A DNA stretch of 30,413 nt. Origin: Micrococcales bacterium (GTDB taxonomy: Bacteria; Actinomycetota; Actinomycetes; S36-B12; UBA5976). Below the pieces are notes generated by a model that did no database searches, was not told the DNA's origin, and saw nothing but the letters and a program-made list of their open reading frames with translations. The stretch covers positions 1 to 30,413 of the forward strand of contig JAHEEQ010000045.1 of NCBI GenBank assembly GCA_024640585.1, given 5' to 3'. The position numbers and the translations under genes are program-made. Positions 1 through 30,413 of the stretch are shown here, piece after piece. The first letter of the stretch is position 1; each line of letters opens with the position of its first letter.

Positions 1-645
1 GAAACAGTTGCCCTTCGAATGCCGTCGCACCCAGCGGCATTAACAATTTTGAAAGAGTTGGGCACAGGCGTTGCGGCACCAAGTGCAAACAAATTTGGGT
101 CAGTTAGCCCAACCAATGCGCAACATGTCGTCAATGATTTATCAGACTCATTGGATGCAACGAGAGATGCAGTAATAGATGGAGGCCAGTGCGAAGTGGG
201 GCTCGAATCCACCATCGTAAATTGTTTGGTCTCCCATCCAACAGTTTTGCGACCTGGTGCTATTACGCAATCTCAAATTGATTCATTATTAAATTCAAGT
301 GGTGCAGATGAAATTGCTGCAATCAAAGCACCCGGACTACTTGCATCTCATTATGCACCAAACGCAAATGTTTTATTAGTTGCATCAGAGGATGCATTGA
401 ATGAATTGCTAAGAGAATTACCCGGCGATGATTTTGTAGGACTAATCGCAAGCGAAGAGATCGGAACACCATCGGGTTGCATCAGATTGGCGATGCCAAA
501 GGATAATTTCGAATACGCACAACTGATGTACGAAGCTCTACGTGAAGGCGACAACCTAAAACTTCAAAAAATTATTGCAGTTTTGCCGCAAGGAACCGAC
601 ATTGCAATTGCAATTCGAGATCGACTAACAAAAGCCGCGCACTAA
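1..645 (+). CDS. sua5: Threonylcarbamoyl-AMP synthase, Sua5/YrdC family (5' end outside window)
   Basis: The enzyme makes threonylcarbamoyl-AMP from threonine, bicarbonate and ATP for t6A37 modification of ANN-decoding tRNAs in the cytoplasm. The reading frame is open to base 1, and the first six codons (ETVALR) continue the family motif, so the ATG at 19 is internal and the N-terminal half of the YrdC domain is missing from the window. Visible are the late YrdC motif (VAAPSANKFG..SPT) and a C-terminal Sua5-type extension with LLASHYAPNANV, matching the HYAP motif that separates Sua5 from the shorter TsaC. The stop codon overlaps that of mshD by 4 nt on the opposite strand. Family assignment is firm; only the 5' boundary is unknown. 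Confidence 0.93.
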   Translation, partial: ETVALRMPSHPAALTILKELGTGVAAPSANKFGSVSPTNAQHVVNDLSDSLDATRDAVIDGGQCEVGLESTIVNCLVSHPTVLRPGAITQSQIDSLLNSSGADEIAAIKAPGLLASHYAPNANVLLVASEDALNELLRELPGDDFVGLIASEEIGTPSGCIRLAMPKDNFEYAQLMYEALREGDNLKLQKIIAVLPQGTDIAIAIRDRLTKAAH

Positions 646-1547
646 TCCAGCTGGAATAAAGTGTCTGTATCCCAATGAGAAAATCCGAGATATTCATATA
701 GCGAAATCGCTCGCTCGTTTTCTGCATCCACATACAGAAGTGCTGAATTTAGGTTCAAACTACGCAAGTAACGTAATCCGTCTAAGGTGAGCGCTTTGCC
801 TATTCCATGGTTTTGCCAATCGGGATGTACGCCAATCACGTAAATTTCACCAAGTTTTGAATCCGCATTCGCCGCATCGACTTTGGTCCAACTGTATCCA
901 ACGACGCTATTTTCGCTGATTAAGACTTTTAACCCATTAGGGTCAAACCAATCTTCAATTAGGCGATGTTGCAAATTTGATTTGTTCCATTGCCCTTGTT
1001 CTGGGTGATCCGCAAAGGCCACTTGATTGCATAAAAGCCAAGCGTCGAGATCTGTATCGATTTCGAATTTACGTAAAGTTAAATCTTTAGGAAAGCCACT
1101 TTCCGGGATCGGAGTGTTCAGCGACCTTCGCATCTGCCACAGAGTTCGCACTTGTCTAAAGCCGCAACTTGCGGCAAGCGATGCTGCTCCAGTGTTGAGG
1201 CCATGTGCCCAAAGACGAATAGTTTTGCCCCCATTTTTTGAAAGGACTTCTTCTATCAGTTTCTTGCCAACACCTAACCGACGGAATTGTGGAAGGACCG
1301 CAACCTCGATGTTTGGACCTGAGACTGAGTCACTCAAATCAACGTGGGCATAACCAACGAGTTTGTGTCCCTGATGGCAAAAGAAATGCTGCACTTCAGA
1401 TTCATTTCCATATTGGATATGCAAAATTGCATGTTCAGAGAATGGGTTAAGCCCGTCTGAGTTAGCGCAGGTGCTTAAGAGTTCTTGAATTGATTTGAAT
1501 TGATATTCATCCAAATTTTGATGAACTTGAATTGATAGTTCATCCAT
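642..1547 (-). CDS. mshD: Mycothiol synthase (MshD), tandem GNAT acetyltransferase
   Basis: MshD carries out the last step of mycothiol synthesis, acetylating Cys-GlcN-Ins with acetyl-CoA. The 301 residues form two GNAT domains. The first has the acetyl-CoA loop RRLGVG (about residues 89-94) and the family motif LWAHG (112-116). The second has AFADHPEQG (177-185), the CoA loop QNHGIGKALT (245-254) and LYVDAEN (271-277). Length and motif order match characterised MshD. It lies 4 nt behind glnR on the same strand, the order seen in Mycobacterium tuberculosis (Rv0818-Rv0819), so the two are probably co-transcribed. No clear Shine-Dalgarno precedes the ATG at 1547. Its stop overlaps that of sua5. 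Confidence 0.95.
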   Translation of the reverse strand: MDELSIQVHQNLDEYQFKSIQELLSTCANSDGLNPFSEHAILHIQYGNESEVQHFFCHQGHKLVGYAHVDLSDSVSGPNIEVAVLPQFRRLGVGKKLIEEVLSKNGGKTIRLWAHGLNTGAASLAASCGFRQVRTLWQMRRSLNTPIPESGFPKDLTLRKFEIDTDLDAWLLCNQVAFADHPEQGQWNKSNLQHRLIEDWFDPNGLKVLISENSVVGYSWTKVDAANADSKLGEIYVIGVHPDWQNHGIGKALTLDGLRYLRSLNLNSALLYVDAENERAISLYEYLGFSHWDTDTLFQLD

Positions 1548-1551
1548 ATTT

Positions 1552-2265
1552 TTATTTCAGAATTGGGGATTCGATATGTGCGTCATCAGCTCGAGGAGCA
1601 GTGAAGCGGTATCCAACATTTCGAACAGTTCCAATCATCGATTCGTTCTCAACGCCAAGCTTTGCGCGCAATCGACGCACATGGACGTCTACAGTGCGAG
1701 TGCCACCGAAGTAGTCGTAGCCCCAAACCTCTTGTAGCAACTGTGCACGAGTGAAAACTCGCCCTGGATGTTGAGCCAAGTATTTAAGTAATTCAAATTC
1801 TTTGAAAGTTAGATCAACTGGTTTGCCACGAAGTTTTGCGGTGTATGAATCTTCATCAATATGAAGTTCTCCAGCTTGAATTTCATTGTGATTTTCGGTT
1901 TCGCCATTGGTTGCAGCCAATCGACCCATAGCGAGCCGCAAACGCGCTTCAACTTCAGCTGGCCCCGCAGTTTCAAGCACAACATCATCGACGCCCCACT
2001 CATTTGTAACTGCAACCAGACCACCTTCTGTGGTGATGAGAATTACGGGATCGCTGACACCTGTGGTGCGAAGCATGCGGCAGAAGCTGCGTACTGCTGG
2101 AAGGTCTCGGCGGCCATCTATCAATATTGCATCAACTGGAGGGGCATCTAGGAGAACGCTCACTTCAGGGGTCATGACCTTTACGTGATGAGAAAGGAGG
2201 CCTAGAGCGGGAAGCACCTCGGAAGAAGGGGTAAGTGCGCGAGTCAGCAGGAGCAAATTCGACAT
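1552..2265 (-). CDS. glnR: Orphan OmpR-type response regulator GlnR
   Basis: GlnR is the global nitrogen regulator of many actinobacteria, a DNA-binding protein without a partner kinase. From the ATG at 2265 the protein has 237 residues: an atypical receiver domain (1 to about 115) starting [11 protein letters not shown] and containing the family signature [17 protein letters not shown] and [12 protein letters not shown], then a winged helix (about 130-225) with [19 protein letters not shown] and [13 protein letters not shown]. Asp50 (ILIDGRRD) is the conserved receiver Asp, but the usual acidic pocket is not evident, as in known GlnR. The start was moved 10 codons inside the longest frame because AAGGGAG lies 5 nt upstream of 2265. 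mshD follows after 4 nt. Confidence 0.92.
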
Positions 2266-2269
2266 GTCG

Positions 2270-2276
2270 CTCCCTT
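2270..2276 (-). promoter_or_regulatory. Shine-Dalgarno that fixes the glnR start
   Basis: Reading the minus strand, AAGGGAG sits 5 nt before the ATG at 2265. The longer frame starting at 2295 would place this sequence inside the coding region, and GlnR proteins begin at the equivalent of this ATG. Confidence 0.75.
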
Positions 2277-2303
2277 CCAATAAGGGTGGAATCATACGCC
2301 CCT

Positions 2304-3191
2304 ATGAATAGCACCTCCGCAGCCGAAAAAGCAGCACGCAAAGGCTGGTCAGTTCCGCTTGAGGAGAAATTCCTAACTGCGGCTGATGGCATACAAATTT
2401 ATGCCACCCGTCGTGGAACTGGCGATATTGCAGTTGTTGTTGCGCACGGAATCACAGGTGGACACAAGCACGGATCACACGCACGCATTCTTGGATGGTT
2501 TGAAAAATACTTTCAGGTGATTGCGATTGATCAACGTGGGCACGGAAAATCATTAGGAACCTGCACACTCTCACATTTAGAGGTGCAAGATGTTGATGCA
2601 GCAATGAGTTGGGCAAAAGAACTTGGGGCTCAAAAAATTGTTTTAGTTGGTTTCTCAATGGGTGCATCAAGTGTGGTCAGGACTGCAGCACTTGCAACTA
2701 TGCGTGATGAAAATAAAGAGTTTCCACTTTACGATCAGAATCTGGAAGTAAAAAATGTTCCAAATGCAGTCGTGAGTATTGGTGGCGTGTCTCATTGGTG
2801 GTATCGAGGTTCTCGAAACATGCGGATGATGCATGTCGCTGTTAAATATAAGTTAGGTCAAAAGTTCTTAGAAAAATCCGGCCGCGTTCGACTTGGTGAA
2901 AATACTTGGCCAAATGAACGAGCACAGAATCGTCAAGCGATCCAACCACTTGATCCAGCCGATTCTGTTGCAGTGATTGCAAACCGTCCGCTATTGATTA
3001 TTCAAGGTAAACATGATGACTATTTTCCAAGACATCATGGCGACAACTTGGCACAGCGAGCTGCCGAAGTTGCGAACAGTAAATCTGATTATTGGTTTGA
3101 AACCGAAATGGGCCATGCCGAAGCGGCAACAACAGAAGCATTAGTAGATCGAATTGCAAACTGGATATTGAAAAGTGTTGATGCAAAGTGA
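2304..3191 (+). CDS. Alpha/beta-fold hydrolase
   Basis: A 295-residue serine hydrolase of unknown substrate, predicted cytoplasmic. The alpha/beta hydrolase landmarks are in order: oxyanion strand VVVAHGITGG (45-53), IDQRGHGKS (75-83), nucleophile elbow GFSMG with Ser118, an acid in GKHDDYF (Asp238 or 239) and the catalytic His271 in MGHAEA. The frame is open to 2235, but the ATG at 2304 is preferred because the earlier part would overlap glnR and looks like antisense sequence. It diverges from glnR with 38 nt between starts and overlaps the following thioredoxin start (GTGA). The large insert between nucleophile and acid (about 135-220) is a lid region. No specific substrate can be named. 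Confidence 0.85.
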   Translation: MNSTSAAEKAARKGWSVPLEEKFLTAADGIQIYATRRGTGDIAVVVAHGITGGHKHGSHARILGWFEKYFQVIAIDQRGHGKSLGTCTLSHLEVQDVDAAMSWAKELGAQKIVLVGFSMGASSVVRTAALATMRDENKEFPLYDQNLEVKNVPNAVVSIGGVSHWWYRGSRNMRMMHVAVKYKLGQKFLEKSGRVRLGENTWPNERAQNRQAIQPLDPADSVAVIANRPLLIIQGKHDDYFPRHHGDNLAQRAAEVANSKSDYWFETEMGHAEAATTEALVDRIANWILKSVDAK

Positions 3192-3595
3192 ATAACTTTT
3201 ATTGGCTAGTTGCAATTCTCTTTGCTGCATCAGCGTTCGGCATTTATCGCAGGTGGAACGAAGGACGGACAAAAGTGGACAACCATCAAGTCGTTGTAAC
3301 CGAAAAACAAATTGGCGCTCCATTAGGTGAAAAAGCGACCTTGCTGCAGTTCTCTTCAGCGTTTTGCGCGCCTTGCCGGACCACGAAAGTTGTATTGTCC
3401 AAAACCGCATCTATCATCGATGGAGTCAACCATGTTGAAATCGATGCAGAATCCCATTTAGAACTTGTTAGATCCCTAGAAATTTCACGTACCCCAACCA
3501 CTCTTGTGCTTGATAAAAATGGAATGGTGCGAAATCGCGCAGTTGGTGTGCCTAGACAGGACGAGTTGATTTCGGTCCTAGCGGCCACTATCTGA
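3188..3595 (+). CDS. Membrane-anchored thioredoxin-fold protein
   Basis: A 135-residue protein with one N-terminal membrane segment (about residues 4-20, no lipobox) followed by a thioredoxin domain. The redox motif is CAPC (60-63) in QFSSAFCAPCR and the cis-proline is in RTPTTLVLD (Pro103). It begins with GTG at 3188, overlapping the hydrolase stop, so the two are translationally coupled. In M. tuberculosis the matching gene (thiX, Rv0816c) sits with a DUF4395 protein, the sulfurtransferase CysA2 and the DUF1416 protein SseC2; the same set follows here. This suggests a role in thiol or sulfane-sulfur redox handling at the membrane, which is inference from context. Confidence 0.85.
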   Translation: MNNFYWLVAILFAASAFGIYRRWNEGRTKVDNHQVVVTEKQIGAPLGEKATLLQFSSAFCAPCRTTKVVLSKTASIIDGVNHVEIDAESHLELVRSLEISRTPTTLVLDKNGMVRNRAVGVPRQDELISVLAATI

Positions 3596-3687
3596 GAGTG
3601 AATTTTCGCTAGTCGCTCCCAATTGCAAAGTTTTTGCACCCAAAGTCCGCTCAATGACGGAATCTGAAACTCAAGAGATAACCTCTT

Positions 3688-3693
3688 TACCCT
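3688..3693 (+). promoter_or_regulatory. Predicted -10 box for a leaderless leader-peptide transcript
   Basis: TACCCT fits the actinobacterial TANNNT -10 consensus and lies 7 nt before the ATG at 3701, the spacing expected if transcription starts at the A of the start codon. CTGAAA at 3664-3669 is a weak -35 candidate with an 18-nt spacer. No Shine-Dalgarno precedes the ATG, which supports leaderless translation. Prediction only. Confidence 0.5.
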
Positions 3694-3700
3694 CCCGCCT

Positions 3701-3769
3701 ATGTTCGTATTTCTTACTCGCCGCCTTGTGGTTGACCATGGTCGCCGCTCGGTCTCTGCATGTTGTTAA
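3701..3769 (+). CDS. Cysteine-responsive leader peptide (22 residues) ahead of the sulfur operon
   Basis: A 22-codon frame begins MFVFLTRRLVVD and ends SVSACC followed by TAA, so its last two sense codons are TGT TGT. Actinobacterial sulfur operons often carry such short leader peptides with an LTRRLxVDxxR-type start and terminal Cys codons. In mycobacteria, leaderless polycysteine ORFs act as cysteine-responsive attenuators of the genes behind them. Position (39 nt before the DUF4395 start, upstream of the sulfurtransferase), SD-less start, -10 box 7 nt upstream and conserved sequence pattern all agree. Stalling or slow decoding at the Cys codons under cysteine shortage would expose the downstream ribosome site. 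It is too short for usual gene callers. Function is inferred from the family. Confidence 0.8.
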   Translation: MFVFLTRRLVVDHGRRSVSACC

Positions 3770-3794
3770 TCAGCCTTAAAAACTGAACTACAAC
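3762..3794 (+). promoter_or_regulatory. Candidate attenuator hairpin between leader-peptide Cys codons and the DUF4395 ribosome site
   Basis: The left arm (3762-3773) overlaps the two Cys codons and stop of the leader peptide. The right arm (3783-3794) ends 4 nt before AGGAG at 3799-3803. TCAG pairs with CTGA and GTTGT with ACAAC, with a 3x3 internal loop between. A ribosome held at the Cys codons would keep the arms apart. The structure is modest and drawn by eye. Confidence 0.4.
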
Positions 3795-3808
3795 TACCAG
3801 GAGTAAAA

Positions 3809-4234
3809 ATGTCGAATCAACAACTAGATGTCCGCGGCCCACGTTTTGGCGCTGTCGTCACCACCATCGTCCTAGCAATCGTTTTCTTAACCCAAGGAAC
3901 TTTCCTTGCAAGTGCATTACTGGTTTTGCAAACTATTGCTTTTGCAATTGGTGCAGTAGTTGGACCACATGCTCAGCCATACGGTTTGATTTTTAAGAAT
4001 TTTGTTAAGCCGCGCCTGGCTCCGCCAACAAAATTTGAAGATCCCAAACCACCACGATTCGCGCAAGCTGTGGGATTAGGTTTTGCAATTGTTGCTTTAC
4101 TTGGGCTTGCAGTTGGATCGACAGCGTTGACTGGTGTTGCTGTCGGTTTCGCCTTAGCCGCAGCGTTCCTAAACGGCGCTTTTGGTTTCTGTCTAGGGTG
4201 CGAGATGTACCTCTTGATTAAAAAATTCGCGTAA
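3809..4234 (+). CDS. DUF4395 membrane protein
   Basis: A 141-residue integral membrane protein with four hydrophobic segments (about 13-29, 32-52, 86-103, 106-125). DUF4395 hallmarks are DVRGPRFGA at the start, the loop DPKPPRFAQAVGL (78-90) and a C-terminal GFCLGCEMYLL with Cys128 and Cys131. The family regularly sits next to thioredoxin and rhodanese genes in actinobacteria. The CxxC at a membrane edge suggests thiol exchange with the neighbouring membrane thioredoxin, or passage of a sulfur compound; neither is proven. AGGAG lies 5 nt upstream of the ATG. The gene lies directly behind the Cys leader peptide and is probably its first regulated target. Confidence 0.88.
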   Translation: MSNQQLDVRGPRFGAVVTTIVLAIVFLTQGTFLASALLVLQTIAFAIGAVVGPHAQPYGLIFKNFVKPRLAPPTKFEDPKPPRFAQAVGLGFAIVALLGLAVGSTALTGVAVGFALAAAFLNGAFGFCLGCEMYLLIKKFA

Positions 4235-4278
4235 TTAATTCTCTACAAAATAATTCTCTAAACACAAAAAGGAAAACT

Positions 4279-5121
4279 ATGTCTACTGTATTAGTAACCA
4301 CCGAATGGGCACTGTCTCATTTAGATGATGCGAATGTTGTATTCGTCGAAGTTGATGAAGACACCAGCATCTACGAAACCAATCACATCCGCAATGCAAT
4401 CCGCTTGGATTGGAAAAATGATCTACAAGACAAAGTGCGTCGCGATTTTGTAAACGCTGAACAATTCTCAGAGTTGCTTTCCGCGCGTGGTGTAAGAAAT
4501 GAAGACACTGTTGTTCTTTACGGAGGAAACAACAACTGGTTCGCTGCATATGCATACTGGTACTTCAAACTTTATGGTCACCAAGATGTTCGCTTGCTAG
4601 ACGGCGGCCGAAAGAAGTGGGAACTTGATGGACTCGAACTTGTTTCAGAAATTCCATTCCGTGAAGCATCCAACTATGTTGCAAAACCACAAGATCTTTC
4701 CCTTCGCGCATTCCGAGATGAAGTTGTTTCTTCAATTGGTGTAAAGAATTTGGTCGATGTGCGCTCTCCGGATGAATATGCGGGTCGCTTAAAAGCTCCA
4801 GCACATTTGCCGCAAGAAGGTGGACAGATTGCAGGCCACGTTCCAACAGCAATCAATATCCCATGGAGCAAAGCTGCAAATGAAGATGGAACTTTCAAAT
4901 CAGCTGATGAGTTGAAGAAGTTGTACGCGGATGCTGGTTTGGATTTCAACAAAGACACAATCGCTTACTGCCGTATCGGAGAACGCAGTGCGCACTCTTG
5001 GTTTGTTCTTCACGAACTTCTTGGCCTAACCAAGGTAAAGAACTACGACGGATCTTGGACAGAATACGGTTCATTGGTCGCAGTACCTGTCGCTCTAGGT
5101 GATGAACCAGGTAAAGCATGA
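4279..5121 (+). CDS. Thiosulfate sulfurtransferase, two-domain rhodanese (CysA2/SseA type)
   Basis: This cytoplasmic enzyme transfers sulfane sulfur from thiosulfate or a similar donor to a thiol or cyanide acceptor. The 280 residues form an inactive N-terminal rhodanese domain (about 1-125) and an active C-terminal one (about 150-270). The active-site loop is YCRIGERSAHSWF with Cys231, almost the mycobacterial CysA2 loop. LVDVRSPDEYAG (158-169) and GHVPTAINIPW (186-196) are the usual rhodanese motifs. AAGGA lies 8 nt upstream of the ATG. It follows the DUF4395 gene by 44 nt and overlaps the DUF1416 start by 4 nt, so it belongs to the leader-peptide-controlled operon. The exact acceptor in the cell is unknown. 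Confidence 0.92.
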   Translation: MSTVLVTTEWALSHLDDANVVFVEVDEDTSIYETNHIRNAIRLDWKNDLQDKVRRDFVNAEQFSELLSARGVRNEDTVVLYGGNNNWFAAYAYWYFKLYGHQDVRLLDGGRKKWELDGLELVSEIPFREASNYVAKPQDLSLRAFRDEVVSSIGVKNLVDVRSPDEYAGRLKAPAHLPQEGGQIAGHVPTAINIPWSKAANEDGTFKSADELKKLYADAGLDFNKDTIAYCRIGERSAHSWFVLHELLGLTKVKNYDGSWTEYGSLVAVPVALGDEPGKA

Positions 5122-5414
5122 GTAGCTGTGGCGCACCAGAAATAACAAATGAGATTGACCCAAACCTTTTGCAGACGCAGTCTGTAATAGAGGGAAGAGT
5201 TTGTTTGGGCGAAACTCCTGCAACAGGTTATGCACGTTTGCAGGATGCAAGCGGTGAATTTGTTGCTGAGGTGCCATTGAACGCGAATGGTCAGTATCGA
5301 TTTTTTGCCCGCCCTGCCACTTGGACTGTAAAGGTTCTTGTGCCAGGCAAGAGTGCAGAAAACCAGATCATTGTGCAATCAGTTGGTGCAACAAAGCTGG
5401 ATTTTTCACTCTAA
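5118..5414 (+). CDS. DUF1416 protein (SseC-like)
   Basis: A 98-residue protein with a predicted small beta-sandwich. DUF1416 features are an N-terminal MSSCGAP with Cys4, VIEGRVCLGETPATGYARL, SGEFVAEVPLNANGQYRFFA and WTVKVL. In mycobacteria the homologue (SseC) is always encoded directly behind the rhodanese CysA/SseA. Here the ATGA overlap with the sulfurtransferase gives translational coupling and suggests a 1:1 partner. A role as sulfur-carrier or accessory protein is proposed for the family but not established. No signal peptide is seen. Confidence 0.87.
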   Translation: MSSCGAPEITNEIDPNLLQTQSVIEGRVCLGETPATGYARLQDASGEFVAEVPLNANGQYRFFARPATWTVKVLVPGKSAENQIIVQSVGATKLDFSL

Positions 5415-5435
5415 ATTACGCGCAAATAAGAGTCG

Positions 5436-5494
5436 GCAGACCTGCAAAGTCGAGGGTAGGCTTGAGCCTATGGAACACTTCTTTACAGGTCTGC
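5436..5494 (+). repeat. Nested inverted repeat spanning the start of the 32-residue membrane peptide
   Basis: GCAGACCTGCAAAG (5436-5449) and CTTTACAGGTCTGC (5481-5494) pair at 13 of 14 positions. Inside the 31-nt interval AGGCTTGAGCCT (5458-5469) forms a second, 5-bp hairpin that ends directly before the ATG at 5470. The right outer arm lies in the coding region. No T-run follows, so a simple terminator is unlikely. Confidence 0.65.
5457..5462 (+). promoter_or_regulatory. Predicted -10 box for the small membrane peptide
   Basis: TAGGCT fits TANNNT and ends 7 nt before the ATG at 5470, matching a leaderless transcript. The nearest purine-rich stretch (GAGGG at 5452) is too far from the ATG to be a good ribosome site. 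The box overlaps the inner hairpin, so the two readings compete. Confidence 0.4.
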
Positions 5495-5568
5495 TGATTC
5501 TTTGCTCAGGTGCAATCTCTTGGTTTGCGGTTTATGTTCTTTACAAGTTATTTAAAGGCCAAAATTAA
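5470..5568 (+). CDS. Small single-pass membrane protein (32 residues)
   Basis: The frame encodes a short polar start (MEHFF), one hydrophobic helix of about 22 residues (TGLLILCSGAISWFAVYVLY) and a basic tail (KLFKGQN), a typical inside-positive single-pass topology. Its stop overlaps the start of the nitrobindin-like gene (TAATG), which supports translation. I do not recognise a named family. It may be a small membrane subunit or regulator linked to the neighbouring lipocalin-like protein. The start is embedded in a nested inverted repeat (5436-5494). A longer frame from 5338 exists but would overlap the DUF1416 gene. Confidence 0.6.
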   Translation: MEHFFTGLLILCSGAISWFAVYVLYKLFKGQN

Positions 5569-6089
5569 TGTCTGAAGAAGTCCAACTTCTGGCCGGAGTG
5601 CACCCAGAAATTGCACATCTTTCATGGATGGTTGGCACATGGTCTGGCATCGGATATCACGAACCTTTTGGTGCGGAACACCGAAAGTTTGAAGAAGTCA
5701 TTGAATTTACAACAACTGGAACAAGTCCCGAAATCAGTTTCAGATCAAAAAGCTGGTGGTTGGTAGAAGACGATGCCCGTGGCGAAATTTTCCGTGAAGA
5801 AGCTGGATTTTGGATTGGCGGAAGTGGAAACGCAGTTCGACTCGAACTGACAGTTTTTGAAGACCACAAACTTTGGTCTGGTGCAACTGTTGTTTCCGGA
5901 ATTCAAAATGCAGTAATCACCGGTGCGCACATGATTTTGCAAGCAGTAGATGCAACTACTGCGATTTTGCCAACTGCTGGCACTCGAACTTATGGACTTG
6001 TCAACGAACAACTTATGTCAGTTTTTGAATATGGAATTGAAGGGGCGAAGGACATCGACAAAATGTGGTCGCAATTGAGGCGAGTGTGA
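5568..6089 (+). CDS. Nitrobindin/FABP-like beta-barrel protein (THAP4 heme-binding-like family)
   Basis: A 173-residue beta-barrel of the nitrobindin family, with the signature GTWSGIGYHE near residue 23 and alternating beta strands ending SQLRRV. In heme-binding nitrobindins a histidine near the C-terminus ligates heme; the aligned stretch here (DIDKMWSQLRRV) has no His, so heme binding is doubtful. M. tuberculosis Rv0813c, next to the sulfurtransferase pair, is a relative thought to bind small ligands in a FABP-like cavity, and gene order agrees. Start overlaps the small membrane protein stop and the end overlaps the Fur-family start (TGATG). Ligand unknown. Confidence 0.82.
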   Translation: MSEEVQLLAGVHPEIAHLSWMVGTWSGIGYHEPFGAEHRKFEEVIEFTTTGTSPEISFRSKSWWLVEDDARGEIFREEAGFWIGGSGNAVRLELTVFEDHKLWSGATVVSGIQNAVITGAHMILQAVDATTAILPTAGTRTYGLVNEQLMSVFEYGIEGAKDIDKMWSQLRRV

Positions 6090-6520
6090 TGGAAGACTGG
6101 GATAGAAGGCTTCGTTCGCAGGGCTACCGCATCACCCCACAACGTCAATTAGTTTTGAATGCGGTTTATTCGCTTCGCCACGGAACACCTGAAGAGATTT
6201 TGGCAGAAGTCCAACGCCATGCTAGCGGTGTAAATCTCTCCACAATTTACCGTGCAATTGAAGTATTAGAAGAAGTTGGTCTTGTAACTCATTCACATAT
6301 TGGTCACGGTGCGCCTACATATCACGCCGTAGATTCGCACACTCATATCCACTTGGCTTGCGATGGCTGTGGAACCGTTGAGTCTATTTCTGCTGACATT
6401 ATGGAACCGCTTGTTCGCAGTTTGCGTGCAGATAAAGGTTATGAAGTTGATGTTTCGCATGTTGCGTTTCATGGCCGCTGCCGTAAATGTGTTGAATCTG
6501 GAACCAGTGGCAAACATTAG
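6089..6520 (+). CDS. Fur-family metalloregulator
   Basis: A 143-residue DNA-binding repressor with an N-terminal winged helix (GYRITPQRQLVLNAV, 12-26; VNLSTIYRAIEVLEEVGLV, 48-66) and a C-terminal dimerisation/metal domain. Metal motifs are HTHIHLACDGC (84-94) and HVAFHGRCRKC (124-134), so both structural-zinc CxxC pairs are present. The ATG at 6089 is chosen over one 24 nt upstream because it overlaps the preceding stop and gives the usual start MEDWDRRLRSQGYRIT. Whether it senses iron, zinc or nickel cannot be read reliably; a Fur-family gene at this position in Streptomyces coelicolor is, from memory, the nickel regulator Nur. Metal uptake genes are not nearby. Confidence 0.88.
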   Translation: MEDWDRRLRSQGYRITPQRQLVLNAVYSLRHGTPEEILAEVQRHASGVNLSTIYRAIEVLEEVGLVTHSHIGHGAPTYHAVDSHTHIHLACDGCGTVESISADIMEPLVRSLRADKGYEVDVSHVAFHGRCRKCVESGTSGKH

Positions 6521-6522
6521 AA

Positions 6523-7455
6523 ATGCCTAATTCACTTTCTATTAAAGGCGCGGTTCCTCCTCCCACTCAAAATGTGGATTCAAGTGTTGCTTGGCATTTT
6601 GGCGATCCATTTGCAGAGCAACGCAATTTGATCGCAGGAGTTGGAAGTGTGGATCAATCGCATCGAGGAGTTATTTCAATATCTGGGCCAGATGCAAAAA
6701 CTTTTCTAAATTCATTGACTACTCAAGAACTTCTCTCACTTCAAAATGGCGATAGTGCAATTTCTTTGGATCTAAATCCACAAGGTTTTGTTTTAAATGA
6801 ATTACACGTGATTGCCGATGGAAATAGTCTTTGGCTCACCACAGAATCAAACGCAAAAGAATCTCTACTCAACTATCTTTACAAAATGAAATTTAGATCT
6901 CAAATAGAAATCGTTGATGAAACTGAAAATTTTGCAGTTGTCTGGCAATCAATCAAATCGAAACACGAAAAATATCTAACGTGGGTTTCGCCGAACAACT
7001 GGATCTCACGAGAGATATTGGTTCCACGAAATGAACTTCTTTCATTGCTAGACGAAAACCCAGCCGGCATGTGGGCATATGAAGCTCTACGAGTCGAGGC
7101 ACTAGTTCCGAGAATTGGCTTTGAAACGGACCATCACACCATCCCGCATGAACTAGGGTGGATCGAGACGGCTGTGCACTTGAACAAAGGCTGCTATCGG
7201 GGACAAGAAACCGTCTCCAAAGTCGAACGTATGGGTAAGCCGCCCCGTCGACTTGTGCGGCTTTTATTGGATGGCTCAAGCGACCAAATGCCAGCCCCAC
7301 ACACTCAAGTCTCCGTGGAGGGGGCAGTGGTCGGATTTATTGGCCAGAGCGTCCAACATGCGGTTTTAGGACCTATTGCGAGCGCTGTAATCAAGCGGAA
7401 TGTGCCTGAGGATGCAACCTTTCAGGTGGCCACCTTTAATGCCATGATCGGTTAG
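6523..7455 (+). CDS. ygfZ: YgfZ/GcvT-fold folate-binding protein
   Basis: A 310-residue tetrahydrofolate-binding protein of the YgfZ family (COG0354), which helps maintain certain Fe-S enzymes. The family signature KGCYRGQET is at 222-230, with the conserved Cys224. N-terminal GcvT-like strands include VDQSHRGVISISGPDAKTFLNSLTT. Its place after the nitrobindin-like and Fur-family genes matches other actinobacteria. It begins 2 nt after the Fur-family stop without a convincing Shine-Dalgarno, suggesting coupled translation. Confidence 0.9.
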   Translation: MPNSLSIKGAVPPPTQNVDSSVAWHFGDPFAEQRNLIAGVGSVDQSHRGVISISGPDAKTFLNSLTTQELLSLQNGDSAISLDLNPQGFVLNELHVIADGNSLWLTTESNAKESLLNYLYKMKFRSQIEIVDETENFAVVWQSIKSKHEKYLTWVSPNNWISREILVPRNELLSLLDENPAGMWAYEALRVEALVPRIGFETDHHTIPHELGWIETAVHLNKGCYRGQETVSKVERMGKPPRRLVRLLLDGSSDQMPAPHTQVSVEGAVVGFIGQSVQHAVLGPIASAVIKRNVPEDATFQVATFNAMIG

Positions 7456-7475
7456 CAAACATTAGGTCTTTTGCC

Positions 7476-7491
7476 GCTTGCAATTGCAAGC
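7476..7491. promoter_or_regulatory. 16-bp perfect palindrome in the XRE regulator promoter
   Basis: GCTTGCAATTGCAAGC is its own reverse complement. It contains TTGCAA (7478-7483), which would be the -35 of a promoter with TAATAC (7500-7505) as -10 at 16-nt spacing, 7 nt before the ATG at 7513. An operator here would allow autoregulation by the XRE protein. TTGCAA itself is frequent in this AT-rich sequence, but a 16-bp perfect palindrome in a 57-bp gap is not expected by chance. Confidence 0.5.
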
Positions 7492-7512
7492 ACTCAGACT
7501 AATACTTGGGCT

Positions 7513-7863
7513 ATGGATACATTTGCAAGCATCGGAGATTTCATCCGTGAGCAGCGCGAAGCGGCTGAAGTTTCAGTCCGGCAATTAGCAAAAGCAGCCG
7601 GGGTTTCAAATCCATATTTGTCTCAAATTGAACGTGGGCTTCGCAAACCAAGTGCAGAGATTTTGCAACAACTTGCAAAAGCACTTTCAGTGTCGGCCGA
7701 AACACTTTACGTACGAGCTGGTCTGCTTGATGAAGATAGTTCAAGAAAGTTCACCGCTGAGACAATTGCAAATGATCCCGAGTTAACAGATACGCAAAAA
7801 GCAAGTTTGCTTGAAATGTATTCCGAATTTCTCTTAAGTAATAGTTCTAAGGAGTCACAATGA
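7513..7863 (+). CDS. XRE-family helix-turn-helix regulator
   Basis: A 116-residue DNA-binding protein. Residues 6-66 form a Cro/CI-type HTH: FIREQREAAEVSVRQLAKAAGVSNPYLSQIERGLRKPSAEIL, split here into helices around 21-42, followed by LAKALSVSAETLYVRAG. The C-terminal part (80-116) is helical with LTDTQKASLLEMY. Sequence and position resemble M. tuberculosis Rv0474, which precedes hbhA and a DUF2516 gene as here. A TTG-started longer frame from 7471 would translate the palindrome, so the ATG at 7513 is preferred. AAGGAG near its 3' end serves the next gene, which it overlaps by 4 nt. Confidence 0.88.
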   Translation: MDTFASIGDFIREQREAAEVSVRQLAKAAGVSNPYLSQIERGLRKPSAEILQQLAKALSVSAETLYVRAGLLDEDSSRKFTAETIANDPELTDTQKASLLEMYSEFLLSNSSKESQ

Positions 7864-8447
7864 CAAACCAAAACTCCGGCATGCCAAATGATGCAGTCTG
7901 GGTTCCAGAAGATGATGAAGTAGTAGCTTCCGAAACTCATTCACCTCTTGCAGAAGCAGCTGAAGCATTTGCACATGAAACAGCTGCAGAGTCAGCAAGC
8001 GTTTTTGAAGAAGTTGGTGAAACTGCTGCTGAAGCAGCAGAAGCATTTAAACCAAGTATGGTCGACAAAGTTGTAGAAGCAGCGGGTCCAGCTATTGCAA
8101 ACGTGATTGGAAAAGTAACTCCTGTAGTTGCGAATGCTGCCGTATCAATCGCACCAACAGTTGCAAAGGTTGAAGCCGCCGCGAAGCCAGTAATTGAAAA
8201 AGCCACCGAACTTCTCGAACCAGCTCTTGCAAAGGCGGAGCCATTTTTAGATGAGGCAAGCAAGAAACTAAGTGAATTCGCAGATGTCGCTGCCAAGCAA
8301 GCCGACACTGCTGCCCAAGTAATTGATGCTGGCTTTGATCGTTTCAAAGACACGGTTGCAGGGCTTGCTGAAGTTGCAAAGCCGGTTGCCGAGAACCTTG
8401 TCGAAAAAGTAAAAACCACAGTTAATGAAAAGATAAACCGCAAATAA
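7860..8447 (+). CDS. Ala-rich amphipathic helical protein at the hbhA position
   Basis: A 195-residue protein with no signal peptide. Residues 1-65 are acidic and Ala/Glu rich (AEAAEAF, AAESASVFEE); the rest is a string of amphipathic helices with repeated V-A-K-P-V-like phrases (AAKPVIEKATELLEPALAKAEPF; VAKPVAENLVEKV), ending in a basic tail. Gene order (XRE regulator, this gene, DUF2516) equals that around heparin-binding hemagglutinin hbhA in M. tuberculosis. HbhA is also Ala/Lys-rich and helical, but the Lys-Ala-Pro tail is absent here and composition alone can mimic similarity. It could be a lipid-associated, apolipoprotein-like surface protein. AAGGAG lies 6 nt upstream of the ATG. Confidence 0.7.
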   Translation: MTNQNSGMPNDAVWVPEDDEVVASETHSPLAEAAEAFAHETAAESASVFEEVGETAAEAAEAFKPSMVDKVVEAAGPAIANVIGKVTPVVANAAVSIAPTVAKVEAAAKPVIEKATELLEPALAKAEPFLDEASKKLSEFADVAAKQADTAAQVIDAGFDRFKDTVAGLAEVAKPVAENLVEKVKTTVNEKINRK

Positions 8448-8719
8448 TGTTGGATTTCTTAATTGGAGTTATCAATCTAGTTGTTGTTGCTTTTGGAGCT
8501 ATTGGATTTTTTGATGCAATGCGTCAAAACCCGCAAGCGTTTGATATCTACGGGCGTGGATCGAAGAATGCTTGGCTAATTGGGTTGGCTGCTTCCGCTT
8601 TCGTAGTGTTTTGGTTTTCTATGTATTCTTTATTTGGAATTATTGGAACAGTTGCGATTGTGGTTTATCAGGTTGATATAAAACCGAATCTAAATGAGAT
8701 TAATCGGCCTCGCTACTAG
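8447..8719 (+). CDS. DUF2516 membrane protein
   Basis: A 90-residue membrane protein with a helix at about 3-24 (IGVINLVVVAFGAIGFFDAM) and a longer hydrophobic stretch at about 43-76, separated by RQNPQAFDIYGRGSKNAW. This pattern is DUF2516, whose members follow the XRE/HbhA pair in mycobacteria (Rv0476). The start overlaps the previous stop (TAATG). Function unknown. Confidence 0.82.
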   Translation: MLDFLIGVINLVVVAFGAIGFFDAMRQNPQAFDIYGRGSKNAWLIGLAASAFVVFWFSMYSLFGIIGTVAIVVYQVDIKPNLNEINRPRY

Positions 8720-8722
8720 TCA

Positions 8723-9520
8723 ATGAAACCAAAACCTGTTGGCCGAATAACGCGAGGTACCACTGCACCTAATCGCTTGCGCCGAATTGACCGCTGGATT
8801 TTAAATTATGAATGTTCGCGACTGCGAAATCTAGAAAATCCAATTGTTATTGATTTAGGTTTTGGTGCTACACCCATAACGGCAGTAGAGCTACGAGACA
8901 GACTGCATAAACATGTTTCTACAAATATCAAAGTAGTTGGAATCGAAATCGATCCAGTCAGAGTTGAATTGGCTCAAGAATTGACAGACGAGTCCTTGAG
9001 TTTCATAAAAGGCGGCTTCGAAATCCCAACGGAAAAACCTGTCTCACTAATTCGGGCTTTAAATGTTTTGCGACAGTATGAAGAATTGGAGGTGTTGCCT
9101 GCCTGGGAGAAGATGGGAAAGAATCTCATATCTGGAGGGCTGATTGTTGATGGCACCTGCGATGAGATTGGCCGTCGGTCTGTTTGGGTGGCAATACGCA
9201 AACAACCAAATGGTGAATTGAAACCTGAAAGTCTTACGATTTCGACTCATTTACAGTCGTTGGAAAAGCCGAGTGACATAGCGCCTCGTTTGCCAAAGAT
9301 CTTGATTCACCACAATGTGCCAGGTGAAAGAATCTACAAAGTTTTACAACAACTAGATGCTGCGTGGGTGAAGACTTCGAGCGCCCAAACATTTGGTGCG
9401 CGACAACATTGGATGGCAGCTTTGGAATTTGCAAAAGAAAATGGTTTGCAAATAAAAGATAGCCAATCGAGATGGCGACTTGGTGAAGTCACTCTCGACT
9501 GGCTTTCAGTTAGCGATTAA
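8723..9520 (+). CDS. Class I SAM-dependent methyltransferase-like protein
   Basis: A 265-residue Rossmann-fold protein. Motif I is [10 protein letters not shown] (42-51), with the acidic residue of motif II in VVGIEIDP (71-78, Glu75), followed by [10 protein letters not shown]. The N-terminal [20 protein letters not shown] is strongly conserved in actinobacterial homologues in this gene neighbourhood. The catalytic centre and substrate cannot be inferred. It ends convergent with gpmA, the two stops sharing TTAA at 9517-9520. Confidence 0.75.
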
Positions 9521-10275
9521 GCCTTACCTTGATTTGCAACTGCTGCCGCTGCGGTTGCTGCAGCTTCAGGATCTAGATATTGCCCGCCTTCAACAATTGG
9601 CTTTAGGTTGGTGTCTAGTTTGTAAACAAGTGGGATACCGGTTGGGATATTTAGTGACGCAATTCCTTCGTCACTAATTCCATCGAGATGCTTCACAAGA
9701 GCGCGCAAAGAATTTCCGTGAGCTGTAACCATTACAACTTTGCCTGCCTTCAAATCTGGAACTATGTTGGCTTCCCAATAAGGAAGCATGCGAGCGACTA
9801 CATCTTTTAGGCATTCGGTTGCAGGGAGCTCTTTGCCGGCAATATCTGCATAACGCGGATCATTGGTTTGGGCGTATTTGTCGTTTGGATCTATTGCTGG
9901 TGGTGGTACATCGTATGAACGACGCCAAAGTTGAAATTGTTCTTCGCCGTATGCTTCAAGAGTTTGCTTTTTGTCTTTTCCTTGAAGGGCACCGTAGTGC
10001 CGTTCGTTTAATCTCCAAGAACGAGTAACTGGAATCCAGTGGCGATCACATGCATCAAGTGCAATTTGGGCTGTGCGAATTGCTCTACGAAGAAGGGATG
10101 TGTGAAGAACTTCTGGCAGTACGCCAGCAGCTTTAAGTAATTCGCCACCTCGCTTTGCTTCAGCCTCACCTTTTTCGGACAGATTTACATCCACCCAACC
10201 AGTAAATAGGTTGAGGGCATTCCATTCACTTTCGCCGTGACGCAGGAGTACTAATGTGTATGTATTTTCAGTCAT
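9517..10275 (-). CDS. gpmA: 2,3-bisphosphoglycerate-dependent phosphoglycerate mutase
   Basis: This glycolytic enzyme interconverts 3- and 2-phosphoglycerate. The 252 residues contain [10 protein letters not shown] with the phospho-histidine His13, [39 protein letters not shown] with Glu91 as acid/base, and TAHGNSLR with His186. Length and motifs are those of dPGM. It is the last gene of a minus-strand group phoU-mshA-gpmA, 36 nt behind mshA. gpm1 and mshA are also neighbours in mycobacteria (Rv0489, Rv0486). Confidence 0.96.
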
Positions 10276-10311
10276 GAGGCAAGTCTGCCGTATCTGAAAC
10301 TGAATGAACCT

Positions 10312-11610
10312 TCAGGCTTTGAATCGTCGATTCTCGTGAGCGACTACACCATAAGTATCGACGGCTTTTCGGTATGTCTCAAGCAGAGCATCGGCAGTCA
10401 CTGACCAAGAAAATTTACTTGCATGCAAGATGGCATTCTTACTCATCGCCTCGCGCAACTCTGGTTTTTCAAGTAGTTGCAAAATCGACTGCGCCCAATT
10501 CTTTGGCTGGTGATTTCCAAGTAATAAACCGGAGTAATCGTTTTTTACTGCGGTGACTAAGCCACCAACGGCTGCAGCAACCACCGGAGTTCCACACGCT
10601 TGCGCCTCAATAGCGACCAAACCAAATGACTCGGAGTGAGAAGGCACAACTACAAGGTCGGCAGCGCGGTATAAATCAACGAGCTGACTTGCAGGTTTGG
10701 GCGGCAGAAATTCAACAAGTTGGCTTATCCCTAATGTGCTTGCCAGATCTGAAAGTGACTGCGGATGGTCAAGCCCGCTGCCAGAAGGACCTCCACAAAT
10801 CATCACTTTCAAACGAGTTTGCAAATTCGGCCGCAATTTCAGCATTTCAGAAACGGCATTTAGCAAGATGTCTGGAGCTTTTAGGGGTTGAATTCTTCCA
10901 ACGAAAAGCAGTACAAAATCTTCAGCGTTTAAATTGAATTTTGCACGGGTTGCGACTTTGCCAATTCCAATATTGAAAATCTCTAAATCAACACCAGGGT
11001 GGATTACATCAACTCTTTGAGCATCAGCTTCATAATGTTCAATGAGTTCGGCTGCTTCGCGGTGAGTATTTGCGACCAATCTGGTTGCAGCTTTAACAAC
11101 CTGCTCTTCACCAATTACTCGTACGGATGGTTCTGGTGTGTCACCTTCTGCAAGCGCCAAGTTCTTAACCTTGGCCATAGTGTGCATTGTGTGAACCAAT
11201 GGAACTCGCCATCTTTCACTTGCCAACCAACCAACCTGGCCACTAAGCCAATAATGCGATTGAACCAAATCAAAAGCACCTTCTGGCTGTTTTGCTTCTT
11301 CGCGCATGACCCCTGCAGTCACAGCACAAAGTTGCCCCGGCAAATCATTCTTTGAAAGTCCTCCGTATGGACCGGCCTCAATGTGATGAACAGTTACACC
11401 TGGAAATGCTTCGACTTTATTCGGCAATTCTGGGGAAGTGGAACGGGTGAAAATATCTACAGCAACATTGCGTTCGGCCAAACGTTTAGCAGTTTCGGCA
11501 ATGTAAACGTTCATGCCACCTGCATCACCAGTTCCTGGATTGTCTAATGGAGATGTGTGGACACTCAATACAGCAATTCGTGAAATTTCACTTTTACGAA
11601 GACGGGTCAT
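10312..11610 (-). CDS. mshA: D-inositol-3-phosphate glycosyltransferase (MshA)
   Basis: MshA starts mycothiol synthesis, transferring GlcNAc from UDP-GlcNAc to inositol 3-phosphate. The 432 residues form a GT-B fold of family GT4: N-terminal GTGDAGGMNVYI (26-37), SHYWLSGQVGWL (118-129), HTMHTMAKVKN (140-150), VNTHREAAEL-like segment near 180, FVGRIQPLKAPD with the phosphate-binding Arg/Lys (236-246), and the EX7E motif ESFGLVAIE (327-335). It overlaps phoU by 4 nt. Together with mshD about 9 kb away, two of the mycothiol pathway steps lie in this window. The deacetylase mshB and ligase mshC are not here. Confidence 0.95.
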   Translation of the reverse strand: MTRLRKSEISRIAVLSVHTSPLDNPGTGDAGGMNVYIAETAKRLAERNVAVDIFTRSTSPELPNKVEAFPGVTVHHIEAGPYGGLSKNDLPGQLCAVTAGVMREEAKQPEGAFDLVQSHYWLSGQVGWLASERWRVPLVHTMHTMAKVKNLALAEGDTPEPSVRVIGEEQVVKAATRLVANTHREAAELIEHYEADAQRVDVIHPGVDLEIFNIGIGKVATRAKFNLNAEDFVLLFVGRIQPLKAPDILLNAVSEMLKLRPNLQTRLKVMICGGPSGSGLDHPQSLSDLASTLGISQLVEFLPPKPASQLVDLYRAADLVVVPSHSESFGLVAIEAQACGTPVVAAAVGGLVTAVKNDYSGLLLGNHQPKNWAQSILQLLEKPELREAMSKNAILHASKFSWSVTADALLETYRKAVDTYGVVAHENRRFKA

Positions 11611-12278
11611 TTTTCATCGCCTTGCAAATCGCTTACCCCATAAACCTGACCAGTTACAACGAAAGCAACGCGACGAGCAATTGTTACACCATGGTCGGCA
11701 AATCTTTCGTAGTAGCGCGAAAGTAAAGTGACATCAATTGCTGATTCAACGCCGTGTTTCCATTTTGGATCCAAAACCAATGTGAATAACTGTCTATGGA
11801 TTTGATCCATTTCTGAATCTTCTTTTGTCATATCTGCTGCGTATTGCAACTCTCCAGTTGCAATAACTTTCCCGGTTTGCTTAACAATCGAGTTTGCAAT
11901 TTCACCCATTTGAGCGAATGTCTCAGCAAGATCTTCTGGAACACTAACATTTGGAAATCTAAGTCGAGCTTGCTTTGCAACGTGCGCTGCTAAATCGCCC
12001 ATGCGTTCCAAAGTTGTAGACATACGCAGGCTCGCAACAGTCATACGAATATCCGCTGGGGTGAGATTTGGTGTTTCGAGAATTTCGAGACAGTTCTCTT
12101 CGACGCTGTTGTTGATTTCATTGATTTTCGCATCGTCCGAAATGATTTGTTCGGCAAGATGCACATCTGCAGACAAAAGGGCCTCAGTTGCACAGGACAT
12201 GGCGACCTGAACGAGACTCGTCATTTCGACGAGATTGTTCTGCACTCTGCGCAGACGCTCGTTAGTCAGATTTTCCAT
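11607..12278 (-). CDS. phoU: Phosphate signalling complex protein PhoU
   Basis: PhoU links the Pst phosphate transporter to the phosphate-sensing kinase and keeps it quiet when phosphate is ample. The 223 residues form two PhoU helical repeats. The metal-binding family motifs are visible: MGDLAAHVAKQARLR in the first and YYERFADHGVTIARRV in the second. It is divergent from the senX3-regX3 pair, with 119 nt between starts that contain a PHO-box-like repeat. GAGG lies before the ATG at 12278. Its stop overlaps the mshA start, so phosphate control could reach mshA and gpmA. Confidence 0.95.
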   Translation of the reverse strand: MENLTNERLRRVQNNLVEMTSLVQVAMSCATEALLSADVHLAEQIISDDAKINEINNSVEENCLEILETPNLTPADIRMTVASLRMSTTLERMGDLAAHVAKQARLRFPNVSVPEDLAETFAQMGEIANSIVKQTGKVIATGELQYAADMTKEDSEMDQIHRQLFTLVLDPKWKHGVESAIDVTLLSRYYERFADHGVTIARRVAFVVTGQVYGVSDLQGDEK

Positions 12279-12320
12279 TTTGCCTCGATTTCAGGGCTTA
12301 AGGATAGAACGACTTCAGAG

Positions 12321-12364
12321 CGCGGGTTTATTTGTGGCAAACCTAAGGTGAACTCTGGCGGAAC
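12321..12364 (-). promoter_or_regulatory. PHO-box-like direct repeats with 11-nt period
   Basis: Read on the minus strand, consecutive 11-mers are GTTCCGCCAGA (12354-12364), GTTCACCTTAG (12343-12353) and GTTTGCCACAA (12332-12342), then a weak unit ATAAACCCGCG (12321-12331). Streptomyces PhoP binds 11-nt direct repeats whose conserved part is GTTCACC, and a PHO box lies between phoU and phoRP there. The second unit matches exactly. It probably serves autoregulation by the RegX3/PhoP homologue at 13483. Confidence 0.65.
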
Positions 12365-12397
12365 AAGTGTCAATCGGTACGAATCCGAGGTAAACAA

Positions 12398-13486
12398 ATG
12401 CGGATATCAACCTACTCTTGCCTTGTGTCTGAAAGCTTTATCTCCGTAAAGGGGCCAGCGGTCTCTGGTGAGGTGGCGCGCATTTTGGAGCTTCTACCGC
12501 AGGCTTGGTTTATAGCGGATGGTGGTGGAGATGTGCTGCAAGCCTCTCCACGCGCATTTGAATATGGGCTGATCGTGCTCGAGCGCATCGAAGATAGCCA
12601 GACCCGCGAATTAATAGCCGAGGTTCAATCCAACGGCGAGCAACTTGAGCGCGAACTTTCAATTCCAAGAACTCGAACCCATGCGGACCAGACTTTACTT
12701 TTTCGAGTTACACCAATTTCCGATGGCGCAGTGTTGGTGTTGATTGAAGATGTAACTCAAGAACGAATTCTTGATGTGATTCGTCGAGACTTTGTAGCAA
12801 ATGTCTCGCACGAACTTAAGACGCCAGTCGGTGCACTTTCACTTCTAGCTGAAGCAATTCAAAGTGCTATTGATGACCCGGAAAGAATTTTGCATTTTGC
12901 ATCGAGAATGCATCATGAGGCAGAAAGACTTTCAACTTTGGTGGGAGACTTAATTGACTTGTCTAGTTTGCAAAAACACGATGGTTCTACAAACTTTGAG
13001 ATTATCTCGGTAGATGATGTAGTGACTGTCGCATTGGATGATGTCCAAATGCTTGCTACTGCAAAAAACATCGAAATGGTGGTTGGTGGAACCGGAAATT
13101 TACGTATCACCGGAAATCGTGGTCAATTGGTTTCTGCACTTCGCAATCTCTTAACAAATGCAATTCACTATTCTCATGAAGGCACTCGAGTAGCAATTGG
13201 AACTCGAGCTGTTGATGATGAAGTTGAGATAAGTGTGGTTGATCAAGGAATCGGAATTCCAACCTCCGAGGCCGAAAGAATCTTTGAACGCTTTTATCGC
13301 GTAGACCCAGCTCGAAGTCGTATCACTGGTGGAACAGGTCTTGGCCTATCAATTGTTAAACACATTTGCGTAGAACATGGAGGTGAATGTGTGGTGTGGA
13401 GTCAAGAAGGTCACGGCTCTACTTTTACCATTCGTCTTCCAAATCCGGATGCACAAAATGTCTCAACTAAGGAGAATGCTGAATGA
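12398..13486 (+). CDS. senX3: Phosphate sensor histidine kinase (SenX3/PhoR type) without membrane segments
   Basis: The kinase phosphorylates its partner regulator under phosphate limitation. Its 362 residues contain a PAS-like domain (about 28-120, LLPQAWFIADGGGDVLQASPRA in two parts), HisKA with phospho-acceptor His138 in VSHELKTPVGAL, and an ATPase domain with N box Asn254, DQGIGI (282-287) and GGTGLGLS (311-318). Known SenX3 and PhoR have one or two N-terminal membrane helices; here no hydrophobic helix exists, and an in-frame stop at 12344-12346 leaves no room for one. GAGGTAA lies just before the ATG at 12398. The protein should therefore be cytoplasmic, perhaps sensing through PhoU. 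It overlaps regX3 by ATGA. Confidence 0.92.
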   Translation: MRISTYSCLVSESFISVKGPAVSGEVARILELLPQAWFIADGGGDVLQASPRAFEYGLIVLERIEDSQTRELIAEVQSNGEQLERELSIPRTRTHADQTLLFRVTPISDGAVLVLIEDVTQERILDVIRRDFVANVSHELKTPVGALSLLAEAIQSAIDDPERILHFASRMHHEAERLSTLVGDLIDLSSLQKHDGSTNFEIISVDDVVTVALDDVQMLATAKNIEMVVGGTGNLRITGNRGQLVSALRNLLTNAIHYSHEGTRVAIGTRAVDDEVEISVVDQGIGIPTSEAERIFERFYRVDPARSRITGGTGLGLSIVKHICVEHGGECVVWSQEGHGSTFTIRLPNPDAQNVSTKENAE

Positions 13487-14166
13487 CCCGCGTACTTGTC
13501 GTTGAGGATGAAGAATCATTTCGCGAAGCACTTGAATTCATGCTAAGTAAAGAGGGATTTGAAGTTGCTTTAGCGGCTACAGGTACAGATGCTTTAGTTG
13601 AGTTTGACCGTAGCGGCGCCGACTTGATCTTGTTGGACTTGATGCTACCTGGCATGAGCGGCACTGAAGTTTGCCGAACAATTCGTGCAAAATCCAAAGT
13701 TCCAATCATTATGGTGACTGCAAAAGCAGACGAAGTCGATAAGGTTGTTGGACTTGAAATCGGCGCAGATGATTATGTGACCAAGCCATTCAGCTCACGT
13801 GAATTGGTGGCACGAATCCGAGCGGTTTTACGTCGCAATGCTGACTTTGAAGAATCCCCAGTCGTATCGACTCTCGAAATTGGCCCAGTTCGATTGGACA
13901 TTGAAAGACACAAGGTAACAGTTCGAGGCGAGGCTGTATCGCTTCCGCTGAAGGAATTTGATTTACTCGAATTACTTATGCGAAATGCAGGCCGAGTCCT
14001 TACTCGAGGTCAGCTAATCGATCGCGTTTGGGGCAGCAACTATGTTGGCGACACCAAAACTTTGGATGTTCACATTAAACGCTTGCGAGCAAAAATAGAA
14101 CAAGACCCCGCAGAGCCAGTACATATTTTGACTGTGCGAGGTCTTGGTTATAAATTTGAAAATTAG
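13483..14166 (+). CDS. regX3: OmpR-family response regulator (RegX3/PhoP type)
   Basis: The partner of the preceding kinase; a DNA-binding regulator of phosphate-starvation genes. The 227 residues comprise a receiver domain with acidic pocket VVEDEE, phospho-acceptor Asp52 (LILLDLMLPGMSG), Thr79 and Lys101 (YVTKPF), and a winged helix (about 130-227) with SLPLKEFDLLELL, GRVLTRGQLIDRVWG and TLDVHIKRLRAKIE. It is coupled to senX3 by ATGA. Likely targets include the PHO-box-like repeats at 12321-12364. Its stop overlaps the convergent lipoprotein gene by 4 nt. Confidence 0.95.
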   Translation: MTRVLVVEDEESFREALEFMLSKEGFEVALAATGTDALVEFDRSGADLILLDLMLPGMSGTEVCRTIRAKSKVPIIMVTAKADEVDKVVGLEIGADDYVTKPFSSRELVARIRAVLRRNADFEESPVVSTLEIGPVRLDIERHKVTVRGEAVSLPLKEFDLLELLMRNAGRVLTRGQLIDRVWGSNYVGDTKTLDVHIKRLRAKIEQDPAEPVHILTVRGLGYKFEN

Positions 14167-14681
14167 TTAGACAATGCAAAAGCGCTTGGATTTATAGTGC
14201 TGTAGTAATCATCATTTGCAAATGTGATTGCCTCAACATTTTTGAATCCGCTAGCTGAGAAACCGAAGGTCAACTTAACAATTGAACCAACTGATGGAAT
14301 CGATTCTTCGGTGTTGTTAAGAATTGCACCATATGGAGCCGAGAAGCTCAGTGAGACTGATGTTTTTGCAGGAATTGCAATTTCATCTACTTTTGTAGCA
14401 ACCCCTGATGTTGTATCAACAAGTGTTGCAAGTTTTTGGCCAACCCCGACTCCAAGTAATGACTCTGCAACATCACCGGTATTTATTATTACTGCAGTCA
14501 CAACTGCGTTTGTCCCATCATTGATGACTAGTACTTCTTGGATTTTTAGATCGCCGAGCACTACATCTGCACCATTGCCGGCAGGACCCATTTTTGCGGT
14601 TTCAGGGACTGACCCATAGCCACAAGCCGAGAGTGAAAAGATGAGTGAAATTGCTATAAGAATCTTGGTTAATTGACGCAT
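14163..14681 (-). CDS. Hypothetical lipoprotein
   Basis: A 172-residue exported lipoprotein. The signal peptide ILIAISLIFSLSAC ends in the lipobox LSAC with Cys20 as lipidation site. The mature part is Val/Ala/Thr-rich and predicted all-beta (KIQEVLVINDGTNAVVTAV; IPAKTSVSLSFSAPYGAIL), resembling small extracellular Ig-like or copper-chaperone-like domains. No Met/His copper motif is seen, so a PCuAC function is not claimed. Actinobacteria commonly have a lipoprotein gene between the phosphate regulator and carD. The ATG lacks a Shine-Dalgarno and follows a TAGCCT box by 6 nt, suggesting a leaderless mRNA. Confidence 0.75.
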   Translation of the reverse strand: MRQLTKILIAISLIFSLSACGYGSVPETAKMGPAGNGADVVLGDLKIQEVLVINDGTNAVVTAVIINTGDVAESLLGVGVGQKLATLVDTTSGVATKVDEIAIPAKTSVSLSFSAPYGAILNNTEESIPSVGSIVKLTFGFSASGFKNVEAITFANDDYYSTINPSAFALSN

Positions 14682-14687
14682 GAGTCA

Positions 14688-14693
14688 AGGCTA
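14688..14693 (-). promoter_or_regulatory. Predicted -10 box for the lipoprotein gene (leaderless)
   Basis: On the minus strand TAGCCT is followed by TGACTC and the ATG at 14681, a 6-nt spacing. TTGAAA lies 19 nt upstream as a -35 candidate. No ribosome site is present. Confidence 0.45.
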
Positions 14694-14720
14694 GTGCAAG
14701 GAATCTCAGCCCTTTCAAAC

Positions 14721-14734
14721 GAGGTATAAACCTC
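14721..14734. repeat. Short inverted repeat between lipoprotein and carD genes
   Basis: GAGGT and ACCTC flank ATAA. It lies upstream of both divergent genes, so it is more likely a protein-binding site than a terminator. No known regulator motif is recognised. Confidence 0.35.
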
Positions 14735-14790
14735 ATTTTCACTCACAAATCGGCAAAATCCAAGCGTTCTGAGAGGCCATGAACTCGGGG

Positions 14791-14796
14791 TAAACT
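14791..14796 (+). promoter_or_regulatory. Predicted -10 box of carD
   Basis: TAAACT fits TANNNT and would start transcription near 14803, leaving a leader of about 24 nt with GAAAGG (14809-14814) as a distant ribosome site. GGGG (14787-14790) and CCCC (14800-14803) flank the box symmetrically. A -35 is not obvious. Confidence 0.35.
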
Positions 14797-14826
14797 TCGC
14801 CCCTAATCGAAAGGCCCTTTTCTCCT

Positions 14827-15309
14827 ATGGCATTCAAAAAAGGCGAAACAGTCGTTTACCCACACCACGGCGCTTCAACCATCGTTGATATCTACAAGCA
14901 GACTATTAATGGTCGCGAAATGGAATTCCTGATTTTGAAGGTTCAGCAAAGCGAACTCACCATCGAAGTTCCTTCTGGAAACGCAGAATATGTTGGCGTG
15001 CGCGATGTTGTTAGCAAAGAAGGTCTACAAGATGTGTTTAACATCTTGCGACAGCCGTACATTGAAGAGCCAACAAACTGGTCACGTCGTTACAAAGCAA
15101 ATGTTGAAAAAATCGCTTCAGGCGATGTAATCAAAGTAGCTGAAGTTGTTCGCGATCTTTACCGCCGTCAAGAAGACCGTGGCCTTTCTGCAGGCGAAAA
15201 ACGTATGTTGCAAAAGGCAATCCAAATCTTGAGTTCTGAAGTTGCATTGGCACAGAAGTCTGACGATATTGCCGCAACTGAAAAAATTATGGAAGTACTT
15301 GCTGCATAA
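14827..15309 (+). CDS. carD: RNA polymerase-binding transcription factor CarD
   Basis: CarD binds the RNA polymerase beta subunit and stabilises the open complex, especially at rRNA promoters. The 160 residues contain the Tudor-like RNA polymerase interaction domain ([15 protein letters not shown], 3-17) and the helical DNA-binding domain. Trp85 in [12 protein letters not shown] corresponds to the Trp that wedges the upstream edge of the bubble in mycobacterial Car[21 protein letters not shown] is typical. It heads the core carD-ispD order of actinobacteria; the next gene is the decayed IspD homologue. Confidence 0.96.
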
Positions 15310-15335
15310 CTGCTGCAAGAGTTGAGAGCTGGATT

Positions 15336-15965
15336 ATGGCAACTCAATCTGGACATTCTGTCCACGTAGTAATTGTTGTGGAATCTGAACTTGCGCTTTT
15401 ACCTTTGGGTTCAAGCACAATTGCTGGTACTGCTGTATCTCGCGCCCAGTCTGCAAGTTGTCTTCCAAGTGTAAGTCTGTGGATTCAACCCGCATTGCGT
15501 CCAAAATGGCAAAAGCTAGATCGAAAACTCAGAACTCCTTGTGTTATCGAGACTGCAGAAACGCTTTTTGAGGTTGCAAAGAACTCTTCCGCTGATGTCG
15601 TGATGATCCATGAAGCACAGCGACCTCTAACTTTGAATTCAACCTTTGACAGAGTTGCTTTGGCAATTACAAGTGAAATAACTGCTGCAAGACCTGCACA
15701 TGTTGTGGTGGATACATTAAAAATTGTAGATCACAATCACATAGTTACTGGCACTGTAAATCGAGAACTGGTTCAATCTCTAACTTCACCAGAAGCCTAT
15801 TTGCGTGAAGCAATCACGGGTCACAATGAGAACGGTTGGACATTCACCACAGGTTATGGCTTAAACGAATTGGTTCGAGGGGATCAAGAGTCTCTAAAGG
15901 TGCGCTCGCCAGAAGATGTGCAATTAGTTGAATCATTCTTGGTCTGGCAGACCAAAACAAGTTAG
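15336..15965 (+). CDS. Degenerate IspD-fold protein (probable pseudoenzyme at the native ispD locus)
   Basis: This 209-residue frame sits where ispD lies in other actinobacteria. The middle and C-terminal parts still align with MEP cytidylyltransferase: VVMIHEAQRPLT (89-99, normally HDAARPL), VVDTLKIVD (124-132, normally DTIK), REL..SLTSPEAYL (normally TPQ.F) and SLKVRSPED with Lys188. The N-terminal glycine-rich AAGSGxRLG loop with its Arg and Lys is replaced by VVESELALLPLGSS. The TDD motif reads TTG and the HDAAR Asp is Glu. CTP binding and catalysis are therefore unlikely. The frame is uninterrupted, so it is probably expressed or recently inactivated. The intact paralogue at 16295-17002 may have replaced it. 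Confidence 0.7.
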   Translation: MATQSGHSVHVVIVVESELALLPLGSSTIAGTAVSRAQSASCLPSVSLWIQPALRPKWQKLDRKLRTPCVIETAETLFEVAKNSSADVVMIHEAQRPLTLNSTFDRVALAITSEITAARPAHVVVDTLKIVDHNHIVTGTVNRELVQSLTSPEAYLREAITGHNENGWTFTTGYGLNELVRGDQESLKVRSPEDVQLVESFLVWQTKTS

Positions 15966-16288
15966 TCGTCTTTTGGCTTGCGAAGTTCTTTGGCTTCGTC
16001 AATAAATTTCTTCGGTTGTTTGCGAATTGCTTTAGGTAGTCCAGTAAACAAGTAAAGCGGGTCGGACAAAACGCGTCGTGCGATTCGCCATGGCTTTGTC
16101 GCCAAACGATTTTCTAGATCCTTTACATATTCCTTTCGCAAATCATGAGTGTCATGGCGCATTACTGCACCGCAGGCAGTGCACTTCGCAGTAGCTAGTA
16201 AACGGCCCGCGTAGGTGACTTGGTGTTCGGTTTCACGATTGCACATCGCGCATAACAAAACTGCAAATTGTTTTTGATTATCAGGCAT
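15962..16288 (-). CDS. Zinc-ribbon protein at the end of the PTS operon
   Basis: A 108-residue protein, last of the nine-gene minus-strand operon. Residues 12-40 form a zinc ribbon with two CxxC pairs (LLCAMCNRE and CTACGAV), joined by HQVTYAGRLLATAK. The rest is basic and helical (RKEYVKDLENRLATKPWRIARRVL; PKAIRKQPKKFIDEAKEL). I do not recognise a characterised family; similar short CxxC proteins are annotated only as hypothetical. It starts 6 nt after the cytidylyltransferase stop. Its stop overlaps the degenerate ispD stop (TTAG, 15962-15965). Confidence 0.7.
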   Translation of the reverse strand: MPDNQKQFAVLLCAMCNRETEHQVTYAGRLLATAKCTACGAVMRHDTHDLRKEYVKDLENRLATKPWRIARRVLSDPLYLFTGLPKAIRKQPKKFIDEAKELRKPKDD

Positions 16289-16294
16289 AATGAA

Positions 16295-17002
16295 TCATTT
16301 CAGAATGTAGTTGTTGCTGGCGAGAAGGTGTTCAACCATCACCAGATCTTGCGGATAGGTAACTTTGATGTTTAGTGCGGTTCCACGAACGCATTCAACT
16401 TTCAAATCTGGATAGTACTTTTCCATGCACATTGAAGTATCGCTTCCTTCAAAGTTTTCTAAACCTGCTTTTCGGTAGGCATCGAGAATTTCTTTTGCTT
16501 TGAAGACCTGCGGGGTTTGCACACGCACAATTTCTGCATCATGCGCATTGCCATGCAAAACAGCTGTTTCTAAATACGGAAGTGCACCACCATTGTTTTC
16601 GGCAGCGCGCACAATGTCACGTATTAATTTTGGTCCTGCAAGTGGACGAGCGCCATCGTGAATTAAAACTAGTTTGCAGTCCCCAGATTCGATCGAAGGG
16701 GCAAGAAATTCGAGTGCACGTGATTCAGATGCATGGCGAGATGCTCCGCCATCCACGATGTCGACAGGAACTGGAACATGTTTTGCAAATATTTCGCGAG
16801 CAAATTCGCGTTCGGATTGGTGAACTACTAAAACATATCGGTCGAAGAGTTCGGAGTCGATGAGCCATTTGAAGCTCCAAGTTGCCAATTCGCGTCCTCC
16901 GAGGGGGAGCCAAACTTTGTTGGTTCCCGCCCCAAGACGTGTACCGCTACCAGCAGCAAGAACTACAGCAGTTCGACCAGTCTGGTGGCGATTAAATTTC
17001 AT
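16295..17002 (-). CDS. IspD-family cytidylyltransferase (MEP or polyol-phosphate cytidylyltransferase)
   Basis: The enzyme should transfer CMP from CTP to a polyol phosphate. The 235 residues contain all catalytic landmarks of IspD/TarI: AAGSGTRLG (16-24), Lys29, GGASRHAS (85-92), IHDGARPL (114-121), VQTPQVF (161-167), a SDT in place of TDD (187-189), and NIKVTYPQDL with Lys213. Substrate is uncertain. As IspD it would make CDP-methylerythritol from MEP, as TarI/CrpPA-like it would make CDP-ribitol or a similar CDP-alditol. The gene follows the DXR-like oxidoreductase with a TAATG overlap inside a polyol PTS operon. Since the IspD at 15336 is degenerate, this may be the cell's working IspD. 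Confidence 0.85.
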   Translation of the reverse strand: MKFNRHQTGRTAVVLAAGSGTRLGAGTNKVWLPLGGRELATWSFKWLIDSELFDRYVLVVHQSEREFAREIFAKHVPVPVDIVDGGASRHASESRALEFLAPSIESGDCKLVLIHDGARPLAGPKLIRDIVRAAENNGGALPYLETAVLHGNAHDAEIVRVQTPQVFKAKEILDAYRKAGLENFEGSDTSMCMEKYYPDLKVECVRGTALNIKVTYPQDLVMVEHLLASNNYILK

Positions 17003-18282
17003 TACAGTCCTAAAGCATCCATCTCATTACGGAGAGCAACGATAGTTTGTGTTTCGTCAATATCCACATCGTCCCAAGTGATTAGGTGGTCGATTGGCAA
17101 ATCGCGTTTAACTGTCGCTCCCTGAAGAAGGCCGATTGGAACCAAATTGTCCCGCTTTGCATCTTCTTTACGATCAGCAACTGCGCGCATTGAGTAGCCG
17201 CCAATGCTGTCGATTTTGTCACCAACAGCATGTGCCTTCTTGGTTGAAGCCACAACTTCAGTCATGCGAGAAGTGCATGCGAATGAAGCTTTGCCTTCAA
17301 CCAGCATTTCAGCAACTGTGATAGGAGCCTCAACACTTGCTAGGTGGTATGGACGGTAAAGCGAGAAATAAGGACCAGGTCCCATCCCCAAGTAGGACAT
17401 TTCATGTGCGACGTATGGCTTGTCGGTTTTAACGACAACGAAAACTCCAGGTGCAACATCGCCAGTGCAGTAATCAACCACACCAGTTTCTTCCAAAACC
17501 CCACCGGCTTCAGTTGGTGCGAAAACATTGTGAAGTGTTTTAACTGTTGCAGCAGGTCCAATCATTCCGCGCTTGGTTAGTTGTAAACCAGTTGCATTTG
17601 CAAGTGCTGACATTTCAATCATAGTCTTTGAACCATCAGTGAATGAGCAAAGCATTTTTGGATTCATTTGCTTTTGCGCCGCGCGTTCTGCAACTGTGTC
17701 TGGGTTTGAGTGTGGTTCGAATGGGTTGTTCTTACCTTTACCGGCCATCACGATTTCGAAAGAAAGATCACGTGCAAATTCAACGAGGTAAAGAGCTTCA
17801 ACCGGTTCGTCACCATGACAAACTGAATAAAGAACACCATTGTCGGCAGCCATCTTTGTAAGTAGTGGCCCAATAGTCACGTCCATCTCAACATTCAAAA
17901 CTGCAACATGCTTCTTTGCCTTTAGGCAAGCAGAAGTTACGCGTGCACCAATTTCTGGAACACCAGTAGCCTCAACAACTACATCTACATCAAGCTGCGC
18001 AATCAAGGTAGCGTCAGTGGTGCCAACTGGTTGACCCATTGCAATAGCAGCGTTTAGTGCTGCAACATCGGATGAAACTAGAGGTTTTGCAAGACCAAGG
18101 TCTAGGAAAGCTTGTTCAATTCGGGTTGCGTCGATATCTGCAATCACTGAAACATCAATACCGCCCATTGATTGAGTCTGGTTTGCAAACCCACGGCCCA
18201 TTTGGCCAGATCCAACTAGTGCTAGACGGCTATTTCTACCTTGCTTACGTGCGAGCTCTTCTAAACGTCCGCGGTATTCCAT
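17002..18282 (-). CDS. SAF-domain NAD(P)-dependent oxidoreductase, COG4091 / DXR-like (DRL) family
   Basis: A 426-residue oxidoreductase with an N-terminal Rossmann domain (LALVGSGQMGRGF, 20-32; VDVVVEATGVPEIGA), a homoserine-dehydrogenase-like middle domain (GKGKNNPFEPHSNPD; DGSKTMIEMSALANATGL; GPYFSLYRPYHL) and a C-terminal SAF domain (from about 345, with VPIGLLQGATVKRDLP). This is the COG4091 architecture. The Brucella abortus member DRL converts deoxyxylulose 5-phosphate to MEP, replacing DXR; other members have no known substrate. In this operon it occupies the place of the sorbitol-6-phosphate dehydrogenase of E. coli srl. A good ribosome site (AAGGAG, 9 nt) precedes the ATG. The substrate is probably a phosphorylated polyol or ketose. 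Confidence 0.83.
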   Translation of the reverse strand: MEYRGRLEELARKQGRNSRLALVGSGQMGRGFANQTQSMGGIDVSVIADIDATRIEQAFLDLGLAKPLVSSDVAALNAAIAMGQPVGTTDATLIAQLDVDVVVEATGVPEIGARVTSACLKAKKHVAVLNVEMDVTIGPLLTKMAADNGVLYSVCHGDEPVEALYLVEFARDLSFEIVMAGKGKNNPFEPHSNPDTVAERAAQKQMNPKMLCSFTDGSKTMIEMSALANATGLQLTKRGMIGPAATVKTLHNVFAPTEAGGVLEETGVVDYCTGDVAPGVFVVVKTDKPYVAHEMSYLGMGPGPYFSLYRPYHLASVEAPITVAEMLVEGKASFACTSRMTEVVASTKKAHAVGDKIDSIGGYSMRAVADRKEDAKRDNLVPIGLLQGATVKRDLPIDHLITWDDVDIDETQTIVALRNEMDALGL

Positions 18283-18284
18283 TT

Positions 18285-18650
18285 CTACTTGCTCCTTGTA
18301 ATCTTAATTTTCGTTCCGATGTTAATTTCTGGTAATTCTTGTACCGCGATGTTTACATCGCCTGGTAATTCAGCGGTTGTCAAACCATTTGCTTTTAGGT
18401 TTAAGTGACCTAAGTTCATTAAGTTTTCATTTGCCACATCGCCAACTGCAAGAACTTCAAATGAAGCATCGTCGATTGTGACTACGTCACCAGCTTTTAA
18501 TGCGTCTTCTTGATGTTCAACGTTGTGCAGGATGCAAAAATCGTGTAGTTCTTCTGGAGCGTTTGCGCCGAAGAAAACCAGCATCCCTTGTTCCCGAAAA
18601 GCAGGAACAAGGTCGCCGATTGCGAAAACTGTTGTTTCGTAAATATTCAC
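18285..18650 (-). CDS. srlB: PTS glucitol/sorbitol-family EIIA component
   Basis: The soluble EIIA takes phosphate from HPr and passes it to EIIB. The 121 residues match EIIA-Gut: YETTVFAIGDL at the start, DFCILHNVEH with the likely phospho-histidine His42, LAVGDVANENLMNLGHLNLKANGL and the C-terminal INIGTKIKI. GTG at 18650 is preferred over TTG at 18656 because AGG lies 9 nt upstream of it. It follows EIIB closely and is followed 2 nt later by the oxidoreductase. srlB is used for family membership, not for proven sorbitol specificity. Confidence 0.88.
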   Translation of the reverse strand: MNIYETTVFAIGDLVPAFREQGMLVFFGANAPEELHDFCILHNVEHQEDALKAGDVVTIDDASFEVLAVGDVANENLMNLGHLNLKANGLTTAELPGDVNIAVQELPEINIGTKIKITRSK

Positions 18651-18660
18651 TCGCAATTAC

Positions 18661-19032
18661 CTATGCGAGGGTAATGTTTTCTGGTTTAACACCAGAAACA
18701 AATAGTTCTGCAGTGATAAACATTGCGAGTGGACCAGCAGGGCTAGTTGCGTGAATGTCCACGGTTGGAACTTTCTTCATTGGGTAAACGCCAACGCGTG
18801 CAGTTCCGCCACAGTCAATAACTGCAACAGCGATTTTGTCGAATGGTGCACTGCTCTTGAAGCCATCAAATGGCTCGCCGCCAGTCAGTTCTGCAATATG
18901 TGCAGCGACAGCGTGAATGCCGCCACCTGTTACACAGTAGATAAGTGGGCGAGCATCTGTTGGAGTGATCTTTAGAGGTCCGCCCCAGCCACCTTTACCT
19001 GCAATGATATTTACTGCTTTGTAGTCAGCCAT
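18661..19032 (-). CDS. PTS glucitol/sorbitol-family EIIB component (separate protein)
   Basis: This 123-residue protein equals the N-terminal EIIB domain of E. coli SrlE. It keeps GKGGWGGPLKI (12-22) and the phospho-cysteine motif VIDCGGTARVGVYP with Cys74, and ends VSGVKPENITLA like the E. coli domain boundary. It receives phosphate from EIIA and gives it to the incoming polyol. In E. coli EIIB is fused in front of EIIC2; here it is a free protein encoded after EIIC2. AAGG precedes the ATG by 10 nt. A strong GC-rich hairpin lies upstream in the 72-nt gap. Confidence 0.9.
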   Translation of the reverse strand: MADYKAVNIIAGKGGWGGPLKITPTDARPLIYCVTGGGIHAVAAHIAELTGGEPFDGFKSSAPFDKIAVAVIDCGGTARVGVYPMKKVPTVDIHATSPAGPLAMFITAELFVSGVKPENITLA

Positions 19033-19071
19033 TTCTTAAGCCTTTCGGAAAATTGTTATAGAAATAAGAAT

Positions 19072-19093
19072 GGGGCTGCCAGGTGGCAGCCCC
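19072..19093 (-). terminator. GC-rich hairpin inside the PTS operon (partial terminator or processing site)
   Basis: GGGGCTGCC (19072-19080) and GGCAGCCCC (19085-19093) form a perfect 9-bp stem with a 4-nt loop. On the minus strand it is followed by ATTCTTATTT, a moderately T-rich run. It lies between the EIIC2 stop (19105) and the EIIB start (19032), so it would reduce read-through or stabilise the upstream mRNA end and shift the ratio of membrane to soluble components. Confidence 0.6.
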
Positions 19094-19104
19094 ACCCCAT
19101 GTAT

Positions 19105-19647
19105 TTAGTTGTTGTACAGGCCGAAGCTTGCGAAGTACGCAATGACCACAGAAAGTGGACCGGTAATCAAACGCGAGAACAAAACGGCTGGAACGCCAAC
19201 TTCAACGGTTTCTGGTTCGGCTTCACCAAGAGCAAGGCCAACCGGAATGAAGTCACAACCAACTTGTGGGTTGATTGCAAACAAAGCAGGAAGTGCATAG
19301 CTAGCAGGGATGGTTCCCTTACCAATTTCAACACCTAGCAATGTTCCAACGATTTGCGCAATAACAGCGCCAGGTCCAAGCAATGGGCTTAGAACTGGAA
19401 TAGCACAAACGATGGAAACAAGAATCAAGCCACCAAGTGAAGAAGCTGATCCACTGATTGCATTAGCAATCTTTTCGCCAACACCAGTTGCAAGAATCAA
19501 ACCGATGATGAATGAAATGAATGCCATGAAAGGAATTACGTTACGGATTGTTGTGTCAACCGCATCGCGACCTGCTTGGTAAAGGGTGCCAACGACACCA
19601 CCGACAGAACGACCAATCTTTACAAGAAGTGCGTTTAGTGCGTCCAT
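19105..19647 (-). CDS. PTS glucitol/sorbitol-family EIIC2 component (separate protein)
   Basis: A 180-residue membrane protein equal to the C-terminal EIIC2 part of E. coli SrlE. Features are an amphipathic N-terminus (LVKIGRSVGGVVGTLYQAGRD), IRNVIPFMAFISFIIGLIL, ILVSIVCAIPVLSPLLGPGA and the polar loop FAINPQVGCDFIPVGLALGEAEPETVEVG in pieces typical of this family. The start at 19647 is chosen because AAGGAG lies 10 nt upstream; the ATG at 19656 is only 1 nt from that site and overlaps the EIIC gene. Together with EIIC it forms the transport channel. Confidence 0.88.
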   Translation of the reverse strand: MDALNALLVKIGRSVGGVVGTLYQAGRDAVDTTIRNVIPFMAFISFIIGLILATGVGEKIANAISGSASSLGGLILVSIVCAIPVLSPLLGPGAVIAQIVGTLLGVEIGKGTIPASYALPALFAINPQVGCDFIPVGLALGEAEPETVEVGVPAVLFSRLITGPLSVVIAYFASFGLYNN

Positions 19648-19648
19648 G

Positions 19649-20185
19649 TTATGCATTCTCCTTACGGGAAATCATCACTTTAGTGATGAACTCAGTGACG
19701 ATACCGCGGATGAAAATGACTACAAGACCTACAAGTAGGTAACGGATAGCCAAAGGTCCTTGTTCGTAACCAAGTGTTGTTATACCTGATGCAATACCTG
19801 CCCATACGAAAAGTTCGCCTGGGTTAGCATGCGGGAAAATGCCAAGAATTGGATGTACGAAAGAAACTGCAGCATCGTAAAACGCTGGCTTCTGACGTTC
19901 TGGCAAGAAACGACCAACGGTGTAAGCCATTGGGTTTGTAAAGAAGAATACTGCCAAGAATGGCAATACCATGTAGCGAACTGGGTACCACTGGATACCT
20001 GGTTGCGCTGCTTTGACGCCTAGGCTTTCAATCTTCTCTGGTCCGATAAGACGGATCAATGCGTTCACTGCGGTCAAAAGAACCACAAGTGTTGGCAAGA
20101 TGCCACCCATCAGGCTAAGAAGAACCTGGCCACCTTGGTTGAAGACTCCAATGAAGTCTTGCGCCCAAACGGCTAGTGTGTCCAT
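19649..20185 (-). CDS. srlA: PTS glucitol/sorbitol-family EIIC component
   Basis: A 178-residue membrane protein homologous to SrlA. Hydrophobic segments include VLLSLMGGILPTLVVLLTAVNAL and YMVLPFLAVFFFTNPMAYTVG; the family motifs FTNPMAYTVGRFLPERQKPAFYD and HPILGIFPHANPGELFVW are clear. It imports a polyol with coupled phosphorylation by EIIB. GGAGG lies 4 nt upstream of the ATG. The 82-nt gap to gutM holds several inverted repeats. No EI gene of the PTS is in the window; HPr is at 25066. Confidence 0.9.
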   Translation of the reverse strand: MDTLAVWAQDFIGVFNQGGQVLLSLMGGILPTLVVLLTAVNALIRLIGPEKIESLGVKAAQPGIQWYPVRYMVLPFLAVFFFTNPMAYTVGRFLPERQKPAFYDAAVSFVHPILGIFPHANPGELFVWAGIASGITTLGYEQGPLAIRYLLVGLVVIFIRGIVTEFITKVMISRKENA

Positions 20186-20194
20186 TTACCCTCC

Positions 20195-20222
20195 AACTGC
20201 TCTAACAGTTACAACTTGTAAC
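20195..20222 (-). repeat. Overlapping palindromes upstream of srlA
   Basis: AACTG (20195-20199) and CAGTT (20206-20210) form a 16-bp inverted repeat, and GTTACAACTTGTAAC (20208-20222) is a perfect 15-nt palindrome that shares bases with it. They lie 10-37 nt upstream of the srlA start, next to the ribosome site, and could be an operator or competing mRNA hairpins. Confidence 0.45.
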
Positions 20223-20229
20223 CGGCAAA

Positions 20230-20257
20230 CCGTTTAGGCCGGGTAGGTCCTAAACGG
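20230..20257 (-). terminator. Hairpin between gutM and srlA
   Basis: CCGTTTAGG (20230-20238) pairs perfectly with CCTAAACGG (20249-20257), loop 10 nt. On the minus strand it starts 10 nt after the gutM stop and is followed only by TTT, so it may be a weak terminator or attenuator separating the regulator genes from the transport genes. Confidence 0.45.
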
Positions 20258-20267
20258 GTTCTCTCAC

Positions 20268-20660
20268 TTACTCCGGAACTGAAGTTTCCTTCGGTTTCAG
20301 CAAAGTAGAAGCCGCCATCTGAGCCGCACTTCTAACTTTTCGACTTAACTGAGGGATGTCACCATCTCCAGCTAATTCGGTTAGTGAAAGTCCTTTTAGT
20401 GCAGGGAATGGCTTGGGACCTGCGAAGACTGTAAATCCAGTCATAACTCGCGCATCAACCACAGTTTCTCCCTGGCGTGCAATTGCAACAAATGCGCGAC
20501 CACCACGGTAGCGCTTTCCACCCATACCAATTGCGGATTCGCCTTGGGCGCGCAATTCTTTAAGTGAATCGTTGAATTTCATTGCTTGTTTGTATGTCAA
20601 AATTAATTGTGCAAACCAAGTTATTCCAATAAGAATAAATACGAGTGGCAAGTTTTCCAT
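20268..20660 (-). CDS. gutM: GutM-type glucitol operon activator
   Basis: A 130-residue protein with one N-terminal membrane helix (LPLVFILIGITWFAQLILTY, 4-23) and a cytoplasmic domain with the GutM pattern LKELRAQGESAIGMGGKRYRGGRAFVAIA (in parts 34-63), VVDARVMTGFTVFA and FPALKGLSL. E. coli GutM activates the srl operon and many glucitol PTS operons carry a copy. Its start overlaps the stop of the SorC-type regulator (TAATG), so both regulators are made together. Confidence 0.9.
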   Translation of the reverse strand: MENLPLVFILIGITWFAQLILTYKQAMKFNDSLKELRAQGESAIGMGGKRYRGGRAFVAIARQGETVVDARVMTGFTVFAGPKPFPALKGLSLTELAGDGDIPQLSRKVRSAAQMAASTLLKPKETSVPE

Positions 20661-21634
20661 TATGACGCCACCTTAGCCTGTTTTGTTGCTGAAAGTATTC
20701 GAATAATCTCAAAAGCGCATGAACTGCTAATGATTACTTCGGAAACAAAGCCACCACGAATTGCGCCAATCACACCGCGTGCTTTGTCAGCACCGGCTGC
20801 CATGCCAATAACAAATGGAATGCGACGTAATTGTTCGAGACTTAGGCCAACAATTCGATCGCTCCAACCATGATCAAGTTCTTTGCCATTGATGTCATAG
20901 AAACGTGCGCCGATGTCGCCAGCCATTTCTTTGGTAAGTGCATCGTATTGAGCATCTGGCAGTCCAGCGCTATGTAGCAATTCCATGGAAGAAGAAGCAC
21001 CTTTGCTACCAATTCCCACGACAGCTAGTTCTGCATTTGCAGCTTGTGTTAAAACATCAGAAACTGAAGGTTCGTTGATAAATGCTTTATGCGCTTCAGA
21101 ACTTCGAACCACTACTGGTGCGAGCAATGTTGAAAAAGTTGCACCCATTTTGCTTGCCATCGAGCGAATCAAATCTTCACCGCTGCTACCTGTTGCAAGT
21201 GCGGTCATACCTCCGACAAGTGGAACGAGTCGAATGCCTGGCTGGTAGTCAGCGTCAAGTGCATTGACCATTGCTTGCAAAGTAGATCCCCAGCTAACAG
21301 AGATTGTTGTGTTTGGGCGAGTGCGTTCTACAAGTGCTTCTGCACCAAGCGCACCAACACCAGTGAATTCATCAAGCTTGTTTAAAGTTCGAGCGACGCG
21401 GATGTTTTTTACTGGAAGTAGTTCGCGGATAGCTTTTTCAAGTGCTGCATCGCGATTAGCTTGTTCTACGATTTTGATCTGGACGATTCCTTGGGCGCGA
21501 GCATCGGTGAGCATGCGGGAAACATTTGACCGGCTCACACCTAGATTCTCAGCAATTTCATCCTGAGACATCTCATCTTCGTAATAGAGGCGCGCTGCTT
21601 TTACGAGCAGTGCTCTATCGCGAGGAAGGGCCAT
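20660..21634 (-). CDS. SorC/DeoR-type sugar-binding transcriptional regulator
   Basis: This regulator probably controls the polyol operon in response to a phosphorylated sugar. The protein has an N-terminal HTH (DEMSQDEIAENLGVSRSNVSRML, in two parts near residues 20-42) and a SorC effector domain with GVGALGAEAL, TISVSWGSTLQAMV, LVPLVGG and AVVGIGSKGASSS. The C-terminal phosphosugar isomerase-like fold is complete. ATG at 21634 is preferred; a GTG at 21640 would add two residues. It is first in the nine-gene operon, behind a predicted promoter (21715-21743) and an inverted repeat at 21677-21692. Confidence 0.9.
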   Translation of the reverse strand: MALPRDRALLVKAARLYYEDEMSQDEIAENLGVSRSNVSRMLTDARAQGIVQIKIVEQANRDAALEKAIRELLPVKNIRVARTLNKLDEFTGVGALGAEALVERTRPNTTISVSWGSTLQAMVNALDADYQPGIRLVPLVGGMTALATGSSGEDLIRSMASKMGATFSTLLAPVVVRSSEAHKAFINEPSVSDVLTQAANAELAVVGIGSKGASSSMELLHSAGLPDAQYDALTKEMAGDIGARFYDINGKELDHGWSDRIVGLSLEQLRRIPFVIGMAAGADKARGVIGAIRGGFVSEVIISSSCAFEIIRILSATKQAKVAS

Positions 21635-21676
21635 CGTCACATCCGTTCAGGTATCGGAACTTTTGACCAAGTTTGG

Positions 21677-21692
21677 AGTGAATTGGCTCACT
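21677..21692. promoter_or_regulatory. Candidate SorC-type operator
   Basis: AGTGAATTGGCTCACT has perfect 5-bp arms (AGTGA and TCACT) around 6 nt. It lies about 16-31 nt downstream of the predicted transcription start on the minus strand and 43 nt upstream of the regulator gene, a good position for repression. Assignment to the SorC regulator is inference. Confidence 0.5.
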
Positions 21693-21714
21693 TTGCAAGA
21701 GTACCCACGAGTTT

Positions 21715-21743
21715 TTTATACATTTTTCGCAACGATTTGGTAA
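21715..21743 (-). promoter_or_regulatory. Predicted promoter of the PTS operon
   Basis: On the minus strand TTACCA (21738-21743) and TATAAA (21715-21720) are separated by exactly 17 nt. Transcription would begin near 21708. The promoter starts immediately after the terminator hairpin of the preceding dehydrogenase operon, so the two operons are separate units. Confidence 0.55.
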
Positions 21744-21777
21744 CTGCCCCCTCTTAACCGAAGCTAAAAGGGGGCAG
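21744..21777 (-). terminator. Intrinsic-type terminator of the dehydrogenase operon
   Basis: On the minus strand a 15-bp stem (CTGCCCCCTTTTAGC with GTTAAGAGGGGGCAG, including two G-T pairs) closes a TTCG tetraloop of the very stable C(TTCG)G type. It lies 43 nt after the E2 stop. There is no long T-run behind it, which is common in actinobacteria. Confidence 0.75.
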
Positions 21778-21820
21778 ATGGGATTACCGCACGGGAAAGA
21801 GAGGAAATCCCAGACTTTGG

Positions 21821-22936
21821 TTAGCCCAGTTCGCGTACGAACCTTTGGACTAGGAGCGCAACATCAGCCGGGTCTGCCAAGCGATGGTCGGCAATAACAG
21901 TGATGTACAAAGTTTGATCTGCTGCTTGCTGACCAATTGAAAGTGCAACCGGCTGTGGCTTAATCAAGATACCTGCTGCCGCTACAACTGCAGAATCACT
22001 GGCATCAACTAAACCCGTTGTGCTTGATGTCAGATATTCGATTGCAATATGACCTTTTGCAGCATTTGCAATGATGTCTTTCAACTTCGCAGCAAAATCT
22101 GGCGTAGGACTTGCAGATACTGGAACTACTGGAGTTACCACACCATGAGCTGCCATCACACTGAATGCAATTTTCACTTCACCAAAACTTTGTGGTGCAC
22201 CGTTGTTCCAATTTGCATGAAGTTCTGGATGTGCGGTCAGTGCTCGCGCCCAAGCAGTTGCGATTTTTACAAGTCGATCTGTTTTGTCACTTGGCAACCA
22301 AGAAACTTTTTGGGCAAAAGTCATAGAAAAAGCTGGAATATCTGCTGATGCTGCAATTGCTTTGGCGATTGCAAGTCGAGTCTTCAAACGCTTTTCTAAT
22401 GTTCGTTCTTGACTGAGTGCAGAATTTGCTAGATTTTCAACATCATTGTGCTTAATTACTCCGCCTGCACCAGTTCCTGGCACTGTTGCGAGATCTACAT
22501 TTAGATCACGAGCAACTGCACGTGCTTTAGGAGTTGCCAAAATGTCACCAGTGTTAACGACAGGATTTGCAAGAGGTGCTAAAACTTGTGGAGCAACTGG
22601 TTGAGGTGCTTCAACAACTTGTGCCGCTACAACAGGTGTTTCAACTGCCGGAGCTGCAGCAGGTGCATCAAAAATTCCAGCCAGTAAATCTTCTTCTTCT
22701 GATTCCACCATTACAAGTGGTGCACCAACATCAAGGACATCTCCAGGATTGCCGTGCAAGGAAATAACTTTTCCGCTCGCTGTCGCTTCTACTTCCATAT
22801 CAATTTTGTCAGTTGCAACTTCGCAAACAACATCGCCAGCTTTGATTTCTTGACCAACTTGCACGTTCCATGTTAGAAGTTCGCCTTCTGTCATTGTCAT
22901 TGACATTTTCGGCATAACGATTGCTACTTGTGGCAT
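21821..22936 (-). CDS. 2-oxo acid dehydrogenase E2 (dihydrolipoamide acyltransferase)
   Basis: E2 carries the lipoyl arm and transfers the acyl group to CoA. The 371 residues show a lipoyl domain (1-80) with the lipoylation Lys44 in VATDKIDMEVEA, an Ala/Pro/Val linker (90-130), a peripheral subunit-binding domain (131-168, ILATPKARAVARDLNVDL and GTGAGGVIKHNDVEN) and a catalytic domain (about 180-371). The active-site motif usually reads DHRxxDG; here it is DHRLADP (350-356), keeping His351 and Asp355 but with Pro for Gly. It overlaps the E1 beta stop by TAATG. A terminator follows. No E3 gene is in the window. Pyruvate or acetoin are likely substrates. Confidence 0.88.
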   Translation of the reverse strand: MPQVAIVMPKMSMTMTEGELLTWNVQVGQEIKAGDVVCEVATDKIDMEVEATASGKVISLHGNPGDVLDVGAPLVMVESEEEDLLAGIFDAPAAAPAVETPVVAAQVVEAPQPVAPQVLAPLANPVVNTGDILATPKARAVARDLNVDLATVPGTGAGGVIKHNDVENLANSALSQERTLEKRLKTRLAIAKAIAASADIPAFSMTFAQKVSWLPSDKTDRLVKIATAWARALTAHPELHANWNNGAPQSFGEVKIAFSVMAAHGVVTPVVPVSASPTPDFAAKLKDIIANAAKGHIAIEYLTSSTTGLVDASDSAVVAAAGILIKPQPVALSIGQQAADQTLYITVIADHRLADPADVALLVQRFVRELG

Positions 22937-23925
22937 TACGGCTCCCGAATTAAATCTTCAACGGCTTGAATAATGTTTGGAATTTGTGGAACCACAGACT
23001 TTTCAAGTTGCGGCGCATATGGGATAGGAATATCCAAACCGCACAGACGCTTGATTGGTGCAACAAGCGAGTACAGGCTTTTGCTTTCAGCCAAACGCGC
23101 AGAAACTTCCGCCATAAATCCAACATGCTTCGGAGCTTCTTGCACCAAAAGAATTCGACCAGTTGCGCGAACTGCTTCTTCGATTGGCTCCATGTCGAGT
23201 GGCGACAAAGTGCGAACGTCGATCACAGTTGCTTCAATTCCCTTTTCGGAAAGTGCTGCAGCAGCTTCGAGGGAACGCGAAACCATTACACCAGTTGCAA
23301 CAATGACAAGGTCTTTACCTTCGCGTGCAACATGTGATTTTCCAATCGGAGTGCGAATTGCTTCTTCAGTTACAGGACCAGAAGTTTTGTACAGCAGTTT
23401 ATGTTCCAAAACTAAAACTGGATTTGGATCATCAATCGCAGAAAGCAACAAGCCTTTTGCATCTTGCGCAGTGGCTGGCATGACAACTTTCAAACCAGGC
23501 ACATGCGCAAACCAAGCTTCAAGACTTTGTGAATGTTGTGCCGCGGCTCCAGTTCCAGAACCGAGTGGCGCACGCAAAACCATTGGCACGCTAAGTTCAC
23601 CACCAAGCATGAAGTGAATTTTTGCGGCTTGATTGACAATTTGATCCATTGCTTGTGCAGTGAAGTCAGAGAACTGAATTTCAACGATTGGTTTCATGCC
23701 TACTAGTGCAGCACCAACTGCAGCGCCAACAATTCCAAGTTCTGAAATCGGAGTATCGCGAATGCGTTCTGCACCAAAGCGGTGGTAGAGATCGCCGGAT
23801 ACACCAAAAGCTCCGCCATAAATTCCGATGTCTTCACCCAACATAAACACATTTGGATCGGCTTCCATTGCTTGGCCAATTGCTTCGCGAATTGCTTCGG
23901 AATAAGTGATGATGCGGTCAGTCAT
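22936..23925 (-). CDS. Pyruvate/acetoin dehydrogenase E1 component, beta subunit
   Basis: The 329-residue beta subunit forms the thiamine diphosphate enzyme with the alpha subunit encoded just upstream. Family motifs include ITYSEAIREAI, VFMLGEDIGIYGGAFGVSGDL (in two parts near 26-46), RDTPISELGIVGAAVGAAL, VEIQFSDF and VLRAPLGSGTGAAAQHSQSLEAWFAHVPGLKVV (split across 116-148). The transketolase C-terminal domain follows (VIDVRTLSPLDMEPI). Start and stop overlap the neighbours by 1 nt. The alpha/beta split is the acetoin-dehydrogenase or Gram-positive PDH type. Confidence 0.92.
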   Translation of the reverse strand: MTDRIITYSEAIREAIGQAMEADPNVFMLGEDIGIYGGAFGVSGDLYHRFGAERIRDTPISELGIVGAAVGAALVGMKPIVEIQFSDFTAQAMDQIVNQAAKIHFMLGGELSVPMVLRAPLGSGTGAAAQHSQSLEAWFAHVPGLKVVMPATAQDAKGLLLSAIDDPNPVLVLEHKLLYKTSGPVTEEAIRTPIGKSHVAREGKDLVIVATGVMVSRSLEAAAALSEKGIEATVIDVRTLSPLDMEPIEEAVRATGRILLVQEAPKHVGFMAEVSARLAESKSLYSLVAPIKRLCGLDIPIPYAPQLEKSVVPQIPNIIQAVEDLIREP

Positions 23926-24947
23926 TAGTTACCACCTTGAATTGCGCGGTAAACACTTGAAAGAAGTTCCGCTGGATCTGAATCTGGAGCAGTTGTTGCT
24001 TCTTGAATCGCAACGCGGGTTTTTTCACGAGTTTCTGCTGCAATTGCATCGCAATCTTCGCGAGTTAAAACACCTTGTTCTATTACACGATTTTCAAATT
24101 TAACAATTGGATCTTTGTGTTTCCAATCCTCAATTTCTTCTTTCGTGCGATACAGGTTCTTGTCGCTCTTTGAGTGACCTTTCCAACGGTAGGTGATGTT
24201 TTCTACAAGTGTTGGACCATGTCCTTGACGTGCACGTTGAACAGCTTCGTGGCAAGCTGCATAAACAGCATCAGCGTCATTGCCTTCTACTGTGATACCA
24301 GGAATGCCGTAGGCTGCTGCGCGATCTGAAATATTTTCAACTTTCATACTTTTCTCAGTTGAGAAAGACATCCCATATTTATTGTTTTCGCAAACAAAAA
24401 TCACTGGCAAATCCCAAATCGCTGCAAGGTTGACAGCTTCGTGGAATGCGCCTTCGTTAGTTGCACCATCACCGAAGAAACACATCACAACGCGATCGGT
24501 GCCCTTCATTTTTTGTGCAAGCGCAGCCCCTGCAGCTATTGGAATTCCACCAGCAACAATTCCGTTTGCACCAAGATTTCCGGTTGTTGCATCTGCAATG
24601 TGCATCGATCCACCACGACCTCGGCAATAACCAGTCTGCTTTGCAAGCAGTTCTGCCATCATGCGAGTTAGGTCTGCACCTTTTCCAATGCAATGACCAT
24701 GACCGCGGTGAGTTGAAGTAATGAAGTCTGTATTTTCAAGAGCAGCACAAGCGCCAATCGCGCTCGCTTCTTGACCAATCGAAAGGTGCATCGTTCCGTG
24801 CATTAGGCCTCGTGCAAAAAGGCTGTCGACTGCTTCTTCAAAAAGTCGCACAGCCCACATACCTGCCAATGTGGTGCGAGCAGAGTCTGCAGACTGACTT
24901 AAAGGGGAGCCGTTGTGACCAAAAAGTGGGCTAATCGTGTTTGCCAT
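23925..24947 (-). CDS. Pyruvate/acetoin dehydrogenase E1 component, alpha subunit
   Basis: This thiamine-diphosphate subunit decarboxylates a 2-oxo acid or cleaves acetoin. The 340 residues contain [15 protein letters not shown] (79-93), [14 protein letters not shown] (106-119), [16 protein letters not shown] (125-140) and the cofactor motif from GDGATNEG (159) to ENN (187-189). The GGSMHIAD and LGANGIV segments resemble AcoA-type proteins as much as PDH E1 alpha. AGGAGA precedes the ATG at 24947. It is the first gene of the minus-strand E1 alpha-E1 beta-E2 operon and diverges from HPr. The exact substrate is not settled by sequence. Confidence 0.92.
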
Positions 24948-25065
24948 CTATATTTTCTCCTGCACATTCGTGCGTGTTTGACAACATATGTGCATAAGTG
25001 TTCCACATCACGCTAAGTTTGTCCATGAGGAACATTCAAGTCCCAAGTTTCAAGAATGAGGAATT
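24948..25065. promoter_or_regulatory. Divergent promoter region between E1 alpha and HPr genes
   Basis: The 118-nt gap must hold both promoters. TTGACA at 24978-24983 (plus) is a -35-like hexamer, and on the minus strand TTGTCA overlaps it, but neither has a convincing -10 at proper spacing. TAAGTT (25014-25019) fits TANNNT on the plus strand. GCACAT (24962) and ATGTGC (24988) form an inverted repeat with a long spacer. GAGG before 25066 is the HPr ribosome site. Confidence 0.35.
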
Positions 25066-25338
25066 ATGGAATTCGATGCAGTTGTAGTTTCACCTGTCGG
25101 CTTACATGCCCGCCCGGCTGCCTTGTTTGTTAAAAAGGTTGCAGCTTCTGGACTTAAAGTTACTGTGAGTCCGATTGTTGACGGAGCAGTTACGGCTACC
25201 GCAGATGCCAAAAGTATTTTGAGTGTACTTGCACTTGGGATCAAGAGCGGTCAAACCGTTCGCGTGGTCATCGAAGGCGAAAACCCAGATACTTTGGCAG
25301 CAGAATTGCAAGAAATTCTCGCTGATCCTGAAGGTTAA
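25066..25338 (+). CDS. ptsH: Phosphocarrier protein HPr
   Basis: HPr carries phosphate from enzyme I to sugar-specific EIIA proteins, here presumably to the glucitol-family EIIA at 18285. The 90 residues contain the active-site loop VVSPVGLHARPAALF with phospho-histidine His14 and the regulatory-site region DAKSILSVLALGI with Ser50 at the place of Ser46. The protein is complete and of normal length. It lies at the right edge of the insertion between ispD and ispF and is transcribed away from the E1 alpha gene. Enzyme I is not in the window. Confidence 0.95.
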   Translation: MEFDAVVVSPVGLHARPAALFVKKVAASGLKVTVSPIVDGAVTATADAKSILSVLALGIKSGQTVRVVIEGENPDTLAAELQEILADPEG

Positions 25339-25354
25339 AGCGGAAAAAGGCTTC

Positions 25355-25377
25355 GCGTAAGGCGGTTACCCTTACGC
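25355..25377 (+). repeat. Inverted repeat and -10 box directly before ispF
   Basis: GCGTAAGG (25355-25362) and CCTTACGC (25370-25377) are perfect 8-bp arms with a 7-nt loop, ending 1 nt before the ATG at 25379. TACCCT (25367-25372) inside it fits a -10 box 6 nt before the ATG, and no ribosome site is present. This may be a leaderless promoter with an operator over it, or a terminator for HPr. Confidence 0.5.
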
Positions 25378-25378
25378 C

Positions 25379-25867
25379 ATGCAAAATCGCTCACAAATTC
25401 GAACTGGCATCGGCACAGATGTGCACGCATTTGATGCCCAAAGCCCGCTTTGGCTTGGGCTTATCGAATGGCCGGGTGAAGTTGGTTTGGCAGGACACTC
25501 GGATGGCGATGTTGTTGCGCACGCAATCTGCGATTCGCTATTTAGCGCAACCGGCACGGGCGACATGGGCTCAAATTTCGGAACCGAGCGACCAGAGTTT
25601 CTAAATGCCTCAGGTGAAACTTTCCTGAAAGCGGCAGTGCAAATTATTAGTGACGCTGGTTTTGTTCCAGTAAATGTTTCGGTCAATGTGATTGGAAACA
25701 AACCAAAGATTTCTGCACGTCGAACTGAAATGCAAGATGCAATTTCTAAAATTTTGGAAGTGCCAGTTTCCATCTCAGGCACAACTACTGATGGGCTTGG
25801 ATTAACAGGCCGTGGCGAAGGCATTGCTGCAATTGCAACAGCATTAGTTGAAAAGAGAGGTGCGTAA
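25379..25867 (+). CDS. ispF: 2-C-methyl-D-erythritol 2,4-cyclodiphosphate synthase (IspF)
   Basis: IspF converts CDP-methylerythritol 2-phosphate to the cyclodiphosphate in the MEP isoprenoid pathway. The 162 residues show the zinc ligands Asp14 and His16 (GIGTDVHAF) and His48 (GDVVAHAICDSLF), plus GHSDGD, GDMGSNFG and the C-terminal TTTDGLGLTGRGEGIAAIA. In most actinobacteria it directly follows or is fused to ispD; here 9.4 kb intervenes. cysS starts 2 nt behind its stop. Confidence 0.95.
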   Translation: MQNRSQIRTGIGTDVHAFDAQSPLWLGLIEWPGEVGLAGHSDGDVVAHAICDSLFSATGTGDMGSNFGTERPEFLNASGETFLKAAVQIISDAGFVPVNVSVNVIGNKPKISARRTEMQDAISKILEVPVSISGTTTDGLGLTGRGEGIAAIATALVEKRGA

Positions 25868-25869
25868 GT

Positions 25870-27288
25870 ATGAGTTTGCACCTCTACGACACTTCTTCAA
25901 GATCACTTCGACCTTTCACACCAATTAAGCCTGGCGAAGTCTCGATGTATTTGTGCGGTGCAACTGTGCAAAGTAATCCGCACGTTGGACATTTACGTTC
26001 CGGTTTAGTTTTCGATGTATTAACTCGTTGGTTGGTAAAACAAAATTACAAAGTAACGCTTTGCCGAAATGTTACTGACATTGATGACAAGATTTTGCAT
26101 AAAGCTATTCACGAAGAGCGTCCTTGGTGGGCAGTAGCGCAACATTACGAACGTGCTTTTCAAGAGGCATATTCATTGCTTGGTTGCATTCCACCAACAA
26201 TTGAACCACGAGCAACTGGACATGTGACTCAAATGATTGAGTTGATGGAAGAGTTAATCAAACGTGGACATGCATATCCTTCAAATGGTGATGTTTACTT
26301 CGATGTGCGTTCTTTCGAACAATACGGCACACTTTCAAATCAAAAACCGGATGACATGTTGGCTGCAACAGATTCTGAGCATGCATCAAGTAAAAAAGAT
26401 ATACGCGACTTTGCGCTTTGGAAGGGCTCAAAAGCTGGCGAACCTGCTTGGCCAACACCTTGGGGAGCTGGACGACCAGGTTGGCACCTCGAATGTTCAG
26501 CAATGGCTGCCATGTATCTAGGTGACAACTTTGACATTCATGGTGGTGGACTAGATCTAGTTTTTCCACATCACGAAAATGAGATTGCGCAATCAAAAGC
26601 GGCTGGACAAAAGTTTGCAAACTATTGGCTACACAATGCTTGGGTGACAACTTCGGGTGAAAAGATGAGTAAATCACTCGGAAATTCACTTGTTGTTTTC
26701 GACGTGCTTCAACGTATTCGTGCAATAGAACTTCGCTGGTATTTAGTTAGTGCGCACTATCGCAGCAATTTGGAATTTTCAGATGAGGCTCTCCAAGAAT
26801 CAGGCGCAGCTTTCCGTCGCATCGAGGGTTTTGTAAAACGGGCAAGTGAAATTGTTGGCGAAGAATCTATTGCAGAAGTCGTAATTGATGCCGGATTCAG
26901 TGCAGCAATGAATGATGACCTAGGCGTTCCCGCAGCCCTTGCAGTTGTGCATGAAATAGTTACAGAGGGAAATAAAGAGCTCCAAAAAGGTGCTAAGTCA
27001 GATCTACAAGCACTATCAAAAACTTTGCTACAGGTGCGCGCGATGTTAGATGTACTCGGCGTTGATCCTTTGGCAAAAAATTGGAATTCAGACTCAAATG
27101 ATTCAAAAGTTTTAAGAGAAATTGTTGATGCGTTAGTAAGTACACAATTGCAAATGCGCCAGCAAGCACGTGAACACAAAGATTTTGCAAAAGCAGATGA
27201 AATCCGCGACTCCTTAGCAGACGCCGGAATTTCAATTGACGATACCCCAAATGGCGCGCGTTGGTCGGTCATGGAAAGTGATAACTAA
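25870..27288 (+). CDS. cysS: Cysteine-tRNA ligase
   Basis: CysS charges tRNA-Cys. The 472 residues contain YLCGATVQSNPHVGHLRSGL with the HIGH-type motif HVGH (38-41), zinc ligands Cys29, Cys209, His234 and Glu238, and KMSKS (265-269), followed by the anticodon-binding DALR-type region ending in KADEIRDSLADAGISIDDTPNGARW. Motifs distinguish it from the mycothiol ligase MshC. Gene order ispF-cysS-rlmB is conserved with M. tuberculosis (Rv3581c-Rv3579c). The stop overlaps the rlmB start. Confidence 0.96.
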   Translation: MSLHLYDTSSRSLRPFTPIKPGEVSMYLCGATVQSNPHVGHLRSGLVFDVLTRWLVKQNYKVTLCRNVTDIDDKILHKAIHEERPWWAVAQHYERAFQEAYSLLGCIPPTIEPRATGHVTQMIELMEELIKRGHAYPSNGDVYFDVRSFEQYGTLSNQKPDDMLAATDSEHASSKKDIRDFALWKGSKAGEPAWPTPWGAGRPGWHLECSAMAAMYLGDNFDIHGGGLDLVFPHHENEIAQSKAAGQKFANYWLHNAWVTTSGEKMSKSLGNSLVVFDVLQRIRAIELRWYLVSAHYRSNLEFSDEALQESGAAFRRIEGFVKRASEIVGEESIAEVVIDAGFSAAMNDDLGVPAALAVVHEIVTEGNKELQKGAKSDLQALSKTLLQVRAMLDVLGVDPLAKNWNSDSNDSKVLREIVDALVSTQLQMRQQAREHKDFAKADEIRDSLADAGISIDDTPNGARWSVMESDN

Positions 27289-28238
27289 TGGCAGGCAATT
27301 CACAACGCAAAGGTGCGATGCGTAAGACTTCTAAAAAAGGAAGCACAGTTGGTTCAGGTGGACAACGCCGCAAAGGTCTAGAAGGCCGTGGCCCAACACC
27401 TAAAGCAGAAGATCGCAAACAACATAAGGCGTACAAAGGAGCTGCGAAGAAAACTACTCGCACTTCTGGAACTGCAAGTGCAACCTCAGTCCGTTCAAGT
27501 CGCGCGACCAAAGCGCAACTAGATGTTGTAGTTGGACGTAATCCAGTTGTAGAGGCATTGCGGGCAAAAGTTCCAGCAATTGCACTGCATGTTGCAACCG
27601 GTATTGAATATGACGAAAGAGTTCGCGAAGCCCTCGATTTGGCATCTGAGCAGGACTTAAAAATTCTTGAAGTTGGAAAACTACAGATTGAACGTATTGC
27701 AGGAGTAGCACTCCATCAGGGATTAGCGCTGACTGTTAAACCTTACAAATACCCTGATGTAGAAGATGTAATCGGCACATCCAAACTGATTGTGGCACTC
27801 GATGGAGTTACCGATCCAAGAAATCTTGGCGCAGTTGTCCGATCGGCAGCGGCATTCGGTGCAGGTGCGGTTGTACTCCCAGAGCGTCGCAGTACTGGTA
27901 TGACTGCGGTTGCGTGGCGGACATCGGCCGGAGCTGCAGCTCGAGTTCCAGTGGCGCGTGCAACAAACTTGAATCGCGCAATTGAAGGATTCAAAAAGGC
28001 CGGTTACTTCGTGATTGGACTAGATGCAGACGGTGAGCAAAGTGTCTCGCAAGCTGCAAGTAATCTTGGCAAATCCAAAGTCTTATTGGTAATAGGTAGT
28101 GAAGGTAAAGGTCTATCGCGTTTGGTGGCTGAAAACTGCGATGTTATAGCTTCAATTCCAATGACAAGCGATACTGAATCTTTAAACGCTTCAGTTGCTG
28201 CTGGTATCGCACTTTATGCAATTGCGCAGGTTCAGTAA
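27288..28238 (+). CDS. rlmB: 23S rRNA (guanosine-2'-O-)-methyltransferase, RlmB/SpoU family
   Basis: The enzyme methylates a guanosine ribose in 23S rRNA with SAM. The 316 residues have a long basic N-terminal tail (1-75, many Lys, Arg, Gly), a small substrate-binding domain (VVGRNPVVEALRA onward, about 82-150) and a SpoU knot domain with motifs NLGAVVRSAAAFGAGAVVLP, LLVIGSEGKGLSRL and IPMTSDTESLNASVAAGIALY. The basic tail is usual in actinobacterial homologues. It starts within the cysS stop (TAATG). The exact methylated base is inferred from the family. Confidence 0.92.
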   Translation: MAGNSQRKGAMRKTSKKGSTVGSGGQRRKGLEGRGPTPKAEDRKQHKAYKGAAKKTTRTSGTASATSVRSSRATKAQLDVVVGRNPVVEALRAKVPAIALHVATGIEYDERVREALDLASEQDLKILEVGKLQIERIAGVALHQGLALTVKPYKYPDVEDVIGTSKLIVALDGVTDPRNLGAVVRSAAAFGAGAVVLPERRSTGMTAVAWRTSAGAAARVPVARATNLNRAIEGFKKAGYFVIGLDADGEQSVSQAASNLGKSKVLLVIGSEGKGLSRLVAENCDVIASIPMTSDTESLNASVAAGIALYAIAQVQ

Positions 28239-28772
28239 TTGACAGTTTTTGAAACCGAAAGACTCATTTGCAAATCCCTATCTCTTGCTGATTACGCAGC
28301 ATTTGAAGCTGGTCACGAACCGCAGTGGGAAGGATTTACAAATCCTTACAAGCATTTGGTTGATGGCCCGAGCCCACTTCGCCATCGAATTCCGCGCATA
28401 AAAGTTGATCCAACATTCGCAGATATTGGCTTAATTTTGGCCATCGAAAAGTCTAAGAAAATAATCATCGGCTCCGCTGGTTTTCACGACCAACCCGACG
28501 AAAATGGAATGATTGAAATTGGTTTTGGAATTTTGCCTGAATTCCAAAATCGCGGCTTTGGTAAAGAACTACTGCACGGCATGTGGAAAATGATTTTGGA
28601 AAATCCAAATGTCAAAACTTTGCGTTACACAGTTTCACCAGAAAACGATCCGTCAATGCACATCATTAAAAACTTGAACTTCAACCTTGTAGGTGAACAA
28701 ATTGATGAAGAAGATGGTCTCGAATTAATCTATGAATTAAGCGCCGACGAGTATAGACAGCGACTTAATTAG
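28239..28772 (+). CDS. GNAT-family N-acetyltransferase (RimJ/RimL type)
   Basis: A 177-residue acetyltransferase of unknown acceptor. The start is TTG at 28239, directly after the rlmB stop, giving MTVFETERLICKSLSL. Motif A with the acetyl-CoA loop is EIGFGILPEFQNRGFGKELL, and SPENDPSMHIIKNLNFNLVG is the typical C-terminal part. It is the end of the ispF-cysS-rlmB group. Its stop overlaps that of the VOC gene by 8 nt. Confidence 0.82.
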   Translation: MTVFETERLICKSLSLADYAAFEAGHEPQWEGFTNPYKHLVDGPSPLRHRIPRIKVDPTFADIGLILAIEKSKKIIIGSAGFHDQPDENGMIEIGFGILPEFQNRGFGKELLHGMWKMILENPNVKTLRYTVSPENDPSMHIIKNLNFNLVGEQIDEEDGLELIYELSADEYRQRLN

Positions 28773-29115
28773 GGCGGGCTGCAAGGATGCAGAATTCATT
28801 ACCCTCGACGTCGGCCATAACTTTCCAGGATTCGTCACCTTTTTGACCGATGTTCACGCGCGTCGCACCAAGCAATACAGCTTTTTCAATTTCAGCTGCT
28901 TGATCGCTTGGACGCAAATCGAAATGCAAACGATTTTTAAAAACTTTGTCATCTGGAGTTTTTAGAAACAAAATGTCCGGTGTTCCAGCTTCGAATTCCA
29001 GCCAGTATTGCTCATCGCCATCGTGGTCTAGCTTTCCACCTAACATTCCGTGCCAAAAAGCTGACAGAAGTTCTGGATTATGCGCATCAACAGTTATGCA
29101 TTGAAGTTTCAGCAT
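28765..29115 (-). CDS. VOC-superfamily (glyoxalase-like) protein
   Basis: A 116-residue protein with two beta-alpha-beta-beta-beta units: LQCITVDAHNPELLSAFWHGMLGG at the start, YWLEFEAGTPDILFLKTP, RLHFDLRP (62-69) and VMADVEGNEFCILAARP at the end. This is a Glyoxalase_6-like fold common in actinobacteria, without a certain substrate. Potential metal ligands are His64 and Glu107. It overlaps the upstream gene by 7 nt and likely belongs to the DUF4032 operon. Confidence 0.78.
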   Translation of the reverse strand: MLKLQCITVDAHNPELLSAFWHGMLGGKLDHDGDEQYWLEFEAGTPDILFLKTPDDKVFKNRLHFDLRPSDQAAEIEKAVLLGATRVNIGQKGDESWKVMADVEGNEFCILAARPN

Positions 29116-29576
29116 GAATATTCACCTTTAATAACGAAAAATGTTCCGCGAATGGTGCCGGCTAATTTTGATTTTTGCCGAGCGAACTTGAATTTGGTAG
29201 CAAGCTCCACCGGAATTTCCATTCCGTCTGAAAGTTTAAATCCAACCGCACGCTTTTTCGGATTGTCAATTGTGTAAAGCACGTTAATAGATAAACCGCT
29301 TTCGTAAAAAAGGTAAGTCCACAAGATGCCATCAACTTCAAATTGCGTAGCTTCCAAAATAGGCGAAGCGATTTCGATGTCGCGCTCCTTCAAAATTTTG
29401 TTCACGTACGTAATCAACTTCTTTGACTTTGTGGCAGATTCAGTTGTGAATTCGTGATCGTACTTATTTTTGAAATAGCGAGCCTCATTCGCCCGAAGTC
29501 CAGCAAGAGCATCAACTACAGGTGAAGTATCTAAACCTTTAGTAGAAACATTTACGAAATCAATTTTGTGAGCCAT
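29109..29576 (-). CDS. Unrecognised 155-residue protein
   Basis: I do not recognise a family. The sequence has no signal peptide or membrane helix. The N-terminal half is helical and charged (VDALAGLRANEARYFKNKYDHEF; SKKLITYVNKILKERDIEIA) and the C-terminal half is predicted beta (VDGILWTYLFYESGLSINVLYTI; LAGTIRGTFFVIKGEYSC) with a basic stretch KKRAVGFKL and FKFARQKSKL. It starts 9 nt after the DUF4032 stop and ends overlapping the VOC start, so it is translated in an operon with both. The basic regions could bind nucleic acid; this is a guess. Confidence 0.65.
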   Translation of the reverse strand: MAHKIDFVNVSTKGLDTSPVVDALAGLRANEARYFKNKYDHEFTTESATKSKKLITYVNKILKERDIEIASPILEATQFEVDGILWTYLFYESGLSINVLYTIDNPKKRAVGFKLSDGMEIPVELATKFKFARQKSKLAGTIRGTFFVIKGEYSC

Positions 29577-29585
29577 AACCCAACC

Positions 29586-30413
29586 TTATTGCTCGTCGTG
29601 TATAGCTTCCATTTCCATTGTGTCATCGAGGCCAGTGGAAGATCCGAAAAGAGTGGCTTCATCAGGTTTATTTGAAAGTACTTCGCGAATGTATGAAGTA
29701 ATAACTTCATCAATTGGAATAAATCTCTGTTCGCGTTCTGACATGAACCATCTGTGTTCAAGAACTTCGTGGTAAAGCTCAGCAGGCTCAAGTTTTTGTC
29801 GAAGTTCTGTTGGTACCGCTGTGACCACTGCTTCAAATTGTTCTGTGACCCAGCGGTGTGCAATTACCTCTTCGACTTCGCCCGCACCGTTTGTTGCGCG
29901 ATAGCTATCCAAATCGTTTAGCAAGCGCCGAGCCTGGTTTTCTTCGACGTCCAACCCAGTCAATCGAATCAGACGTCGAGCGTGGTGACCTGCATCTACA
30001 ACTTTTGCTTCAACTTTAACCACTTGACGGTCCGCATCGATAGACGTCATTTGAATACCAGAAACATCAAAGCCCATTAAATTCAATTGACGAATGTGAT
30101 TGTCGAGTGGTGCGCGATCTCCAAACTCCAGCAATAATGGCTTAGATAACAATTGCCAAAGACGTTCGTATCGAGCCATCAAACTTTGACCAACTGGAAT
30201 CGGATCAACTGCTTCAGGAAGTTTTCCGCCAGCTTGTAAATCCAACAATTCGCCTGTCACATTTAAGACTGCGGTTTCAATGTCATATTGGCGCTGGCCA
30301 TCTGAAAGGTTCGGATGCATTTCACCAGTTTCTGCGTCTACAAGATAAGCAGCAAAGGCGCCGGCGTCACGACGAAAAAGCGTGTTCGAAAGTGAACAGT
30401 CATTCCAAGAAAA
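29586..30413 (-). CDS. DUF4032 protein, kinase-like N-terminus outside the window (5' partial)
   Basis: The minus-strand frame is open to the window end, so the ATG at 30320 is internal. The visible N-terminal part contains WNDCSLSNTLFRRDAG and FAAYLVDAETGE, the conserved DUF4032 segment that resembles a protein-kinase-type catalytic loop (Asp...Asn) and metal-binding Asp. The rest (about 245 residues) is helical and Glu/Arg-rich, with HPNLSDGQRQYDIETAVLNV, LTGLDVEENQARRLLNDLD and YHEVLEHRWFMSEREQ. DUF4032 proteins are widespread in actinobacteria and of unknown function. It heads a minus-strand group with the 155-residue and VOC proteins. Confidence 0.85.
   Translation of the reverse strand, partial: FSWNDCSLSNTLFRRDAGAFAAYLVDAETGEMHPNLSDGQRQYDIETAVLNVTGELLDLQAGGKLPEAVDPIPVGQSLMARYERLWQLLSKPLLLEFGDRAPLDNHIRQLNLMGFDVSGIQMTSIDADRQVVKVEAKVVDAGHHARRLIRLTGLDVEENQARRLLNDLDSYRATNGAGEVEEVIAHRWVTEQFEAVVTAVPTELRQKLEPAELYHEVLEHRWFMSEREQRFIPIDEVITSYIREVLSNKPDEATLFGSSTGLDDTMEMEAIHDEQ

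Follow-up and report, generated by a model that had tools for sequence, protein, structure and literature searches.

A DXR-like oxidoreductase and an IspD homolog in a glucitol-type PTS operon may link sugar-alcohol uptake to isoprenoid synthesis in a freshwater actinobacterium

The type II DXR-like oxidoreductases (DRL or DXR-II) are exemplified by the Brucella abortus enzyme (PDB 3upy), in which Thr229, Lys191, and Lys193 anchor fosmidomycin; Thr229 is invariant in DXR-II, and exceptions to the typical His250 and Val351 residues have already been reported among its members (PMC3847144). Bacteria that have DXR-I or rely on mevalonate also keep active DXR-II (PMC3847144). In PMC10663253, 181 species without Dxs are posed as an open question. 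We analyzed a 30,413-nt stretch of actinobacterial DNA (the window), in which genes for a DRL and an IspD-family protein lie in an island with PTS and E1/E2 genes.

The ORFs for DRL (426 aa) and the cytidylyltransferase (235 aa) were present as described in a preliminary description of this DNA. As it reported, they overlap by TAATG and lie directly behind PTS EIIA, the gap from EIIA to DRL being 2 bases. The polyol PTS context was also borne out, in the form of glucitol EIIA, EIIB, two EIIC pieces, GutM, and a SorC/DeoR-type regulator, as were ispF just outside the island and the absence of the usual sorbitol-6-phosphate dehydrogenase, none being detected among the 25 window ORFs scanned. The gene set exceeds the DRL-IspD pair, however, and includes genes for HPr and for E2, E1β, and E1α (spanning 21821-24947). 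A small CxxC...CxxC protein, which had nothing over cut-off in Pfam, recurs behind the island IspD (iIspD) in Klenkia, Amycolatopsis, Pseudonocardia, and others. The flanking gene that we take to be CarD-like had no NCBIfam match, and no known RNA families were found in the window at gathering scores.

Features of the island and its flanks, with window coordinates and the evidence for each assignment.
Feature	Position	Strand	Evidence
CarD-like gene (presumed name), other island flank	14827..15309	+	repeatedly found next to nIspD or IspF in relatives
Native IspD remnant (nIspD), P-loop lost, MEP-binding arm kept	15336..15965	+	PF01128 49.5 bits, residues 83-202
Small CxxC...CxxC protein, travels with iIspD	15962..16288	-	zinc-ribbon-like by eye
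Island IspD (iIspD), MEP cytidylyltransferase family, PK to NK variant, short β-arm	16295..17002	-	PF01128, TIGR00453, AF2 model
DRL, type II DXR-like oxidoreductase	17002..18282	-	PF21135 (DRL_cat) 218.5 bits; 3upy/3upl; residues; tree
Glucitol-type PTS EIIA	18285..18656	-	PF03829 122 bits
Glucitol-type PTS EIIB (SrlE N-terminal part)	18661..19032	-	PF03612 167 bits
Glucitol-type PTS EIIC2 (SrlE C-terminal part)	19105..19656	-	PF07663 162 bits
Glucitol-type PTS EIIC (SrlA)	19649..20185	-	PF03608 241 bits; NF049923 over cut-off
GutM-like protein	20268..20660	-	PF06923 69 bits
Sugar-binding transcriptional regulator, SorC/DeoR type	20660..21640	-	PF04198 168 bits
E2 acyltransferase: lipoyl, E3-binding, divergent catalytic domain	21821..22936	-	PF00364, PF02817, PF00198 (41.5 bits)
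E1β	22936..23925	-	PF02779, PF02780; PRK09212 over cut-off
E1α	23925..24947	-	PF00676 323 bits; TIGR03182 365.5; own loop
HPr of PTS	25066..25338	+	PF00381 73 bits
ispF, island flank	25379..25867	+	TIGR00151 157 bits, over cut-off

The only PDB relatives of the window DRL at E ≤ 0.001 were the oxidoreductase entries 3upy and 3upl (E 8e-86, residues 13-423), and the protein matched DXR-II, not TarJ. The fosmidomycin-anchoring residues K191, K193, and T229 are kept, as are G121 and R320 (Brucella numbering), and Ile and Met replace the typical DXR-II residues His250 and Val351.

iIspD scored 128 bits against Pfam IspD (PF01128, cut-off 27) and 151 bits against the IspD equivalog TIGR00453, under its cut-off of 181.3, and the best structural match of its AF2 model (pLDDT 87) was IspD 5ddv. 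Its CTP P-loop reads LAAGxGxR..NK (canonically PK) and is invariant across 32 aligned rows; more distant rows vary, with LASG and LAGG. The MEP-binding β-arm (DTxK...DR) is lost in the window iIspD and retained in the native protein, nIspD. The preliminary description had called the native IspD decayed. That claim stood as far as the nucleotide loop, which is gone, but the decaying-pseudogene reading was rejected: nIspD is intact, is conserved in 50 relatives (131-218 aa, 47 of them 193-218 aa), and has a dN/dS of 0.29 over 200 codons in comparison with L002. Against the closest relative of the window, genome G153 (DRL 96% identical), synonymous sites are saturated and 86% of residues are identical over 42 codons. 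With arm residues invariant in 31 aligned rows, nIspD is a conserved P-loop-less paralog. Its structure model is moderate (pLDDT 76), so we make no claim for the geometry of the arm. P-loop-less nIspD and arm-less iIspD may pair as a split heterodimeric enzyme. If true, IspD, a target of drugs and herbicides, would here have a novel architecture; an obligate pair is disfavored because Klenkia has iIspD with no native IspD match.

Multiple comparisons indicate that the DRL-IspD pair is very probably the lineage's own branch of the MEP pathway, with DRL replacing DXR-I and iIspD replacing native IspD. Among genomes that were mostly drafts, DXR-I was found in 0/5 DRL genomes versus 142/161 DRL-free genomes in the order of G002 (Fisher 4e-5) and in 2/36 versus 197/215 in the order of G003 (251 genomes; Fisher 2e-26), both orders being actinobacterial. 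A search for dxr, proposed in the preliminary description, thus came back empty for 5/5 and 34/36 DRL genomes. In genome G188 (about 1.4 Mb, with DRL on a contig of 1.43 Mb), DRL, DXS, and IspH are present and DXR-I is absent; G153 was not among the DXR-I matches, and no DXS was seen in it. As a counter-case, DRL genome G235 carries full-length DXR-I. IspH was found in 37/41 DRL genomes. The companion search for a second ispD (20 genomes) found none with an intact P-loop in 17/17 iIspD genomes; the second copies that we read had lost the P-loop, including the nearly full-length native IspD match of G010. By contrast, a canonical IspD is present in genomes without iIspD (Aquiluna and a Bacillota MAG). 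Mutual exclusion of DXR-I and DRL, together with the status of iIspD as the sole P-loop-intact copy, gives the earlier suggestion of a replacement MEP branch good support in relatives.

The association of DRL with PTS and E1/E2 genes extends well beyond this lineage. In 80 DRL neighborhoods, 76 of which had a full DRL that was classified by signature residues, PTS, E1, or FGGY kinase genes lay within 8 kb of DRL in 44/56 loci of the K-K-T/A class (E1 in 28, PTS in 24, both in 21, FGGY in 14) versus 0/20 loci of other classes. The 28/56 DXR-II-signature loci with E1αβ span phyla, and wherever a locus was of sufficient length, E2 nearly always stood alongside E1. Because tblastn on the 80 loci used window proteins as the only queries and misses other neighbors, selected loci were read ORF by ORF. 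At plasmid loci, DRL, E1α, E1β, and E2 recur and the supply genes differ: a glucitol PTS, an ABC transporter with a kinase, or PTS, MFS, and FGGY kinase genes (Priestia). The names given to plasmid E1 genes are mostly generic.

The island E1 is distinct from familiar E1 enzymes. Window E1α scored 365.5 bits against TIGR03182 (pyruvate dehydrogenase E1), under the cut-off of 393.9, and has the loop GHSKSDK, unlike the GHSMSDP of pyruvate dehydrogenase. A GHS[KR]SD loop occurs in 36/36 island E1α sequences, which cluster together on the tree, and in 1/23 non-island sequences, the single exception being from a C. difficile PTS-E1-E2 operon. The island loop also differs from that of GHFEGD rows, which we take to be acetoin dehydrogenase. 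Identification as acetoin dehydrogenase by name was rejected; the H57 record is so named, yet the H57 E1 is far from the island E1.

Loss of DXS tracks the PTS. DXS was missing in 15/22 genomes with PTS genes beside DRL, and retained in 7/22, versus missing in 0/9 without PTS (p 8e-4); on the DRL tree, the label used in this comparison must change 6 times or more. Over the 251 genomes, which are mostly drafts, DXS was missing in 14/20 with EII-GUT versus 16/231 (7%) of the others (p 1e-10). Genome G227 has HPr, E1, and E2 genes beside DRL and no EII genes, and it keeps DXS, in two contig pieces.

Genome comparisons support the view that DXR-I and IspD have been replaced, that PTS, DRL, and E1 are inherited together, and that many carriers lack DXS. 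On balance, we favor a model in which a DRL-IspD MEP branch sits inside a PTS/E1 operon whose parts are all consistent with MEP and DXP as the two metabolites handled. Together with the HPr of the island, the glucitol-type PTS would import 2-C-methyl-D-erythritol and deliver it as MEP; DRL would interconvert MEP and DXP; E1αβ/E2 would convert the acyloin DXP to acetyl-CoA and glyceraldehyde 3-phosphate or catalyze the reverse carboligation to DXP; and IspD would draw off MEP to isoprenoids. We put action of E1 on DXP at an even chance and rate methylerythritol as the PTS sugar slightly lower; the direction of flux is one that we infer. The co-inherited E1αβ/E2 genes and the DXS pattern favor a methylerythritol/deoxyxylulose substrate over sorbitol, so the earlier proposal of a PTS-fed polyol phosphate was partly right. 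More tentatively, the island may import 2-C-methylerythritol as a ready isoprenoid precursor, with DRL and a DXP-specific E1/E2 burning the surplus or regenerating DXP, so that DXS and DXR-I become dispensable.

An unlikely alternative is that E1 runs in reverse, joining pyruvate and glyceraldehyde 3-phosphate to give DXP in place of DXS, after which DRL and IspD would act, and that the PTS imports an unrelated polyol. PMC3424233 reports that mutant E. coli PDH E1 yields enough DXP to replace DXS and that PDH is said to form 1-deoxyxylulose, and a 1986 title cited there has PDH and acetoin dehydrogenase forming 1-deoxyketoses. This alternative would also speak to the Dxs-less species, and it fits our finding that, among scored loci, DXS was lost only in PTS carriers, which are also E1 carriers where the contig shows it. 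However, the E2 that accompanies E1 implies acyl transfer to CoA, and G227, with E1 and E2, no EII, and a retained DXS, is one case favoring import over E1.

DRL could instead act in catabolism of another polyol phosphate, such as that of a hydroxymethyl-branched tetritol, with IspD as a passenger. In Clostridia and others, the neighbors of DRL include FGGY kinase, SIS, and FucI-like genes, and in L. salivarius they include fsa and tkt. L. salivarius and Listeria have DRL and the PTS but no E1 within 10 kb, which makes other branched polyols possible. For the island we consider this reading improbable, as DXR-I exclusion and the sole-IspD status in relatives argue against it, and an acetyl-CoA-type E1/E2 suits a methyl ketose. 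Least probable is the earlier reading of CDP-polyol activation for a cell-surface polymer in the style of TarJ-TarI. IspD and TarI share a fold and the PTS would supply a polyol phosphate, but iIspD scored 73.5 bits against the TarI model (cut-off 166) and 151 against the IspD model; IspD, IspF, and IspH occur in the same lineage; no other P-loop-bearing IspD was found in the 17 iIspD genomes; and no TarJ-like or teichoic-type genes were detected among the 25 window ORFs scanned. Model scores and the sole-IspD result therefore do not favor it.

Methylerythritol is known from plants and isoprene-derived aerosol. If it is the PTS sugar, a plant and aerosol compound becomes a microbial nutrient and isoprenoid precursor for which the transporter, oxidoisomerase, and cleaving enzyme are testable candidates, and a sugar-alcohol uptake system may feed an essential pathway in a freshwater actinobacterium. 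Methylerythritol scavenging, if true, would be one of the alternatives to Dxs, a vitamin-like precursor uptake by some lake actinobacteria. In open-access PMC titles and abstracts, we found nothing on PTS uptake or catabolism of methylerythritol, or on an operon combining DRL, PTS, and E1 genes. Retention of DXR-II beside DXR-I or mevalonate could be explained by a role in catabolism or salvage, and the island is a concrete genetic candidate for precursor supply in MEP-pathway bacteria without Dxs (PMC10663253).

In comparison with known systems, the window DRL resembles Brucella DXR-II (3upl, 3upy) in full-length homology, DRL_cat domain, K191/K193/T229 and R320, and replacement of DXR-I in relatives, but lacks His250/Val351 and sits in a PTS/E1 operon beside its own IspD. 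iIspD shares with MEP cytidylyltransferases the fold and the LAAGxGxR, HDxAR, TPQ, and NxKxT motifs, and is the only P-loop-bearing IspD found in relatives; it differs in having NK for PK, a shortened β-arm, and a score below the equivalog cut-off. The island has EIIA, EIIB, EIIC, EIIC2, and GutM in common with gut/srl systems, whereas its EIIB/EIIC2 are split, its regulator is SorC-type, it has its own HPr, and DRL stands in place of sorbitol-6-phosphate dehydrogenase. Genes and domains of E1α, E1β, and E2 match those of PDH and acetoin dehydrogenase complexes, unlike the GHS[KR]SD loop (neither GHSMSDP nor GHFEGD), the separate E1α cluster, and the divergent E2 catalytic domain. Finally, as in the Dxs-less bacteria of PMC10663253, DXS was not found and lower MEP genes (IspD, IspF, and IspH here) are kept, but here there is a candidate cause, a PTS-DRL-E1 island that is statistically tied to loss of DXS.

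The minus-strand gene set of the window is bounded on one side by a CarD-like gene and the native ispD and on the other by ispF, and the genes for the DXR-like oxidoreductase (DRL) and the island IspD (iIspD) overlap by TAATG, as the preliminary description had it. The small CxxC...CxxC protein accompanies iIspD in Klenkia, Amycolatopsis, Pseudonocardia, and the lake lineages. The window derives from an actinobacterium; its closest protein matches came from metagenomes and Actinomycetota MAGs, and genome-level statements are from relatives (genomes, G; loci, L), the nearest being G153, whose DRL is 96% identical over the compared part.

Features of the window and its island.
Feature	Position	Strand	Remark
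CarD-like gene and native ispD	14827-15965		boundary
Native IspD (nIspD)	15336-15965	+	
Small CxxC protein	15962-16288	-	
iIspD	16295-17002	-	
DRL	17002-18282	-	
EIIA, EIIB, EIIC2, EIIC, GutM		-	glucitol-type PTS
SorC-type regulator		-	
E1α, E1β, E2			upstream of SorC-type regulator
HPr		opposite	
ispF	25379		boundary

The window DRL aligned with B. abortus DXR-II across residues 13-423 and is classified by sequence as a DXR-II. Thr229, among other sites, is described as setting DXR-II apart from a pair of related families, and four members of these families did not complement (PMC3847144). Lys191, Lys193, and Thr229 are kept in the window DRL and in most of 125 aligned rows (window included, some genomes repeated), with alanine at 229 in Klenkia (L008, L009); His250 and Val351 are not conserved in the window DRL. 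Full DRLs from 76 of 80 loci comprised 54 K-K-T, 2 K-K-A, and 20 sequences with other letters; a branch supported at SH-aLRT 100 has all of these 20 to one side.

The preliminary description had read the DRL-IspD pair as a replacement MEP branch or as TarJ-TarI-like CDP-polyol activation, and the search for dxr in relatives agrees with the former. In the order of G002 (166 genomes), 142 genomes had classical DXR (DXR-I) and five had DRL, none of the five with DXR-I (Fisher p = 4e-5); among 251 genomes sampled from the order of G003, 199 had DXR-I and 36 had DRL, of which 34 lacked DXR-I (p = 2e-26), absence meaning not among the listed matches, where non-matching genomes were named only in part. 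The two exceptions were G235, with a full-length DXR-I, and G423, with fragments of both enzymes. IspH was present in 37 of 41 DRL genomes. On all these counts, DRL most likely carries out the DXR step in these lineages.

DXS was above cut-off in 21 of the 41 DRL genomes. We scored it absent when the best E exceeded 1e-50, because E1β and a probable split transketolase, the latter matched even where DXS is full (G003, G006), give weaker matches. The DRL locus was scored in 34 genomes, with PTS genes adjoining DRL in 22, not adjoining in nine, and unclear in three. DXS was absent from 15 of 22 genomes with a PTS beside DRL versus 0 of 9 without (Fisher 8e-4, excluding the unclear G153 and G400, without DXS, and G227, with it). 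Seven genomes with a missing or cut locus were unscored: G204, G352, G363, G411, G007, and G251 with DXS (in pieces in G251), and G423 without. Across the 251 genomes, DXS was absent from 14 of 20 with EII-GUT versus 16 of 231 without, three of these 16 (G292, G400, G423) being DRL genomes with cut contigs. The absence label requires at least six changes on the DRL tree and thus does not reflect one event; seven PTS-bearing DRL genomes retain DXS. G227, which lacks EII although HPr, E1, and E2 are there, retains a DXS split over two contig pieces, and the short contig of G251 shows a regulator and DRL but no EII; from this gene content, import rather than E1 is only weakly favoured as the part compensating for DXS. 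Of 35 more distant DRL genomes, mostly drafts, 11 showed no DXS, and the DXS match of G432 is broken and partial. Two Bacillota drafts (L018/G017, L046/G447) carry DXR-I and a DRL-PTS locus, with no full DXS match. According to PMC10663253, some of 181 species probably have an alternative to Dxs.

The operon extends beyond the DRL-IspD pair and is conserved. Within 8 kb of the 56 K-K-T/A loci we found PTS genes at 24, E1αβ at 28, both at 21, an FGGY kinase at 14, and iIspD at 20, whereas none of the four occurred at the 20 other DRL loci; these counts are lower bounds, as some loci end at contig ends. On plasmids, the annotated DRL-E1α-E1β-E2 set follows a glucitol PTS that has an EI of its own in Rhizobium B230/85, adjoins a glucitol PTS in Terrarubrum, and lies amid ABC transporters in Aminobacter; in R. 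sophoriradicis it follows an ABC transporter and sugar kinase and precedes lpdA and a class II aldolase, and in Priestia E1-E2-lpdA, an MFS gene, DRL, and an FGGY kinase lie within ~13 kb. That uptake routes differ while the core stays one argues that DRL-E1-E2 handles a polyol phosphate. A single chemistry is argued against by L. salivarius (L084), where DRL and a PTS are accompanied by fsa and tkt and E1 is missing, and by Listeria, with only DRL, a regulator, and a PTS. By annotation, L. salivarius has a transaldolase/FSA-type gene near DRL, as Levyella L048 has by eye. Two marine Actinomarina-type loci (L042, L044; at 7.7-15.9 kb) show, by eye, an EI-like gene, IspD, and DRL, then a mannitol-type PTS, an MtlD-like gene, and HPr; E1 was not found within 8 kb, nor was a full DXS match. 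In Clostridia, Calditrichota, and Planctomycetota (L021-L027, L033, L037), DRL has a second setting, with varying subsets of genes for a SIS-domain protein, a Zn alcohol dehydrogenase, a FucI-like protein, an FGGY kinase, and an ABC transporter (by eye, no profile).

Island E1 is a distinct type. Its E1α loop reads GHS[KR]SD in 36 of 36 island sequences and 1 of 23 others, whereas human PDH has GHSMSDP at the same place; L011_18268, near a DRL, was counted as non-island by sequence and tree place, L059, with a partial DRL, as island, and L175, a repeat of L018, was left out. In the E1 tree the island rows (37 with L175) need two changes, with a C. difficile row nested; this plasmid operon (L156) supplies the sole non-island match, GHSKSD. 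It contains a sugar-binding regulator, E1, E2, lpdA, a sigma-54 regulator, and another PTS, with no DRL in the stretch, and is possibly a 1-deoxyketose route. The two extra basic residues of the island loop would go well with a phosphate-bearing substrate, such as DXP. Like acetoin, DXP is an acyloin, and splitting it into acetyl-CoA plus glyceraldehyde 3-phosphate is natural chemistry. A mutant PDH E1 supplies DXP in vivo (PMC3424233), and a 1986 paper cited there concerns the formation of 1-deoxyketoses by PDH and by acetoin dehydrogenase.

Of 20 genomes from which loci were taken, 17 have iIspD-type genes (G002-G012, G014-G016, G018-G020; two copies in G010), G001 and G017 have canonical IspD, and G013 has weak matches only, one of them GlmU-like by eye. 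Second IspD matches in the 17 were lake-type nIspD (G002-G007), native copies linked to carD in four Pseudonocardiaceae (G010, G011, G012, G014), and short remnants ahead of ispF (G016, G019, G020); no second match was found in Klenkia (G008, G009), G015, or G018, matches of ≤44 bits in long frames being set aside. The replacement reading fares well here too, as none of the second copies examined has an intact P-loop.

The window iIspD retains LAAGxGxR, HDGAR, TPQ, and NxKxT, with PK changed to NK and a shortened arm lacking DTxK...DR. Distant operon-linked copies vary (LASG, LAGG); Actinomarina copies lack NK, and Levyella retains the DTxK arm. nIspD is the mirror image: its P-loop is gone, while Asp126, Thr127, Lys129, Thr140, and Arg143 do not vary across 31 rows. 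In published structures, CTP lies at the P-loop (PMC5099578), MEP is on the β-arm, which also links the two halves of the dimer (PMC11770629), and Thr140 is located at the hydroxyls of methylerythritol (PMC3111433). Because the losses are complementary, the sequences suggest that nIspD and iIspD may form a mixed dimer, although Klenkia, with iIspD and no native match, argues that it would not be obligatory. In Klenkia L009 the cluster lies between ispF and cysS, adjoining carD.

PTS-less rows are interspersed among PTS-bearing rows in the DRL tree, a pattern consistent with PTS and E1 having been lost repeatedly and DRL and iIspD retained. A Bartonella genome has DXR-II and DXS but no DXR-I, and its DXR-II groups with DRLs of the Rhizobium and Aminobacter plasmid operons (SH-aLRT 99; root not fixed), which looks like recruitment from a catabolic operon, separate from that in the actinobacteria. 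In the open-access papers that our searches brought up, there was no sign of this gene combination, of its link to the loss of DXS, of the signature of the E1, or of the split pair of IspDs; every single part of the island is a member of a known family.
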